This document shows, in pieces, positions 1-64,000 of a DNA stretch of 64,000 nucleotides (the first letter of the stretch is position 1; the number at the start of each line of letters is the position of its first letter). The translations under genes and the position numbers were made by a program. Location of the stretch: contig NCJG01000001.1 in the NCBI GenBank assembly GCA_002282385.1, positions 1 to 64,000 of the forward strand, in the 5' to 3' direction. Under the pieces are notes generated by a model. It made no database searches, was not told where the DNA came from, and saw only the letters and a list, made by a program, of their open reading frames with translations. The stretch is from Sphingomonadales bacterium 39-57-19. GTDB taxonomy: Bacteria > Pseudomonadota > Alphaproteobacteria > Sphingomonadales > Sphingomonadaceae.

Positions 1-186
1 ATAGCCTGATGGAACAAGCGGGCCTTAATCAACCAACACCATCAGCCGGAAGCACGCACCAGCGCTTCCGCGCCGGCCGTCCCCCTTTTGCACGCAGCAC
101 GGCCGCGTTCATTTTCTGTAGGAAATAATCTTGCCGATGTTGGAAAGATTATCGCTTCGTTAAATGGCGCGGTCGCCCGCTGACCG
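1..186. other. Left-edge stretch without a recognised gene
   Basis: I see no convincing gene here. Short open frames on both strands look like composition artefacts, and no start, ribosome-binding site or family motif supports them. The stretch lies downstream of the receptor gene on the minus strand, so it would hold that gene's transcript end. I see no strong hairpin followed by a T-run. Confidence 0.4.
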
Positions 187-2319
187 TTAAAAGCTGATCC
201 GCGCGGACAGACGGAAATCGCGACCGGACAGCGGGACAAAATCTTTCGTGAAAGATGCCGACCGGCGGGCGACAACGTCGAAAATATTGTTCGCAGACGC
301 GATCAGCGCAACGTTGCGGTCGCTGCCAAATGGACGCCATGTCGCGGTCGCATTGACCAAAGTGAAGCCATCGGTCGCGCTTTCGAACGGCGCTGTTTTT
401 GTCTGGGCATCGCTCCATTCGACTTCCCCGCGCAGGTCAAGACGGGTGCCGTTTAGCTCCACGCCGCCCAACACACGCAAAGGCGGGATGCGCGGGACAT
501 TGCCCGCACCGCCCGAAATTTTGGCCCGCGTATAATCGGCCACAGCATCGACCTTCAGGTCCACATCGCCAAAGCGCGCGACATTTTGCGATCCCTGAAA
601 CTCGACGCCCCAGACCTTGGCATCATTCTGAAAATATTGGAACACGGGCAAATCGTCTTCAACGGTGCCTGTTTCCGCTTCGTAAATGAAATTGTCGAAC
701 CGGTTGCTGTACAGCGTCAGGTTGAATGCGGTGTCCGCCGTGTCATAACGCGCATACAGCTCGCCATTCCACGCACGCTCGCTCTTCAGCAACGGGTCGC
801 CGACTTCAAATGCCTGCGTCGCGATATGCGGGCCGTTGGAGAATAACTCCTCGACCGCTGGCGCGCGGCCTGTGCGTGACAGGTTCGCGCCGATCTTCAA
901 ATCGCCGATATGGTACCCAACGCCAAAGGCTGCAGAGACATTGTTGAACGAGCGGTTGATACCCAATATGTCCGCGCGCAGTTGGGCGGTGTCAAAACGC
1001 AGCGCGACTTCGGCGTCGAGATTTCCGGCGGTGAATTCCTGCAGCGTGAACAATCCAAATTGCTTGGTCTTGTTGGGCGGCACGAATGCTTCCGCGCCAA
1101 TCGCCTCCAGATCGCGGGATTGATATTGCGCACCGCTCGCGCCGCGCCAGCCACCACGATCATTTTGGATAAATTCAGCGCGGGCCTCAATCCCCTTGCT
1201 GTTGAAAATGGTGCCGATCTCGTCACCTTCAAATTCGGTGTGGCTGTAATTGGCATAGCCCGCCCGCAGGCGCAGCTTTTCAAACAGGCCATCGCCCAAA
1301 TCCACTTCGCCGCGGACATCGAAACGATATTGCCGCATGCCAATGGTAACCGGCGCTTCCTCTTCGCCGCCATCGGCATGTGCGTGCCCAGTGCCGGGGC
1401 GGGCAGGTATGCCGTAATTGGTGTCATAAATGCTGTAGGACAGGCCCATATTGCCGCCATCGTCGATGAAGGCGATCCCGCCCGCCGCGGTCCAGCTTTT
1501 CACCGCGCTGTTGGGAATGCGGCCGCTTTGGCCCGCCAGTTCAAGCGCTTCGGCGGCCTCGTCGAGATTGCCTTCGCTGGTTTCTTCCGCCGCGAATTCC
1601 AACACCTCGGCGCGTAAGCTAGGCGCAAGGATATATCCGCCGGTGCGCAGATCGTCGCTGTTGCGATAGCTGCCATCCAGATGGACGACGACCCGGTCCG
1701 TCACCGGCACATCAACCGATGCCCCGCCGGACCAATCGCGCGCCGCACTGCCATAGCCCGCAAGCGCATCGACATGGACGGCTTCCTTGGGAACCGCACG
1801 CGGAATGCGCTTGTCGAGCGCGTTGACCGCGCCGCCCACGGCTTGGCCGCCAAATAAAAGGACCGCAGGACCGCGGAGCACTTCGATACGCTCAATGGTT
1901 AGCGTATCGATGGTGACCGCATGGTCGGCGGAGGTGTTGGACGCGTCAATATTGCCAATGCCGTCGGTGAGCACCGCGACGCGGTTGCCATGATATCCGC
2001 GCAGCACAGGCCGCGATGCGCCGGGGGAAAAGCTGGTCGCCGACACGCCGGGCAGGCTGGAAAGAATGTCGCCCAATTGCGCGCGGGTTTTCTCGGCCAA
2101 TAGGTCCCCGGACACTGCCGAGGTTCCGGACAGAATATCGAGCCGCTCGACATAAGGCGCGGTGACAACGATTTCTTCGGAGCTGTGAAAATCATCTGTC
2201 TGCGGCGCGGCTGCCGAAGCGCCGGTGCTACCGGTCTGTTGCGCATAAGCGGGGACAGACAGCGCAACCGACAATGCTGTCATGCTGGCGGCGAAAACGT
2301 GAAAGCGAGCAATTTTCAT
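187..2319 (-). CDS. TonB-dependent outer-membrane receptor, ZnuD-like (710 aa)
   Basis: This is an outer-membrane active transporter energised by TonB-ExbBD. Residues 1-26 form a signal peptide ending AYA-Q. A TonB-box-like segment (EEIVVTA) lies near 48-54. The plug domain spans about 55-172 and contains the typical 'RIEVLRGP' and 'GGAVN' motifs, and the beta barrel ends in the canonical terminal Phe. An extracellular-loop-like stretch at 311-322 is rich in His, Asp and Glu (GHAHADGGEEE), a feature known from zinc receptors of the ZnuD type. The gene stands alone on the minus strand. A perfect palindrome (2377-2391) lies 58 bp upstream of the start, where a Zur-type repressor would act. The receptor family is certain; zinc as substrate is inferred, and copper or another metal is possible. 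Confidence 0.88.
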   Translation of the reverse strand: MKIARFHVFAASMTALSVALSVPAYAQQTGSTGASAAAPQTDDFHSSEEIVVTAPYVERLDILSGTSAVSGDLLAEKTRAQLGDILSSLPGVSATSFSPGASRPVLRGYHGNRVAVLTDGIGNIDASNTSADHAVTIDTLTIERIEVLRGPAVLLFGGQAVGGAVNALDKRIPRAVPKEAVHVDALAGYGSAARDWSGGASVDVPVTDRVVVHLDGSYRNSDDLRTGGYILAPSLRAEVLEFAAEETSEGNLDEAAEALELAGQSGRIPNSAVKSWTAAGGIAFIDDGGNMGLSYSIYDTNYGIPARPGTGHAHADGGEEEAPVTIGMRQYRFDVRGEVDLGDGLFEKLRLRAGYANYSHTEFEGDEIGTIFNSKGIEARAEFIQNDRGGWRGASGAQYQSRDLEAIGAEAFVPPNKTKQFGLFTLQEFTAGNLDAEVALRFDTAQLRADILGINRSFNNVSAAFGVGYHIGDLKIGANLSRTGRAPAVEELFSNGPHIATQAFEVGDPLLKSERAWNGELYARYDTADTAFNLTLYSNRFDNFIYEAETGTVEDDLPVFQYFQNDAKVWGVEFQGSQNVARFGDVDLKVDAVADYTRAKISGGAGNVPRIPPLRVLGGVELNGTRLDLRGEVEWSDAQTKTAPFESATDGFTLVNATATWRPFGSDRNVALIASANNIFDVVARRSASFTKDFVPLSGRDFRLSARISF

Positions 2320-2376
2320 GAGATTGGTGTGATCCTGCTGTGCATTTGGCGACTGTGGAACGATCCGTACACAATA

Positions 2377-2391
2377 TGATATAATATATCA
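2377..2391. promoter_or_regulatory. 7-1-7 palindrome upstream of the TonB receptor (candidate Zur box)
   Basis: TGATATA-A-TATATCA is a perfect 7-bp inverted repeat around one base, in the intergenic region shared by the minus-strand receptor and plus-strand cysteine synthase. Its AT-rich form resembles Fur/Zur-family operators. Assignment to Zur rests on the His-rich receptor and is an inference. Confidence 0.5.
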
Positions 2392-2483
2392 ACACCTAAT
2401 TCCTATGCGGCGGCGCGCCGAAGACTGCCCTGTGCGCGACACCGGCTTGCGGACGGCCATGAACGCGACTAACTATCGCGGCT

Positions 2484-3485
2484 ATGAACATGCTGACTTC
2501 GACATTGGATTTAATTGGCAACACACCGCTGGTCCGCTTGAAAGGGCCAAGCGAGGCGGCGGGTTGCGACATTTTTGGCAAGTGCGAATTTGCCAATCCC
2601 GGCGCGTCGGTGAAAGATCGCGCTGCATTATACATTGTGCGCGATGCCGAACGGCAGGGGCTGTTGCAGCCCGGCGGCACGATTGTGGAAGGGACAGCGG
2701 GTAACACGGGTATTGGCCTTGCGCTCGTTGCTAATGCGCTGGGGTACAAAACAATCATCGTCATGCCCGAAACGCAAAGCCAGGAGAAGAAAGACACGTT
2801 GCGCGCGCTTGGCGCGGAGCTCGTGCTTGTTCCTGCTGCGCCTTATTCCAACCCCGGGCATTTCGTGCACACCTCGCGCCGCTTGGCCGAAGAGACCGAC
2901 AATGCGGTGTGGGCGAACCAGTTTGATAACATCGCCAACCGCCGCGCGCATATCGAAACCACGGCCGAAGAAATCTGGGCGCAAATGGAGGGCCGGGTTG
3001 ATGGCTTTACCTGTGCCGCAGGGACGGGCGGTACGATCGCTGGGGTAGGGCTTGGTTTGAAGGCGAAGGATGAAAATGTTACTATCGCCTTGACCGACCC
3101 GCATGGTGCGTCGCTGTATAATTATTATGCCAATGGCGAACTAAGCGCCGAGGGCACATCGGTGGCCGAAGGCATTGGTCAGGGACGCATCACCGCCAAT
3201 CTCGATGGCGCGCCAATTGATACGCAGTTCCGCATATCGGACGAAGAGGGAATGATATGGGTCCGGCGTTTGTTGGCGGAGGAGGGGCTTTGCCTTGGCC
3301 TGTCCTCAGGCATTAACGTTGCCGGTGCGGTTGCCTTGGGCAAACAGCTTGGCCCACAGGCGCGGATCGCGACGATATTGTGCGACACGGGTTTCCGTTA
3401 TCTGTCGACGATTTACAATCCGGAATGGATGCGCAGCAAAAATCTAGACCCCATGCCTTGGCAAATGGACAGCGCGGCGCAATAA
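2484..3485 (+). CDS. cysK: Cysteine synthase (O-acetylserine sulfhydrylase family), 333 aa
   Basis: This PLP enzyme makes L-cysteine from O-acetylserine and sulfide in the cytoplasm. The N-terminus has the family signature IGNTPLV. The PLP Schiff-base lysine is K44 in NPGASVKDR, the substrate-binding loop is GTAGNTG at 70-76, and the phosphate-binding loop is GTGGT at 180-184. At 333 aa it is somewhat longer than classical bacterial CysK (about 310), with an insertion around 100-130, as in the mitochondrial/alphaproteobacterial subgroup. The start is uncertain: ATG at 2484 and ATG at 2490 are both possible and neither has a strong ribosome-binding site. A second small gene follows after 29 bp. 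A CysM or cystathionine-beta-synthase-like specificity cannot be excluded. Confidence 0.85.
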   Translation: MNMLTSTLDLIGNTPLVRLKGPSEAAGCDIFGKCEFANPGASVKDRAALYIVRDAERQGLLQPGGTIVEGTAGNTGIGLALVANALGYKTIIVMPETQSQEKKDTLRALGAELVLVPAAPYSNPGHFVHTSRRLAEETDNAVWANQFDNIANRRAHIETTAEEIWAQMEGRVDGFTCAAGTGGTIAGVGLGLKAKDENVTIALTDPHGASLYNYYANGELSAEGTSVAEGIGQGRITANLDGAPIDTQFRISDEEGMIWVRRLLAEEGLCLGLSSGINVAGAVALGKQLGPQARIATILCDTGFRYLSTIYNPEWMRSKNLDPMPWQMDSAAQ

Positions 3486-3514
3486 AGCGCACGACGGTTT
3501 ACAGGAGATCGCAG

Positions 3515-3790
3515 GTGATTGAGCAAAAGCAATCCGCAATTCAGCGTATTCAGGTCGGCGTGGTTGGCTTGGTCGTCGTGCTCCTGTTCGTCACCTTGGC
3601 GACGATGGTCTTGGATCGCGTCAGCGACAGCCCACAGACACCGGGAACAATGGACGCGACCCCGATTACCGAAACGAAGAAACAAACGCCTGATGAACCA
3701 CTGGCGGAACTGGGCGTGACCCCGGTGGCCAAGAATGAAAGCGCGACGAAGCCGATGAGCGCCACACCACCGCGCGGCCGACCGCAGTAA
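3515..3790 (+). CDS. Small single-pass membrane protein, unknown function (91 aa)
   Basis: A GTG start at 3515 is favoured because AGGAG sits at 3503-3507. An in-frame ATG further upstream lies inside cysK. The product has a short charged, Gln-rich N-terminus (residues 1-12), one hydrophobic helix at about 14-33, and a hydrophilic Thr/Pro/Lys-rich tail, presumably periplasmic. I do not recognise a family. It lies between cysK and the GldG-like gene and is probably co-transcribed with both, because the next gene starts 8 bp after its stop. Confidence 0.6.
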   Translation: MIEQKQSAIQRIQVGVVGLVVVLLFVTLATMVLDRVSDSPQTPGTMDATPITETKKQTPDEPLAELGVTPVAKNESATKPMSATPPRGRPQ

Positions 3791-3798
3791 CAATTTTG

Positions 3799-4629
3799 AT
3801 GAACTTGCGTGCGCATTTCGGCGGCAAAAGGCGCCCGCTTTTGCTGCTGCTCGCCGTTGCTTTGCTGTTCCTGATGTCGTTGCTGGTGTATGCCTTTACC
3901 CGGCCTGCGCCCGATGGCCCGAAACCAACTTTGGGGTTGATGACCACGCTGCCGCTGCAATGGAGCGAGGGCGGCGTTGAAGCGGATCTTGCCGACGATG
4001 CGCAGCCGCACCCTGCGTTCGCGCGGCTCAGCGAAAGCTATGATGTGCAGCCGCTCGATGATGTGCGCGACCTTGCAGAACAGCGCATCCTGTTGTTGGC
4101 GCAGCCGCGGGCATTTAGCCCGGCCGAACTTGTCCAACTGGATAGTTGGGTGCGCAAGGGCGGGCGTTTATTGATCCTCGCCGATCCTGCATTGCAGTGG
4201 GGAAGCCTTTATCCATTGGGCGACAAGCGCAGGCCGTTGTTCACATCGATGCTATCGCCCTTATTTACGCATTGGGGCCTTGAGCTTGTGCTGCCCATTG
4301 CCGATCCGGAACCGATGGCTATCCGCAAGATTGGCAAGCTGAGTATCCGCACGCAGACGCCTGGCGAGTGGCTAAAAATCAACCGCGGCGGTTCAGCGCG
4401 ATGTGCGTTGGCGGAAGGCGGCCTTTTGGCGGATTGCAAGATTGGCAAAGGCCGCGCTTTGCTCATCGCGGACGCCGATTTGCTCGATACCGCCTATTGG
4501 GAAGGACGGGGCATGCGCGTGCTGACCGGTGGCGATGAATTCGGCAATTTGGCGTGGGTGGAATCATTGCTGGCGCGATTGCACGAAAGCGATTCCCTAT
4601 CCGGGGATTTTGTGGGACATTCGGGGTAG
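3799..4629 (+). CDS. GldG/DUF4350-like membrane-anchored protein (276 aa)
   Basis: An N-terminal basic stretch (GGKRR) and one transmembrane helix at about 14-33 anchor a large domain with an alternating alpha/beta pattern. The segment 'LDSWVRKGGRLLILADP' is typical of the glutamine-amidotransferase-like fold found in GldG and DUF4350 proteins, which accompany ABC transporters. No catalytic Cys-His pair is evident, so enzymatic activity is unlikely. I chose ATG at 3799; a TTG one codon earlier is possible. No ABC subunits are adjacent. The following 288 bp lead into the dcw cluster and probably hold its promoter, so this gene likely ends the cysK unit. The exact role is unknown. Confidence 0.6.
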   Translation: MNLRAHFGGKRRPLLLLLAVALLFLMSLLVYAFTRPAPDGPKPTLGLMTTLPLQWSEGGVEADLADDAQPHPAFARLSESYDVQPLDDVRDLAEQRILLLAQPRAFSPAELVQLDSWVRKGGRLLILADPALQWGSLYPLGDKRRPLFTSMLSPLFTHWGLELVLPIADPEPMAIRKIGKLSIRTQTPGEWLKINRGGSARCALAEGGLLADCKIGKGRALLIADADLLDTAYWEGRGMRVLTGGDEFGNLAWVESLLARLHESDSLSGDFVGHSG

Positions 4630-4917
4630 AAATGGGCTTAGCACCGGAAATCTGCGGAAAATCCATGCTTCACACCCATGTCTGCCCAAGGTTTCATGTT
4701 CATTTTGCACATTATTTTTATATGAGGAAAAAAATTATATAATGTTTTCAGTGCATTAACATTTACCACCCCAATTTTTCCATAAAATCCCTCTTTTCAT
4801 CCATGAAATCCCTTGCTATGCAAAGTCATCCAAGGGGTGGATAACTGACAATATCGGTCGTTACGGCGTCCGCATGGCAAAGTGCTTTGCCATGATTGTC
4901 GTTCTGCGCCCTTTTTC
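4630..4917. promoter_or_regulatory. dcw cluster leader/promoter region
   Basis: This 288-bp non-coding stretch is much more AT-rich than its surroundings, with runs of A and T around 4700-4800. A TATAAT-like hexamer sits at 4738-4743, but I see no good -35 partner. Two near-identical 13-bp repeats (4779-4812) lie about 105 bp before the chosen mraZ start. It most likely carries the main promoter of the division and cell-wall operon. Confidence 0.5.
4779..4812. repeat. Pair of 13-bp direct repeats at 21-bp period upstream of mraZ
   Basis: TCCATAAAATCCC (4779-4791) and TCCATGAAATCCC (4800-4812) match at 12 of 13 positions. They are spaced 21 bp, about two helical turns, so they sit on the same DNA face. 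On the other strand they read GGGATTT..., reminiscent of the GGG-containing repeats recognised by MraZ in other bacteria. An operator role is inferred. Confidence 0.5.
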
Positions 4918-5424
4918 ATGGGGGTGTTTCGGACGGTGTCAGCGTTGGTGGTCTATGCAGGTTCGGGGGTGTCGGGTGTCGACGCCAAGGGCCGCACGAC
5001 TATACCCGCCGAAATCCGCGACAGCGTATTGCAATCCAGCGGCAGCAACAGCGTTTGTATCTCGCGCCACAGCAGCCTTCCTTGCCTCATCGGTTTTGGC
5101 AGCGCCGAACGCCTTAAGCTGCGCGCAGACATCGAAGCGCAATGGCAAAGCGCCGTTAACCGCGGCACAGACTTTGATCGCGAGCTGGCTGGCGTTTCCG
5201 CATCTTCCATCTTTGAAACTGCTTTTGAAGCCAGCGGCCGTTTCGTGCTGTCACCGATGCTCAAGCATTTTGGCCGCATTGACGATCGCGCCTTTTTCTT
5301 CGGTGCGACCACGCATTTCATGCTTTGGAACCCTGACGTTTTCTTGAAGGAAGCGCCAGCGGCATTCAACCCCGTCAAGGACGAGCTCAATTATTGGCTG
5401 TCCCAAGGCAAGCGCGACAAATGA
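4918..5424 (+). CDS. mraZ: Transcriptional regulator MraZ (168 aa)
   Basis: MraZ is a nucleoid-associated DNA-binding protein that represses its own dcw operon in species where it has been studied. Two SpoVT/AbrB-like halves are visible: the first with '[13 protein letters not shown]' and the second with '[13 protein letters not shown]', followed by 'LWNPDVF'. ATG at 4918 is chosen because the conserved region begins soon after; an upstream in-frame ATG at 4882 would add 12 residues with no similarity. The stop overlaps the rsmH start as ATGA, so translation is coupled. The paired repeats at 4779-4812 are the obvious candidate binding site. Confidence 0.87.
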
Positions 5425-6377
5425 GCGCGCCGGCCCCCCATATTCCAGTCTTACTGGATGAAGTGATTCACTCTCTTGCCATCACCCCTGGCGATGAGAT
5501 TGTGGATGGTACCTTTGGTGCAGGCGGATACAGCCAAGCGATACTGGCTGGCGGTGCGCGCGTTTATGCGTTTGACCGCGATCCTGATGCACTATCAGAA
5601 GGTGCGGACCTTGCAGGCCGCAGTGGGGGCGCCTTGCGTCTTTACCCGGCCTGCTTTTCTATCATGGACGACGTTTTGATGGCGGACGACATAATGTCGG
5701 TCGATGGCGTCGTTCTCGACATCGGTGTGTCGTCAATGCAGCTTGATCGCGCAGAGCGTGGCTTTTCTTTCCAGAAAGACGGCCCGCTCGATATGCGCAT
5801 GGCGCAGGACGGCATGTCTGCCGCTGACTTTGTCAACGAAGCCGACGAAGCCGATATTGCCGACATCATTTATCGTTATGGTGAAGAGCACCGTTCGCGG
5901 CGCATCGCGCGTTCGATCGTTGCGGCACGGCCCATCGAAACCACAGCGCAACTCGCGGCCATCGTTCGTAAAGCCGTCGGTCACAAGCCCGGCGCGCCAA
6001 AAGACCCCGCCACCCGGGCTTTTCAGGCGATCCGCATTCATGTGAACCGCGAGCTCGATGAATTGACCGACGGATTGGAAGCTGCCGAGCGCATGCTCAA
6101 GCCAGGCGGTCGTCTTGCTGTTGTGACTTTTCACAGCCTTGAAGATCGCATCGTGAAGCAATTCCTGCGTCGCCGCAGTGGCGCAGAGAGCGCTGGTTCG
6201 CGTCATGTGCCGATGGTCGGCAGTGCCGGACCGCAACCTACCTTTGAAAAGGCGGATAAAGCCATTCGCCCTTCAGAAGCCGAACTTACCCGCAACCCAA
6301 GGTCGCGTTCCGCCACCTTGCGTTCCGCAACCCGCACACACGCACCCGCATGGGCAATAGGAGGACTGGCAGCATGA
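5421..6377 (+). CDS. rsmH: 16S rRNA m4C1402 N4-methyltransferase RsmH (318 aa)
   Basis: RsmH (MraW) methylates N4 of C1402 in 16S rRNA using S-adenosylmethionine, fine-tuning the ribosomal P site. The N-terminus HIPVLLDEV is characteristic of the family. The SAM-binding loop is DGTFGAGGY at about 29-37, followed by 'FDRDPDA'. Other family motifs are '[11 protein letters not shown]', 'GPLDMRM' and '[12 protein letters not shown]'. Length is normal. Start ATG 5421 overlaps the mraZ stop (ATGA) and its own stop overlaps ftsL (ATGA). Confidence 0.95.
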
Positions 6378-7015
6378 GTCTCGCCATGCAACGACTTAGA
6401 AACCTAGGCTGGCTTGCGCTGGTGTTTATGGTTGCGATCCTGTTGTACCCGTTGTCGTTGAACGTTGCGGCGATGCACAGCAACCTTGTCGCGGTTGACC
6501 GTGAAATTATGGACACGAAGCGTGAGATCAGCTTCCTTCAGGCGGAAATCCGCACGCGCGCCAGCCTGCAGCAATTGGAAGAGTGGAACGAACTTTTGTA
6601 CGGTTATCAACCCCCTGCGGCGGACCAATTTGTCAATGGCGAAGCAGCGCTTGCCAGCCTGACTGGCGATCTGCCTGAAACCAAGCCCGTGATGATGGCT
6701 GCTGCCACTGTCCCGGCGCCGCAAGTTGTTGCCGAGCCTGCGGTCGTGAAGGAAGCGGTTGCCGAAACGCCAAAGCAAGCAGCGCCAAAGGCCGCTGCCA
6801 CGAAGGCCGTTGCCACTAAGGTCGCCGTCACGAAGCTGGCTGCCAACGACGTTAAAATCTTCGCCACCCCAGTAAAGCGTGCTGCGGCGAAAGTAGAGGC
6901 TCCGAAAGTAGAGCAGAGCCGCACCGAGCGTTTGGCGCGGATGGATGAAAAGCTTTTGTCGGACGACCTTTTGCGCGATATTTCGGCAAAAGCTGCTAAC
7001 GAACGCCGCCGTTAA
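6374..7015 (+). CDS. ftsL: Cell division protein FtsL-like, with long Ala-rich tail (213 aa)
   Basis: FtsL is a bitopic divisome protein that pairs with FtsB and FtsQ and helps activate FtsWI. It is identified by position between rsmH and ftsI and by architecture: a short cytoplasmic N-terminus, a membrane helix at about 12-33, then a heptad-like helix (about 35-72) ending 'LEEWN', as in other FtsL proteins. The protein is much longer than E. coli FtsL (about 120 aa) because of an Ala/Lys/Val/Pro-rich low-complexity region at about 100-190. That tail is presumably flexible and periplasmic. Coupling is ATGA with rsmH and TAATG with ftsI. Confidence 0.8.
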
Positions 7016-8751
7016 TGACGCCGCAAACGGCCCGCACCACGACCCGGAAAAGCGGCGTCGGTACGCCCCCATTTGCAGCGCAAGGTTTTTGGCGGCTGCT
7101 CGTTTTACTCGCCGCTTTTGGCATGTTCGTCGTCTTGCTCATCGGGCGTTTGGCAACGCTCGCTTTGTTTGAAAATTCGCGGGCTTATGGGGCAACTAGC
7201 ACGGAATATGTGCCCGAACGCGGCGATATCGTTGATCGCAACGGCATTCCGTTGGCGCGCAGCATCTATGGCTATGCCATTTGGGTGAAGCCCGCTGACC
7301 TGTTGGGCGACCGCAAGCAATTGGCCAACCAGCTTGCCGCCATTTTCCCCGACACACCGGCTGCAGAATTTTATGCCAAGTTGACCGCTGACAAGCCCGG
7401 CTATCTGCGCAAGCGCGCGCTGCCCGAGCAAGTCAAGCAGGTCCACGACCTTGGCGAGATTGCCATTGAATTCCCGCGTGAGGCAACGCGTCTGTACCCG
7501 CAGCATGACATGGCCGCGCACGTTCTCGGCTTCGTAAACCGCGATGGCCGCGGTGCGATGGGGATGGAGCGGGTCATGAACGATTATCTGCGCGACCCTT
7601 CGAAGCGGTCGACCCCGCTGAACTTGGCTTTGGATGTCCGCGTGCAGGCCGCGCTGGAAAGCGAGCTTTCTTCGGGCATGACCGCGACGAACGCAAAAGG
7701 CGCAGCTGGCGTGATATTGGATGTTGCGACAGGTGAGGTAATCGCCATGGCAACATTGCCGTCGTTCAACCCCAACCGGCCGTCGTTCGCAAATATTCCC
7801 GACCTTGGACAACCGATCGTCGATGGCCGCTACCCCATTTCGCGGCAAACGAACAACGTCACGAACCGCGTGTATGAACTCGGATCCACCTTTAAACCGC
7901 TGACCGTGGCTGCTGCATTGGACGCAGGCACAGTGCGCGATCTGTCCGTGCGTTATGATGCGACCAAGCCACTTCAATACGGCCGGTTCAAGATCCGGGA
8001 TTCGCACTCGTCCAACCGCTGGCTGAACACGCCCGAGGCATTGATCCACAGTTCGAATATTGTGACCGCGCAAATTGCCGACAAATTGGGTGCGGCCCGA
8101 ATGGATGCCATGTTGCGTACTATGCATTTTAATGCGCGCCCCGACATCGAATTGGCAGAAAAGGCCATGCCGCTTTATCCAAAATCATGGGATCGCCTGA
8201 CCAATATGACGGTTGGATACGGGCATGGTATCGCCGTTACCCCCATGCATTTGGCCAGCGCATATGCGGCGATGGTCAATGGCGGCATTTATCGTCCGGC
8301 CACGATGTTCAAGACGAAATCGGATGCCAAAATTCCCGGCAAACGCGTCTTTACGGCTGCGACCAGCGCGCGGATGCGGCAGTTGATGCGGATGATCGTC
8401 AAGGACGGCACGGGCAGCCAAGCCGAGGCCTTGGGCTATCGCGTGGGTGGCAAGACAGGCTCGGCCGAAAAGCCCGGCGTTGGCGGCTACAACCGTACGC
8501 TTGTTGTTTCGACCTTTGCCGCAGCTTTCCCGATGGACAATCCGCGTTATGTTGTGCTTGCCATGCTGGACGAACCACAGGGCACGGAAGCCTCAAGCTT
8601 TCAGCGGACGGCTGGCTTTACCGCCGCGCCGGTGGTGCGGAAGACGATTACACGCATCGGTCCGTTGATGGGAATTATTCCTGACATGAAACGCGATGTT
8701 GATGTAACGGAACTGATGCCTTTATTGTGGAAGGCGAAGGGAGAGCAATAG
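7015..8751 (+). CDS. ftsI: Peptidoglycan transpeptidase FtsI / PBP3 (578 aa)
   Basis: FtsI is the class B penicillin-binding protein that cross-links septal peptidoglycan together with FtsW. One membrane helix lies at about 26-48, followed by the pedestal domain ('ERGDIVDRNGIPLA'). The transpeptidase domain has all three motifs: S291-T-F-K294 (catalytic serine), S346-S-N348 and K480-T-G482. Length matches family norms. It starts with ATG sharing a base with the ftsL stop (TAATG). Its TAG stop shares a base with the GTG start of murE. Confidence 0.96.
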   Translation: MTPQTARTTTRKSGVGTPPFAAQGFWRLLVLLAAFGMFVVLLIGRLATLALFENSRAYGATSTEYVPERGDIVDRNGIPLARSIYGYAIWVKPADLLGDRKQLANQLAAIFPDTPAAEFYAKLTADKPGYLRKRALPEQVKQVHDLGEIAIEFPREATRLYPQHDMAAHVLGFVNRDGRGAMGMERVMNDYLRDPSKRSTPLNLALDVRVQAALESELSSGMTATNAKGAAGVILDVATGEVIAMATLPSFNPNRPSFANIPDLGQPIVDGRYPISRQTNNVTNRVYELGSTFKPLTVAAALDAGTVRDLSVRYDATKPLQYGRFKIRDSHSSNRWLNTPEALIHSSNIVTAQIADKLGAARMDAMLRTMHFNARPDIELAEKAMPLYPKSWDRLTNMTVGYGHGIAVTPMHLASAYAAMVNGGIYRPATMFKTKSDAKIPGKRVFTAATSARMRQLMRMIVKDGTGSQAEALGYRVGGKTGSAEKPGVGGYNRTLVVSTFAAAFPMDNPRYVVLAMLDEPQGTEASSFQRTAGFTAAPVVRKTITRIGPLMGIIPDMKRDVDVTELMPLLWKAKGEQ

Positions 8752-10178
8752 TGAAGCTCGGGCAATTGGTAAGCGATGCCGATCCGGCATTTGCCGACAG
8801 AACAGTGACCGGCTTTGCCATCGACCATCGGAAGATTGCGCCCGGAACAGTTTTTGGTGCCTTTCAGGGTGCCAGTTTTAACGGCGAAGATTTCATCGAT
8901 GCCGCGATTGCCGCGGGTGCGGTGGCAATCGTCGCGCGTCCGGAGGCAAAGGTCGTTGGCGCATTGCATATCGCCGATGCAGAACCACGCCGGGCCTTTG
9001 CGCAACTGGCCGCCAACTATTTCCGTCCCTTTCCCGGGCAGATTGCAGCGGTCACGGGCACAAATGGCAAGACATCGACCGCTGAGCTCACCCGGCAGCT
9101 GTGGCGCATGGCGGGGCACAATGCGGCGTCGATCGGTACATTGGGTATCACAACGGCGTCGGACCAAACAACGACGGGCCTGACAACGCCCGATATTGTG
9201 ACCTTCCTTGCGAACATGTCCGGTCTGGCGCGTGAAGGCATAAGCCACGCGATATTTGAAGCGTCCAGCCACGGCCTGTCGCAATATCGCAGCGAAGGGG
9301 TGCGGGTTTCGGTAGCCGCATTCACGAATTTGAGCCGCGATCACCTGGATTATCACGGCACGATGGAAAGCTATTTCGAGGCGAAGATGCGTTTGTTCGA
9401 TGAGGTCGTCGATGAAAATGGCTGCGCTGTGATTTGGGCCGACGATGTCTGGTCGGATCAAGTCATTGCACGGGCGCGCAAACGCGAACTGCGGATGATT
9501 ACCGTGGGTGAAAAGGGCAAGGGTGTGCAATTGCTCTCGCGCGAAGCCACGCAGTTGGGCCAAACGCTTGAGCTGCGAATTCAGGGCGACGTGTACAAAG
9601 TGAAACTGCCGCTGATCGGAGCCTATCAAGCCGCCAACGCGCTTGTCGCCGCCGGCGTTGTGATGGCGAGTGGCGGTGACGTGGAAAGCCTGCTGTCGCA
9701 TCTCGCGCGGTTGCAGCCCGTCCGTGGCCGACTGGAGCGCGCCGTCATCACCAAAAGCGGCGCGCCCGTCTATGTCGATTATGCGCATACGCCCGATGGC
9801 TTGCGCGCGGCAATCGCGGCATTGCGTCCGCATACAAAGGGCAAGCTGATCACGGTCTTTGGCGCAGGTGGTGACCGCGATACGGGCAAGCGTCCGGAAA
9901 TGGGCGCGGTTGCGGTTGCCGATTCCGACGTCGTGATCGTAACCGACGATAATCCACGAAGCGAAGATCCATCACTTATTCGCGCAGACATCATGGCTGG
10001 CGCGTCCGGGGCACATGAAATTGGCGACCGGCGCTATGCCATTGCCTTTGCCATCGAACATGCCGAGCCCGATGATATCGTCCTGATCGCGGGCAAGGGG
10101 CACGAACAAGGGCAGATCATCATGGGCCGCGTTTTGCCGTTTGACGATGTCGAAGTGGCGCGGGAATGTGCAGCATGA
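8751..10178 (+). CDS. murE: UDP-MurNAc-L-Ala-D-Glu:meso-DAP ligase MurE (475 aa)
   Basis: MurE adds meso-diaminopimelate to the peptidoglycan precursor in the cytoplasm. The ATP-binding loop TGTNGKTST is at about 102-110. The carbamylated-lysine and central-domain motifs follow ('FEASSHGL', 'NLSRDHLDYHG'). The specificity motif DDNPRSEDP near the C-terminus indicates meso-diaminopimelate rather than lysine. A GTG start at 8751 is chosen because it overlaps the ftsI stop and the protein then begins 'MKLGQLV', as family members do. The stop overlaps murF as ATGA. Confidence 0.95.
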   Translation: MKLGQLVSDADPAFADRTVTGFAIDHRKIAPGTVFGAFQGASFNGEDFIDAAIAAGAVAIVARPEAKVVGALHIADAEPRRAFAQLAANYFRPFPGQIAAVTGTNGKTSTAELTRQLWRMAGHNAASIGTLGITTASDQTTTGLTTPDIVTFLANMSGLAREGISHAIFEASSHGLSQYRSEGVRVSVAAFTNLSRDHLDYHGTMESYFEAKMRLFDEVVDENGCAVIWADDVWSDQVIARARKRELRMITVGEKGKGVQLLSREATQLGQTLELRIQGDVYKVKLPLIGAYQAANALVAAGVVMASGGDVESLLSHLARLQPVRGRLERAVITKSGAPVYVDYAHTPDGLRAAIAALRPHTKGKLITVFGAGGDRDTGKRPEMGAVAVADSDVVIVTDDNPRSEDPSLIRADIMAGASGAHEIGDRRYAIAFAIEHAEPDDIVLIAGKGHEQGQIIMGRVLPFDDVEVARECAA

Positions 10179-11560
10179 CGCCCTTATGGACTTTTGAAGA
10201 ATTGCTGGCTGCGACCGGCGGGACGGCTGCCGGACATTTTGACGTCCATGGCGTTGCGTTCGATTCCCGCGAAATCGGCGCGGGGGACTTGTTCTTTGCG
10301 CTCAAGGGTGCCGAAACCGACGGGCATAGGTTCATCGAAACAGCATTTGCCAATGGCGCCGCCGGCGCGATTGTGTCGCAGCCCGTGCCTTTCCCGCATA
10401 TTCTGGTCAGCGACACGATGCAGGCGCTTGAGGCACTTGGCCATGCGTCACGCGCAAGGACCAAGGCCAAGATTATCGGCGTAACGGGTTCTGCGGGTAA
10501 AACGGGAACGAAAGAGGCGCTTTATGCTGCGCTGGACCGCTATTCACGCGGGCGTGCGCACCGGTCGGTCAAAAGCTATAACAATCATGTCGGCGTCCCG
10601 CTGAGCCTTGCGCGCATGCCTGCTGACTGCGATTTCGGCGTTTTTGAAATGGGCATGAACCATGCCGGTGAAATGCGGGCGCTCAGCAAAATTGTGCGTC
10701 CCGACGTCGCGATTATCACCACCATTGCCCCGGCGCATATCGAATTTTTCAAGGATGAGGGCGCCATTGCAGATGCCAAGGCGGAGATATTTGAAGGATT
10801 GGCCGACGGTGGCACGGCCATCCTGCCCGCCGATAGTCCGCATTATGCGCGGCTTCGTGCGGCGGCGGAAAAATATGCCGGCAACCTCATCTCCTTTGGC
10901 TTTAGCGCGGATGCCGATGTCCGCGTGGTCGACCATATGCCTGCAGAGGGCGGCACGCTGATCACCGCCAAAGTGCGCGACAATATGCTGTCCTTCACGT
11001 TGTCGCAGCCCGGAGAGCATTGGATTGGCAATAGCATGGCGGTCTTGGCAGCGGTTTCCGCAGCAGGCGGCGATCTGGCTTCGGCAGGTCTTGCTATGGC
11101 GGAAATGGGCGGCCTTGCCGGGCGCGGCGCGCGCCATGTTATTCGCATTGGTGATGGCACTGGCGTTCTTATTGACGAAAGCTACAACGCCAACCCCGCA
11201 TCGATGCTGGCGACGATTGGCCAATTGGGACAAGCATCCGGCGGCCGCCGGATTGCCGTTTTGGGTTCGATGAAAGAACTTGGGGAAAAAAGTGCGCAAT
11301 ATCACAGCGCACTCGCCGCACCCTTGGCCGCCGCAAAGGTGGATTTTGCATTGCTCGTCGGTCAAGAGATGGAAATTCTCGCCGAAGAGTTGAAGGCAGG
11401 GGTTGAGGGACCAACCAATTTCGCGCATTGCGCGACCGCGCAGGAGGCATTGGCCCTTCTGCAAAATTATCTTTGCGCATCAGACACGATATTGGTCAAA
11501 GGTTCCAACAGTATGGGACTTTCCTCCATTGTCAGCGCGCTGACGGGTGGGAAAAACTAA
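10175..11560 (+). CDS. murF: UDP-MurNAc-tripeptide:D-Ala-D-Ala ligase MurF (461 aa)
   Basis: MurF attaches the D-Ala-D-Ala dipeptide, completing the UDP-MurNAc-pentapeptide. The N-terminal domain contains '[15 protein letters not shown]'. The P-loop is [12 protein letters not shown] at about 102-113, followed by '[11 protein letters not shown]' and 'IDESYNANP', all MurF signatures. Length is normal. The start overlaps murE (ATGA) and the stop overlaps mraY (TAATG). Confidence 0.95.
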
Positions 11561-12630
11561 TGCTATATATATTGGCCGAATATCTTGGTTTCCCGGGTAT
11601 TTTGAACCTTATCCGTTATCTCAGTTTCCGTTCGGGCGCAGCCGTTGCCACCGCGCTTGTCATCGGTCTGCTCATCGGTCCGCGCTTCATCAGCATGCTG
11701 CGTGTCCGTCAGGGCAAGGGGCAGCCCATTCGCAGCGACGGCCCGCAATCCCACCTCGCCAAAGTCGGCACGCCGACTATGGGCGGCTTGATGATATTGG
11801 TGTCGGTCGGTATCTCGATGCTGCTGTGGATGGACCTGACCAATGTGTATGTTTGGGCGTGTCTGCTGGTGACCGCAGGCTTTGGTACCGTCGGGTTCCT
11901 CGACGATTATGACAAGGTCAAAAAGCGCAGTCACAAGGGCGTTTCAGGCAGGGTCCGGTTGCTTATGGAGTTTGCGATTGCGGGCGTTGCGGTTTCGCTG
12001 ATTGTCTCGCAATCGGGTGGCATGTTGTATTTGCCCTTCGTCAATGGCCCCGTTGTTGATCTGGGTTGGTGGTATGTGCCCTTTGGCGCATTTGTTATCG
12101 TGTCCTTTGGCAATGCGGTGAACCTGACCGATGGCCTTGACGGCTTGGCCACTATGCCCGTGATTATCGCGTCAGTCGCGTTCATGATTATCGTCTACAT
12201 GGTGGGTAACGCCAAATATGCGGCCTATTTGGGCATTCCTTTTTACTTGGGCGCTGGCGATCTTGCGATGTTGTGCGGCGCAATTGTTGGCGCTGGTTTG
12301 GCGTTCCTGTGGTTCAACGCGCCGCCTGCTGCGGTGTTCATGGGCGATACCGGCAGCCTTGCCCTGGGAGGCACATTGGGCGCCATCGCCGTTGTCGCGC
12401 ATCATGAATTCGTGCTCGCCATCATCGGCGGACTTTTCGTGATCGAGGCGCTGTCGGTTATCATTCAGGTGTTCTGGTTCAAACGCACCGGAAAGCGTAT
12501 CTTTCGTATGGCACCCATCCACCATCATTTTGAACAGCTTGGCTGGTCGGAACCAACCGTTGTTATCCGTTTTTGGATTGTCGCTTTCGTACTCGCGCTT
12601 GCAGGTCTATCGACCCTCAAGCTCAGATGA
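11560..12630 (+). CDS. mraY: Phospho-MurNAc-pentapeptide transferase MraY (356 aa)
   Basis: MraY is an integral membrane enzyme with about ten helices. It transfers phospho-MurNAc-pentapeptide to undecaprenyl phosphate, forming lipid I. Catalytic and family motifs are visible: 'GFLDDYDKV' (aspartate pair), '[10 protein letters not shown]' and the histidine motif 'PIHHHFE' near the C-terminus. The start is the ATG in the TAATG overlap with murF. The 3' end overlaps murD as ATGA. Confidence 0.96.
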
Positions 12631-13916
12631 TTACGACACCCGCCTTCAAAGACCGTAAGTTTGCGATACTGGGGCTTGCGCGCTCCGGCCTTGCAGCTGC
12701 GCGGTCGCTTGTTGCGGGCGGGGCCGAAATCCTTGCATGGGATAATGACGAAGGCGCGCGCGCCAAAATTGCCGATATCGCAAATATTGGCGATCTGTTG
12801 CTGGCGGACCTTTCGGGCTATGAAGCGATTGTTGTATCGCCCGGCGTGCCCATCAACCGCCATCCCATAGCGGACAAGGCGAAGGCCGAAGGGCTGCCGT
12901 TAATCGGCGATATTGAATTATTCGCAATGGCGCGGCCAAGCCTGCCGCCGCACCATGTTGTCGGCATTACCGGCACCAATGGGAAATCGACCACGACGGC
13001 CTTGGTCCACCATCTGTTGAGTAGCGCTGGGCTGCCCGTTCGCATGGGCGGAAACATTGGCTTGCCAATTTTGTCGCAGACGCCGTTACCAGCAGGCGGC
13101 GTATATGTGTTGGAGCTTTCCAGCTACCAGATTGACATTACCCACTCTCTGTCGTGCGATGCGGCGGCGTTGATCAACCTGTCGCCCGATCATTTGGATC
13201 GCTATGATGGGTATGCAGGCTATGTCGCGTCAAAGGCGCGGCTGTTTGACATGCAGACCGGAAACACGCATTCCGTCTTTGGCAAAGGCGACGCTGATAC
13301 CGAGCAGGTATATCGCGATGTGCTGGCGCGGCGTGGCGCCGAATTGGTCCATCTGGCAGACCCGGCGTTGGTCGCGGGGCAGACGGATTGGCCGTCGTTG
13401 CAAGGCCCCCATAATCTGCAGAATATTGCTGTCGCTATTGCGATCGTGGAATCGCTCGGGCTGACGGAGGCGCAATGGCGTCCGGCAATGGCGACATTTC
13501 AGGGCCTTGCGCACCGGATGGAGGTCGTTGCCGAACGCAATGGCGTCTTGTTCGTCAATGACAGCAAAGCCACCAATGCAGCATCAACCGCACCCGCGCT
13601 CGCGGCCTATCCACGCGTGCACTGGATCGTCGGTGGCCTGCCGAAATCCGATAATCTGGATGAGTGTATTCCCAATTTTGGCCATGTCGTCAAAGCGTAT
13701 ACCATTGGTGAGGCCGGACCATTGTTTCACGAGCTGCTGTCACCGCATATGCCGGTCGAGCGCAGCGAAATGATGGGCACTGCGGTCTGTTCCGCTGCAG
13801 CCCAAGCCGAACCAGGCGATGTTATCATGCTGTCGCCCGCCTGCGCGTCGTTCGACCAGTTCAAAGATTTTGAGGCGCGCGGTGATGCGTTCCGCGCGAT
13901 TGTTGAGGCACTATGA
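12627..13916 (+). CDS. murD: UDP-MurNAc-L-alanine:D-glutamate ligase MurD (429 aa)
   Basis: MurD adds D-glutamate to UDP-MurNAc-L-Ala. The N-terminal Rossmann-like domain holds '[11 protein letters not shown]'. The P-loop [11 protein letters not shown] is at about 113-123, with 'ELSSYQID', 'LSPDHLDRY', 'NDSKATN' and '[11 protein letters not shown]' following in order, a complete MurD motif set. ATG at 12627 overlaps the mraY stop, and its own stop overlaps ftsW, both as ATGA. Confidence 0.95.
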
Positions 13917-15127
13917 ACGGCGAACGTAAAGAAGTTCCGTGGGTACTGGCTGCAAAGACCGGCAAAATCGGTTTTGCGAACCGGCTTGGCCGCGGCGACC
14001 GATCGCCGCTTGGCGTGTGGTTCTGGGAACTCGACCGCGTTTTGTTGTCCTTGATGATGGTGTTGATCGCGATAGGGTTGTTGGCGGTTGCCGCGGGCTC
14101 GCCTGCGGGTGCGCAGCGTCTGTCGTCGTCCACAACGCAATTGTCATCTTTGCACTTCTTTTACCGGCAATTGATGGCGGTGATGGTCGGGGTGCCGGTG
14201 ATGCTTCTCGTATCTATGTATCCGCGCGAACAGGCGCGCCGCTTTGCGATCTTTGGCTTTTGCATATTCTTTGTGCTGCTGGCGCTTGTGCCGATCATTG
14301 GCCGCGAAGTGAACGGGTCACAACGCTGGATTGGTGCGGGTTTTGCGGGGCTTCAGCCTTCCGAATTTCTGAAACCCTTTTACGCCGTCGCAATGGCATG
14401 GATTATCAGCTGGCGTCTGAAAGACCCATCCTTGCCGGTGCTGGTCTTAAGCAGCATCATGACGGGTTTCGTCTGCTTCCTCTTGTTGTTGCAGCCTGAC
14501 CTTGGCCAGTCCATCTTGTTCATGGGCACATGGTTTGCGTTGATGATGGTCTCCGGCGTCCCGGCATCACGGCTTTGGGGGTTAATCATCAGCGGCGTGG
14601 TGTTTATCGTGCTGGCCTATAATTTCTATCCGGTCGCAACGCAGCGCATCGATGCATGGATTTTCGGAACCGAAGGGCTGACGCATGACAAAATGGCGAT
14701 GGCAACATTGACCAACGGTGGCTTCTTTGGTCTTGGCCCCGGCCTTGGCATCAAGAAATATTCGCTGCCTGAAGGGCATACCGATTATATCTTCTCCGTC
14801 ATTGGTGAAGAATTCGGTCTGTTGGCGTGCATGGTTATCGCGATTTTGTATTTCGCCATATTGGTCCGCATCATCATTCGCCTTCTTGACGAAAAGGACC
14901 AGTTTGTCGTTCTGGCCGTGACCGGGCTTGGCGCGCAATTTTGCGGTCAGGCGATGATCAACATGGCCGTGAACCTTGGCGTGTTTCCGTCAAAGGGCAT
15001 GACCCTGCCATTTATCAGTTACGGTGGATCGTCCATTTTGGCGCTGTCGGTGACCTGCGGTCTCATCCTCGCGCTGACGAAGCGAAACCCATATCTTGAC
15101 CGGTCGCTGTATATGGTGAAGGGATAG
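13913..15127 (+). CDS. ftsW: Septal peptidoglycan glycosyltransferase FtsW (404 aa)
   Basis: FtsW is the SEDS-family polymerase that extends glycan strands at the septum and works with FtsI. It is a polytopic membrane protein with about ten hydrophobic helices starting near residue 43. SEDS signatures include 'QRWIGAGFAGLQPSE', the extracellular loop 'GPGLGIKKYSLPEGHTDYIF', and 'PFISYGGSS' near the C-terminus. A 40-residue basic N-terminal extension precedes the first helix. It starts in the ATGA overlap with murD. Five bases separate it from murG, the only small gap among these coupled genes. Confidence 0.94.
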   Translation: MNGERKEVPWVLAAKTGKIGFANRLGRGDRSPLGVWFWELDRVLLSLMMVLIAIGLLAVAAGSPAGAQRLSSSTTQLSSLHFFYRQLMAVMVGVPVMLLVSMYPREQARRFAIFGFCIFFVLLALVPIIGREVNGSQRWIGAGFAGLQPSEFLKPFYAVAMAWIISWRLKDPSLPVLVLSSIMTGFVCFLLLLQPDLGQSILFMGTWFALMMVSGVPASRLWGLIISGVVFIVLAYNFYPVATQRIDAWIFGTEGLTHDKMAMATLTNGGFFGLGPGLGIKKYSLPEGHTDYIFSVIGEEFGLLACMVIAILYFAILVRIIIRLLDEKDQFVVLAVTGLGAQFCGQAMINMAVNLGVFPSKGMTLPFISYGGSSILALSVTCGLILALTKRNPYLDRSLYMVKG

Positions 15128-15132
15128 CGGCC

Positions 15133-16311
15133 ATGACGATTTCTCGGCATTATGTGTTGGCCGCTGGCGGGACAGGGGGGCATCTTATCCCTGCGTTCGC
15201 GCTGGGTCAGGAGCTTCTGAATAGAGGCCACCATGTTGCCTTGATAACCGACGCGCGCGGTGCGAAAATTCCGGGCTGCCCCGAAAAGATCGCGACGCAT
15301 ATTTTGCCCGCAGGCCGTATCACCAAAAGCCCGCGCAGCTGGCTGCCCGGCATTCGGGCTATCGCGGAAGGTCGCACGATGGCGCGGCGCTTTTACGCCA
15401 GCTTTGACCCAACGGCCGTTGTCGGCTTTGGCGGATATCCGGCATTCCCGGCCTTGTTGGGCGCATTTGCCGAAAAAATTCCGACGATCATTCATGAACA
15501 AAATGCCGTGCTCGGCCGTGTGAACCGATTCACCGCGCGGCAGGTGAACGCTATTGCGACGGCCTATCCCGACGTGCTGCGCCTGTCGGCGCGTTATGCC
15601 AGCAAGGTGCATCTGGTTGGAAATCCGATACGCGAAGACGTCTTCGCGCTGCGTGATGAGCCCTATCCCCCGCTTTTGGCCGACGGCATTTTTCGCGTGC
15701 TGGTGACGGGGGGGAGCCAAGGCGCGACCATATTGTCCGACATTGTCCCCGATGGCCTTGCCCGCCTGCCGCTTAATTTGCGCCGCCGTCTTCAGGTTAC
15801 GCAGCAGTGCCGCGAAGAAGATATTGAGACGGTCCGTCAGGCATATGCCGCACATGACATTCCGGCGGAGCTTGCAACCTATCTGCCCGACTTGCCCGAA
15901 CGTTTGGGCTGGGCACATATGGTCATCGGACGTGCGGGTGCATCAACCGTGTCCGAACTGACCTGCGCCGGACGTCCAGCGATTTTGGTGCCACTGCCAA
16001 GTGCGACCGATGATCACCAAAGCTATAACGTCAAAGAGATGGTCGCAGCCGGCGGCGCGCGTGCAATTGCGCAGTCAGCCTTCACCGCGGTTGAACTCGC
16101 CAAGCAAATAGAGAAAATTGCACTTGAACCCGGCGCGCTCGAAAATGCGGCAAAGGCGGCCAAAAGCTGCGGCCGTCCTAACGCCGTTGCCGATCTGGCT
16201 GACCTTGTGGAATCCTTTGGCCGCGCGCCAATCATGCACGGTCTGACCACAAAGCCCGACACATCGGCATCCTTTGGTGCCGCACCCGCACTCGCACGAA
16301 AGAGCATATAA
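15133..16311 (+). CDS. murG: Lipid II synthase, N-acetylglucosaminyltransferase MurG (392 aa)
   Basis: MurG transfers GlcNAc from UDP-GlcNAc to lipid I at the inner face of the membrane. Glycine-rich loops (GGTGGHLIP near 12-20, GFGGYPAFP) and the lipid-I-binding '[12 protein letters not shown]' are present, and the C-terminal nucleotide-binding domain has '[11 protein letters not shown]'. At 392 aa it has a slightly extended, Ala-rich C-terminus. Its TAA stop shares a base with the murC ATG (TAATG). Confidence 0.95.
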
Positions 16312-17717
16312 TGAAGGGCGTCCCAACGGATATTGGCATCGTCCACTTTGTCGGCATTGGCGGCATCGGGATGTCGGGCATTGCCGAGGTCATGCACAAT
16401 CTTGGCTATCAGGTGCAGGGCAGCGACATCGCCGACAGCTATGTTGTCGATGGCCTGCGCAAGCGCGGGATCAAGGTGATGATCGGACATAGCGCGGACA
16501 ACCTTGGCGATGCGGCTGTTGTGGTGACGTCCACTGCGGTCAAGAAAGGCAATCCCGAACGCGATGCTGCGCTTGAACGCCGCATTCCATTGGTGCGCCG
16601 CGCAGAAATGCTGGCCGAGCTGATGCGGTTGAAGAACACCGTTGCCGTGGCAGGGACGCATGGCAAGACGACGACGACGTCCATGATTGCCGCGATGCTC
16701 GACCATGGCGGCATTGACCCCACCGTGATTAATGGCGGCATCATCAACAGCTATGGTTCAAACGCGCGTCTGGGTGCGAGTGACTGGATGGTTGTTGAGG
16801 CCGACGAAAGCGACGGCAGCTTCCTGCGCCTCGACGGGACGCTGGCGGTTGTCACCAACATCGATCCAGAGCATCTCGACCATTATGGCGATTTCGATGC
16901 CATCAAGCGCGCCTTTGTCGAATTTGTCGAAAATGTGCCTTTTTATGGCGCGGCAATCATGTGCCTTGACCATCCAGAGGTGCAGGCGATTTTGCCCAAG
17001 ATCCGCGATCGCCGGATTATCACTTATGGTTTTTCGGCGCAGGCCGACATTCGCGGCGAAAATGTAACACCGTTCCCCGGTGGCAATCGCTTCGATGTCG
17101 TTGTCCGCGCGCGCGACGGATCGCAACGCACAATAGAAGGCGTCGTTTTGCCAATGCCCGGACGGCATAATGTGCAAAATGCTTTGTCTGCCATCGCGGT
17201 CGGCCTTGAAATGGGCATGAGCGATGAAGCGGTCGCGCACGGCTTTGACAAATTCGGCGGCGTCAAACGGCGCTTTACCAAGGTTGGCGAAGTCGATGGC
17301 GTGACCATAATCGACGATTATGGCCATCACCCCGTTGAAATCCGCGCGGTGCTCTCTGCAGCACGCGAAGGCGCACAGGGCCGCGTGATTGCCGTGGCAC
17401 AGCCGCATCGCTTCACCCGCCTGCGCGACCATATGGATGATTTCCAACAGGCGTTTAACGACGCCGATATGGTTTTCATTTCCCCCGTCTACGCCGCAGG
17501 CGAAGCGCCCATTGATGGCGTCGATTCCGAAGCGCTTGTGAATGGCATAAAGGCGCGCGGGCACCGTTCGGCGGCGACCATCGCGGATGCGGACGCGCTT
17601 GCAGTGAAGCTTGCAGAAACGGTGCAGGAAAATGACATGGTTGTCTGCCTTGGCGCGGGCGACATCACCAAATGGGCAGCGGGACTTGCGGACGCCATTA
17701 AGGCAGCCCGTGCATGA
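16311..17717 (+). CDS. murC: UDP-MurNAc:L-alanine ligase MurC (468 aa)
   Basis: MurC catalyses the first amino-acid addition to UDP-MurNAc. It begins with the Rossmann motif '[13 protein letters not shown]'. The ATP loop '[10 protein letters not shown]' lies at about 111-120, followed by 'EADESDGSF', '[11 protein letters not shown]' and '[10 protein letters not shown]', all specific to MurC. Length is standard. The stop overlaps murB as ATGA. Confidence 0.96.
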
Positions 17718-18610
17718 GCGTGAACATCCTTCCAAAGGTTGAAGGCAAGTTAACGCCTGACGCGCCGCTTGCGCCATTGGTGTGGTTCAAATCGGGCGGC
17801 AGCGCGGAATATCTTTTCGAACCCAAAGACATTCACGACCTGCAAGAATTTCTGCGTCAGCTTGATCCAACTGTACCCGTCATGGCGCTTGGCCTTGGCT
17901 CCAACCTGATTGTGCGTGATGGCGGCGTTAGGGGCGTTGTCGTTCGCCTTGGCAAAGCCTTTGCCAAAGTGACATCCATTGACGCAGTCACGCTGAATTG
18001 CGGGGCAGGGGCCTCGGGCATATTGGTATCGTCAACCGCGCGCGACAATCGCATTTCGGGGCTTGAATTTCTGCGGTCTATTCCCGGCACCGTCGGCGGC
18101 TTTGTGCGCATGAACGGCGGGGCTTATGGCGGTGAGGTCAAGGATATATTGGTCGATTGCGATGTCGTGATGCGCGATGGCGCGCTTGCGACCTTGTCGG
18201 TTAAAGAACTGCATTACAGCTATCGCCATTCACAGCTTCCCGATGGGGCAATTGTCGTCGGTGCGCGCTTTCGGGGTGTGCCGGGCGCCGCAGACGCCAT
18301 TCAGGCCGAGATGGACCGGATCAGCGCCGCGCGCGAAGCATCGCAGCCGCTGCGTTCAAAAACGGGTGGATCGACCTTCAAAAATCCGGACGGACATAAA
18401 GCATGGCAGTTGGTTGACGAAGCGGGATGCCGCGGACTGCAAATCGGCGGCGCGCAGGTTTCGGAAAAGCATACCAACTTTTTGATTAACACAGGCGATG
18501 CGACAAGCGCCGAGATTGAGGCGTTGGGCGATGAAGTTCGCCAGCGTGTAAAGGCGAAGTCAGGCATTGACCTGCATTGGGAAATACAACGCGTGGGTGA
18601 AACAAAATGA
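17714..18610 (+). CDS. murB: UDP-N-acetylenolpyruvoylglucosamine reductase MurB (298 aa)
   Basis: MurB is the FAD enzyme that reduces UDP-GlcNAc-enolpyruvate to UDP-MurNAc with NADPH. FAD-binding motifs '[12 protein letters not shown]' and '[18 protein letters not shown]' are present, and the catalytic serine lies in 'GGSTFKNP'. The length of about 300 aa fits the type II class rather than the longer E. coli type. Both ends are coupled by ATGA overlaps, to murC and ddl. Confidence 0.95.
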
Positions 18611-19530
18611 GTGAGCAAATCCACGTAGCGGTATTGATGGGTGGCTGGTCAAATGAACGGCCAGTGTCGCTGATGAGCGGCAATGGCGTCGCCGATGCGC
18701 TTGAGAAAGTGGGCTATAAGGTCAGCCGTGTCGACATGGACCGCAATGTTGCGCAGGTTTTGGCCGCGCTTCGCCCCGATGTTGTGTTTAACGCGCTGCA
18801 CGGCGTTCCGGGCGAAGATGGGTCGGTGCAGGGCATGCTCGACCTGATGGGCATTAAATATACCCATAGCGGCATGGTGACGTCGGTGATTGCCATCGAC
18901 AAGGAATTGACCAAGCAGCGGCTGGTGCCCGCCGGCATTCCGATGCCAAAGGGTACGATGGTGGATAGCGAAAGCCTGTTTGCCGCCGACCCATTGCCGC
19001 GGCCTTATGTCCTAAAACCCGTCAATGAAGGCAGCTCGGTTGGCGTGGCGATTGTCACCGAAAACAGCAATTACGGAAACCCGATTGCGCGCGATGCCAA
19101 GGGGCCTTGGCAGGAATTTGAAACTTTGCTGGCCGAACCTTTTATCAAGGGCCGCGAACTGACGGTGGCGGTTCTGGGTAATAAGGCGCTGTGCGTTACC
19201 GAATTGAAGCCAAAGAGCGGATTTTACGATTTTGACGCCAAATATACGGACGGCCTGACCGAGCATATTTGCCCGGCTGAAATCCCCGATGATATTGCGC
19301 AATATATGTTGGATGTCGCATTGGATGCGCACCGGTTGCTGGGCTGCAAAGGGGCATCACGCACCGATTTCCGTTGGGACGATGAATTGGGCAAAAATGG
19401 TGTGTTCGTGCTGGAAACCAACACGCAGCCTGGCATGACGCCGTTGAGCCTCGTGCCCGAACAGGCGCGGCACGTTGGCATCAGCTATGAACAATTGGTC
19501 GACATGATCGTGAAAGAGGCGTTGGCATAA
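18607..19530 (+). CDS. ddl: D-alanine-D-alanine ligase Ddl (307 aa)
   Basis: Ddl is the cytoplasmic ATP-grasp enzyme that makes D-Ala-D-Ala for MurF. The N-terminus 'HVAVLMGGWSNERPVSLMSG' and 'LHGVPGEDGSVQG' are family signatures. The ATP-grasp region includes 'KPVNEGSSVGV', and the metal-ligand region 'DFRWD' and 'ETNTQPGMT' follows. The normal short (DdlB-like) length agrees with its dcw location. Overlaps are ATGA with murB and TAATG with ftsQ. Confidence 0.95.
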   Translation: MSEQIHVAVLMGGWSNERPVSLMSGNGVADALEKVGYKVSRVDMDRNVAQVLAALRPDVVFNALHGVPGEDGSVQGMLDLMGIKYTHSGMVTSVIAIDKELTKQRLVPAGIPMPKGTMVDSESLFAADPLPRPYVLKPVNEGSSVGVAIVTENSNYGNPIARDAKGPWQEFETLLAEPFIKGRELTVAVLGNKALCVTELKPKSGFYDFDAKYTDGLTEHICPAEIPDDIAQYMLDVALDAHRLLGCKGASRTDFRWDDELGKNGVFVLETNTQPGMTPLSLVPEQARHVGISYEQLVDMIVKEALA

Positions 19531-20444
19531 TGGCGGCCGCTGCACGAAAACCTGCTGCAAAGCGCAAGACTGCGTCACCGAACCCGCGTAAGAAAGTGCT
19601 GCAAATATCCTGGGTTGACCGGATCATGCGGGTCCTGCCGATTTCGGAAGAAGATGTGCAGCGCGCGCTCACATGGATTTTTGTAACCGCGCTTGCGGTG
19701 CTGCTATTTGCCATTGCCCAATATGCCGGCGTCACCGCCGCGGCGTATCAGCAATATGCATCGCTCGCTGCAAAGGCCGGCTTTCAGGTGCAGCGCGTTG
19801 AAGTCACCGGTATGGAGCGCGTGGATCAGGTTCGGGTCTATCAACTTGTCCTTGCCGAAAAAGACCGCGCGATGCCGTTGGTCGACATCGACAAGGTCCG
19901 CGCAGACTTGCTGAAATATGGCTGGATCAAAGACGCCCGCGTGGCGCGCCGTTTGCCCGATACGCTTGCGGTGGAAATCGTCGAACGCAAGCCAGCTGCG
20001 ATTTGGCAACGCAACGGCAAATATTCGCTGATCGATGCCAACGGGATTGTCCTGCAAAATATTGCGGCGGGCGAAGGTGGTGATTTGCCGACATTGAACG
20101 GCATTGACGCGAACCGCCATGCTGTCGCGCTTAACACCCTGCTCGACAATGCCTCCGCACTTAAGGCGCAGGTCATTGGCGCAACATGGGTGGGCAACCG
20201 CCGTTGGGATTTACAGTTCCAGAGCGGGGAAACGCTGGCCTTGCCAGAGGGTGAAAAGGCAGCGGCCGAAGCGTTGCTCAATTTTGCGCGGATGGATGGT
20301 ATCCACCGGCTGCTTGGCCGCGACCTGATCCATTTCGACTTGCGCGACCCGGAACGTGCATATTTCCGCAAGGCACCCAAAGTCGAACCAGTTAAAGTAG
20401 AGAGCGACGAGATAACGTCGACCACCAGCGGAAGAGAAGTATGA
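19530..20444 (+). CDS. ftsQ: Cell division protein FtsQ (304 aa)
   Basis: FtsQ is the bitopic scaffold of the FtsQLB complex. It has a basic cytoplasmic N-terminus (residues 1-46) and one membrane helix at about 47-67. A POTRA domain starts near 88 ('VQRVEVTGMERV'), followed by the beta domain containing 'VARRLPDTLAVEIVERKPAAIWQ', a segment well conserved in alphaproteobacterial FtsQ. The C-terminus is charged. Starts in TAATG with ddl and overlaps ftsA as ATGA. Confidence 0.92.
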   Translation: MAAAARKPAAKRKTASPNPRKKVLQISWVDRIMRVLPISEEDVQRALTWIFVTALAVLLFAIAQYAGVTAAAYQQYASLAAKAGFQVQRVEVTGMERVDQVRVYQLVLAEKDRAMPLVDIDKVRADLLKYGWIKDARVARRLPDTLAVEIVERKPAAIWQRNGKYSLIDANGIVLQNIAAGEGGDLPTLNGIDANRHAVALNTLLDNASALKAQVIGATWVGNRRWDLQFQSGETLALPEGEKAAAEALLNFARMDGIHRLLGRDLIHFDLRDPERAYFRKAPKVEPVKVESDEITSTTSGREV

Positions 20445-21706
20445 AAGCTGCACGCGTTGAAAAACTGATTTCGGCCATTGATATTGGCTCTTCAAAAGTT
20501 TCGGCACTCATTGCCGGGGTGACCGACAGCGGCGAACTGTTGGTGCTGGGTACCGGCCAACGCGAGAGCAGGGGCGTTACGCGCGGCTGTATTGCGGATG
20601 TCGAACAAGCTGAATTGTCCGTGCGCCATGCCGTTGAACAGGCCGAGCGGATTGCCGGGCTGAACATCGACCGCGTGTGGGTGGGCATGTCCGCCGGCGG
20701 GCTCGATAGCTTGCTTGCGCCCGTTGAAATTGAACTGGGTGGTGATCGCATCACGCAGGAAGATGTCGACGAATTGCTTCAGGCTGGACGTGCGAACATT
20801 CAGACCGGCGGCAAAATTGCGCTTCATATACAGCCGACTTTATACTCGCTGGATGGTGTTGGCGGTGTTGCGAACCCGCTTGGATTGCATGCCGACCGCC
20901 TTGGCGTCGATGTCCATGTCGTTCTGGCGGACCAGTCGCCTGTCCGGAACATGGATATGACGGTGCGCGCGGCGCATCTTGATGTTGAGTCGCTCGTCGT
21001 TGGCCCGGTGGCCACTGGCCTTGCGTGCTTGACGGCGGAAGAACGTGAGCTTGGTGTCGCCCTTGTCGAATTTGGCGCGGCGGTAACGAATGTGTCGGTC
21101 TTCATCGGCGGCATGCTCGTTGGACTTGAAACCATTCAAAAGGGCGCGTCTGATATTACCGACGACATCGCATCGGCTTTTGGCATTCGCAGGGCACAGG
21201 CCGAACGGCTGAAATGCTTCCACGGATCTGCCTTAACCAGCCCGCGTGATCACCAAGAAGTGCTCGACATTGGCCCCGATGAAAATGGCGTTGAAGCGGG
21301 CGCTAACGCACCGCGCATCACCAAGGCCCAGTTGAACGCCGTGGTTTGCCAGCGTGTGGATTCCATCGTCACCGAAATTGCACAAGCGCTTAAAACCTTG
21401 GGTTTCTCGGGTCCTTCTGGGCATCAGGTGGTGTTGACCGGCGGCGGCGCTGAACTGAAGGGCGCAGCGGAACATATGCAAGGCGCGCTGGGCCGCACGG
21501 TCCGCATTGGCCGTCCATCTGGCCTCGCCAGCATTCCCGAGGCACATTCGGGACCGGCATTCTCAACGCTCGTCGGATTGATTCATTACGCCGCATCGGA
21601 ACGTGTTGACCTGAAATCAGGTTATGATTTGCGTGTCGAACAGATGGCCGGGACGATGCCGGGGTTAATCGAACGTATAAAACGCGCTGTACGAGAGAAT
21701 TTCTGA
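20441..21706 (+). CDS. ftsA: Cell division protein FtsA (421 aa)
   Basis: FtsA is the actin-like protein that tethers FtsZ to the membrane and recruits later divisome proteins. The phosphate-1 motif is 'AIDIGSSKVSALIAG' near 12-26. The SHS2 insertion (1C domain) follows, and the phosphate-2/adenosine motifs include 'LVEFGAAVTNVSVF' and 'VVLTGGGAELKG'. The C-terminal amphipathic membrane-targeting helix is visible in 'GLIERIKRAVRENF'. It is coupled to ftsQ by ATGA. A 104-bp gap then separates it from ftsZ. Confidence 0.95.
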   Translation: MKAARVEKLISAIDIGSSKVSALIAGVTDSGELLVLGTGQRESRGVTRGCIADVEQAELSVRHAVEQAERIAGLNIDRVWVGMSAGGLDSLLAPVEIELGGDRITQEDVDELLQAGRANIQTGGKIALHIQPTLYSLDGVGGVANPLGLHADRLGVDVHVVLADQSPVRNMDMTVRAAHLDVESLVVGPVATGLACLTAEERELGVALVEFGAAVTNVSVFIGGMLVGLETIQKGASDITDDIASAFGIRRAQAERLKCFHGSALTSPRDHQEVLDIGPDENGVEAGANAPRITKAQLNAVVCQRVDSIVTEIAQALKTLGFSGPSGHQVVLTGGGAELKGAAEHMQGALGRTVRIGRPSGLASIPEAHSGPAFSTLVGLIHYAASERVDLKSGYDLRVEQMAGTMPGLIERIKRAVRENF

Positions 21707-21810
21707 CAGAAACCTGTGCAAAAACGTGAATTTTTAAGTGTGCACCTTATCCTTTTGTGTCAAAAGCGTGAAAATTTCGAACAAGCCACAGAGGCTAGGG
21801 GGATAAAGTT
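21707..21810 (+). promoter_or_regulatory. ftsA-ftsZ intergenic region with two 12-bp direct repeats
   Basis: This is the only substantial gap inside the cluster and probably carries a dedicated ftsZ promoter. CAAAAACGTGAA (21719-21730) and CAAAAGCGTGAA (21761-21772) match at 11 of 12 bases and are 42 bp apart, four helical turns. A GTGTGCAC palindrome lies between them (21738-21745 region). A strong ribosome-binding site, AGGGGGA, precedes ftsZ. No TTAA-N7-TTAA CtrA site was found. Confidence 0.5.
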
Positions 21811-23307
21811 ATGAGCATCAATATCGGTCCACCAATGGTTGACGAGTTGAAGCCAAAAATTGCAGTTATTGGTGTTGGTGGCGCAGGCGGTAACGCCGTG
21901 GCCAACATGATCAGCGCAAAGGTAGAAGGCGTCGACTTCGTCGTTGCCAACACCGACGCACAGGCGCTGAACGCGTCTCCTGCTGAATATCGCATTCAGC
22001 TTGGACCTGAAATCACGCAGGGTCTTGGCGCAGGTTCACGCCCCGAGGTTGGCCGTGCGGCTGCTGAAGAAACGCTTGAGCAAGTGAAAGTGGCGCTTAC
22101 CGGTTGCCACATGTGCTTTATCGCGGCTGGTATGGGCGGCGGCACCGGAACGGGCGCTGCGCCTGTTATCGCCAAGGTTGCGCGCGAAATGAATATTTTG
22201 ACGGTTGGTGTCGTAACCAAGCCGTTCATGTTCGAAGGTTCGCGCCGTATGCGGTCCGCAGAATCGGGTATCATCGAACTGCAGCAGCATGTTGATACGC
22301 TGATCGTTATTCCAAACCAGAATCTGTTCCTGGTCGCCAACCCGAACACAACATTTAAGGAAGCGTTCCAGCTTGCTGACGAAGTGTTGCAGCAGGGCGT
22401 TCGTGGCATCACGGACCTGATGGTTATGCCCGGCCTCATCAACCTCGACTTTGCCGACGTCCGTTCGGTCATGCACGAAATGGGCAAGGCAATGATGGGC
22501 ACTGGCGAAGCCGAAGGCGACGGCCGCGCGCTCGAAGCTGCGGAAAAAGCCATTGCCAACCCGTTGCTCGACGGCGTGTCGATGCAGGGCGCAAAGGGCG
22601 TCATCGTATCGATCACCGGTGGCGAAGATATGCGCCTGATGGAAGTTGACGAAGCGGCCAACCATATTCGTGAACTGGTTGATCCCGACGCGAACATCAT
22701 CTGGGGTTCGGCGTTCAATGAAAATCTGAACGGCAAGATCCGCGTTTCGGTTGTCGCAACAGGCATCGATAACGAAGGCTTGAGCGCGACACCGGCGGCA
22801 CAAAGAACGCCATTCTCGTTCAGCCGCCCTGCGCCTGCGCCAGAGCCTGTCGTTGAAGTTGCACCTGCTGCGACATCTTTGTTTGAAAACACAGCCGATA
22901 CAGCAGCCGTGGAAGAAACTGCCGCCGCTGAATTCGAAAATGACGCAGACGATGACAGCTTGGAACTGGGTAGCGACTTTGTTGCAATCGAAGAAGATGA
23001 AGCTGAAGACGTTGCGCCAACGCAATATGCAGACAATAATGACAGCCCACGGGATTCCTGGGCGAATGCCGACGCACTTGACCTCGATACGCCTGCGACC
23101 GAAGGCTATCCGTCTGCGCAGCCAGTCGATGTGACTGAGCCACCAGAACGCGCTGCACCGCGCATTCCAACAGGCGGCACATTGTTTGAACGCATGTCCA
23201 ACCTGTCACGTGGCCTTACCCGTTCGGAAGACGACGCGGAAAAGCGCAATGAAGGCGGCAATGGCACAGGCTTCCCAAGCTTTCTTGACCGTCAGAACAA
23301 CTCATAA
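21811..23307 (+). CDS. ftsZ: Cell division GTPase FtsZ (498 aa)
   Basis: FtsZ is the tubulin homologue that polymerises at midcell into the Z-ring. It has nucleotide-binding '[10 protein letters not shown]', the tubulin signature '[10 protein letters not shown]' and the T7 synergy loop '[11 protein letters not shown]'. The GTPase core ends near residue 320. A long acidic, low-complexity linker (about 340-460) and a C-terminal peptide (about 480-495, FPSFLDRQ) for FtsA binding follow. At 498 aa it has the extended linker typical of alphaproteobacteria. It is preceded by its own likely promoter region. Confidence 0.97.
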
Positions 23308-23413
23308 GACGCGCGGCAAGCGCACCGTCATCTTGTCGTTTCTATGCAACCGTTTGTCGGACCAAGGCGTGAATGCGCTTTGTGTTCGACAGCCGGCAGC
23401 TACATAGAAAAAC

Positions 23414-25057
23414 ATGGATGTGACAATATTACGTAGCTTTGGATTCTTTAGCGCGCTGGTTTTTTCGGCGGGCGGCTTATCGTCTGCTGTGCATGCACAG
23501 GCGGTGGATGAAAGCGCGCTGGAGGCGCTTGACCAGCAAACGCCTGCGGTCGTGCCAAATATTGTCGAACCCGCTGGCGCGGTGGAGCTGCGTGACGCGA
23601 TGCGGCGCATTTCTTTTAGCCCAAGCGATGCAGATGCCTTGGCCGATGCCGGCAATGCCTCTTTGCTGTTGGGTGATGCCAATGCCGCGCTCAATTTCTT
23701 CACGCGCGCCAATGCGATACGCCCCAATAACAGCCGGATCGTGTCCGGCCTGGCCATAGCAACGGTGCGCACAGAAAACCCGTTTGAGGCGTTACGCCTT
23801 TTTGATGATGCCGTCCGGTTGGGCGCGAGCGAACGTTCGATTGCCGCCGACCGCGCGCTGGCGTTTGATTTGCTGGGCAATTTTGGACGTGCGCAGCAGG
23901 ACTATCAACTGGCGCGGACCGTGGCATCATCTGATGACATCATCATTCGTCAGGCCGTGTCTCTCTCGCTTGCGGGGCAAAAGGAACAGGCCGACGCTAT
24001 GCTCCTGCCGCTTTTGCAGCGCAACAGTCCGCCGGCATGGCGCGCCCGGGCTTTTATGTTGGCTGCGCGTGGTGACTTGCGTGAATCCAACAAGGTTGCG
24101 CAGGGCTTCATGGATGCACCATCGGCGCAAAAGATGGAGCGGTTCTTCCGCCTGATGCCAAATTTAACCGGCGCGCAGCAGGCGGCCGCCATTCATTTGG
24201 GGCATTTTCCAACCAGCCAATCGGTCGGGCGTGACAGCGAACAGGTTCGCCGTGTCGCCGCAATCGCGCAGCAACCTGCCGTCGGCCCCGCCCAAAACCG
24301 CCTCATTCCATCAGGCGCGCCGCTTGGAACAAAGCCGACAGCAGCGCGCGATGCGAAAAGTGAAGCAAAGCCACAGAGCAAGCCGGACCGAAAAACGCAG
24401 GAACGTGTGGAAGTTCAGGCCGCGGTTGCAACAACGCCCCGTCCTGATCCGGTTTTTGCAAAGGTTGATCTGGCAGCAACGGTCGCGGGGACGACGCCAA
24501 CCGCGCAAGAACCGGTGTCGCTTGCGTCCGTAACGCCCCCGCAACCCGCTCCCACTAAAATCATCGCGGTACCAACAGCTGTGCCTGCTTCCACTGCTTC
24601 GGCGGGCTTTAGTCTGGATGCCATTGTCGGCGCCATCGAAATTCCGGAGAGTGAGCAACGGCCGTCGGAAATCCCGGTCGATTTGAAAAAGCTTAAACCC
24701 GTGACGCCCAAGGCAGCGGCAGACGCCAGCAAAGCCGCCAAAATTGACCCGAAGGCTGCCGCCAAAGCCAAGTTAGAGGCTGCAAATCCAGCGCGCATCT
24801 GGGTGCAAATCGCAACGGGCGAAGCCAGTGGGCTTGGTTTCGACTATCGCAAATTGACGAAGAACAACCCCGTATTGTTCAAGGCGCAGAAACCATGGAC
24901 ATCTCCATGGGGCAAGACCGCGCGACTGCTCGTTGGCCCGTTCCCGGATGCAAAGGCCGCCAAAAAGTGGGAAGGCGACTTCAAGAAAGCGGGCGGCGAC
25001 GCATTTATGTGGAAAAGCGAGATTGGCGTTCCAGTGAATGCCTTAAAGGTAAAATAG
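23414..25057 (+). CDS. TPR and SPOR-domain protein, exported (547 aa)
   Basis: A signal peptide (residues 1-28, ending VHAQ) exports the protein. Helical repeats resembling TPRs span about 55-200 ('ALADAGNASLLLGDANAALNFFTRANAIRP'). A long Ala/Pro/Lys-rich disordered region follows (about 280-460). The last 80 residues form an SPOR domain ('IWVQIATGEASGLGFDYRKL', 'LLVGPFPDAKAAKKWEGDF'), which binds denuded septal peptidoglycan. Location directly after ftsZ supports a septal role. The 106-bp gap from ftsZ shows no obvious terminator, so it may be read through. No named orthologue is recognised. Confidence 0.8.
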   Translation: MDVTILRSFGFFSALVFSAGGLSSAVHAQAVDESALEALDQQTPAVVPNIVEPAGAVELRDAMRRISFSPSDADALADAGNASLLLGDANAALNFFTRANAIRPNNSRIVSGLAIATVRTENPFEALRLFDDAVRLGASERSIAADRALAFDLLGNFGRAQQDYQLARTVASSDDIIIRQAVSLSLAGQKEQADAMLLPLLQRNSPPAWRARAFMLAARGDLRESNKVAQGFMDAPSAQKMERFFRLMPNLTGAQQAAAIHLGHFPTSQSVGRDSEQVRRVAAIAQQPAVGPAQNRLIPSGAPLGTKPTAARDAKSEAKPQSKPDRKTQERVEVQAAVATTPRPDPVFAKVDLAATVAGTTPTAQEPVSLASVTPPQPAPTKIIAVPTAVPASTASAGFSLDAIVGAIEIPESEQRPSEIPVDLKKLKPVTPKAAADASKAAKIDPKAAAKAKLEAANPARIWVQIATGEASGLGFDYRKLTKNNPVLFKAQKPWTSPWGKTARLLVGPFPDAKAAKKWEGDFKKAGGDAFMWKSEIGVPVNALKVK

Positions 25058-25094
25058 GCTTCCTGTCGCGGCGGCTTGGTTGCATAAGCGCCAT

Positions 25095-26246
25095 ATGTCG
25101 CAACTGGCTTCCTACGCATCACTTCCCGGCCACAGCCGCGGCCGATTTCATCCAGAGCCCGACCGCGACATTCGCGGCCCGCGTGATATATTCCAGCGTG
25201 ACCGTGATCGCATCATTCACTCGATTGCGTTCCGGCGGCTTCGCCACAAAACGCAGGTGTTCATCTCGCCCGACGGCGACCATTATCGTGTGCGCCTGAC
25301 GCACAGCCTTGAAGTTGCGCAAATTGGCCGCACGATTGCCCGCGCGCTTGGCCTGAATGAAGACCTGACCGAGGCATTATGTCTGGCGCACGATATCGGG
25401 CATCCGCCCTTTGGCCATGCCGGCGAAGACGCGCTGGAGGCGACGATGAAGCCCTTTGGCGGGTTTGACCATAATGCGCAGACGTTGCGCACGCTGACGC
25501 AGCTGGAATCGCCTTATCCGTCATGGCCGGGCCTGAACCTCAGCTGGGAATTGCTGGAGGGGCTGGCCAAGCATAATGGCCCCGTTGCCCGTCCGGGCTG
25601 GGCATTGTCCGACGTCAACGCGCAGTTCGACCTGAGCCTGACCGACTGGCCATCGCTTGAGGCGCAGATTGCGGCGATCAGCGACGATATCGCTTATGAT
25701 AATCATGACATTGATGATGGCATCAGGGCCGGGTTGCTGGACATCGACCAGCTGCTGGATCTGCCTTTTGTGGCAGAGCGTTGGGAAGCGATTTTGCGCC
25801 GCTATCCGGGCGTGCCGCAGCGCCGCCTGATCGGTGAGCTGACGCGCCAGCAGATTGGCGTGATGGTGAATGATGTGATTGAATCAACACGCGCCAGAAT
25901 AACCGAAGCAGGCATAAAAACCGCTGACGATGTGCGCAATGCGGGTATCATGATCGGAGGGTTTTCCGCCGAAATGGCGACGCGCGAAAGGCAGCTTAAA
26001 TCATTCATGTATGAAAAGCTGTACCACCATCCAACGCAATTAGCGGCAGCGGAAGAGGCAACCAAAATTGTGCGTGAGCTGTTTGCCGCCTATCGCGACG
26101 ATCCTGCATTATTGCCGGATGAATGGCGCGATAGTCTTCCCAGCGAAGAACCGCAGCGCAGCCGCCATATCGGGGATTTTCTTGCGGGCATGACCGACCG
26201 CTACGCAACCGATCGGCATCGCGAAATTTGTGGAACCATCGCATGA
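25095..26246 (+). CDS. dgt: Deoxyguanosinetriphosphate triphosphohydrolase-like HD protein (383 aa)
   Basis: This HD-superfamily metal-dependent phosphohydrolase is likely to cleave dNTPs to deoxynucleosides and triphosphate. The HD motif residues are visible in 'RLTHSLEVAQI' and 'LAHDIGHPPFGHAGEDAL', the latter being the family hallmark. 'DDIAYDNHDIDDGIRAG' gives the last metal ligand. Length fits the short (type 2) dGTPase-like group. I chose ATG at 25095; an upstream TTG would add five residues. The stop overlaps the next gene as ATGA. Substrate specificity cannot be read from sequence. Confidence 0.87.
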   Translation: MSQLASYASLPGHSRGRFHPEPDRDIRGPRDIFQRDRDRIIHSIAFRRLRHKTQVFISPDGDHYRVRLTHSLEVAQIGRTIARALGLNEDLTEALCLAHDIGHPPFGHAGEDALEATMKPFGGFDHNAQTLRTLTQLESPYPSWPGLNLSWELLEGLAKHNGPVARPGWALSDVNAQFDLSLTDWPSLEAQIAAISDDIAYDNHDIDDGIRAGLLDIDQLLDLPFVAERWEAILRRYPGVPQRRLIGELTRQQIGVMVNDVIESTRARITEAGIKTADDVRNAGIMIGGFSAEMATRERQLKSFMYEKLYHHPTQLAAAEEATKIVRELFAAYRDDPALLPDEWRDSLPSEEPQRSRHIGDFLAGMTDRYATDRHREICGTIA

Positions 26247-26899
26247 GCCGCAAGATAGTCATCGCGGGCGGTTCAGGCCTTGTAGGCAAACAGGCGGCGG
26301 AGATGTTGGCGCGCGCCGGGTTTGCGGTCCACCTCGTGTCGCGCCGACCGTCGCACGCATTGGCCCCGGATATAGAGGAGCATGTCGCGCCAACCGCCGA
26401 CTGGCCAGCGATTGTGGCAAGCATAAAGCCTGACGTCGCCATTTCCGGTTTGGGAACGACGATACGCACAGCCGGATCGCGCGATGCCTTCAGGGCGGTT
26501 GACCATGATCTGGTGCTCGCCTTTGCACAGGCAAGCCATGCTGCCGGTGCGCAGCATTTCATTACGATATCGTCGGTCGGGGCGATGCCCGCGAGCAGCA
26601 GTTTCTATTTGCGAACGAAAGCGGACATGGAGCAGGGGCTGCGTAACATCGGTTTCCAACGCCTTGATATCATGCGGCCCAGTCTGTTGACGGGTGGGCA
26701 GCGTGATGACCGCCGTCCGGGCGAGGCATTGGGGATATTGCTGTCGCCATTTGTGGACATTTTGATGTTTGGACCGATGCGGAAATTTGCGTCCACGTCG
26801 TCGGGCAAGGTCGCAAAGGCCATCGCCAACTTGGCAAAATCGGGCGACGATGGCGTGTTTATCCACGAAAATGAATCGATAAACGCGCTGGCTGGTTGA
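26243..26899 (+). CDS. NAD(P)-binding Rossmann-fold protein, atypical SDR (218 aa)
   Basis: The N-terminus has a dinucleotide-binding motif 'VIAGGSGLVGKQAAEML' at about 4-20. 'ISSVGAMPASSSFYLRTKADMEQGL' follows, containing a Ser and Y-x3-K-like residues as in atypical short-chain dehydrogenases of the HTATIP2/TIP30 group. About 220 aa is typical of that group. The reaction is unknown. It starts in an ATGA overlap with the dGTPase-like gene, so the pair forms an operon that ends just before the glycine riboswitch. Confidence 0.75.
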   Translation: MSRKIVIAGGSGLVGKQAAEMLARAGFAVHLVSRRPSHALAPDIEEHVAPTADWPAIVASIKPDVAISGLGTTIRTAGSRDAFRAVDHDLVLAFAQASHAAGAQHFITISSVGAMPASSSFYLRTKADMEQGLRNIGFQRLDIMRPSLLTGGQRDDRRPGEALGILLSPFVDILMFGPMRKFASTSSGKVAKAIANLAKSGDDGVFIHENESINALAG

Positions 26900-26943
26900 C
26901 TCTCCAAGGCGGTAAGGCCAATGCGGATTCGTCGCTGACGAAG

Positions 26944-27148
26944 CGGGAGAGCGTCCCTTTAAGGGGCCGCCGAAGGAGCAACCGCCCCGGAATCTCTCAG
27001 GCAAAAGGACCGCTTCGGCTTTTGCGACACTCTGGAAAGCGCATGTTTTTGCCATTTGCAACGACATGCCACCGAAGGTGTAACCTGCCTTTGCCATCGT
27101 TGATGGCAACCAAGGCGGATAAAGCTCTCAGGTACCCGTGACAGAGGG
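26944..27148 (+). ncRNA. Tandem glycine riboswitch (gcvT leader)
   Basis: Two glycine aptamers lie in tandem. The first (about 26944-27013) shows GGGAGAG, GCCGAAGGAGCAA and ATCTCTCAGGCA with the closing AAGGACCG. The second (about 27029-27148) shows CTCTGGAAAG, CACCGAAGGTGTAACC and CTCTCAGGTACCCGTGACAGAG. These are the conserved cores of the glycine riboswitch. The gcvT start lies about 57 bases downstream. Such riboswitches usually turn on glycine cleavage genes when glycine is abundant. The expression platform is not obvious; the gap before gcvT could sequester the start. Confidence 0.95.
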
Positions 27149-27204
27149 GGCAGCAGACTAAGCGCCAACCGGCGTCGGTCGCTGCGACTCTTGAACGGAC
27201 TGAT

Positions 27205-28353
27205 ATGAGCGAAGAAGACGAATTCGAACTAGAACCCATCGAAATATTGGAGCTGCCGCTCGACGCATGGCACCGCGACAAAGGCGCGCGTATGGTCGAG
27301 TTTGCCGGCTATCACATGCCGATCCAATATGAAGGCATCATGGCCGAACATATTTGGACGCGCGAGAATGCGGGGCTGTTCGACGTCAGCCATATGGGGC
27401 AGCTGATGCTGACCGGCGACGGCGCGGCCGAAGCGCTTGAGGCGATGGTCCCCGGCGACATATCCGCGCTTAAAGAAGGCAAGATGCGCTACTCGCTGCT
27501 TCTGGATGAAGACGGCGGCGTTCTGGACGACATGATGATTACGGCCGTGCCTATGGGGCTGTATGTGGTCGTCAATGGCGCGGTCAAATGGGACGATATG
27601 GGCTATTTGCGGGAGCATTTGCCCGATGAGATCACCATCAACCATATGGATGACCGCGCGCTATTGGCGTTGCAAGGCCCAAAGGCCGTGGACGCGCTTG
27701 TCCGCGTTGTGCCCGGCGTCGACGCGCTCTATTTCATGGAGGCCGGTTCTTTCTTCTGGGGACCCAAGACAGATCCCGAGCCGCTGTGGATCAGCCGTTC
27801 GGGGTACACCGGCGAAGATGGCTTCGAAATCTCGGTGCCTGCGGCCCATGCAAAGGCACTTGCGGACCAAATCTGTGCGCAACCTGAAGTAAAGCCCATT
27901 GGCCTTGGTGCACGCGATTCATTGCGGCTGGAGGCGGGCTTGCCGCTGTACGGCCATGACATGAACCCCGAATTTGACCCTGTCGAAGCCAGCGCAGCAT
28001 TCGCAGTGTCGAAACGCCGCCGCGCCGAGGGCGGGTTTTTCGGGTCTGACCGCATCCTAAATGCCCTGGCCAACGGCCCCGCACGCAAGCTCGTCGGGCT
28101 TTCGGTCGAGGGCAAGATGCCCGTGCGCGAAGGCGCACCTGTTTTTGCAGGCGATGCGCAAGTTGGCGTCATTACGTCCGGCGGATTTGGCCCAAGCGTC
28201 GGCGCACCGATTGCCATGGGCTATATTGACGCGGGCCATAACGCCGTCGGCAGCACGCTTAAGGCGGAGGTGCGCGGCAAGCGTGTGTCCGTCACGGTAA
28301 CATCCTTACCCTTCGTCCCACATCATTATCATCGCAAAGGAGCGCACACATGA
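27205..28353 (+). CDS. gcvT: Glycine cleavage system T protein, aminomethyltransferase (382 aa)
   Basis: GcvT transfers the methylene group from aminomethyl-lipoyl-GcvH to tetrahydrofolate, releasing ammonia. Family motifs include '[10 protein letters not shown]', 'LFDVSHMGQ', 'YTGEDGFEI' and '[20 protein letters not shown]'. It carries a short acidic N-terminal extension (about 18 residues, [11 protein letters not shown]). Directly downstream of the tandem glycine riboswitch. The stop overlaps gcvH as ATGA. Confidence 0.95.
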
Positions 28354-28721
28354 CCCGTTATTTCACCGAAGATCATGAGTGGATCGAAGTCGACGGCGAC
28401 AGCGCGACTGTTGGCATTACGGACTATGCACAAAGCCAGTTGGGCGACATCGTTTTTGCTGAAGTCCCTGCAACCGGCGCGACACTGAAAAAAGGCGGCG
28501 ATGCTGCGGTTGTGGAATCGGTCAAGGCCGCGTCAGATGTCTATGCACCCGTCAGCGGCACCGTGATTGAGGGCAATGACGCATTGGAAGGCGACCCCGC
28601 GTTGGTGAACAACGACCCCGAAGGCGAGGGTTGGTTCTTCAAAATTACCCTCAGCGACACAAGCGAGCTCGACAGCCTGATGGATGCCGCCGCGTACAAG
28701 GCATTTGTCGACGGACTTTAA
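28350..28721 (+). CDS. gcvH: Glycine cleavage system H protein (123 aa)
   Basis: GcvH is the lipoyl carrier that shuttles the aminomethyl group between P, T and L proteins. The lipoylated lysine is K59 in '[17 protein letters not shown]'. The N-terminus '[11 protein letters not shown]' and length of about 125 aa are typical. It overlaps gcvT (ATGA). A 37-bp gap leads to gcvPA. Confidence 0.96.
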
Positions 28722-28758
28722 GCTATCAGTCCGCAACCTGCGGGCCATGGAGATTGAA

Positions 28759-30117
28759 ATGCGTTATTTGCCGCTTACCCCATCCGATCGTCAGGCCATG
28801 CTTGGTGTCATCGGGGCAAAATCGATTGATGATTTGTTCGCCGATGTGCCTGCGGAGGCACAGCTGGACGGGCCGATCCATGGCTTGCCCAACCACGCCA
28901 GCGAAATGGCGGTGGAGCGGCATTTTTCAAATCTCGCACGGCAAAATATGACCGCGTCGCACACGCCCTTCTTTCTGGGGGCAGGCGCATATAAGCATCA
29001 TGTTCCCGCAAGTGTTGACCATATCATCCAGCGCGGCGAATTCCTGACGGCTTACACGCCGTATCAGCCCGAAATCGCGCAGGGCACGCTGCAGATGCTG
29101 TTCGAATTCCAGACGCAGGTTGCGCGGCTGTTTGGCTGCGATGTTGCCAACGCGTCGATGTATGATGGTTCGACGGCATGTTGGGAAGCCATTGGCATGG
29201 CTGGCCGTATTACGAAGCGGACCAAGGCGGTACTCTCGTCGGGGCTGCACCCGCATTATGTCAGCGTGGCCAAGACGATGGCGCAATATACCGGCGACAC
29301 GCTGGACACGGCCTTGCCGGAGCTTTCTCCCGCCACCGATAGCACACGCTTGCTGAATGCCATCGACGGCGAGACAAGCTGCGTTGTCGTGCAATATCCG
29401 GATATTCTTGGTCGTATTGAAGATCTGTCGGCGATTGCGGCCAAGGCGCATGAACATGGCGCGCTGCTGATTGCTGTGGTCACCGAACCTGTCGCATTGG
29501 GTGTCATCAAGGCACCAGGTGACATGGGCGCAGACATTGTTGTGGGTGAGGGACAGTCGCTTGGCGTCGGCCTTCAGTTCGGCGGGCCTTATGTCGGACT
29601 ATTTGCGTGCAAGGAGAAGTTCGTTCGCCAGATGCCCGGTCGCTTATGCGGTGAGACTGTGGATGCCGAGGGCAAGCGCGGTTTCGTGCTGACGCTGTCC
29701 ACGCGGGAACAACATATCCGCCGTGAAAAGGCGACGTCAAATATATGCACAAATTCAGGCCTTTGCGCATTGGCCTTCAGCATTCATCTAACTTTGCTGG
29801 GTGAAAAAGGGCTGCGCGGATTGGCCGAACTCAACCACGGCCTAGCCGTCCAAGCCGCCGACCGGCTTTCGCAAATCGCTGGCGTTGAGCTGGTCAACGA
29901 CACATTTTTCAACGAATTCACGCTGAAGCTGACAAAGGAAGCGCGCCCCGTCGTGCGGGCCTTGGCCGACCGGAAAGTCTTGGGCGGCGTCTCATTGGGC
30001 CGCTTATATCCCGATGTAGACGCGCTCGCCAATGGTCTGGTCGTCGCGGTGACTGAAGTTGCGACCATGGAGGATGTGGAAACATTTGCCGCCGCATTGC
30101 AGGAGGTGTTGGCATGA
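28759..30117 (+). CDS. gcvPA: Glycine dehydrogenase (decarboxylating) subunit 1, GcvPA (452 aa)
   Basis: This is one half of the split P protein, which decarboxylates glycine and loads GcvH. '[19 protein letters not shown]' is the standard N-terminus. The start ATG 28759 is favoured because GGAG lies 7 bases upstream; an ATG 12 bases earlier is possible. Other motifs include '[13 protein letters not shown]', '[16 protein letters not shown]' and '[10 protein letters not shown]'. It pairs with gcvPB, which carries the PLP lysine, and overlaps it as ATGA. Confidence 0.94.
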
Positions 30118-31685
30118 GCACGATCAATCAAAGCGGTTGGAAGCCCGAAATGGGAAGCGCGGGCGAAACGGGCCCCGCGACATATACCGGCAACAAGGCG
30201 CTGATGCTGGAAGAGGCGTTGATTTTCGAAATCGGCACGACCGAAACAACGGGCGTTGATCTGGCCGATGCGCCGAAGGTCACGCCGCGCCTTGGCAATT
30301 TGGCGCGCCATCTCGACATTGGCCTTCCCGGACTGTCTGAACCCGAAACGGTGCGGCATTACACCCGCCTCAGCCGTCAGAATTATGCCATCGACTTGGG
30401 TTTCTTCCCGCTGGGCAGCTGCACCATGAAGCATAATCCGCGGCTCAACGAAAAAGTCGCGCGGATGGAGGGCTTTGCCGATGTCCACCCGCTGCAGCCC
30501 GTTGAAACGGTGCAAGGCGCATTAGCGGTGATCAACGAGCTGGCGGTTTGGCTGATAAAACTGACCGGCATGCATGGCGTCGCCATGACGCCGAAAGCTG
30601 GCGCGCACGGCGAACTGTGCGGTATCCTTGCTATCAAAGCGGCACTCGAAGCGCGCGGCGATCCGCGCAGCGTTATCCTCGTCCCGGAAAGCGCGCATGG
30701 CACCAACCCTGCCACGGCTGCTTTTGCCGGCTATGCGGTCGAGAATATTCCGGCAACGTCAGAAGGCCGTGTCGATTTGGCGGCGCTGAAGGCGCGGCTT
30801 GGTCCCGATGTTGCGGGCGTGATGATTACAAATCCGAACACGTGCGGCCTGTTCGAGCGGGATATGAAAGCCATCTCAGATGCGGTCCATGCTGCGGGCG
30901 GATATGTCTATTGCGATGGCGCGAACTTTAACGCCATCGTCGGTCGGGTACGCCCGGGCGATCTCGGTATCGATGCGATGCATATCAACCTGCATAAGAC
31001 TTTCTCTACCCCGCATGGTGGTGGCGGTCCGGGTTCGGGGCCGGTCGTTTTATCGGAAGCATTGTCACCTTTTGGTCCGATACCATTTACCGAGCGCCAC
31101 GCAGACGGGCGCTATACGTTGGTCGAAGAAGAAACGGCCAGCGCGGGCCATCCGCACAGCTTCGGACGCATGGTGGCCTTCCATGGCCAAATGGGCATGT
31201 TTACGCGCGCTTTGTCCTACATCATGTCGCATGGTGCCGATGGCTTGCGTCAGGTCGCCGAAGACGCAGTGTTGAACGCCAATTATATCTTGCGCAGTCT
31301 TGAGGATGTCCTTGATGCGCCCTTTGCGCATAGCGGGCCATGTATGCATGAGGCGTTGTTCAGCGACAATGGCTTGGCCGAGGGCTTTTCAACGCTCGAC
31401 ATCGCCAAGGGCCTGATTGACGAAGGCTATCACCCGATGACGGTCTATTTCCCGCTCGTCGTGCATGGCGCGATGTTGATCGAGCCAACCGAAACCGAGA
31501 GCAAGGCCACGCTTGACCAGTTTATTGGTGCGATGCGCTCGGTCGTGCAACGGGCGAAGGCAGGGGATCCGATGCTGAAATCCGCGCCACATCATGCGCC
31601 ACGCCGTCGCCTGGATGAAACGCAAGCTGCGCGTAAGCCCGTGCTCGTATGGCGCGAACCCGAACAGGCAGTTTCGGCGGAATGA
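30114..31685 (+). CDS. gcvPB: Glycine dehydrogenase (decarboxylating) subunit 2, GcvPB (523 aa)
   Basis: This is the PLP-bearing half of split glycine decarboxylase. The Schiff-base lysine is K295 in '[19 protein letters not shown]'. '[14 protein letters not shown]' and 'MHEALFSDN' are further family motifs. No lipoamide dehydrogenase gene is present, so the L protein must be supplied from elsewhere. The stop overlaps the DUF938 methyltransferase gene as ATGA, making that gene the last member of the glycine operon. Confidence 0.95.
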
Positions 31686-32311
31686 CCACGCCGCAGCCCT
31701 TTGTGTTTGAACGCGGCCCCGAGGTAAAGCGGCACGCGCCAGCGACCGTGCGTAACCGCGATGTGATTGCGCAAGCGCTTGCCAAATTGCTGCCCGACCG
31801 CGGCCTAGTGCTCGAAATCGCGAGCGGAACGGGCGAACATGTGGTGCACTTTGCCAAGCTGTTCCCAACTTTGACATGGCAGCCGACCGACCCCGATCCC
31901 ATCGCTGTGGCGTCGATTGACGCGTGGCGTGCGGACGAGAATGCGGCGAATGTAATGCCTGCGATGTTGCTGGATGCCGCGTCCGACTGGCCCATGACGC
32001 AAGCCAATGCGGTGCTGTGCATCAACATGGCCCATATCAGCGCCTGGGCGGCCACCGTCGGATTGTTGCGTAATGCAGCCCGAACGCTTGGACCGTCCGA
32101 ACCACTGTGCATCTATGGGCCATTCCGCCAGCGCGATGTTCCCCTTGCGGAGAGCAATGCTGCATTTGATGCGTCATTGCGCCAACAAAACCCCGAATGG
32201 GGCCTGCGCTCTGTGGAGAATATCAACGAAACCGCCAGCGAGAATGGCTTGCGCCTCGACCAGATCGTGGAAATGCCCGCAAACAATCTGCTCTTGGTTT
32301 TCCGCGCCTAG
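31682..32311 (+). CDS. DUF938 SAM-dependent methyltransferase-like protein (209 aa)
   Basis: A class I methyltransferase fold is indicated by 'VLEIASGTGEHVVHFAKLFP' (SAM-binding loop, about 42-61) and 'WQPTDPDP' (acidic loop). The pattern, including the C-terminus 'NNLLLVFR', matches the DUF938 family. Its substrate is unknown. It is translationally coupled to gcvPB (ATGA), which puts it under glycine riboswitch control. Its TAG stop is formed by the terminal bases of a MITE-like element (32309-32515), so the original C-terminus may have been altered by a residue or two. Confidence 0.8.
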   Translation: MTTPQPFVFERGPEVKRHAPATVRNRDVIAQALAKLLPDRGLVLEIASGTGEHVVHFAKLFPTLTWQPTDPDPIAVASIDAWRADENAANVMPAMLLDAASDWPMTQANAVLCINMAHISAWAATVGLLRNAARTLGPSEPLCIYGPFRQRDVPLAESNAAFDASLRQQNPEWGLRSVENINETASENGLRLDQIVEMPANNLLLVFRA

Positions 32312-32515
32312 GGTCAGGACCTATTAAATGCACCTTCGCGGTTTGAGGCCATATTGTTCAGTGCAAGGCGGTAAGCGTCGAACTTAGTGGTTCTAAGTCC
32401 AAGCTTGCCAACGCAGCAATGGACAATATGGGTCAAATCCGAAGGACGCCAAAATGGCTTCGATATCTTTGCCATTTTGACGCCGCGATGGTGCATTTAA
32501 TAGGCCCTGACCCTA
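32309..32515. mobile_element. 207-bp MITE-like element with 33-bp terminal inverted repeats
   Basis: The ends 32309-32341 and 32483-32515 are inverted repeats matching at 31 of 33 positions. They begin TAGGGTCAGG and end CCTGACCCTA, consistent with a TA target duplication as in Tc1/mariner/IS630 elements. The interior holds nested pairs: CCATATTGT 32349-32357 with ACAATATGG 32423-32431, CAAAATGGC 32450-32458 with GCCATTTTG 32471-32479, and ACTTAG/CTAAGT at 32382-32398. There is no coding capacity. The two outer ends supply TAG stop codons to the convergent genes on both sides. A 17-bp partial end recurs at 60641-60657. Confidence 0.85.
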
Positions 32516-33478
32516 AGCGGCTGGTGGCGGCAAGCCATCCAGCCATGCCTTTACGTCGGCAGCGCTCTTCTCCGGAATTTCTTCCATTGGGATGTGGCCG
32601 ACGCCCGGATAAATAACCAGCTTGGCTTGCGGCAAGGCGTCCGCGAACCACCGCGCAGCACTGACGGGGATGAGGTTATCCTCTTCTCCCCACATGATCA
32701 TCGTAGGCGCCTTGATTGCCGCCAGCTTCTCTGTGTTGCCGGCGTGCATGTTTTGCAGGTTTGCAAAGCGCTTCATCGTTGCTTCGCGGTTGCCGGGATA
32801 GCGGTTAAGCTCCCAATAGCGGTCGACAAGCTTTGCGTCGATTTTCGATTGGACGCTCATCGATGTTTTGACGCTGGCTTCAAAAATGCTGCGTGGGGCA
32901 ATAAAGCGCGCGGCCTCTTTGATGACCGGCATCCGCATCAAACGGAAACCGATTGGGATATTACCAGATTTGGCAGAAGGCTGGCCGCTGGCATCAACCA
33001 GCAACATCGCTTCGACTTTTTCGGGGTGCGTGAGTGTGTACATCCATGTGACGCCGCCACCCATTGAGTTGCCGCCGATTATGGCCTTTTTGACATTAAG
33101 CCGCGTCAGCAATCGATCGACGACCCCGACATACGTCGCGCTGTCATAGGTGCCGGATGGATTTTGCCCGGTAAGGCCATGGCCGGGAAGGTCCATCGAA
33201 ATGACACGGTATTCCTTGCCCAATATCTGGACCCATGGCTGCCACGTATGCAACGAGGCGTTCGATCCGTGGATGAGGACAAGAACGCGGCCGTCCCGAT
33301 TGCCTTCATCGCGATAATGAACGCGCAGGCCAGGCTCCAGTTCAGCAAAGCGTGATGCGCTGCTGCTATATTTGGTTTCCATCGCTGCGGCATCGGTATC
33401 TGGCGCATATCCCCAGATAAAGACGGCGGCGACCGCGATCACGAGCACAACAACGAGCCATTTGATAAGACGTTTCAT
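32513..33478 (-). CDS. Membrane-anchored alpha/beta hydrolase (321 aa)
   Basis: An N-terminal membrane helix (about 6-24) precedes an alpha/beta-hydrolase domain. The oxyanion motif is 'LIHGSNAS' (about 68-75), the nucleophile Ser138 sits in 'GGNSMGG', the acid is in 'WGEEDNLIP', and the catalytic His is in 'GVGHIPMEE'. The substrate is unknown. The start is set by 'MKRLIKW', preceded by a GGGGGAAG ribosome-binding sequence. Its TAG stop is the outer end of the MITE right repeat. Divergent from trcR across 159 bp, which should hold both promoters. Confidence 0.85.
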   Translation of the reverse strand: MKRLIKWLVVVLVIAVAAVFIWGYAPDTDAAAMETKYSSSASRFAELEPGLRVHYRDEGNRDGRVLVLIHGSNASLHTWQPWVQILGKEYRVISMDLPGHGLTGQNPSGTYDSATYVGVVDRLLTRLNVKKAIIGGNSMGGGVTWMYTLTHPEKVEAMLLVDASGQPSAKSGNIPIGFRLMRMPVIKEAARFIAPRSIFEASVKTSMSVQSKIDAKLVDRYWELNRYPGNREATMKRFANLQNMHAGNTEKLAAIKAPTMIMWGEEDNLIPVSAARWFADALPQAKLVIYPGVGHIPMEEIPEKSAADVKAWLDGLPPPAA

Positions 33479-33637
33479 TTCTTCCCCCAATCCGTTGCTG
33501 GATTGCATGCCAGACGGGCAATGCGCAAGCCCCCACGCGCATTGCCGCTTGCCGATGCGGTAAAGTTCGCCTAATGCGCTATTCAAGATTTTCAGGCCGC
33601 TCCGTAAGGGGCGGCCCTTATTATTGGAGCAAAAGAC

Positions 33638-34339
33638 ATGGCCACCCCTTTGATGCCACATGCGACTGCCGCTTGGTTGGTCGACAATACTGGTTTGAGC
33701 TTCTCGCAAATTGCCGAATTCTGCGGCATCCATATTCTTGAAGTTCAGGCTATGGCCGATGACATGACTGGCTCGAAATACACCGGTCGCGACCCAGTGC
33801 ACGCTGGCGAATTGTCGATGGAAGAAATCGAAAAGGGTCAGGCAGATGAAGACTATGTCCTTCAAATGTCCAAGGGCCCAGATCAGGTGCGCCGCACAAA
33901 GGGACCGCGCTATACGCCAGTTTCAAAGCGTCAGGATAAGCCAGACGGCATTGCATGGTTGTTGCGTAACCATCCGGAAATTTCCGATGGCGCCATCTGC
34001 AAGTTGATCGGAACGACGCGCAACACGATTGCCGCCATTCGTGATCGCAGCCATTGGAACATTGCTGAAATCCAGCCAAAGGATCCCGTAACGCTTGGCC
34101 TGACATCGCAACGCGAACTCGATGCCATTGTCAATCGTGCCGCCAAAAAGGCAGGCATTGATAACACGGCGGCAAATGATGCGCGCCTTGGCACGGATCG
34201 TGACGCGCTGATCCAAGAATTGCGTGCAGAACGTACCGAAGCGGCGCGCCGCGCGGAAGCTGCTCTCAACGGTGAAGTAGAACCGACTGAAAAGGCAGAG
34301 CTGACCGCGGATACCTTGTTTAAAAAAGCAGGCGAATAA
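33638..34339 (+). CDS. trcR: Cell-cycle transcriptional regulator TrcR / DUF1013 (233 aa)
   Basis: This matches the alphaproteobacterial DUF1013 family, now named TrcR, a predicted cell-cycle DNA-binding regulator. 'MPHATAAWLVDNTGLSFSQIA' forms a helix-turn-helix-like start, and a second recognisable HTH is 'AWLLRNHPEISDGAICKLIGTTRNTI' at about 108-133. A charged, Ala/Arg/Glu-rich helical tail ends the protein. Strong conservation of this family in alphaproteobacteria makes the call good. The name is recalled from family annotation and the binding site is not known. A perfect hairpin (34355-34378) follows the gene. Confidence 0.82.
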   Translation: MATPLMPHATAAWLVDNTGLSFSQIAEFCGIHILEVQAMADDMTGSKYTGRDPVHAGELSMEEIEKGQADEDYVLQMSKGPDQVRRTKGPRYTPVSKRQDKPDGIAWLLRNHPEISDGAICKLIGTTRNTIAAIRDRSHWNIAEIQPKDPVTLGLTSQRELDAIVNRAAKKAGIDNTAANDARLGTDRDALIQELRAERTEAARRAEAALNGEVEPTEKAELTADTLFKKAGE

Positions 34340-34354
34340 GGACGACGTCGTCAT

Positions 34355-34378
34355 TGCCTTAATCGCTTGATTAAGGCA
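34355..34378 (+). terminator. Perfect 10-bp hairpin after trcR
   Basis: TGCCTTAATC (34355-34364) pairs completely with GATTAAGGCA (34369-34378) around a GCTT loop. There is no T-run after it, so it is an atypical terminator or a 3'-end stabiliser. It ends 10 bases before the next gene's start and could also affect that gene's translation. Confidence 0.5.
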
Positions 34379-34388
34379 CGTGTGGGCT

Positions 34389-35489
34389 ATGGCTACCAAA
34401 GCAACCCCTGATTATGACGCGTCGCTTGCCGACCACGGATTTGAAGCAAAAGAATTTAAGGGGCTAACATACCCCTTGGGCGACCATGCGCCGGCTTATG
34501 GTGAAATCTACCCTATCGCGCCGGATATTGGCTGGACGCGTATGCCCGTGCCCGGCAATCTGGCCCATATCAACCTGTGGTTATTGGACGAGGGCGATGC
34601 TGGCTATGCGCTCGTCGATACCGGTCTTTTCATGCCGCCGACCATTGAACAGTGGAAAGCGATGTTCGCGGGCAATTTGGCCGACCGCGAACTCAAGCGG
34701 ATATTCGTGACCCATTTCCACCCCGACCATGTTGGCTGCGCGGGATGGCTTTCCAACAAGTTCAAAGTCCCTGTTTGGATGAACCGGACTGAATGGTTGA
34801 TGGCGCGGATGCTGATCGCTGATCAGGCGGATCAGCCGCCCGAAGATGTCTTAAGCAACCGGCGTTTTGCAGGTTTTGACGAAGAACGCATCGATGCCGT
34901 GCGTAAGCGCGGTTGGGGCGGATTTGCGCGTGCTGTGTCACGGTTACCTACTTGGCATGTGCGTATGGACGACGGCCAAGTCATCCGCGTTGGGCAGCGG
35001 GATTGGACCGTGATGACAGGCGGCGGACACACACCCGAACATGCCTGCCTTGTCGATTTCGACAATGGCATGATCATCGCGGGTGACCAGATTTTGCCGC
35101 GTATCACCTCAAATGTCTCTGTCATGGATAGCGAGCCCAATGCTGACCCGCTGGCTGAATGGCTAGATTCCATTACAAAGTTTCGTGCGGCCTTGCCTGC
35201 GGATATGCTGGTCCTGCCCGCGCATGGGGAACCGTTCACCGGCGTGCATGTCCGTTTGGATAAGCTGGCGTCCGGCCATCATGAACGGCTCGACAAGTTG
35301 GAAGCTGCCCTGCGGCACACAGAAATGCGCGCGGTCGATACATTTGCATTGCTGTTCGACCGGGAAATTGATGAAACGGTTTACGGTTTGGCGACGGGTG
35401 AGGCGCAGGCGCATTTGCGCTACCTGCACTTTGCCGGTCGGATAAAATGTGAAATCCGCGATGGTGTTGGATGGTATCACGCGGCATAA
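34389..35489 (+). CDS. Metallo-beta-lactamase-fold hydrolase (366 aa)
   Basis: The zinc-binding motif HFHPDH is at 109-114, and further ligands are likely in 'GGGHTPEHAC', 'AGDQILPR' and 'LPAHGEPF'. The C-terminal portion (about 290-366) is a helical domain ending near 'RYLHFAGRI', as in glyoxalase-II-like hydrolases with winged-helix tails. The substrate is unknown; CoA thioesters are plausible since an acyl-CoA ligase follows seven bases later. ATG at 34389 is chosen over an upstream GTG. Confidence 0.8.
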   Translation: MATKATPDYDASLADHGFEAKEFKGLTYPLGDHAPAYGEIYPIAPDIGWTRMPVPGNLAHINLWLLDEGDAGYALVDTGLFMPPTIEQWKAMFAGNLADRELKRIFVTHFHPDHVGCAGWLSNKFKVPVWMNRTEWLMARMLIADQADQPPEDVLSNRRFAGFDEERIDAVRKRGWGGFARAVSRLPTWHVRMDDGQVIRVGQRDWTVMTGGGHTPEHACLVDFDNGMIIAGDQILPRITSNVSVMDSEPNADPLAEWLDSITKFRAALPADMLVLPAHGEPFTGVHVRLDKLASGHHERLDKLEAALRHTEMRAVDTFALLFDREIDETVYGLATGEAQAHLRYLHFAGRIKCEIRDGVGWYHAA

Positions 35490-35496
35490 AGCGCGC

Positions 35497-37179
35497 ATGA
35501 CACAAAATATCTGGAACAGTCGTTACCTGCACCCTGTAAAATGGGACCAGCATTTTGCGCCGTTGGCTTTGCACGATATGTTTTTCCAGTCCGCCGAACG
35601 GATGGGCCGTGCGGCCATCGCCGATTTCATGGGCCGTAAATATAGCTACGCTAATATGGCGGACACCGTCCGGCGCGTGGCGCGTGGTCTTCAGGATAAA
35701 GGTATTGGCAAGGGGGACCATGTCGGTCTCTTTTTGCCGAATGTTCCGCATTATATCGCGGCTTATTATGGCGCGCTTGCTGCGGGGGCGACCGTGGTTA
35801 ACTTCTCGCCCTTATACACCGTTGATGAACTGGCACATCAGGTAGCTGACAGCGGAACGTCGATCTTGTTCACAGTGTCCGCTGCAGCATTGCTGCCGAC
35901 AGCTATCAAGGTTCTGGACAACAGCAGCCTGAAGGAACTGATTGTCGGCAGCGTCGCCGAAGCATTGCCCAAGGCGAAAAGCTGGGCCTATCGGTTACTG
36001 AAACGCAGCGACATTGCGCCAATACCTGACGATAGCAGAATTACGCATTATGCGACGCTGATCGCAAATGATGGCGATTATGCTGTTCAGCCGTGCACGC
36101 CGGAACAAGACATTGCGCAGCTTCAATATACAGGCGGCACGACAGGGACGCCAAAGGGTGCGATGCTCAGCCACCAGAATATAACGGCGAATGCGCGGCA
36201 GATTAACATGCTTGATCCGCATAGCGCGGTGAACCAGCCCAATGGCGCTGCAGATGACCGGATTCTGGGTGTGCTGCCGTTTTTCCACGTATTTGCCAAT
36301 GCAACCGTGCTGAATCGTACCGTCGCCAATGGCGGGGAAATTGTCATGCTGCCACGTTTCGAGGCGCGCGCTGCGTTGGCGGCCATTAACCGCACGAAGG
36401 TGACATCATTGCCCGGCGTGCCGACAATGTATCAAGCATTGCTCGATTGCCCGGATGTCACGAAAACCGACTTCACCAGCTTGCGCGCGTGTATCTCGGG
36501 TGGCGCACCTTTGGCGGCGGAACTGAAGGAACGTTTTGAAAAGGTAACGGGCGCAGTCGTCATTGAAGGTTACGGGCTAACCGAAAGCTCAGGCGTTGTG
36601 TCGTGCAATCCGTATGAGGGGATCAACAAGATCGGCAGCATTGGCCAACCCGTTCCGGGCACCGATGTGAAATTGGTCGACAAGGAAGACCCGAGCAAGC
36701 CAGCACCCGACGGCGAACCGGGCGAATTGGTGTTTTCAGGTCCGCAGACGATGTGCGGATATTGGAACCGCAAAGATGCGGATGCCGAGGTATTTCTGGG
36801 CAAATATTTACGCACAGGCGACGTTGCGACCATCGATGAAGACGGCTTCATCCACATCGTTGACCGGTTGAAAGACATGATCGCGGTGGGCGGCTTCAAG
36901 GTGTTCCCAAGTCAGGTCGAAGACATCCTCTACAAGCATCCTGCCGTCAAAGAGGCATTGGTTATCGGCGTGCCGGATGCGTATCTTGGCGAAGTGCCGC
37001 GCGCATTTGTAACGTTGCACGATGGCGCTACGCAAGATGGTGCGGAACTGACCGAATGGCTGAACCCGCGTCTTGGAAAGCATGAACGGGTTCAAGGTGT
37101 CACCATCCTCGACGTCCTACCAAAAACCATGATCGGAAAGCTCGACCGCAAGGCGTTGCGTTCCGCGGTCGCGTCCTAA
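35497..37179 (+). CDS. Long-chain acyl-CoA synthetase, FadD-like (560 aa)
   Basis: This AMP-binding enzyme activates a fatty or other carboxylic acid to its CoA thioester. The ATP loop is 'YTGGTTGTPKGAMLSH', the adenylation motifs are 'GYGLTESSG' and 'LRTGDVATIDEDGFIHIVDRLKD', and the catalytic lysine is in 'KTMIGKLDRKAL' near the C-terminus. ATG at 35497 follows the hydrolase stop by seven bases, suggesting one transcript. The acid chain length cannot be inferred from these motifs alone. Confidence 0.88.
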   Translation: MTQNIWNSRYLHPVKWDQHFAPLALHDMFFQSAERMGRAAIADFMGRKYSYANMADTVRRVARGLQDKGIGKGDHVGLFLPNVPHYIAAYYGALAAGATVVNFSPLYTVDELAHQVADSGTSILFTVSAAALLPTAIKVLDNSSLKELIVGSVAEALPKAKSWAYRLLKRSDIAPIPDDSRITHYATLIANDGDYAVQPCTPEQDIAQLQYTGGTTGTPKGAMLSHQNITANARQINMLDPHSAVNQPNGAADDRILGVLPFFHVFANATVLNRTVANGGEIVMLPRFEARAALAAINRTKVTSLPGVPTMYQALLDCPDVTKTDFTSLRACISGGAPLAAELKERFEKVTGAVVIEGYGLTESSGVVSCNPYEGINKIGSIGQPVPGTDVKLVDKEDPSKPAPDGEPGELVFSGPQTMCGYWNRKDADAEVFLGKYLRTGDVATIDEDGFIHIVDRLKDMIAVGGFKVFPSQVEDILYKHPAVKEALVIGVPDAYLGEVPRAFVTLHDGATQDGAELTEWLNPRLGKHERVQGVTILDVLPKTMIGKLDRKALRSAVAS

Positions 37180-37191
37180 GCATTCGGTTGC

Positions 37192-38301
37192 ATGGTGGCC
37201 GACACCGGAGAGATACGCAAAATCATCCATGTTGATATGGATGCGTTCTACGCCAGCGTAGAGCAGCGCGATAATCCCGAATTGCGCGGTAAGCCGGTCG
37301 CTGTCGGAGGATCGTCCAAACGTGGCGTTGTGGCCGCCGCAAGCTATGAAGCACGCGCATTTGGTGTGCGGTCTGCCATGCCTTCGGTGACCGCATTGCG
37401 GCAATGTCCGGACCTCATTTTCGTGAAGCCAAGGTTTGAGGCATACAAGGCTGTGTCGCGTCACATTCGGGAGATATTTGCCCGGCACACCGATGAAATC
37501 CAACCTTTATCGCTGGATGAGGCGTACCTTGATGTCACGCACGACAAACAGGGTATCGGTTCGGCTGTTAAGATTGCCAAAGCCATTCGCGCGGCCATTC
37601 GCGAAGAAACCGGACTGACCGCAAGCGCAGGCGTGAGCTACAATAAATTTATCGCCAAGCTGGCGAGTGACCAAAATAAACCCGACGGGATGTGTGTGAT
37701 ATTGCCCGAACAGGGGCCCGAATTTGTCGCAAGCTTACCTGTGCGGCGGTTCCACGGTGTGGGGCCACGCACGGCCGAAAAAATGGCAAAGTTGGGCGTG
37801 CACACGGGTGCAGACCTTGCCCAAAAGGACGAGATTTGGCTGTCGCAGCATTTTGGCAGTTGGGGCGCTTATCTGTTTCATGCGGCGCGCGGGATCGACA
37901 ACCGTCCCGTCAACGCAAATGCTGTGCGTAAATCCATTGGCGCTGAAAGCACCTATTTTGAAGATAAACGCAGCGAGGATGAATTACGCGAAGCGTTAGA
38001 CGATATTGTCGAGATCGTTTGGGATCGCATTGACCGCAATCAGGCTCAAGGAAAAACCTTGGTCTTAAAGGCGCGTTATTCCGATTTCCGCACCGTCACA
38101 CGGTCGCGGACGGTTGGGCACATATTATCTGACCGTTCGGCAATCGCGAAGCTGGGGCATGCGCTTTTGGACCAGATTTTGCCCGTCGAAATGGGCGTTC
38201 GCTTGCTTGGGCTGACATTGTCGGGACTTGTTGATCAAAATGACATTGCCGCAGGACCAACAATGCAAGGACAGTTCACATTTGATCACGTTGAAAAATG
38301 A
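37192..38301 (+). CDS. dinB: DNA polymerase IV, DinB (369 aa)
   Basis: DinB is the Y-family translesion polymerase. Catalytic carboxylates are visible in 'HVDMDAFYASVEQRD' (about 13-27) and 'SLDEAYLDVT' (about 103-112). The steric gate region, the helix-hairpin-helix ('FHGVGPRTAEKMAKLG') and the little-finger domain follow. It begins 12 bp after the acyl-CoA ligase. The C-terminus lacks a strong canonical clamp-binding peptide. I saw no clear LexA box upstream. Confidence 0.94.
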   Translation: MVADTGEIRKIIHVDMDAFYASVEQRDNPELRGKPVAVGGSSKRGVVAAASYEARAFGVRSAMPSVTALRQCPDLIFVKPRFEAYKAVSRHIREIFARHTDEIQPLSLDEAYLDVTHDKQGIGSAVKIAKAIRAAIREETGLTASAGVSYNKFIAKLASDQNKPDGMCVILPEQGPEFVASLPVRRFHGVGPRTAEKMAKLGVHTGADLAQKDEIWLSQHFGSWGAYLFHAARGIDNRPVNANAVRKSIGAESTYFEDKRSEDELREALDDIVEIVWDRIDRNQAQGKTLVLKARYSDFRTVTRSRTVGHILSDRSAIAKLGHALLDQILPVEMGVRLLGLTLSGLVDQNDIAAGPTMQGQFTFDHVEK

Positions 38302-38323
38302 AACAATCGGCGTTATATCAGAA

Positions 38324-38338
38324 AACTGTTATGCAGTT
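38324..38338. promoter_or_regulatory. AACTG-N5-CAGTT inverted repeat upstream of the TetR gene
   Basis: A 5-bp inverted repeat around TTATG lies 18 bases before the TetR start, inside an AT-rich stretch. Position suggests autoregulation, but short repeats of this size arise by chance, so support is moderate. Confidence 0.35.
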
Positions 38339-38355
38339 ATAATACAGGAAGCAGA

Positions 38356-39000
38356 ATGGCGCGGCCACAAACTGATATAGAAGCCGGCAGAACTGCGTTG
38401 CTTGAAGTCGTCGATGACCTTGTTCGCAAACGTGGGTCGGTCGATATTTCCATGACGGATTTGGCCGCGGCGGCGGGTATGTCGCCGTCAAATCTGTATC
38501 GCTTTTTCGACAACAAGGAAGCGTTGTTAGAGGCTGTAGCCGAGCGTTTCTTCGCGGAAAAAATCCGCATCATGGTCGAAGTAACCGAGTCCGACTTGCC
38601 GGTTCGCGACAAAATGTATCAATATTTCGCCCGGCGCTATTTGGCCTCGGTCGAGCAGTATGAGGCCGAGCCCGAGCTGCTAAAAAGCTATCTGGAAATT
38701 GGTCAGCAGCATTTCGAAGTGGTGCGCGGCTATGTCGACCTTGGCGACCATTATCTCGCGATCATCGTGGCCGAGGCTATGGAGCAGGGCTATTTCGAAG
38801 GCCTGTCGATTGATGAGGCGGTGTCGCTCATTAACCAAATGTTACATTGCTATACAAACCCCGACGTGCTCTTTTACATCGGGACAACGAAGCTGAGCGT
38901 GACGAAGCTGGCCATGATCGTGGATGCAGTGTTTCAAGGGCTAAGTAAAAAAATGGCGGGTCAGTCGGCACCCGGTTCGCACATGAAAATAGTGTCTTAG
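38356..39000 (+). CDS. TetR-family transcriptional regulator (214 aa)
   Basis: The N-terminal DNA-binding domain has the TetR helix-turn-helix 'SMTDLAAAAGMSPSNLYRFFDNKEALL' at about 32-58. The helical C-terminal domain would bind a ligand and dimerise. The gene precedes a cluster of acyl-CoA and nitronate-type enzymes, so it probably controls their expression in response to a fatty-acyl or related effector. Candidate operators are the repeats at 38324-38338 and 39085-39104. Confidence 0.85.
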   Translation: MARPQTDIEAGRTALLEVVDDLVRKRGSVDISMTDLAAAAGMSPSNLYRFFDNKEALLEAVAERFFAEKIRIMVEVTESDLPVRDKMYQYFARRYLASVEQYEAEPELLKSYLEIGQQHFEVVRGYVDLGDHYLAIIVAEAMEQGYFEGLSIDEAVSLINQMLHCYTNPDVLFYIGTTKLSVTKLAMIVDAVFQGLSKKMAGQSAPGSHMKIVS

Positions 39001-39084
39001 CTGCCTGTATTGGCCTTCGAACTTATCGTCATCATGGCAATGTGGCGACCAGCACATATTCGCTTTTACAACGCGCCTCCTCTG

Positions 39085-39104
39085 ATTTAAGCAGGTGATT
39101 AAAT
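39085..39104. promoter_or_regulatory. ATTTAA-N8-TTAAAT inverted repeat before the DUF1330 gene
   Basis: The two 6-bp arms (39085-39090 and 39099-39104) are perfect and lie 18 bp before the gene, overlapping the likely promoter. A strong AGGGGGAGAG ribosome-binding site follows. Spacing of 8 rather than 7 argues against a CtrA site. A TetR-type operator is plausible. Confidence 0.4.
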
Positions 39105-39122
39105 TAGGGGGAGAGAACAACG

Positions 39123-39536
39123 ATGCGGGTCGAGAACGCCGTTTTTCCGGGCACGGAGCAAATCACGTCCTTTTTCGGAGGGCCTGAAAATGGCCCCTTT
39201 GTGATGGTCAACCTTCTGAAATTCAAAGAGACCGCAGAATATGCGGATGGCAGCGATGCCGACCTTAGTGGCGCAAAGGCGTATGCCCGTTATGGCAAGG
39301 GTATTCAGGCATGTCTCGCCGCGGTCGATGGCAAGCAGATTTATGCCGGGCCCGTAACGGGCCTGATGATTGGCGAGGTTGAAGAACTTTGGGACATGGT
39401 TGCTTTGGTCGAATATCCTTCGCTGGCGGCCATGCAGAAAATGATGTCCTCCCCGGAATATCGGGCGATTGAAGTTCATCGCAAAGCTGGCCTCGCCGGC
39501 CAACTCAACATCCGCACGAACCAGATTGGACGCTGA
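39123..39536 (+). CDS. DUF1330 domain protein (137 aa)
   Basis: A ferredoxin-like alpha/beta fold of the DUF1330 family is indicated by 'GPFVMVNLLKFKETAEY', 'AYARYGKGIQACL' and 'VALVEYPSLAAMQKMMSSPEY'. The function of the family is not established. The gene opens the cluster downstream of the TetR regulator, with a strong ribosome-binding site, and lies 4 bp before the nitronate monooxygenase-like gene. Confidence 0.8.
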   Translation: MRVENAVFPGTEQITSFFGGPENGPFVMVNLLKFKETAEYADGSDADLSGAKAYARYGKGIQACLAAVDGKQIYAGPVTGLMIGEVEELWDMVALVEYPSLAAMQKMMSSPEYRAIEVHRKAGLAGQLNIRTNQIGR

Positions 39537-39540
39537 CATC

Positions 39541-40482
39541 ATGAAACCTATTAAAAACCGCATCACCGAATTGCTTGGCGTTGAATATCCGATCATTCAG
39601 GCCCCCATGGGCTGGATCGCGCGCGCGCAACTGGCTTCGGCTGTGTCAAACGCCGGTGGACTTGGGATCATTGAAACGTCCTCCGGCCAATTGGAGGAAG
39701 TGCGTGCAGAGATCATCAAAATGCGCGAACTGACCGATAAGCCCTTTGGCGTGAACATTGCGCAAGCCTTTGTCCGCGATCCTGGCATCGTAGATTTCGT
39801 CGTTGATCAGGGCGTGAAGTTTGTCACGACGTCTGCAGGCGACCCGAACAAATATTGCGGTCCGCTAAAGGCTGCGGGTCTAACCGTATTTCACGTAGTC
39901 CCTACGTTGGCCGGCGCGTTGAAGGCGATTGAGGCTGGCGTCGATGGCTTGGTCGTCGAAGGCGGCGAGGGCGGCGGGTTTAAAAATCCCAAAGATGTTG
40001 CGCTCATGGTCCTTTTGCCGCTCATCCGGAGCAAGGTTGACGTGCCGATCGTCGCGGCTGGCGGAATGGTCTGTGGACGGACGATGGCGGCAGCGTTCGC
40101 GCTTGGCGCAGAAGCGGTGCAAATGGGAACGCGAATGGTAAGTGCGGCGGAATCCCCAGTCCATCAAAACTGGAAAGACGCAATCATCAACGCCAAGGAA
40201 ACGGATACGCTGTTCCTGAACCGCCATGGCCCGGGCCCTGCATTGCGTGCGCTGCGAACCGACCGGACCGAAAAGCTGGATGTGACGCCATCGGAAAATA
40301 TCATGGGCGAAATGCGCGGCGTGCTCGATTTGTATTTTGGCGGTGACATGGAAGCTGCGATCGCGCTGTCGGGTCAAGTTGCCGGACGGATTGATACCGT
40401 AAAGCCTGCCAAACAAATCATCGACGAAGTCATGGAGGAATTCCACGACGTGATGAACAATATGCGCAACGACTATTTTTAG
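39541..40482 (+). CDS. Nitronate monooxygenase-family flavoprotein, His-less variant (313 aa)
   Basis: This FMN-dependent TIM-barrel protein is of the nitronate monooxygenase/FabK superfamily. 'YPIIQAPMGWIA' (about 16-27) is the N-terminal signature, and 'VVAAGGMVCGRTMAAAFALGAEAVQMGTRMV' forms the FMN phosphate site. At the usual catalytic-histidine motif (GGH-x-G) it reads 'EGGEGGGFKNP', so the histidine is replaced by Phe. It may therefore not be a true nitronate oxidase; an NADH:quinone or enoyl reductase role is possible. It ends inside the next gene's ribosome-binding site. Confidence 0.8.
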   Translation: MKPIKNRITELLGVEYPIIQAPMGWIARAQLASAVSNAGGLGIIETSSGQLEEVRAEIIKMRELTDKPFGVNIAQAFVRDPGIVDFVVDQGVKFVTTSAGDPNKYCGPLKAAGLTVFHVVPTLAGALKAIEAGVDGLVVEGGEGGGFKNPKDVALMVLLPLIRSKVDVPIVAAGGMVCGRTMAAAFALGAEAVQMGTRMVSAAESPVHQNWKDAIINAKETDTLFLNRHGPGPALRALRTDRTEKLDVTPSENIMGEMRGVLDLYFGGDMEAAIALSGQVAGRIDTVKPAKQIIDEVMEEFHDVMNNMRNDYF

Positions 40483-40490
40483 GAGCCGCT

Positions 40491-40886
40491 TTGGACCCTG
40501 TCCTTGAAGAATTTCTGAGCGATCCCGCGGCGGATGTTTCCGCGCTGTACGATGTTGCACGGATTAAGATTATTCTCGAGCAATGCGCGCGCGATGGCCG
40601 GGCAATCAGCTATTCTGAGTTGCTGCTGAACCTTGGTTTCCGGTTTACACGGCCAAAGATGCGCGCGGTCTGCAAGACGTTGGATAAGATTGACCAGATA
40701 ACCTTTGCCGAAGGGCGGCCCGCGCTTGCCGTTCTCGTGGTGCGTGAAGGCGACGGCTTGCCGGGGCAAGGGTGGTGGACCGGGCGTACCGACTATCAGG
40801 GCGAATGGACGGGGCCACAGGCGCAAGAGCATATCCGGCAGTTACAGGACGGGATATTCGCATATTGGCAAGGGCAACCCGTTTGA
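40491..40886 (+). CDS. Conserved hypothetical protein (131 aa)
   Basis: A TTG start at 40491 is supported by AGGAG at 40481-40485. Residues 10-75 look like a small winged-helix arrangement ('AISYSELLLNLGFRFTRPKMRAVCKTLDKID'). The rest is a Gly/Trp-rich segment with 'GQGWWTGRTDYQGEWTGPQ'. I cannot assign a function. Its stop overlaps the TTG start of the phosphotransferase gene, so it belongs to the operon. Confidence 0.65.
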   Translation: MDPVLEEFLSDPAADVSALYDVARIKIILEQCARDGRAISYSELLLNLGFRFTRPKMRAVCKTLDKIDQITFAEGRPALAVLVVREGDGLPGQGWWTGRTDYQGEWTGPQAQEHIRQLQDGIFAYWQGQPV

Positions 40887-42214
40887 GCGACAACATCGCC
40901 CTTTTGGTCACGGCCTTTGCGCGGCGGGTGTTCGGGAGAACCGGTGACGTTGAAAGCCTTGTTCGGCTGACAGGCGGCGCCAACATGGAAAGCTGGTCGT
41001 TTGATTATGCGGGGCAGGGATATGTGCTGCGGCGGTCGCCATCAGCCGATATGATGGCGGGCCGAACCTATGGCCATGACGTGGAGGCGGCTGTCGTTCG
41101 TGCGGCCGTTGCGGCGGGCGTGAAGGCGCCAGAAATAATGGGTGAGTTAACCGAGGCTGATAAGCTCGGAACCGGCTATGTGATGCGCCGTGTGGAGGCA
41201 GAGGTTAACCCTGTAAAAATCTTGCCAAACGCTCCGCCGGGATTGTTGCATGATTTCGCACGCGAACTCGCTGCAATTCATGCGGTGCGGTCTGATACGC
41301 TGCCGCAGTTACCTGAAACAAGCGCGGAGAGCTTGCTGGCCGAGTTGCGGGGACGGTTCATCACCTTTGGTGGCGATCGCCCGGTGATGGCGCTCGCGTT
41401 TAAATGGCTTGAGGACCATTTGCCTTCGCCGGTTCCCGCAGTCTTGCTCCATGGCGATTTTCGCATGGGCAATATCATGGTGGATGCTGATGGGCTCGCG
41501 GCTGTTCTCGACTGGGAATTGGCGCATCTGGGAGACCGGCATCAGGATCTCGCCTTTGGCTGCATTAACAGTTGGCGGTTTGGATATATTGACCGGCCCG
41601 CATTTGGCATTGGCCCGTTAGACGAATTTTTTGCCGCCTATGAAAGCGTGAGCGGTAGTTCGGTCGAACCTGAGCGCTTCCGTTGGTGGCTTATCTATTC
41701 GACATTGTGGTGGGGCGTCTGCTGCCTGCAAATGGCCGATATCTGGCGCAGTGGTCTCGATGAAGGCTTAGAGCGTGCCGTCATTGGACGGCGGACTTCG
41801 GAAACCGAAATTGATTTGCTGATGCTATTGGACGAGGATGCGCCGGAAGCCGAACGTAGCCCAATTACGCTGCCGTCGCCTGCAGCGCCTCGTCGGCTCG
41901 GGGAACCATCCGCAACAGAAATGCTGGAGGCGCTCGCGCGTTGGATAGAGACTGATATCAAACCACAGGCTAAGGGACGTGACCGTTTCATGGCTGCCGT
42001 CGCGGTGAACGCACTGGGCATGTTACAGCGCGAAGCGACTGCGCCATTACATGTGCATGATAAGTCGCTTTCCGATGCATTGTTGGCGGGCCGACAATCG
42101 CTCAATACCCCGGGGCTGCTGGCGCAATTAAAAGCGCAATCGCTCGCCAAGCTTGCGGCTGACCAACCCAAATATTCAGGCTTGGCCGCGGCCAGAAAAA
42201 AATGGACAATCTAA
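40883..42214 (+). CDS. Phosphotransferase (APH/choline-kinase-like) family protein (443 aa)
   Basis: A protein-kinase-like fold of the aminoglycoside/ACAD10 phosphotransferase family is indicated by 'LTGGANMESWSFDYAGQGYVLRR' (nucleotide loop), 'LLHGDFRMGNIMVD' (Brenner-type catalytic loop) and 'AVLDWELAHLGD' (metal-binding Asp). The C-terminal 110 residues are a helical extension. A TTG start at 40883 is chosen because TTGA overlaps the previous stop. It pairs with the acyl-CoA dehydrogenase gene downstream (TAATG), an arrangement like the human ACAD10 fusion, which acts on hydroxy-acids. Confidence 0.8.
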   Translation: MSDNIALLVTAFARRVFGRTGDVESLVRLTGGANMESWSFDYAGQGYVLRRSPSADMMAGRTYGHDVEAAVVRAAVAAGVKAPEIMGELTEADKLGTGYVMRRVEAEVNPVKILPNAPPGLLHDFARELAAIHAVRSDTLPQLPETSAESLLAELRGRFITFGGDRPVMALAFKWLEDHLPSPVPAVLLHGDFRMGNIMVDADGLAAVLDWELAHLGDRHQDLAFGCINSWRFGYIDRPAFGIGPLDEFFAAYESVSGSSVEPERFRWWLIYSTLWWGVCCLQMADIWRSGLDEGLERAVIGRRTSETEIDLLMLLDEDAPEAERSPITLPSPAAPRRLGEPSATEMLEALARWIETDIKPQAKGRDRFMAAVAVNALGMLQREATAPLHVHDKSLSDALLAGRQSLNTPGLLAQLKAQSLAKLAADQPKYSGLAAARKKWTI

Positions 42215-43479
42215 TGCTCTTCGAAATTCCCACAGAGATTACCGACTATTTGGCCGAACTCGACGCGTTCATTGATCGGGAAATTAAACCGATTGAAGCG
42301 CGCGACGACAATATACGTTTTTTTGATCATCGCCGCGAAAACGCGCGGACCGATTGGGATAATGACGGCCATCCGCGTGCCGATTGGTGGGCATTGCTGG
42401 CCGAAATGCGGCAGGTGGCGGACAAGGCCGGACACTATCGCTTTGCTATCCCGGAAGAATTTGGCGGGAAAAATGGCTCCAATCTGGCGATGGCGGTCAT
42501 CCGGCATCATCTGGCGCATAAGGGGTTAGGGCTGCATAACGACCTGCAGAACGAAAGCAGCATTGTCGGCAATCTTGTGCAGGTTTTGATGCTGCGTGAT
42601 TTTGGAACGCCGCAACAAAAGGCCGCGTTTATTCCGCCGATGCTCGAGGGCAAAATGGGGTGGAGCTTTGGCCTGACCGAAGAAGATCATGGCTCCGACG
42701 CAACGCATATGGATACGCGCGCCGTGCCTGAAATGCGTGAAGGCGTTGCAGGCTATCGCATCAACGGCAATAAGATGTGGACGACCGGGCTGCCCTATAC
42801 ATCGCATGTGATGACCTTTGCGCGCACCAGCGGTGAAGATGGCAAAGCGCGCGGCATTACCTGCTTTGTTGTGCCAACGGACGCGCCAGGCTTTGAAATT
42901 GGCGAATATATGTGGACGTTCAATATGCCCACCGACCACCCGAAGGTTAAGTACACCGATGTCTGGGTACCGGAAAGCGCCATCCTTGGGGAATTGGACA
43001 ATGGCCTGGCTGTTGCGCAGCATTTTGTGCACGAGAACCGCATTCGCCAAGCCGCAAGTTCGCTCGGCGCGGCCCAATATTGCATTGATGAAGCGGTGAA
43101 GTATGCACGTGCGCGTAAGCCATTTGGCAAACCTCTTGCGGTAAATCAGGCCATTCAGTTCCCTTTGGTCGAACTGCAAACCGACGCGGAGATGCTGCGC
43201 CTTTTGATTTACAAAACCGCCGCCGAAATGGACAGCATGACCAAGCCTGAAGTCGCGGTGCGGTTATCGGACAAAGTCAGCATGTGTAATTACAAGGCAA
43301 ACCGGTTGGTCTGCAACGCTGCGGATTTCGCGATGCAGGTGCATGGCGGGATTGGCTATTCACGCCATAAGCCGTTTGAGCATATCTACCGGCACCATCG
43401 GCGCTACCGCATTACCGAAGGTGCAGAGGAAATACAGATGCGCAAAGTGGCGGGACATTTATTCGGATTTATGGGGTGA
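42214..43479 (+). CDS. Acyl-CoA dehydrogenase (421 aa)
   Basis: This FAD enzyme desaturates an acyl-CoA. 'GWSFGLTEEDHGSD' is the FAD/substrate motif, and 'ARARKPFGKPLAVNQAIQFPL' and 'CNAADFAMQVHGGIGYSRHKPFEHIYR' are further family signatures. The N-terminus 'DNIRFFDHRRENARTDW' is characteristic of the long ACAD11-like group. ATG at 42214 is chosen because of its TAATG overlap; the upstream ATG at 42202 is possible. Its stop overlaps the next gene as GTGA. Substrate is likely a branched or hydroxylated acyl-CoA. Confidence 0.85.
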   Translation: MLFEIPTEITDYLAELDAFIDREIKPIEARDDNIRFFDHRRENARTDWDNDGHPRADWWALLAEMRQVADKAGHYRFAIPEEFGGKNGSNLAMAVIRHHLAHKGLGLHNDLQNESSIVGNLVQVLMLRDFGTPQQKAAFIPPMLEGKMGWSFGLTEEDHGSDATHMDTRAVPEMREGVAGYRINGNKMWTTGLPYTSHVMTFARTSGEDGKARGITCFVVPTDAPGFEIGEYMWTFNMPTDHPKVKYTDVWVPESAILGELDNGLAVAQHFVHENRIRQAASSLGAAQYCIDEAVKYARARKPFGKPLAVNQAIQFPLVELQTDAEMLRLLIYKTAAEMDSMTKPEVAVRLSDKVSMCNYKANRLVCNAADFAMQVHGGIGYSRHKPFEHIYRHHRRYRITEGAEEIQMRKVAGHLFGFMG

Positions 43480-44288
43480 TGGTAATGCAACAGGCAACCG
43501 ACTTTTTGGAAGAGAGCAGAGCATTGGCAGGGCTTCTTGCTGCGCTGAGCGATGCTGATTTCGAAACGCAGACACAGTTCAAGGGGTGGACGATCAACAT
43601 CATCATCCGGCATTTGCATGTCTGGAATATTGCGGTGGATCTGTCGTTGCAGGATGAGGCTGCATTTGGTGCATTTGTTGCCGCGATGATGGAGGGGGTC
43701 CGGGGCGGAAAACTACCTGCTTTTGAGGCGTCCTATTTGGACGGACTATCCGGACAGGCTTTGCTGCAGGCATGGCTGGAACGGGCTGAGGCCGTTGCTG
43801 CGGCTTTTGCCAAGGCCGATCCGAAACTACGGCTGAAATGGGTCGGGCCCGATATGAGCGCGCTAAGCTCCATAACCGCGCGTCTCATGGAAACATGGGC
43901 GCACGCACAGGCGGTTTATGATGTTTTGGGCGTCGCGCGTCAGGATACAGACCGCATCGGCAATATCGTCCGGTTGGGCGTTAATACATGGAGCTTTACG
44001 TGGAAAAACCGGCGCCAAGACCCGCCGGGGCCAATGCCGCAGATCCGTCTGACTGCGCCTTCCGGAGCGATATGGGAATATGGTGAGGCGTCGGACAGTG
44101 GGATGATTACGGGCAGCGCAACCGAATTTTGTCAGGTTGTGACGCAATGCCGCAACATTGCCGATACGTCGCTTGCAGTCACCGGAGAAGTCGCGCATCA
44201 GTGGATGTCCGTTGCACAATGTTTTGCGGGGCCACCGCAAGATCCGCCGCCAGCGGGATCGCGTTGCAGGGCCAATAGGGGAGTTTGA
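43476..44288 (+). CDS. TIGR03084-family metal-binding protein (270 aa)
   Basis: The N-terminal half resembles the DinB/maleylpyruvate isomerase four-helix bundle: 'FKGWTINIIIRHLHVWN' and 'MSALSSITARLMETWAHAQAVYD' carry the His ligands expected for a metal site. This matches the TIGR03084 family. Reaction unknown. It starts with GTG in an overlap with the acyl-CoA dehydrogenase stop; ATG at 43479 is an alternative. It precedes the amidohydrolase by only 4 bp. Confidence 0.75.
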   Translation: MMVMQQATDFLEESRALAGLLAALSDADFETQTQFKGWTINIIIRHLHVWNIAVDLSLQDEAAFGAFVAAMMEGVRGGKLPAFEASYLDGLSGQALLQAWLERAEAVAAAFAKADPKLRLKWVGPDMSALSSITARLMETWAHAQAVYDVLGVARQDTDRIGNIVRLGVNTWSFTWKNRRQDPPGPMPQIRLTAPSGAIWEYGEASDSGMITGSATEFCQVVTQCRNIADTSLAVTGEVAHQWMSVAQCFAGPPQDPPPAGSRCRANRGV

Positions 44289-44292
44289 TCGA

Positions 44293-45597
44293 ATGAAGAT
44301 ATTTGCTGTTGTTTCACTGAGTGCTGCTTTGTTGGCAAGCTCTCCCCTTGCGGCCCAGACGGTAGAACAAGTCACTGTTGTCCATGCAGGGCAATTGCTC
44401 GATAAGCCGGGAACGCCGCCGCGCGGTCCGTCCACTGTCATCATTCGTAATGGCAAGGTGGCCGAGATTTTGGCCGGGCATCAGGCCGGACCAGCAGGCG
44501 CAAAGTTGATCGATTTGAAGGACAAATTTGTGCTTCCCGGGTTGATCGACAGCCATGTGCATCTCGGTAGCGATGCGGGCGGCAATGCAGCGTTGATTGA
44601 GGCTGTGACCGACAGTCCTGCCCGAGCAGCTTTCCGCACCGCCGGAAACGCAAAGAAGACGCTGATGGCGGGCTTCACCACCGTGCGCAATTTGGGCGAT
44701 GGCAGCGGCGCGACACTGGCACTACGCGATGCCGTTGCGGCCGGTGAACTGCCCGGGCCGCGGATCATCGATGCCGGGCGTTCGATTTCGACGACCAGCG
44801 GACATATGGATGCGACGCTGTCGGTTTCGGAAGATCTGCATAACAGCATCGACCAAGACAATTTGTGCGATGGTGTTGAAAGCTGTCGTCAGGCTGTGCG
44901 TAAACAAATTCGGCGCGGCGTAGATGTCATTAAGATAGCGACCACAGGCGGCGTTAACAGTCGCATTGGCGCGGGCCTTGGCCGGCAATTATTTGATGAT
45001 GAAGTTAAAGCATTGGTCGATACCGCACATTTATATGGCAAGAAAGTTGCCGTGCACGCGCATGGTGATGATGGCGTTAATGCAGCGCTTGCCGTTGGTG
45101 CAGACTCTATCGAACATGGGACGATGCTGACCGATGCGACCATCAAATTGTTCAAAACGGCGGGCGCATATTATGTCCCGACGCTCTCAACCGTGAATGG
45201 GTACATTGAACGGCTTGCCGCGAACCCCAATGCCTATCCGCCAGACGTCTTGGCAAAGGTTCAATGGCGCATTGGCGTTACGGGCAAAAGTCTTGAAAAG
45301 GCGTATCCCGCTGGCGTGAAAATTGCGTTCGGGACAGATGCCGGTGTCTCAAAGCATGGAAAGAATGCGGACGAGTTCGAGCTGATGGTCAAGCATGGCA
45401 TGCCCGCCAGCGCGGCCATTCAGGCTGCGACGATGAACGCGGCAACTTTGTTAGGCGTGGAGAAGGAAGTGGGCAGCATTGAACCCGGAAAAGCTGCCGA
45501 TCTTATTGCCGTTGCAGGTAATCCCACATCAGACGTCACCGTTTTGAAAGCGGTGAAGTTCGTGATGAAGGACGGCCGGGTTTTTAAGGACGAATGA
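44293..45597 (+). CDS. Exported amidohydrolase (imidazolonepropionase-like, 434 aa)
   Basis: A signal peptide (residues 1-20, ending LAAQ) suggests periplasmic location. The TIM-barrel amidohydrolase has 'LPGLIDSHVHLG' (first metal ligands), a probable carboxylated lysine in 'VIKIATTGGVNS', 'HAHGDDGV', 'SIEHGT' and 'GTDAGVSKHG' (catalytic Asp). It resembles imidazolonepropionase/Xaa-Pro dipeptidase-like enzymes. Substrate unknown. The 3' end overlaps the convergent DUF2855 gene by 14 bp. Confidence 0.83.
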   Translation: MKIFAVVSLSAALLASSPLAAQTVEQVTVVHAGQLLDKPGTPPRGPSTVIIRNGKVAEILAGHQAGPAGAKLIDLKDKFVLPGLIDSHVHLGSDAGGNAALIEAVTDSPARAAFRTAGNAKKTLMAGFTTVRNLGDGSGATLALRDAVAAGELPGPRIIDAGRSISTTSGHMDATLSVSEDLHNSIDQDNLCDGVESCRQAVRKQIRRGVDVIKIATTGGVNSRIGAGLGRQLFDDEVKALVDTAHLYGKKVAVHAHGDDGVNAALAVGADSIEHGTMLTDATIKLFKTAGAYYVPTLSTVNGYIERLAANPNAYPPDVLAKVQWRIGVTGKSLEKAYPAGVKIAFGTDAGVSKHGKNADEFELMVKHGMPASAAIQAATMNAATLLGVEKEVGSIEPGKAADLIAVAGNPTSDVTVLKAVKFVMKDGRVFKDE

Positions 45598-46672
45598 TAA
45601 TCCCGATCGCGGGATCTGCTTTGCCCTGAAATGTGTCGGTGAACGCCGGAATAGCTGTCGTTATTCCCGTGCGTTCATCGATTTCCACAACACCGTCCAC
45701 GGCGCCAAGGAAGCTTTTCCAGCTTGTGGCAACCGCTTCGCCAAAGCCTTTTGGACCAAGTTCTTGAATGGTGGCGACGGCGTGATCAGGGGCGAAGAAA
45801 AGAATGGGCTTGGGGCCTGGCATTGCGTCGCCATTGCCGCCCGGGCTGTTCGCGCCGCGTGCATCGACATGCGTTGCGCCGACAAGGCAGCTATATTTTA
45901 GATGCTCGCCAAGCGCGTCATGAATGCCGCGCAGCAATCCGCTGTTACCGGCAAAATCAACGGCTACCGAGGCAGCAGCGGGCAAATTGCCAACGTCATC
46001 ATAAGCGATGACTTCGTCGTAGAGACCCGAATTGGCAACGAATGCGACATTGCCTTTTGATGTCAGCCCAATCCGCTTGATATCAGGGGACAGGTCCTTC
46101 GCAACGCTCGCGAGGCTCATAGATGTTTTCGATGACGCGCTGGTCATGACCAAATTCTGCGCGCCGAACCAATTTTTGCGGCGGAACATGGCTTCAATGA
46201 GGAAGCCCGTTTTGAACAAAGGCCCAAATAGCATGCGCTCCGCTTCTTTGGCCGCATCATGCTCGGGGTCCGCGTTAATCCGGCTATACTGGTTATAGAT
46301 CGGGCTCATGGGCTGCCGATGGGCCGCGGTGTCGGTAAAGCCGCTGGCGCTCACTTTTCCGGGCAAGACGTCCAAATGCGTGCCCATGGGAAGATAGCCG
46401 TACACGCGCTCACCAACAGCGATTTTGGGGTGGCGTGACTCTGTGACCACTGCGTGCCCCCACATGGGAACGACGCCCCACGCGCCTTCAGCCGGAAAGA
46501 AGTTCCAATATCCGAACATGTCGCCAATGACGGCATAGGTGATGTTGTTTGCAGTAACCGAGAAGCTTTCGATTTTCAGCCGGAGTGCGCCATCCGCCAA
46601 TATGGGCAGGTCGGCATCATGGACCATATTTTCCGAAAGTTTCGCTTTGTTTACCCATATTGTCTGCGCCAT
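45584..46672 (-). CDS. DUF2855 family protein (362 aa)
   Basis: The sequence matches DUF2855: 'ANNITYAVIGDMFGYWNFFP', 'AVVTESRHPKIAVGERVYGYLPMG', 'MTSASSKTSMSLA' and 'VDFAGNSG'. The overall pattern resembles zinc-free medium-chain dehydrogenase folds, but no reaction is established. It is alone on the minus strand, divergent from the riboflavin operon across 103 bp that contains several symmetric sites. It overlaps the amidohydrolase by 14 bp at the 3' ends. Confidence 0.75.
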   Translation of the reverse strand: MAQTIWVNKAKLSENMVHDADLPILADGALRLKIESFSVTANNITYAVIGDMFGYWNFFPAEGAWGVVPMWGHAVVTESRHPKIAVGERVYGYLPMGTHLDVLPGKVSASGFTDTAAHRQPMSPIYNQYSRINADPEHDAAKEAERMLFGPLFKTGFLIEAMFRRKNWFGAQNLVMTSASSKTSMSLASVAKDLSPDIKRIGLTSKGNVAFVANSGLYDEVIAYDDVGNLPAAASVAVDFAGNSGLLRGIHDALGEHLKYSCLVGATHVDARGANSPGGNGDAMPGPKPILFFAPDHAVATIQELGPKGFGEAVATSWKSFLGAVDGVVEIDERTGITTAIPAFTDTFQGKADPAIGIIIRP

Positions 46673-46692
46673 TACCGTCTCTCCAACACATC

Positions 46693-46730
46693 AATGTGAT
46701 TCATGCTTTGACAATCACATTTCAGTGTGA
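46693..46730. promoter_or_regulatory. Three alternating TGTGA/TCACA half-sites
   Basis: AATGTGATT (46693-46701) and AATCACATT (46713-46721) are a perfect 9-bp inverted pair, 20 bp apart. A third half-site, TGTGA (46726-46730), faces the second. A consensus -35 hexamer, TTGACA (46708-46713), sits between the first two arms. They lie in the region shared by DUF2855 and ribBX and look like operators, but the protein is not identifiable. Confidence 0.5.
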
Positions 46731-46733
46731 AAA

Positions 46734-46753
46734 TAGCGAATCATGTTTCGCTA
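46734..46753. promoter_or_regulatory. 20-bp palindrome TAGCGAA-N6-TTCGCTA before ribBX
   Basis: The two 7-bp arms (46734-46740 and 46747-46753) are perfect, with CATG in the centre. The site lies just after the region expected for the -10 box of a promoter using the TTGACA at 46708, and 22 bp before the ribBX ATG. This is a classic repressor position. The HTH at the N-terminus of RibBX itself is an obvious candidate binder. Confidence 0.6.
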
Positions 46754-46775
46754 TTCTGCGAATGTTGGAGGTCAT

Positions 46776-48077
46776 ATGTCCACCCAGTTAATTGAAAAGC
46801 TTCGTAATCTCGTCAACGAAGGCGGCTTGTCCCGTTCGGGCCTTGCGCGCGCCGCGGGGCTTCATGCCAATACCTTGCGTGATCTGGATGACGCAGGCTG
46901 GAATCCAACGGCGGAAACGCTGCGTAAGTTGGAAAGCTATCTCTTTTCGAACGATGACACGCCTGCGCTCGTTCCGATTGAGGAAATCATCGAAGAAGCC
47001 CGCAATGGCCGCATGTATATCCTCGTTGACGATGAAGACCGCGAAAATGAAGGCGACCTTATCATTCCAGCGCAAATGGCAACGCCGGACGCGATCAACT
47101 TCATGGCGACCCATGGCCGTGGCCTGATCTGCCTTTCGATGACAAAGGCGCGCTGCGAGCAGCTTGGCCTGACGCCCATGGCGCGCGAAAACCGCGAAAG
47201 CATGCAGACTGCCTTTACGGTGTCGATAGAAGCCCGTGAGGGCGTCACGACCGGAATTAGCGCCGCTGACCGCGCGCGCACGATTTCGGTGGCTGTGGAT
47301 GCCTCCATGGGGCCGGATGACATTGTTTCCCCCGGCCATGTCTTCCCGCTGACCGCGCGCGATGGCGGTGTTCTTGTGCGGGCAGGGCATACGGAGGCGG
47401 CCGTCGACATTAGCCGGCTTGCCGGTCTCAACCCGTCGGGCGTGATCTGTGAGATCATGAAGGACGACGGCACCATGGCGCGGATGGATGACCTTGTCGC
47501 GTTTGCGCGCATGCACAATTTGAAAATGGGCACGATCCGTGACCTGATCGCCTATCGCCGCAAGCATGACCATCTGGTCGAAAAGCGCGCGGAGATGAAG
47601 TTTCAAAGCAAATGGGGCGGTGAATGGACCGCCATGACCTTTTACAACAAAGCCACTGGCGACGAGACAATGGCGCTGGTGAAAGGCCGTATTGACCCCG
47701 AAAAACCGACACTGGTCCGTATGCACACCATGTCGATGTTTGTGGATGTGTTCGGCGAAGAAAACGAACGTTCCGGGCTTCTTTCGCGCTCGATGGAGTC
47801 CATTGCGGCCGAAGGGGCAGGGGTCATTGTCGTGATCAACAAGCCGATGAAGGGTATGGTTTCGCGTTTCATGCAGCTTCGCGCCGAAGGCAAGCAGGCT
47901 GGCGCGCCCGAAATCGAAGAGCTGCGCGATTATGGCGGCGGCGCGCAAATCCTGACCGAGTTGGGTGTGCACGACATGATATTGCTGACCAACACGCATC
48001 ACACACTGGTTGGCCTTGAAGGCTACGGCCTTTCGATTGTAGGCGAGCGCGCGATCCCCGGCACCGGAGGCGAGTAA
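46776..48077 (+). CDS. ribB: HTH-fused 3,4-dihydroxy-2-butanone 4-phosphate synthase, RibBX-like (433 aa)
   Basis: Residues 1-65 form an XRE-like helix-turn-helix ('LSRSGLARAAGLHANTLRDLDDAGWNPTAETLRKLESYLF'). About 70-270 is the DHBP synthase domain, with 'VDDEDRENEGDLI' and 'GHTEAAVDI', making the four-carbon riboflavin precursor. The rest looks like GTP cyclohydrolase II, but the zinc-binding cysteines are absent ('MHTMSMFVDVFGEENERSG' replaces the Cys region), so that half is probably inactive, as in the RibBX variants known from proteobacteria. ATG at 46776 is set by GGAGGT at 46767-46772. It lacks an FMN riboswitch; the fused HTH and the palindrome at 46734 suggest autoregulation. Confidence 0.85.
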   Translation: MSTQLIEKLRNLVNEGGLSRSGLARAAGLHANTLRDLDDAGWNPTAETLRKLESYLFSNDDTPALVPIEEIIEEARNGRMYILVDDEDRENEGDLIIPAQMATPDAINFMATHGRGLICLSMTKARCEQLGLTPMARENRESMQTAFTVSIEAREGVTTGISAADRARTISVAVDASMGPDDIVSPGHVFPLTARDGGVLVRAGHTEAAVDISRLAGLNPSGVICEIMKDDGTMARMDDLVAFARMHNLKMGTIRDLIAYRRKHDHLVEKRAEMKFQSKWGGEWTAMTFYNKATGDETMALVKGRIDPEKPTLVRMHTMSMFVDVFGEENERSGLLSRSMESIAAEGAGVIVVINKPMKGMVSRFMQLRAEGKQAGAPEIEELRDYGGGAQILTELGVHDMILLTNTHHTLVGLEGYGLSIVGERAIPGTGGE

Positions 48078-48081
48078 TCGC

Positions 48082-48921
48082 GTGTCGGTCAGCGCCGGCC
48101 TTGCTCTGGCAGGGGTGTCCGCCTTTACAGCGGCCACGTCGCATGCTTATTTAAAAGCAGGCGAAGACAAGCTGGCGGTGCGTGTCTGGTCCGCCTTGCT
48201 GTGTGCAGCACTGGCCTTGCCCGTGGCGCTGTGGGCTGGAAATTTGTCGCCTAATCTATGGCTTTTACTCGCGGGCTTTGCGCTGCTGAGTTTCATCAAC
48301 CAACTTACAATGGTTGTGTCTTACGAACTCAGTGATTTTTCCCATGCTTACCCGGTGGCGCGCGGGGTGGTGCCGCTCGCAATGGCGATTTTGGGGGTTT
48401 TCTATCTCGGCGATACGCTGACCACCCTCGCAATTTTTGGTATTTTCTCGATAACATTGGGAATACTGGCGCTCGCACTTGGCCGGGGCATGAGCCGCCG
48501 CGGGTGGGGCGCGGCAGCGTTCACTGGGCTTACGACAATCATTTATAGTTTAGTCGCGGCGCAGGGCATGCGCGAAGCGGACAACATCATTGCTTTTCTG
48601 GCATGGCTATTTGTTACGGACGGCATTTTGCTGCCGATCTATCTGGCATGGCGGTTTCGGCGTGACGCCGTGCCCCGTTTGCGGTCGGCATGGACAATCG
48701 GGTGGCAATCCGGTTTGCTGACGTTGATTTCTTTTGCGACTTGGTCGTTCGCTGTCCGGCTCGCTCCGGTCGGCTTGGTGTCCGCCATTCGCGAATCCAG
48801 CGTGTTAATTGCGCTTGTCTTGGCGTCGCTGATGCTAAAAGAGCGTTTGGATCAATGGCGCATCGCCTCAGGATTACTGATCGTATCTGGTGCCGCCGCA
48901 ATCATTTTGGGAGCAGGATAA
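48082..48921 (+). CDS. EamA/DMT-family transporter, possibly flavin (RibN-like) (279 aa)
   Basis: About ten hydrophobic helices in two repeated halves mark the drug/metabolite transporter (EamA) superfamily. The second half ends with '[17 protein letters not shown]', the typical EamA motif. A GTG start at 48082 follows GGAGG inside the end of ribBX. It lies between ribBX and ribH, so a riboflavin or precursor transporter (RibN is an EamA-family riboflavin transporter in other alphaproteobacteria) is a reasonable inference. Its specificity is unproven. Confidence 0.75.
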
Positions 48922-48923
48922 TA

Positions 48924-49343
48924 ATGGCAAAGTTTTTAATAGTTGAAGCGCGGTTCTACGACCATTTGAATGATATGCTGGTCGCCGGTGCAAAAGCCGC
49001 GTTGAAAGCCAAGGGGCATGAGGTTGAGGTCATCACCGTTCCCGGCGCGCTGGAAATTCCGGGCACGATTGCGATGGCCGCCGAAGCGCAGCAATATGAT
49101 GGCTTTGTTGCCATTGGCGTCGTTATTCGCGGTGAAACTTATCATTTTGAAATCGTCGCTGGCGAAAGCGCGCGCGGTATCATGGCGTTGACGATGGACG
49201 GCATTGCCATCGGAAACGGCATTTTGACCGTCGAAAATGAAGAGCAAGCCATTGTCCGCGCTGATCCCAAGCAGAAAGACAAGGGCGGCGAGGCGGCTAT
49301 TGCGGCGATGGCCTTGCTAAATCTGCAAAATCGTTTCAACTGA
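48924..49343 (+). CDS. ribH: 6,7-dimethyl-8-ribityllumazine synthase RibH (139 aa)
   Basis: RibH condenses the RibB product with the pyrimidine precursor to form lumazine, the penultimate riboflavin step. Motifs are '[13 protein letters not shown]', '[11 protein letters not shown]' (substrate loop), '[14 protein letters not shown]' (catalytic His in TYHFE) and '[12 protein letters not shown]'. Length matches the short type. The ATG lies 2 bp after the transporter stop. The last riboflavin genes (ribD, ribE) are not in the window. Confidence 0.94.
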
Positions 49344-49347
49344 AACG

Positions 49348-50991
49348 ATGAGCGCACCGACTTTATCGACCCAAATCAACACCGAATCTGACGACTACAA
49401 AAAACGTGTCGCGCACAACCGTGCGCTGCGCGATGAACTGTGGGCAAAGGTTGCCGAGGCTGCGCTGGGCGGCAATGAGAAGTCGCGCGAGCGGCATACG
49501 TCGCGCGGCAAATTGCTTCCGCGCGAGCGCGTCGAGCGGTTGCTCGATCCGGGCTCGCCATTTTTGGAAATCGGCCAGCTTGCGGCCAATGACCTTTACG
49601 ATGGCGAAATTCCCGGCGCTGGTTTGATTTGCGGGATCGGTCGGGTCTCCGGGCGCCAGTGCATGATTGTGTGCAATGACGCGACGGTGAAGGGTGGCAC
49701 ATACTACCCGATGACCGTCAAAAAGCATTTGCGCGCGCAGGAGATAGCCGAGGCTAATCACCTGCCATGCATTTATTTGGTCGACAGCGGCGGTGCGAAC
49801 CTGCCGCATCAGGACGAGGTTTTCCCCGACCGAGAGCATTTCGGGCGTATCTTCTTCAATCAAGCGAATATGAGCGCCAAGGGCATTCCGCAAATCGCCT
49901 GCGTCATGGGCAGTTGCACCGCGGGTGGCGCCTATGTTCCAGCGATGTCCGACGAGAGCGTCATCGTCCGCAACCAAGGCACGATCTTCTTAGCGGGTCC
50001 GCCATTGGTCAAGGCAGCGACGGGCGAAGAAATCAGCGCCGAAGATTTGGGGGGCGGCGATCTGCACGGCCGCAAATCGGGCGTGGTCGATCATGTCGCG
50101 GAGAATGACGAACATGCGCTGACCATCGTGCGCGATATTATTTCGCACCTTGGCGGAGCGTGTTCCCCAGCGCAGGCTGGGGCCCAGACATCATCCGGCT
50201 GGACCCCGGCCTTCGCCGGGGCACGCGAACCACGCGCCCCCAAATTCGACACCGAAGAACTGTACGGCGTCATCCCCGACGATGTTCGCGCGCCTTATGA
50301 CGTGCACGAGGTTATCGCGCGCCTGGTCGACGGCAGCGAGTTTCATGAGTTCAAGGCGCTGTATGGCACGACCTTGGTCTGCGGCTTTGCGCATATCTGG
50401 GGCATGCCCGTCGCGATCCTCGCCAATAACGGCGTATTGTTTTCGGAAAGCGCGGTCAAAGGCGCACATTTCATCGAACTCGCTTGCCAGCGGCGGATCC
50501 CGTTGCTGTTCCTGCAAAATATCAGCGGCTTCATGGTCGGCGGCAAATATGAGGCGGAGGGCATCGCCAAGCATGGCGCGAAACTCGTGACCGCGGTTGC
50601 CACCGCGAGCGTGCCCAAGATCACCGTCTTGATCGGCGGCAGCTTTGGCGCAGGCAATTACGGCATGTGCGGACGGGCTTATAGCCCACGTTTCCTGTTC
50701 ACTTGGCCGAACGCGCGCATCTCGGTCATGGGCGGCGAGCAGGCGGCGAGCGTGCTGGCGACCGTCCACCGCGACGCTGCGACATGGACGCCAGACGAAG
50801 CCGAAGCGTTCAAGGCGCCAATCCGGCAGAAATATGAAGACGAGGGCAACCCCTATTACGCGACATCGCGCCTGTGGGATGACGGGATTATCGACCCGGC
50901 GCAGACACGCGATGTGCTGGGGCTGGCCTTCGCCGCTGCGCTCAACGCACCCGTCGAGGAGGCGCCCCGCTTCGGGGTGTTCCGGATGTGA
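49348..50991 (+). CDS. Methylcrotonyl-CoA carboxylase, carboxyltransferase (beta) subunit (547 aa)
   Basis: This is the carboxyltransferase half of a biotin-dependent acyl-CoA carboxylase. '[18 protein letters not shown]', '[24 protein letters not shown]', '[16 protein letters not shown]' and the C-terminal 'PRFGVFRM' are typical of MCC beta, suggesting leucine degradation. A stretch at about 268-295 ([20 protein letters not shown]) has no counterpart in the family and is encoded by two REP-like hairpins inserted in frame (50165-50221). The stop overlaps the alpha subunit gene as GTGA. A geranyl-CoA or propionyl-CoA substrate remains possible. Confidence 0.86.
50165..50221. repeat. Two in-frame REP-like hairpins inside the carboxylase beta gene
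   Basis: CCCCAGC-GCAG-GCTGGGG (50165-50182) and CCCCGGC-CTTC-GCCGGGG (50204-50221) are perfect 7-bp stems 39 bp apart. They resemble the dispersed PAFAG-encoding repeats common in sphingomonad genomes. The insertion stays in frame, adding an Ala/Gly/Pro-rich loop to the protein. Confidence 0.8.
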
Positions 50992-52862
50992 GTCAGATGA
51001 TCAAATCACTCCTTATCGCCAACCGTGGCGAAATTGCTTGTCGGATTATCCGCACCGCGCGGGATATGGGTATCCGCACCGTTGCGGTTTATTCGGATGC
51101 CGATGCCAAGGCGATGCATGTGCAGCAAGCCGACGCGGCGGTGCATATCGGGGCGTCTGCGGCGCGTGAGAGCTATTTGGTGGGCGAGAAGATCATCGCT
51201 GCGGCCAAGGCCAGCGGAGCAGAGGCGATCCATCCGGGCTATGGCTTTCTGTCCGAAAACGCGGAATTCGCGCAGGCCGTGATCGACGCTGGCCTCATCT
51301 GGGTCGGGCCAGCACCCGCCAGCATCACCGCGATGGGGCTGAAGGATGCGGCGAAGAAATTGATGGCGGAGGCGGGCGTGCCCGTCACCCCCGGATATAT
51401 GGGTGCAAATCAAGACCCGGCTTTCCTTGGGCAGCAAGCCGCCGAAATCGGTTATCCCGTGCTGATCAAGGCGGTCGCGGGTGGCGGCGGCAAGGGGATG
51501 CGCAAGGTCGATGGCGCGGCGGACTTTGCCGACGCGCTCGCCTCTTGTCAGCGCGAAGCCACCGCGTCTTTCGGTAACGCGCATGTCCTGATCGAAAAAT
51601 ATATCCAGCGCCCGCGCCATATTGAGGTGCAGGTGTTTGGCGACACGCATGGCAATATCGTTCATCTGTTCGAGCGCGATTGTTCGCTCCAGCGCCGCCA
51701 TCAGAAGGTGATTGAGGAAGCCCCTGCACCCGGCATGGACGAAGCAACGCGCGAACAGCTTTGTGCGGCGGCGGTGAAGGCGGCCAAGGCGGTCGATTAT
51801 GTCGGTGCAGGTACAATCGAGTTCATCGCCGACGCCTCCGAAGGCCTGCGCGCCGACCGCATCTGGTTCATGGAAATGAATACGCGGTTGCAGGTAGAAC
51901 ATCCCGTGACCGAGGAGATCACTGGCGTCGATCTTGTCGAATGGCAGCTGCGCGTGGCGAGCGGGGAGCCGCTTCCGCTGCGGCAAGATGAGTTGCGCAT
52001 TGATGGTCATGCAATCGAAGCGCGGCTCTATGCCGAAGATCCGGCGAAAGGCTTTTTGCCGAGCGTTGGCAGGTTAGAGTTTTTCGAACTCGACGGCAGT
52101 GTCCGGATCGATACAGGCGTGTGTCAGGGGTCCGAAGTTTCGCCATTTTACGACCCGATGATTGCCAAAATGATCGCCCATGATTTGGACCGCGAAGGCG
52201 CGATACAGTCGCTGGCATGGGCTTTGAATGATAGCAAAATTTGGCCGGTTAAAAACAATGCTGCGTTTCTTATCAACGCGCTTGAGCATCCTGATTTTGC
52301 GTCCGGTAATGTCGATACCGGCCTGCTGCAGCGCGCGGGCGACGATTTGATACCTGACGAGAACGCGGATATTGATGATCTGGCGCGGAGCGCAGAGCAG
52401 TATACCAATCAGGCAATTGCGGGTTTCAGGCTCAACGGTGATCGCAATCACAAGGCGGTTCTGTCGGTTGACGGGATCGCAACCGAAGTCGACATTCCAA
52501 TTGTCGAATATGTCGACCCGCGGCCCTTCGTTTTCGGCCAGAACGCCCCAAGCGGGTTTTTCCAAACTGGAAATGGCCAGACTTGGTGGATCGAACCTTA
52601 TCGTTATGCAGGCGGCGCGCATGCTTCGGCGCATGACGGAGACATATTTTCCCCCATGCCAGGCCGGATCATTGCAGTCGATGTCACTGCAGGGCAGGCC
52701 GTCACCAAGGGCCAGAAACTCCTCACGCTCGAGGCGATGAAGATGGAGCACAGCCTTACCGCCCCGTTTGACGGCGTTGTGGCCGATCTGAACGCAGAGG
52801 CCGGTGCGCAGGTGCAGGTCGAGGCATTGTTGGTGCGGATCGAGGCGGTGGACGACAAATAA
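50988..52862 (+). CDS. Methylcrotonyl-CoA carboxylase, biotin-carrying (alpha) subunit (624 aa)
   Basis: The N-terminal biotin carboxylase domain has '[34 protein letters not shown]', the ATP-grasp loop '[10 protein letters not shown]' and '[24 protein letters not shown]'. The C-terminal biotinyl domain carries the biotinylated lysine in '[13 protein letters not shown]'. At 624 aa it is compact for MCC alpha. A GTG at 50988 overlapping the beta stop is chosen; ATG at 50997 is an alternative. The pair carboxylates an acyl-CoA, most likely 3-methylcrotonyl-CoA. Confidence 0.87.
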
Positions 52863-52872
52863 TTGCAAGCCG

Positions 52873-52946
52873 CGCGTCACCCTGAACTTGTTTCAGGGTC
52901 TTACTGTCGGGCGGCAAAAAGTAAGATGCTGAAAAAATTTCAGCAT
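52873..52946. repeat. REP-like double hairpin after the carboxylase alpha gene
   Basis: ACCCTGAA (52879-52886) pairs with TTCAGGGT (52892-52899), and ATGCTGAAA (52926-52934) pairs with TTTCAGCAT (52938-52946). The block is bounded by GTCA and TGAC. It fills the gap before the MaoC gene and could end or protect the upstream transcript. Confidence 0.7.
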
Positions 52947-52965
52947 GACGTTTCGGGAGTGAGCA

Positions 52966-53424
52966 GTGGCAGGCAAATATTTCAACCAATGGCAAATCGG
53001 CGACACTATCGTCCATGAAATCCGGCGGACGGTGACCGAGACCGATAATCTGCTGTTCTCGGTCATGACCCATAACCCGCAGCCGCTGCACATTGATGCA
53101 GAGGCGGCCAAGGCGAGTGAGTTCGGACAAATCCTCGTCAACGGCACCTTCACCTTTGCCCTAATGGTGGGGCTGTCGGTGGGCGACACCACATTGGGTA
53201 CGCTCGTGGCGAACCTTGGCTATGAGAAGCTGATCATGCCTAAACCGGTGTTTATCGGTGATACGCTCCGCGCCGAAACCCAGGTCATTGGGCTAAAGGA
53301 CAGCAAGTCGCGTCCTGATGCCGGCGTTGTGACGTTCCTGCACCGCTGCCTCAATCAGCGCGACGAGGTAGTATGCAGTTGTGAGCGCGCGGCGTTGCTA
53401 AAGAAAGCGCCGACTGATATCTAG
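52966..53424 (+). CDS. MaoC-like enoyl-CoA hydratase, mesaconyl-CoA hydratase type (152 aa)
   Basis: A hot-dog fold hydratase is indicated by 'VTHN/MTHNPQPLHID' (catalytic region) and 'LVNGTFTFALMVGLSVGD'. The active-site segment reads THNPQPLH rather than the more common D-x-NPLH, a form seen in mesaconyl-CoA/itaconyl-CoA hydratases. A GTG start at 52966 has GGGAG nearby. It lies between the carboxylase genes and a CoA-ester lyase, suggesting hydration of a C5 unsaturated dicarboxylyl-CoA. The exact substrate is inferred. Confidence 0.75.
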   Translation: MAGKYFNQWQIGDTIVHEIRRTVTETDNLLFSVMTHNPQPLHIDAEAAKASEFGQILVNGTFTFALMVGLSVGDTTLGTLVANLGYEKLIMPKPVFIGDTLRAETQVIGLKDSKSRPDAGVVTFLHRCLNQRDEVVCSCERAALLKKAPTDI

Positions 53425-53433
53425 ACCGTAGTG

Positions 53434-53484
53434 CTGAGCCTGTCGAAGCACGCCCCGCCGATAAGCGCCCTTCGACAGGCTCAG
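53434..53484. repeat. 15-bp inverted repeat REP element
   Basis: CTGAGCCTGTCGAAG (53434-53448) and CTTCGACAGGCTCAG (53470-53484) are perfect complements around a 21-base loop. This is the widespread TTCGACAGGCTCAG repeat of sphingomonads. It lies between the MaoC and lyase genes and may act as a transcript end. Confidence 0.8.
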
Positions 53485-53515
53485 GGCTATGATGAAGTTG
53501 AAAGGCGTCGCCTCC

Positions 53516-54367
53516 ATGAAACTGCGTTCACTGCTCTTCGTCCCGGGCGACCGGCCTGACCGTTTCGCCAAGGCATCCGCCAGCGGGGCCGACGCGATTA
53601 TCATCGACTTGGAAGACTCGGTTGCCGTGGACCGCAAGGTTGCTGCGCGTGAAGTGACTGCGGAGTTTTTGTCAGGGGACCGGTCCGTGCCGGTGTTTGT
53701 CCGCGTAAATCCGCAGGATAGCCATCTGACCCATGACGATCTGGCGTCGGTTTTACCCTATATGCCGGACGGCATTGTCCTGCCCAAGGCGGAGGGGGCA
53801 CGTTCGGTCCATTGGCTCCGCGCAGAAGCCGCAGCGGTGGCGGACAGTCAGGATGGCGAAGCCCCGCCGATCTTGCCGATCGCGACCGAAACCCCTGGTG
53901 CTGTATTTGATCTGGGGACTTTGCGCGAAGTTTCGCATTATCTCGTTGGCGTGAGCTGGGGCGCGGAGGATTTGCCCGCTGCGGTTGGCGCAGCGACGGC
54001 GCGCGAAGACGATGGCCGCTACACCGCGCCCTATGAGATGGTGCGGTCGCTGACGCTGTTTGCCGCGCATGCCGCTGGCGTTGCGGCAATCGATACGGTC
54101 TTTCCGAATATCAGCGATGAGACTGGGTTGTCAGCCTATGTTGCGCGCGCGGCGCGGGATGGATTTACCGGAATGCTTGCCATTCACCCATCGCAAGTAA
54201 AGTCGATTAACGCCGGCTTCACAGCATCGCCCGCGCAGATTGCGCATGCCCAATCGATCGTTGATGCCTTCGCAGCCAACCCCGGAGCGGGTGTATTGCA
54301 AATTGGCGGAAAAATGATCGACGCGCCGCATTTGAAGGCGGCGCTGTCGATCTTATCCAGAATGTAA
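53516..54367 (+). CDS. CoA-ester lyase, HpcH/HpaI (CitE/Mcl) family (283 aa)
   Basis: This Mg-dependent lyase/aldolase TIM barrel has 'RSLLFVPGDRPDRFAKA', 'IIDLEDSVAVDRK' (metal ligands), 'VNPQDS' and 'GAEDLPAAVG'. Such enzymes split malyl-, methylmalyl- or citramalyl-CoA to acetyl-CoA and an oxo-acid. Following a mesaconyl-type hydratase it would complete a citramalyl/methylmalyl-CoA cleavage. ATG at 53516 is chosen; ATG at 53489 lies at the edge of the REP element. It converges with acnA. Confidence 0.82.
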   Translation: MKLRSLLFVPGDRPDRFAKASASGADAIIIDLEDSVAVDRKVAAREVTAEFLSGDRSVPVFVRVNPQDSHLTHDDLASVLPYMPDGIVLPKAEGARSVHWLRAEAAAVADSQDGEAPPILPIATETPGAVFDLGTLREVSHYLVGVSWGAEDLPAAVGAATAREDDGRYTAPYEMVRSLTLFAAHAAGVAAIDTVFPNISDETGLSAYVARAARDGFTGMLAIHPSQVKSINAGFTASPAQIAHAQSIVDAFAANPGAGVLQIGGKMIDAPHLKAALSILSRM

Positions 54368-54375
54368 CGGACGGT

Positions 54376-57051
<2,676 letters not shown>

Positions 57052-57140
57052 GTTGGTACTACCCCTTCAAAATTAAGGCTTTTGGCCGGATGGGGAAGAC
57101 GACACGGTAGGCGCTTACTGCAACCCATGAAACGCGCGTC

Positions 57141-57203
57141 AAACCAGCGTAAAAGCGGGAGATTCGTTTGCTGGCCGCGCCTTAGCGCGGATGGGGTGGG
57201 GGT
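57141..57203 (+). repeat. 63-bp dispersed repeat, copy A
   Basis: It matches copy B at 57556-57618 at 50 of 63 positions. It begins AAACCAGCGTAAAAGCGG. CCAGC near its start pairs with GCTGG at 57170-57174, and a perfect hairpin CCGCGC-CTTA-GCGCGG sits at 57175-57190. Changes in copy B partly preserve a stem, which suggests the fold matters. Confidence 0.7.
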
Positions 57204-57231
57204 GCAAGGTGGCGACGGGGGGTATTTTGGC

Positions 57232-57255
57232 GCACGAAGGCACGAAGGCACGAAG
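57232..57255 (+). repeat. Tandem GCACGAAG octamer, three copies
   Basis: Three perfect head-to-tail copies of GCACGAAG occupy 57232-57255. A short simple repeat, probably from slippage, in non-coding DNA. Confidence 0.75.
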
Positions 57256-57555
57256 GGGCGGCTGCGATTGGTATACGAACGGCTCGTATACGAAGAATTG
57301 GACTCGGTTTATTTGCTGACCTTTGTAACGTGGAAAAGCCAAAGCGAGGCACTGCCGGGATTGGTCCAAGTCGTCGAGGTGCGCACCTACAAAGGGCATA
57401 TGGTGTACACTGCTATCCGTCGCTGGGTTAAATTACCCAGCTACCCCGGTGCCCAGCTCACTTTGGCCAAAACGGTTGTGTTTTGCGTAGCGGCATTTTG
57501 GCAGCGCTTAGCTATTGAAGCTTCGGTTGTTCGCAGTTGAGCGCAAGGGGGCGGA

Positions 57556-57618
57556 AAACCAGCATAAAAGCGGAATATTCATTTGCTGGCCACAGCTTCG
57601 CTGGAATGGGGTGGAGTT
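57556..57618 (+). repeat. 63-bp dispersed repeat, copy B
   Basis: Second copy of the element at 57141. It keeps AAACCAGC...GCTGG and has a smaller hairpin CAGC-TTC-GCTG (57593-57603) where copy A has the CCGCGC stem. It lies 146 bp before the ParB-like gene and may mark the left boundary of the acquired cassette. Confidence 0.7.
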
Positions 57619-57763
57619 TACAAGTGGTGGGCAGGTTAGCCGATGGGTTATAAATACAATGGATATCTTATCACTTATTTAAAGTTTAGTTTCCAGGTTA
57701 CCTTATCGAATTCATGATCAAAAGATTAACAATCCGTCCGTTCTTGTCTTTTAGGGGGAGCAC

Positions 57764-59053
57764 ATGTCATATCAGGCGATAAATGTCGAAAGTCTATCTG
57801 TTAACAGAGCGAACGACCGGCACGGAGAATTAGCGAACGAGACAGCCGCAATTTCTCAGCTTTTTCATATGCGTGAGGCGCATATGAAAAAACTTGCATC
57901 AGATATTGTATCGGAGGGACAAATATACGATCCGCCGCTCGTTTCTGTCGATGGTGATGGATATATTGTATTTGACGGCAACCGAAGGCTAACTTGCTAT
58001 AAGCTTATTTTAAATCCTAATTTGGCGCCCTCCCAAGAACTACAATCTTATTTTCAGCGTTTGCATGATAATTGGGAAGGTGATCTTCCAGCTGAAGTTG
58101 TATGCCAAATTGAGAACGACCGAGACCGAATCGATGCAATCCTGTTTCGACGTCATACTGGCTCTCAAGGTGGTGTAGGCCAGTCAACATGGGACGATCG
58201 AGCAAAGCGGAACTTCATTGAACGCACGGGACGCGGCGGACGAATCGATGTTGCCGACGAAGTGGAGCGATTACTTCAGGAAGAGGATATGCTCCCAGAG
58301 AGCAACATTCCCCGCTCGACCTTAAATCGTCTACTTTCTTCTGAGGCGAACAGGACTCGGCTAGGAATTAGCGTTCAGGGAAATCAATTTCAAATTACTC
58401 ACAGACGAGATATCGTTGTAAGGGCTCTCGCGCGCATCGCCGCGGATTTGGCAGGGCGCCAGATTGTGCTTGGTGACCTCTGGGATAACCACGGCAAACG
58501 AACTTACCTCAATCAGTTAGAAAACGCGAGATTGCTTCCAAGAGACGAAGATGCCTTGGCTGTTGGTCATCAGCAGCAGCGAGCGAGGCGGAATCGGTCT
58601 GGCCAGCGTAGGCCACAAGCTGAGATACCTCAGCAGACCTTCATCCCGCATGACGCACCCCAAATCGCTTGGGCTCGAGAGCAGCAACGTGCACGTGCTA
58701 TTTGGGAGGAACTACAAACACTAGAACTCGCTCGATATCCTAATGCGGTATCTGCTCTTATGCGGATTTTGCTCGAGCTTGGAGTTGAGGATTACATAAG
58801 TGAACATGAGCTTCGAGAAGGAGAAGGGCTTGCCCAAAAATTCCGAATTGTCGCAGATCACTTGTTCGACCGGGGTTTTCTTGACGAAGAATATAGAAAT
58901 GAATTGGAACGGCTACGGCAGCACGAGGAATTGATTTCGATAAGAAGTATGCAGCGATTTGTTCACTCCGCTACTTTTGCACCAATGCGTACTGAATTGA
59001 TTGCCTATTGGGCGAGGCTAAATCGCTTTCTAGTTTCTTGTCTGGGCAGATAA
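57764..59053 (+). CDS. ParB/sulfiredoxin-fold protein, probable defence component (429 aa)
   Basis: The N-terminal 130 residues resemble the ParB/Srx nucleotide-binding fold: 'MREAHMKKLASDIVSEGQI' (about 36-54), 'DPPLVSVDGDGYIVF' and the signature D71-GNRRL-T, equivalent to the ParB box II. 'LFRRHTGSQGGVGQSTW' (about 127-143) continues the pattern seen in ParB-like proteins of mobile elements. The middle is basic and Gln/Arg-rich (about 265-300). The C-terminus (about 305-429) is helical. I cannot name a family. Base composition is visibly more AT-rich, with more AGA and ATA codons than neighbours, suggesting transfer. AGGGGGAG precedes the ATG. It is followed after 17 bp by the DpnI-like nuclease gene and is probably its partner. 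Confidence 0.75.
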   Translation: MSYQAINVESLSVNRANDRHGELANETAAISQLFHMREAHMKKLASDIVSEGQIYDPPLVSVDGDGYIVFDGNRRLTCYKLILNPNLAPSQELQSYFQRLHDNWEGDLPAEVVCQIENDRDRIDAILFRRHTGSQGGVGQSTWDDRAKRNFIERTGRGGRIDVADEVERLLQEEDMLPESNIPRSTLNRLLSSEANRTRLGISVQGNQFQITHRRDIVVRALARIAADLAGRQIVLGDLWDNHGKRTYLNQLENARLLPRDEDALAVGHQQQRARRNRSGQRRPQAEIPQQTFIPHDAPQIAWAREQQRARAIWEELQTLELARYPNAVSALMRILLELGVEDYISEHELREGEGLAQKFRIVADHLFDRGFLDEEYRNELERLRQHEELISIRSMQRFVHSATFAPMRTELIAYWARLNRFLVSCLGR

Positions 59054-59070
59054 CGGAGGAACACAGTCGC

Positions 59071-59520
59071 GTGGCTACTTTGAAGCAGGAATTAGGTGCG
59101 TTTGGGGAACGCATTGTAGCAAAGGCATGTGCATGTCCGCGTTGTAAGAAACTAGGCACGTTGGTTCGGCTGCCTACAAACTTCAAATGCGCAGATCTGG
59201 TATGCGATTTTTGTGGCTTTCTCGGTCAAGTAAAAGCATCCACCGTTAAAGATCCAAGTCGCCTTCCTTCTCAGATTTTAGGAGCCGCATGGGGTCCTCA
59301 GAAAGCACGTATGGACGCTGCCATATATTTCCCTCTTTATCTGGTGCTGGCTACAGCAGATTTAAAGGAATATGGGATTTATTATTTGTCGGCGGATTTG
59401 CAAACGGAGGAGCTCTTTGTTCCGCGTTCACCGCTATCCGAAACTGCAAGGCGTGCGGGATGGCAAGGTTTCTATTATAATATCAAAGCCATTCATGACC
59501 GGTTCGTTCGTTTGGTTTGA
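59071..59520 (+). CDS. DpnI-like restriction endonuclease catalytic domain, stand-alone (149 aa)
   Basis: Resembles the N-terminal catalytic domain of DpnI, which cuts N6-methyladenine GATC. Shared features in order: 'CPRC' (C22, C25) and 'CDFC' (C45, C48), which would hold zinc; D42 and the segment Q53-V-K55 matching the PD-(D/E)xK core; and 'SPLSETARRAGWQGFYYNI' (120-138), very close to the corresponding DpnI stretch. DpnI has about 254 residues, and its C-terminal winged helix, which adds methyl-DNA binding, is absent here. The usual acidic residue before xK is Gln. GTG at 59071 is favoured by GGAGG at 59055-59059; a longer TTG form at 59008 overlaps the previous gene. Activity and specificity are inferred. 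Confidence 0.78.
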   Translation: MATLKQELGAFGERIVAKACACPRCKKLGTLVRLPTNFKCADLVCDFCGFLGQVKASTVKDPSRLPSQILGAAWGPQKARMDAAIYFPLYLVLATADLKEYGIYYLSADLQTEELFVPRSPLSETARRAGWQGFYYNIKAIHDRFVRLV

Positions 59521-59552
59521 CGCGGCAATTATCTCACTATGTGCATCAGCAT

Positions 59553-59825
59553 TTAACTTAAAACCCGCACCCGTTTATCGCGCGCCGTTTGGCCGTGGGT
59601 GATTTCCAACTGGCTGACCGATATCCCCAACAGCTTGGCCAAGATGGCCAGCACGGCCTTGTTCGCCTTGCCATCCTCCGGCGCGGTGCGGAGCCAGATT
59701 TTGAGGGCGCCGTTTTCAATCGCGGCCTTTTCGACCTTCGCCCCCGGCACCACGCGCAGCGATAGCTCGTTTCGGTCGGATATCAGCGCGGTGATCGCTT
59801 GCGGGGTCAATGTGGGGGCAGCCAT
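59553..59825 (-). CDS. DUF167 (YggU-like) protein (90 aa)
   Basis: A small alpha/beta protein of the DUF167 family. 'LRVVPGAKVEKAAIENGALKIWLRTAPEDGKANKAVLAILAKLLGI' includes the near-universal 'APxxGKAN' motif. Function is unknown. It lies just after the nuclease gene in opposite orientation, returning to the base composition of the core genome, so it marks the right edge of the cassette. Confidence 0.9.
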   Translation of the reverse strand: MAAPTLTPQAITALISDRNELSLRVVPGAKVEKAAIENGALKIWLRTAPEDGKANKAVLAILAKLLGISVSQLEITHGQTARDKRVRVLS

Positions 59826-59875
59826 GTTGTTGCGATAGCGCAGGAACCGCTTTCCTACAACATTCCATATAGGTT

Positions 59876-59892
59876 ATTATATTTTATATAAT
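59876..59892 (+). promoter_or_regulatory. TATAAT -10 element inside an ATTATA-N5-TATAAT inverted repeat
   Basis: A consensus -10 (59887-59892) precedes the next gene's ATG by 17 bp and forms the right arm of a 6-bp inverted repeat. The -35 region around 59863-59869 is weak (TTCCAT-like). GGAG at 59901-59904 serves as ribosome-binding site. Confidence 0.5.
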
Positions 59893-59909
59893 GAACCAAT
59901 GGAGTTTAT

Positions 59910-60644
59910 ATGGCACGCAAATCCGACGCTTCCGACCTTGTTTTAACAATCTTGCCCGATTCGGCGCAGCGCATTCCGTCCGGGCCACGGGTGAACCGCA
60001 ACCGTTTGATGCCCGGATTGCGCGTACGGCATGACGGGTGGACCGAGGAGCGGACGCAGCGCTTTTTTGATGCGTTGGGCCATACCGGTTGTGTGCGCGA
60101 TGCGGCGCGGGTGGCGGGGGTTTCCAATGCGGCGGCGTACCGGATGAAGCGGCGCTTTCCGTTATTCGCGCAAGCGTGGGAGGATGCGTTGGACCGGGCG
60201 GGGCAAGGGTTGTTGGCGATTGCGTATAAGCGCGCGGTGGAGGGGCGGGAGACCGTGATCATCCGCGGCGGGCAGGAATATGAACGGCGGATTACGCCGT
60301 CGGACGCGATCCTTGGCCTATTGCTCAAACGCGGGGATATGGCGGGGACGGGCGCGCTGCCGGGGGGCAAATTGCCCGATGATCTGTTAAGCTTTGACGA
60401 ATGGCAACGGCACAAGCGCTTTGACGATTATGGGCGCAAGATCGAGATTGAGGACCCCGAAAAATCGAAGGATAAGTTCATCGCCAAGCTGACCGAAATC
60501 CGCAACCGGTTGAAAGAATATGGGCGGCAGGGCGTGGCATGCCCCACCTGTCATCAACCGCTGCCCGACGGGTGGCCGAACCAGTCCATGGCGGTGCTGG
60601 TGGCGACGGGATTGGTGGGCCCTGACGAGCTGTTTGATGATTAG
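59910..60644 (+). CDS. HTH protein, terminase-small-subunit-like, unknown function (244 aa)
   Basis: Residues about 48-80 contain a helix-turn-helix ('FFDALGHTGCVRDAARVAGVSNAAAYRMKRRFP') resembling those of phage terminase small subunits and transposase N-termini. A central segment (about 90-150) with 'GQEYERRITPSDAILGLLLKRGDM' follows, then a charged helix. A CPTCHQPLP knuckle near 211 is a single Cys pair. I do not recognise a function. Its TAG stop lies in the 17-bp MITE-end remnant shared with the convergent GGDEF-EAL gene. Confidence 0.65.
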   Translation: MARKSDASDLVLTILPDSAQRIPSGPRVNRNRLMPGLRVRHDGWTEERTQRFFDALGHTGCVRDAARVAGVSNAAAYRMKRRFPLFAQAWEDALDRAGQGLLAIAYKRAVEGRETVIIRGGQEYERRITPSDAILGLLLKRGDMAGTGALPGGKLPDDLLSFDEWQRHKRFDDYGRKIEIEDPEKSKDKFIAKLTEIRNRLKEYGRQGVACPTCHQPLPDGWPNQSMAVLVATGLVGPDELFDD

Positions 60645-60657
60645 GTCCTGACCCTAG
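60641..60657. mobile_element. Solo 17-bp remnant of the MITE terminal repeat
   Basis: TTAGGTCCTGACCCTAG matches the outer end of the MITE at 32309-32515 (TAGGTCCTGACCCT versus the left-arm complement). It contains TAG stops for both convergent genes (60642-60644 on plus, and CTA at 60654-60656 on minus). It is probably what is left after loss of the interior, or an independent short sequence under the same constraint. Confidence 0.6.
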
Positions 60658-62837
60658 TCGCGGAAATTCATCGTCGCCGGGTTGCTGATCGCGGCGACTT
60701 GCATGAATTGCGGTTTGCTTTTGGGGGTGTCGTCATTGGTTTGGGTGACGCTGCTCAAGAGATAGGACGAAATGCGGTGGCGCGTGCACAGGCCGCCTGC
60801 GCCATCGCTGACCAACGGGGTTTCAAATTCGACCGCGATCATCGCGTCCTGCGCGTGGGTTACCGTGCACACGACCAACTGCCCTTCGCATAAATCGAGC
60901 ACGAGGATGGTGCCTTTGGGGACGTTCAGCAAGCCATCGATCAGCGCGCCGGTTTTCGACAGGTTGCGCATCAATGCTTCATAACGGTGGTCGTCATGAA
61001 TTACGCCAATGCGGCGGAACACCGAACGGCGTTCGGAACGGTGGCGCAGCGGGCCGTCGGGGATGATGCGCAATTCGCCGTTCGCCATCTGGGCCAGCAG
61101 GGTTTCCTGATCCATCGCCTTTGCGTAAATCCACCCTTGGATAAGGCGTGCGTTCATGCCGCGCACCACTTCAAGCTGGTCAAATGCCTCTACGCCTTCG
61201 ACCGTGGTTTCCATGCCCAATGCATCGGACAGGCTGATGATCGCCGCGATGATTTTGGCGCTGTTCTGATCCTTTTGCGTGCAGCCTTCGACAAAGGTGC
61301 GGTCGACCTTGATCTTGTCAAACGGGGCGGAGCGCAAATAGCTTAACGACGAATAGCCGGTGCCAAAGTCATCGAGCGCAAGGCGAACGCCAAGGTCTTT
61401 GAGTGCGCGGAAGATGTCGTCAATGGTCTCAAAATCGCCCATGAACACGCTTTCGGTGAGTTCAAGTTCCAGACGGTCGGGGTCAAGCCCCGACGTCCGC
61501 AGCGCATGTGCGACGGTGTCGATAAGTTCCGAATGCGCGAATTGGGCGGCGGACACATTGACGGCGACGCGCACCGATTTGGGCCACGCCATCGCGTCCA
61601 TGCACGCGCGGTTCAGCGCCCATGCGCCGATATGGTTGATAAGGTCGGATTCCTCGGCAATCGGCACGAAGACGCTGGGGCTAATCGGTCCGCGTTCGGG
61701 GTGGTCCCAGCGCATCAATGCTTCGAATGCGACCACGACATTGTCATCGGTGCGGACGACGGGTTGGTAATGCAGCGCCAGCGCTTCGTTGGCGAGGGCA
61801 TCGCGCAGGCCCTCTTCAAGCAAGCTGCGTTCGGCGGCTTCGTCTTTGAAATGGGCTGCGTAAAAGCGGAATTGCCCGCGCCCGCCGTTCTTTGCGGCGT
61901 ATAGCGCAAGGTCGGCATTTTCGATAAGCTCCAACTTATCAACGCCGTCAAAGGGCGAAATGGCGATGCCGATCGAGATGCCGATGGTCGCGCGCTTGTC
62001 GTCGATGATGTAGGGCTGCGAGAGGATCTGGATGAGCTTGTTCGACAGTTCGCCCAGCTTGCCGCGGTCGTCACAGTCGGGAAGGATGATCTGGAATTCA
62101 TCGCCACCCAAGCGGCCAATCTCGCCCACGCTGCCGACGGCGCGTTCAAGGCGGCGGGCCACCTGGCGCAGCAACGTATCACCCGCCGTATGGCCAAGCG
62201 TATCGTTGACGACTTTGAACCGGTCGAGGTCAAGCATCATCAGCGCGCAGCTGCGCTTGGTGGACTTATACGCGGCGAGCGTGCTCTCCAGCTTTTTGTC
62301 CATGCGGTGGCGGTTCGCAAGGCCCGTGAGCGAGTCAAATTCGGCGAGGCGCGAGTCGACAAGCTTGCGCTCATGTTCGGTGGTGATGTCCTTTGCGCTG
62401 CCGCGATAGCCTTGGAACGCGCCGGCTTTGTCAAACTTCGGATGGCCCGATAACGACCACCATGTTTGCCGGCCACGGCCCTGTGGTTGGCTGAGGGTAA
62501 AGCGCACCGTCTGGTCGACGATCCTGTTGCGCGCGGTCAGCTGAAAATTCAGCGGCCTTTCCGAACGCTCCCCGGGCGTCGAGGCGTCGGTTTCAAACAA
62601 ATGCGTGATGGGGTGCGCGAGCAATTCCTGCACGGGCCGGTTCAGCTTTTCAGCCGCGTTTTCGGAGATATAGATCAACCGCCCTTGGGCATCGGTGGCC
62701 CATAGCCAGCCAATACCGGCATGTTCGAAGTCGTCGAGAATTTCGAGGCGCCGGTTGGTATCGGCAGGCGTAATGACGGCCGCAGAATCGCGACCCGAAA
62801 AACGTCTTAATAAACGCGAAACAGCCATCGTTACCAA
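60654..62837 (-). CDS. PAS-GGDEF-EAL-PilZ cyclic-di-GMP protein (727 aa)
   Basis: Order of domains: PAS at about 35-150 ('IGWLWATDAQGRLIYISENAAEKLNR'), GGDEF at about 165-330 with the intact 'RLGGDEFQIIL', EAL at about 345-595 with 'AFEALMRWDHPERG', 'DDFGTGYSSLSYLR', 'KVDRTFVEG' and 'TVEGVE', and a C-terminal PilZ-like domain with 'RSERRSVFRR' and 'NLSKTGALIDG', which could bind c-di-GMP. Both cyclase and phosphodiesterase motifs look intact. No RxxD inhibitory site precedes GGDEF. ATG at 62837 or 62828 is possible. It is convergent with the HTH gene. No membrane segment is seen, so it acts in the cytoplasm. Confidence 0.9.
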   Translation of the reverse strand: MVTMAVSRLLRRFSGRDSAAVITPADTNRRLEILDDFEHAGIGWLWATDAQGRLIYISENAAEKLNRPVQELLAHPITHLFETDASTPGERSERPLNFQLTARNRIVDQTVRFTLSQPQGRGRQTWWSLSGHPKFDKAGAFQGYRGSAKDITTEHERKLVDSRLAEFDSLTGLANRHRMDKKLESTLAAYKSTKRSCALMMLDLDRFKVVNDTLGHTAGDTLLRQVARRLERAVGSVGEIGRLGGDEFQIILPDCDDRGKLGELSNKLIQILSQPYIIDDKRATIGISIGIAISPFDGVDKLELIENADLALYAAKNGGRGQFRFYAAHFKDEAAERSLLEEGLRDALANEALALHYQPVVRTDDNVVVAFEALMRWDHPERGPISPSVFVPIAEESDLINHIGAWALNRACMDAMAWPKSVRVAVNVSAAQFAHSELIDTVAHALRTSGLDPDRLELELTESVFMGDFETIDDIFRALKDLGVRLALDDFGTGYSSLSYLRSAPFDKIKVDRTFVEGCTQKDQNSAKIIAAIISLSDALGMETTVEGVEAFDQLEVVRGMNARLIQGWIYAKAMDQETLLAQMANGELRIIPDGPLRHRSERRSVFRRIGVIHDDHRYEALMRNLSKTGALIDGLLNVPKGTILVLDLCEGQLVVCTVTHAQDAMIAVEFETPLVSDGAGGLCTRHRISSYLLSSVTQTNDDTPKSKPQFMQVAAISNPATMNFRD

Positions 62838-62980
62838 TCATCGCCAATGTGCAGGCGGATACGCCTCATCCCATGTGACTGAATTTAAACGGCTTTGGTT
62901 AATATGTTGCTAATGACTGCAACGCTACGGAACGCGTATATTTTTAAAGCGCGACATGGCTTTGCATCGCCCCCGTGCGT
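62838..62980 (-). other. Promoter region of the GGDEF-EAL gene
   Basis: This 143-bp gap contains AT-rich stretches ('aatatgttgctaatg', 'tatatttttaaagcg') suited to a minus-strand promoter. I see no clear paired hexamers, repeat or small gene. Confidence 0.35.
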
Positions 62981-63166
62981 TTATCCTTGCCGCAAAAGAT
63001 CGGTAACCTCGTCCAACGTTCCGCGCACGCGCAGCAGCTGATCCTTGCCAAAGACGATCAGGCATTCATTATCGGCATTGTCGGCGGTGCGGACGAATTG
63101 GACTATTTCGGGGTTCACCGATATGCGCTGGCCGCGATTGTCGGTCATCATAACGAAGGGGATCAT
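62981..63166 (-). CDS. Small FlbD-like conserved protein (61 aa)
   Basis: The short beta-rich pattern 'RGQRISVNPEIVQFVRTADN...CLIVFGKDQLLRVRGTLDEVTDLL' resembles FlbD/YlzI-type small proteins, which are about 60-70 aa and occur near flagellar genes in other bacteria, though no flagellar genes are here. The start at 63166 is supported by AAAGGA (complement of 63173-63178) at proper spacing. It is upstream of and on the same strand as the GGDEF-EAL gene. Function is unknown. Confidence 0.65.
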   Translation of the reverse strand: MIPFVMMTDNRGQRISVNPEIVQFVRTADNADNECLIVFGKDQLLRVRGTLDEVTDLLRQG

Positions 63167-63322
63167 GGGCTGTCCTTTGGAGAGAATTTCGCCGGTGCCT
63201 TAACATAGGTGGACCTTGCGCTCTAACACTTCCGTCCGCCGCGCCTTTCTCACGCAAGCTGGTTCAGCCGCGCCCATTGGTTTGGCTGGCTTTTCCGCGC
63301 AAGCGCCGCTACAGCGACGGCG
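63167..63322. other. Divergent intergenic region before the fluoride exporter
   Basis: This 156-bp stretch separates the small FlbD-like gene (minus) from crcB (plus) and should carry both promoters. I looked for a fluoride riboswitch upstream of crcB and did not recognise its conserved core, so control by another means is likely. Confidence 0.4.
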
Positions 63323-63700
63323 ATGAATCCCGTAATCCTTGTCATGTCCGGCGGAGCGATAGGTGCAGCACTGCGCTATGGCCTGTCGCGTGCGCTGCCC
63401 GTGAACGTCGGGGGTTGGCCATGGCCGACCTTTGCCGCGAACCTGCTCGGCGGGCTGGCTATGGGGTTGCTGGCGGCGTGGCTGGTGCGCGGCGATGGAG
63501 CCGCAGAGCCCTTGCGTCTGTTTCTGGGTGTGGGTGTGTTGGGCGGCTTTACGACGTTCAGCGCCTTCAGCCTTGAAATGGCGCAGATGGTGCAACGCGG
63601 GCAGGGCATGATGGCGGCGGCATATGCTGCGGTTTCGGTAATATTGGCATTGGGTGCGGTCTTCGCCGGAATGATGCTGGCAAGGACAATTTGGACATGA
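63323..63700 (+). CDS. crcB: Fluoride exporter CrcB/Fluc (125 aa)
   Basis: CrcB forms a dual-topology dimeric channel that expels fluoride. Four hydrophobic helices, 'GGAIGAALRYGLSR' in the first, 'PTFAANLLGGLAMGL' in the second and 'GVLGGFTTFSAFSLE' (the Phe-box and Na-site motif) in the third are characteristic. Length is normal. Its stop overlaps the next gene as ATGA. Confidence 0.94.
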   Translation: MNPVILVMSGGAIGAALRYGLSRALPVNVGGWPWPTFAANLLGGLAMGLLAAWLVRGDGAAEPLRLFLGVGVLGGFTTFSAFSLEMAQMVQRGQGMMAAAYAAVSVILALGAVFAGMMLARTIWT

Positions 63701-64000
63701 GTAAGCAAGACGAAAAAGGCATTCGGCAATTCGTCGTCGCCCCTGATGATGATGGCATTCGCCTGGACCGTTGGTTCAAACGGCATTTGCCCGATGCATC
63801 GTTCAACATCGTGTCGCGTTGGGCGCGCACGGGGCAGTTGCGCGTTGATGGCAAGCGCGCGACGCCGGGCGATCGGCTGTTGGCGGGGCAAACGCTACGC
63901 GTGCCGCCTGCCGATGCGTCGGCATCCTCCAGCGCGCGTCCGGTGCGCAAGCGCCGCGATCTGACCGAGGACGAAATGGAATTTGCGCTGAGCATGGTGA
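63697..64000 (+). CDS. rluC: RluC-type pseudouridine synthase, partial (3' cut by window end)
   Basis: Only the N-terminal 101 codons are in the window. An S4-like RNA-binding domain is visible: 'DDDGIRLDRWFKRHLPDASFNIVSRWARTGQLRVDGKRATPGDRLLAGQTLRVPP'. The catalytic RluA-family domain would follow downstream. In other genomes such proteins isomerise uridines of 23S rRNA. ATG 63697 overlaps the crcB stop. RluC rather than RluD or RluA is a provisional choice. Confidence 0.75.
   Translation, partial: MSKQDEKGIRQFVVAPDDDGIRLDRWFKRHLPDASFNIVSRWARTGQLRVDGKRATPGDRLLAGQTLRVPPADASASSSARPVRKRRDLTEDEMEFALSMV

Follow-up and report, generated by a model that had tools for sequence, protein, structure and literature searches.

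The gene pair and the acnA-crcB interval

Two adjacent genes, designated ORF A and ORF B, were analyzed within the window, i.e., the 64,000 nucleotides at positions 1 to 64,000 of contig NCJG01000001.1 from Sphingomonadales bacterium 39-57-19. Both reading frames are intact and, as reported in a preliminary description, lie on the same strand with a gap of 17 nt. The same description had considered the pair more AT-rich than its surroundings, which is borne out by a GC content of 48.1% compared to 57.1% for the window; among tiles of equal length, the pair ranks within the lowest 0.3%. The GTG start of ORF B agrees with the N terminus conserved in an alignment of 17 relatives. The features of the region are as follows:

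57136-57212, + strand: acnA-leader element, 77 bp, the last sequence common to congeners before the insert
57551-57627, + strand: second acnA-leader copy, diverged (75%), inside the foreign segment and close to its left edge
57764-59053, + strand: ORF A, 429 aa, ATG start
57974-57994, + strand: DGNRRLT motif of ORF A, residues 71-77 (from homologue alignment)
59055-59059, + strand: GGAGG ribosome-binding site of ORF B, inside the 17-nt gap (from sequence)
59071-59520, + strand: ORF B, 149 aa, GTG start
59194-59235, + strand: active-site stretch of ORF B, D-x10-Q-x-K (from alignment), the counterpart of D53-E64-K66 in DpnI
59194-59196, 59227-59229, and 59233-59235, + strand: active-site residues D42, Q53, and K55 of ORF B, respectively (from alignment)
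59434-59469, + strand: methyl-adenine cleft of ORF B (from alignment), with L122, R128, W131, and G133 corresponding to L129, R135, W138, and G140 of DpnI

The foreign segment starts at position 57213, where homology to congeners ends. The core of the acnA-leader element occurs in the whole genome only in the two copies listed above, and just the first of these was seen in the congeners examined. In congener G710, homology resumes at position 59560, and other genes fill the slot as far as a yggU remnant, while in congener G771 (L105), the next gene after acnA is crcB, at most about 250 bp away, so that the interval is nearly empty. The acnA-crcB interval (57213-63300) is variable, with cargo that differs among the congeners examined, and the simplest history would be that of a variable slot, the contents of which are exchanged through flanking homology. 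Scans for promoters and terminators revealed nothing above chance. Downstream of ORF B, at 59910-60644, the window encodes a helix-turn-helix or small-terminase-like protein of the RHDGWT.ER type, and a protein of this type is also found downstream of the ORF B relative at L059 (7197-7769); these proteins probably represent a common family of the lineage.

ORF A and the PD-Lambda-5_A family

Based on sequence comparison, ORF A is a member of the PD-Lambda-5_A family, with a predicted ParB/Srx-like N terminus and an HEPN-like C terminus. While no Pfam domain scored above threshold, the PADLOC profile PD-Lambda-5_A (PDLC03998) matched residues 1-424, corresponding to the full length of the protein, with an E-value of 1.1e-68. 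In the predicted model (pLDDT 80), the N-terminal domain is ParB/sulfiredoxin-like, with a Foldseek probability of 1.0 to CDP-bound ParB. This agrees with the preliminary assignment of the protein to the ParB/Srx type through its DGNRRLT motif, within which GNRR (G72-N73-R74-R75) is invariant in an alignment of 12 homologues. The C-terminal domain is helical and gave weak matches to HEPN domains (Foldseek probability of about 0.5). Within the clade of ORF A, H401 is conserved, but the alignment contains no conserved Arg at the expected Rx4-6H spacing, i.e., the classical HEPN motif is not conserved. A ParB-HEPN fusion, Saro_3948, has been mentioned in a review of HEPN proteins (PMC3710099).

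PD-Lambda-5 was discovered by functional selection in Escherichia coli, where it protects against phage (Vassallo et al. 2022, PMC9519451). ORF A is homologous to its A subunit over the full length, and ten more distant family members, labelled D12 in the tree, directly adjoin a D12 methyltransferase. In contrast, a tree of 26 family members groups ORF A and ten others in a single clade (support 100/100), and no D12 methyltransferase (the B subunit) was found beside ORF A or at any other locus of this clade. Wherever the host taxonomy is known, the clade members originate from Alphaproteobacteria. Furthermore, a search with PF02086 retrieved no D12/Dam gene from the entire host genome of ORF A, and in the window ORF A is followed by the DpnI-like gene instead. 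We regard this methyltransferase-less clade of PD-Lambda-5_A as a modestly new variant rather than a categorically new kind of system; no prior description of it was found in the literature searched, although one may exist elsewhere.

The closer known relative of ORF A, as judged from profile matches, is thus PD-Lambda-5_A, which was not named in the preliminary description. The analogy to GmrSD that was drawn there instead is weak: the likeness is one of analogy and is confined to a defence protein having a ParB-like fold, whereas neither ORF A nor ORF B has a Pfam match to DUF262 or HNH (a single relative of ORF A matched DUF262 weakly, at 0.011).

Homologues of ORF A were absent from the viral contigs searched, and phage records yielded one short unannotated contig at 45% as well as remote matches. 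The copy of the gene in Azospirillum ramasamyi (L003, 4001-6160) is split by an IS5-family insertion sequence.

ORF B as a stand-alone DpnI catalytic domain

ORF B is, as judged from its alignment and predicted structure, a stand-alone DpnI catalytic domain that has kept the methyl reader and whose metal site is a QxK variant. The resemblance to the catalytic domain of DpnI that had been proposed for the downstream protein is well supported by a match to the Pfam family DpnI (PF06044; 2.8e-13), by a match between the profile of the ORF B family and the sequence of the DpnI crystal structure (2.3e-10), and by the AlphaFold model (pLDDT 92.5), for which the best structural match is DpnI itself (4kyw; TMq 0.81, E 2.2e-8). 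The next-best Foldseek matches were BisI-family enzymes (NhoI and Eco15I; TM about 0.5-0.57), which are likewise small methyl-dependent PD-(D/E)xK nucleases but are m5C-dependent and have no sequence match to ORF B.

In R.DpnI, a type IIM m6A-dependent endonuclease, the active site is formed by Asp53, Glu64, and Lys66, and the two adenine methyl groups are held by Leu129, Arg135, and Trp138, packed on Gly140 (PMC4117772). ORF B shares with this enzyme the fold, the catalytic Asp and Lys, the zinc-type cysteines (CPxC..CDFC), and the methyl-binding cleft, of which L122, W131, and G133 are invariant, and R128 nearly so, in an alignment of 18 family sequences. It differs in lacking the C-terminal winged-helix m6A reader, since the protein ends at residue 149, just past the catalytic fold, compared to 254 residues in R.DpnI. 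It also differs in its catalytic triad, which is incomplete: Gln53 replaces the catalytic Glu64 in 18 of 18 aligned sequences. The earlier identification of the protein as DpnI-like stands.

As the Glu of the DpnI active site is a Gln across the whole family, the activity of ORF B is not certain. The invariant Q53 could mean that ORF B resembles an E64Q mutant, i.e., a catalytically dead protein that binds m6A-containing DNA, for example as a regulator or decoy. However, invariance extends to D42, K55, and the N-terminal Glu13, and the retention of the full catalytic core suggests catalysis. Moreover, PD-QXK catalytic domains have been named in Mrr-type nucleases (PMC11037411), which makes catalysis by ORF B plausible. 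We consider a dead binder unlikely, even if it is the least unlikely of the alternatives to the reading given below, and expect that ORF B should restrict Gm6ATC DNA. The solo D-QxK form of DpnI would represent a modestly new variant, not a categorically new kind of enzyme, and no prior description of a solo form was found in the literature searched, though it may exist elsewhere.

In the genome collection, 18 relatives of ORF B were identified that are 52-74% identical to it and are distributed over Alpha-, Beta-, and Gammaproteobacteria, Pelagibacter, Rickettsiales, Planctomycetota, and Rhodothermales. One locus on a plasmid, four additional genomes, and three contigs of proviral origin raise the total to 26 other ORF B loci. 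On the three proviral contigs from IMG/VR (L094, L095, and L096), the relatives appear to be cargo near terminase, capsid, or other phage genes; ORF B as a phage gene was nevertheless rejected, with no match in the phage records. Near-identical ORF B genes occur in three streamlined Pelagibacteraceae genomes of about 1 Mb (Pelagibacter; L015, L016, and L017), and the copy in L015 adjoins an array of pilin-like genes. With regard to the methylation background, a D12/Dam gene is absent from 6 of the 7 other ORF B-carrying genomes tested, while G737 combines an ORF B gene with a D12 methyltransferase. The host of ORF A and ORF B lacks a D12 gene but may methylate GATC through an enzyme of another type, and it encodes CcrM.

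Probable independence and proposed roles of the two genes

The preliminary description had proposed that the two genes form one defence system, a claim that their distribution speaks against. None of the 26 other ORF B loci contains an ORF A homologue in the flanking DNA, and ORF B is missing from the flanks of all 12 other loci of the ORF A clade, so that at none of these loci are homologues of the two genes adjacent, an outcome that the preliminary description itself had named as counting against its proposal. Genome G655 carries both genes, 634 kb apart. At the genome level, any ORF A homologue was found in 2 of the 22 other ORF B genomes compared to a background of 3.5% (p 0.18), and co-occurrence was rejected on this basis; a subset restricted to the family, in which 2 of 5 other ORF B genomes contain some ORF A homologue, never linked to ORF B, gave a p of 0.009, but this comparison was made post hoc and is not relied on.

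A dedicated two-component system, with ORF A as the sensor of the invader that licenses or recruits ORF B as its DpnI-like nuclease, is thus not supported, and we consider it improbable. The shared strand and low GC content, together with a 17-nt gap that includes a ribosome-binding site for ORF B, would fit such a system, and genes spaced this closely would be in keeping with a functional operon in this single genome; in addition, ORF B occupies the position in which relatives of ORF A have a methyltransferase. On the other hand, there is no second example among all these loci, the co-resident copies are unlinked, and relatives up to 74% identical to ORF B occur without ORF A. Since each gene occurs without the other in other genomes, ORF A and ORF B are most likely two independent defence genes and not one two-part system; they are probably co-transcribed without being obligate partners.

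A conserved partner of ORF B of any other kind was likewise rejected, as none recurs: DUF4145 proteins were found at two loci (L009 and L095) and adenine methyltransferases at two (L005 and L057), which are too few loci to claim a partnership with either. The DUF4145 proteins are encoded directly upstream of two distant relatives of ORF B (L009, 7218-7952; L095, 576-1280) and are possibly a recurring neighbour.

Relatives of both genes were found, separately, near known defence genes, in line with one part of the preliminary proposal. Loci of the ORF A clade include neighbours such as Gabija GajAB (L044), a type IIG enzyme (L040), and IetAS (L080), and one locus lies beside an integrase. Relatives of ORF B neighbour a type IIG enzyme (L005), an N6-methyltransferase (L057), an AspBHI-type modification-dependent enzyme (L046), a PD-T7-4-like DUF4145 protein (L009), an integrase, and prophage genes. 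These neighbours were listed locus by locus, as single cases rather than as a measure of enrichment. For ORF B, the defence context is partial, because many of its relatives adjoin housekeeping genes (thrS, leuA, ftsK, and ggt). Both ORF A and ORF B are foreign in composition and are probably defence genes.

The explanation we favor, and consider likely, is that ORF A and ORF B are two separate anti-invader genes in an exchanged acnA-crcB slot, with ORF B acting as an m6A-dependent endonuclease and ORF A as a methyltransferase-less relative of PD-Lambda-5_A. It draws on the observed or computed folds, families, conserved residues, and clade structure, on the lack of linkage, and on the absence of D12/Dam; from these we infer activity, specificity, a role in defence, and the assignment of sensor and effector roles within ORF A. 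Both genes would have been acquired horizontally and collected side by side in the slot. The Trp/Arg/Leu cleft in the zinc-bound DpnI fold of ORF B would read Gm6ATC through its paired methyl groups, and the D-QxK site of the protein would cut this DNA, so that incoming Dam-methylated DNA, for example from Dam-positive hosts or phages, would be attacked, while the host would be spared because it has no D12/Dam gene. In ORF A, the ParB/Srx domain (nucleotide-binding or nuclease) would probably sense invading DNA or its nucleotides and would be coupled to the fused helical HEPN-like effector domain, working without a methyltransferase for self-marking.

About as improbable as the two-component system is the possibility that the ORF A clade has lost its methyltransferase and uses the m6A methylation of GANTC by the host CcrM as self signal, with ORF B in the methyltransferase position being incidental or a second check for m6A. 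The restriction of methyltransferase-less loci to one clade, the alphaproteobacterial origin of its members of known host taxonomy, the presence of CcrM in the genome of the window, and the convergent orientation of the ORF A and CcrM genes in L043 would be consistent with this. However, CcrM is near-universal in this class, which renders the association uninformative, and a solo ORF A could just as well function with no self mark at all.

It is somewhat less probable still that ORF B is a selfish hitch-hiker without a role in defence that inserts behind expressed genes. Its scattering over several phyla at 52-74% identity and its location, in the same orientation, within a few bases downstream of thrS, leuA, and ggt are compatible with this idea. 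However, the gene was not seen to bring along a transposase or any other mobility function, and the restriction enzymes or prophage genes next to several ORF B loci are neighbours that one would expect for defence cargo. Least probable, and in our view very doubtful, is a combination in which a methyltransferase-less ORF A that reads CcrM methylation as self mark and an m6A-dependent nuclease, both in one operon, would attack wrongly methylated DNA from both sides.

The reading as two separate defence genes removes, for lack of support, a tempting new two-gene defence system. At the same time, an alphaproteobacterial clade of PD-Lambda-5_A that manages without a methyltransferase raises the question of what marks self, and the widespread family of solo DpnI catalytic domains, in which the site is D-QxK and a second reader domain is absent, may represent a minimal m6A-dependent nuclease.
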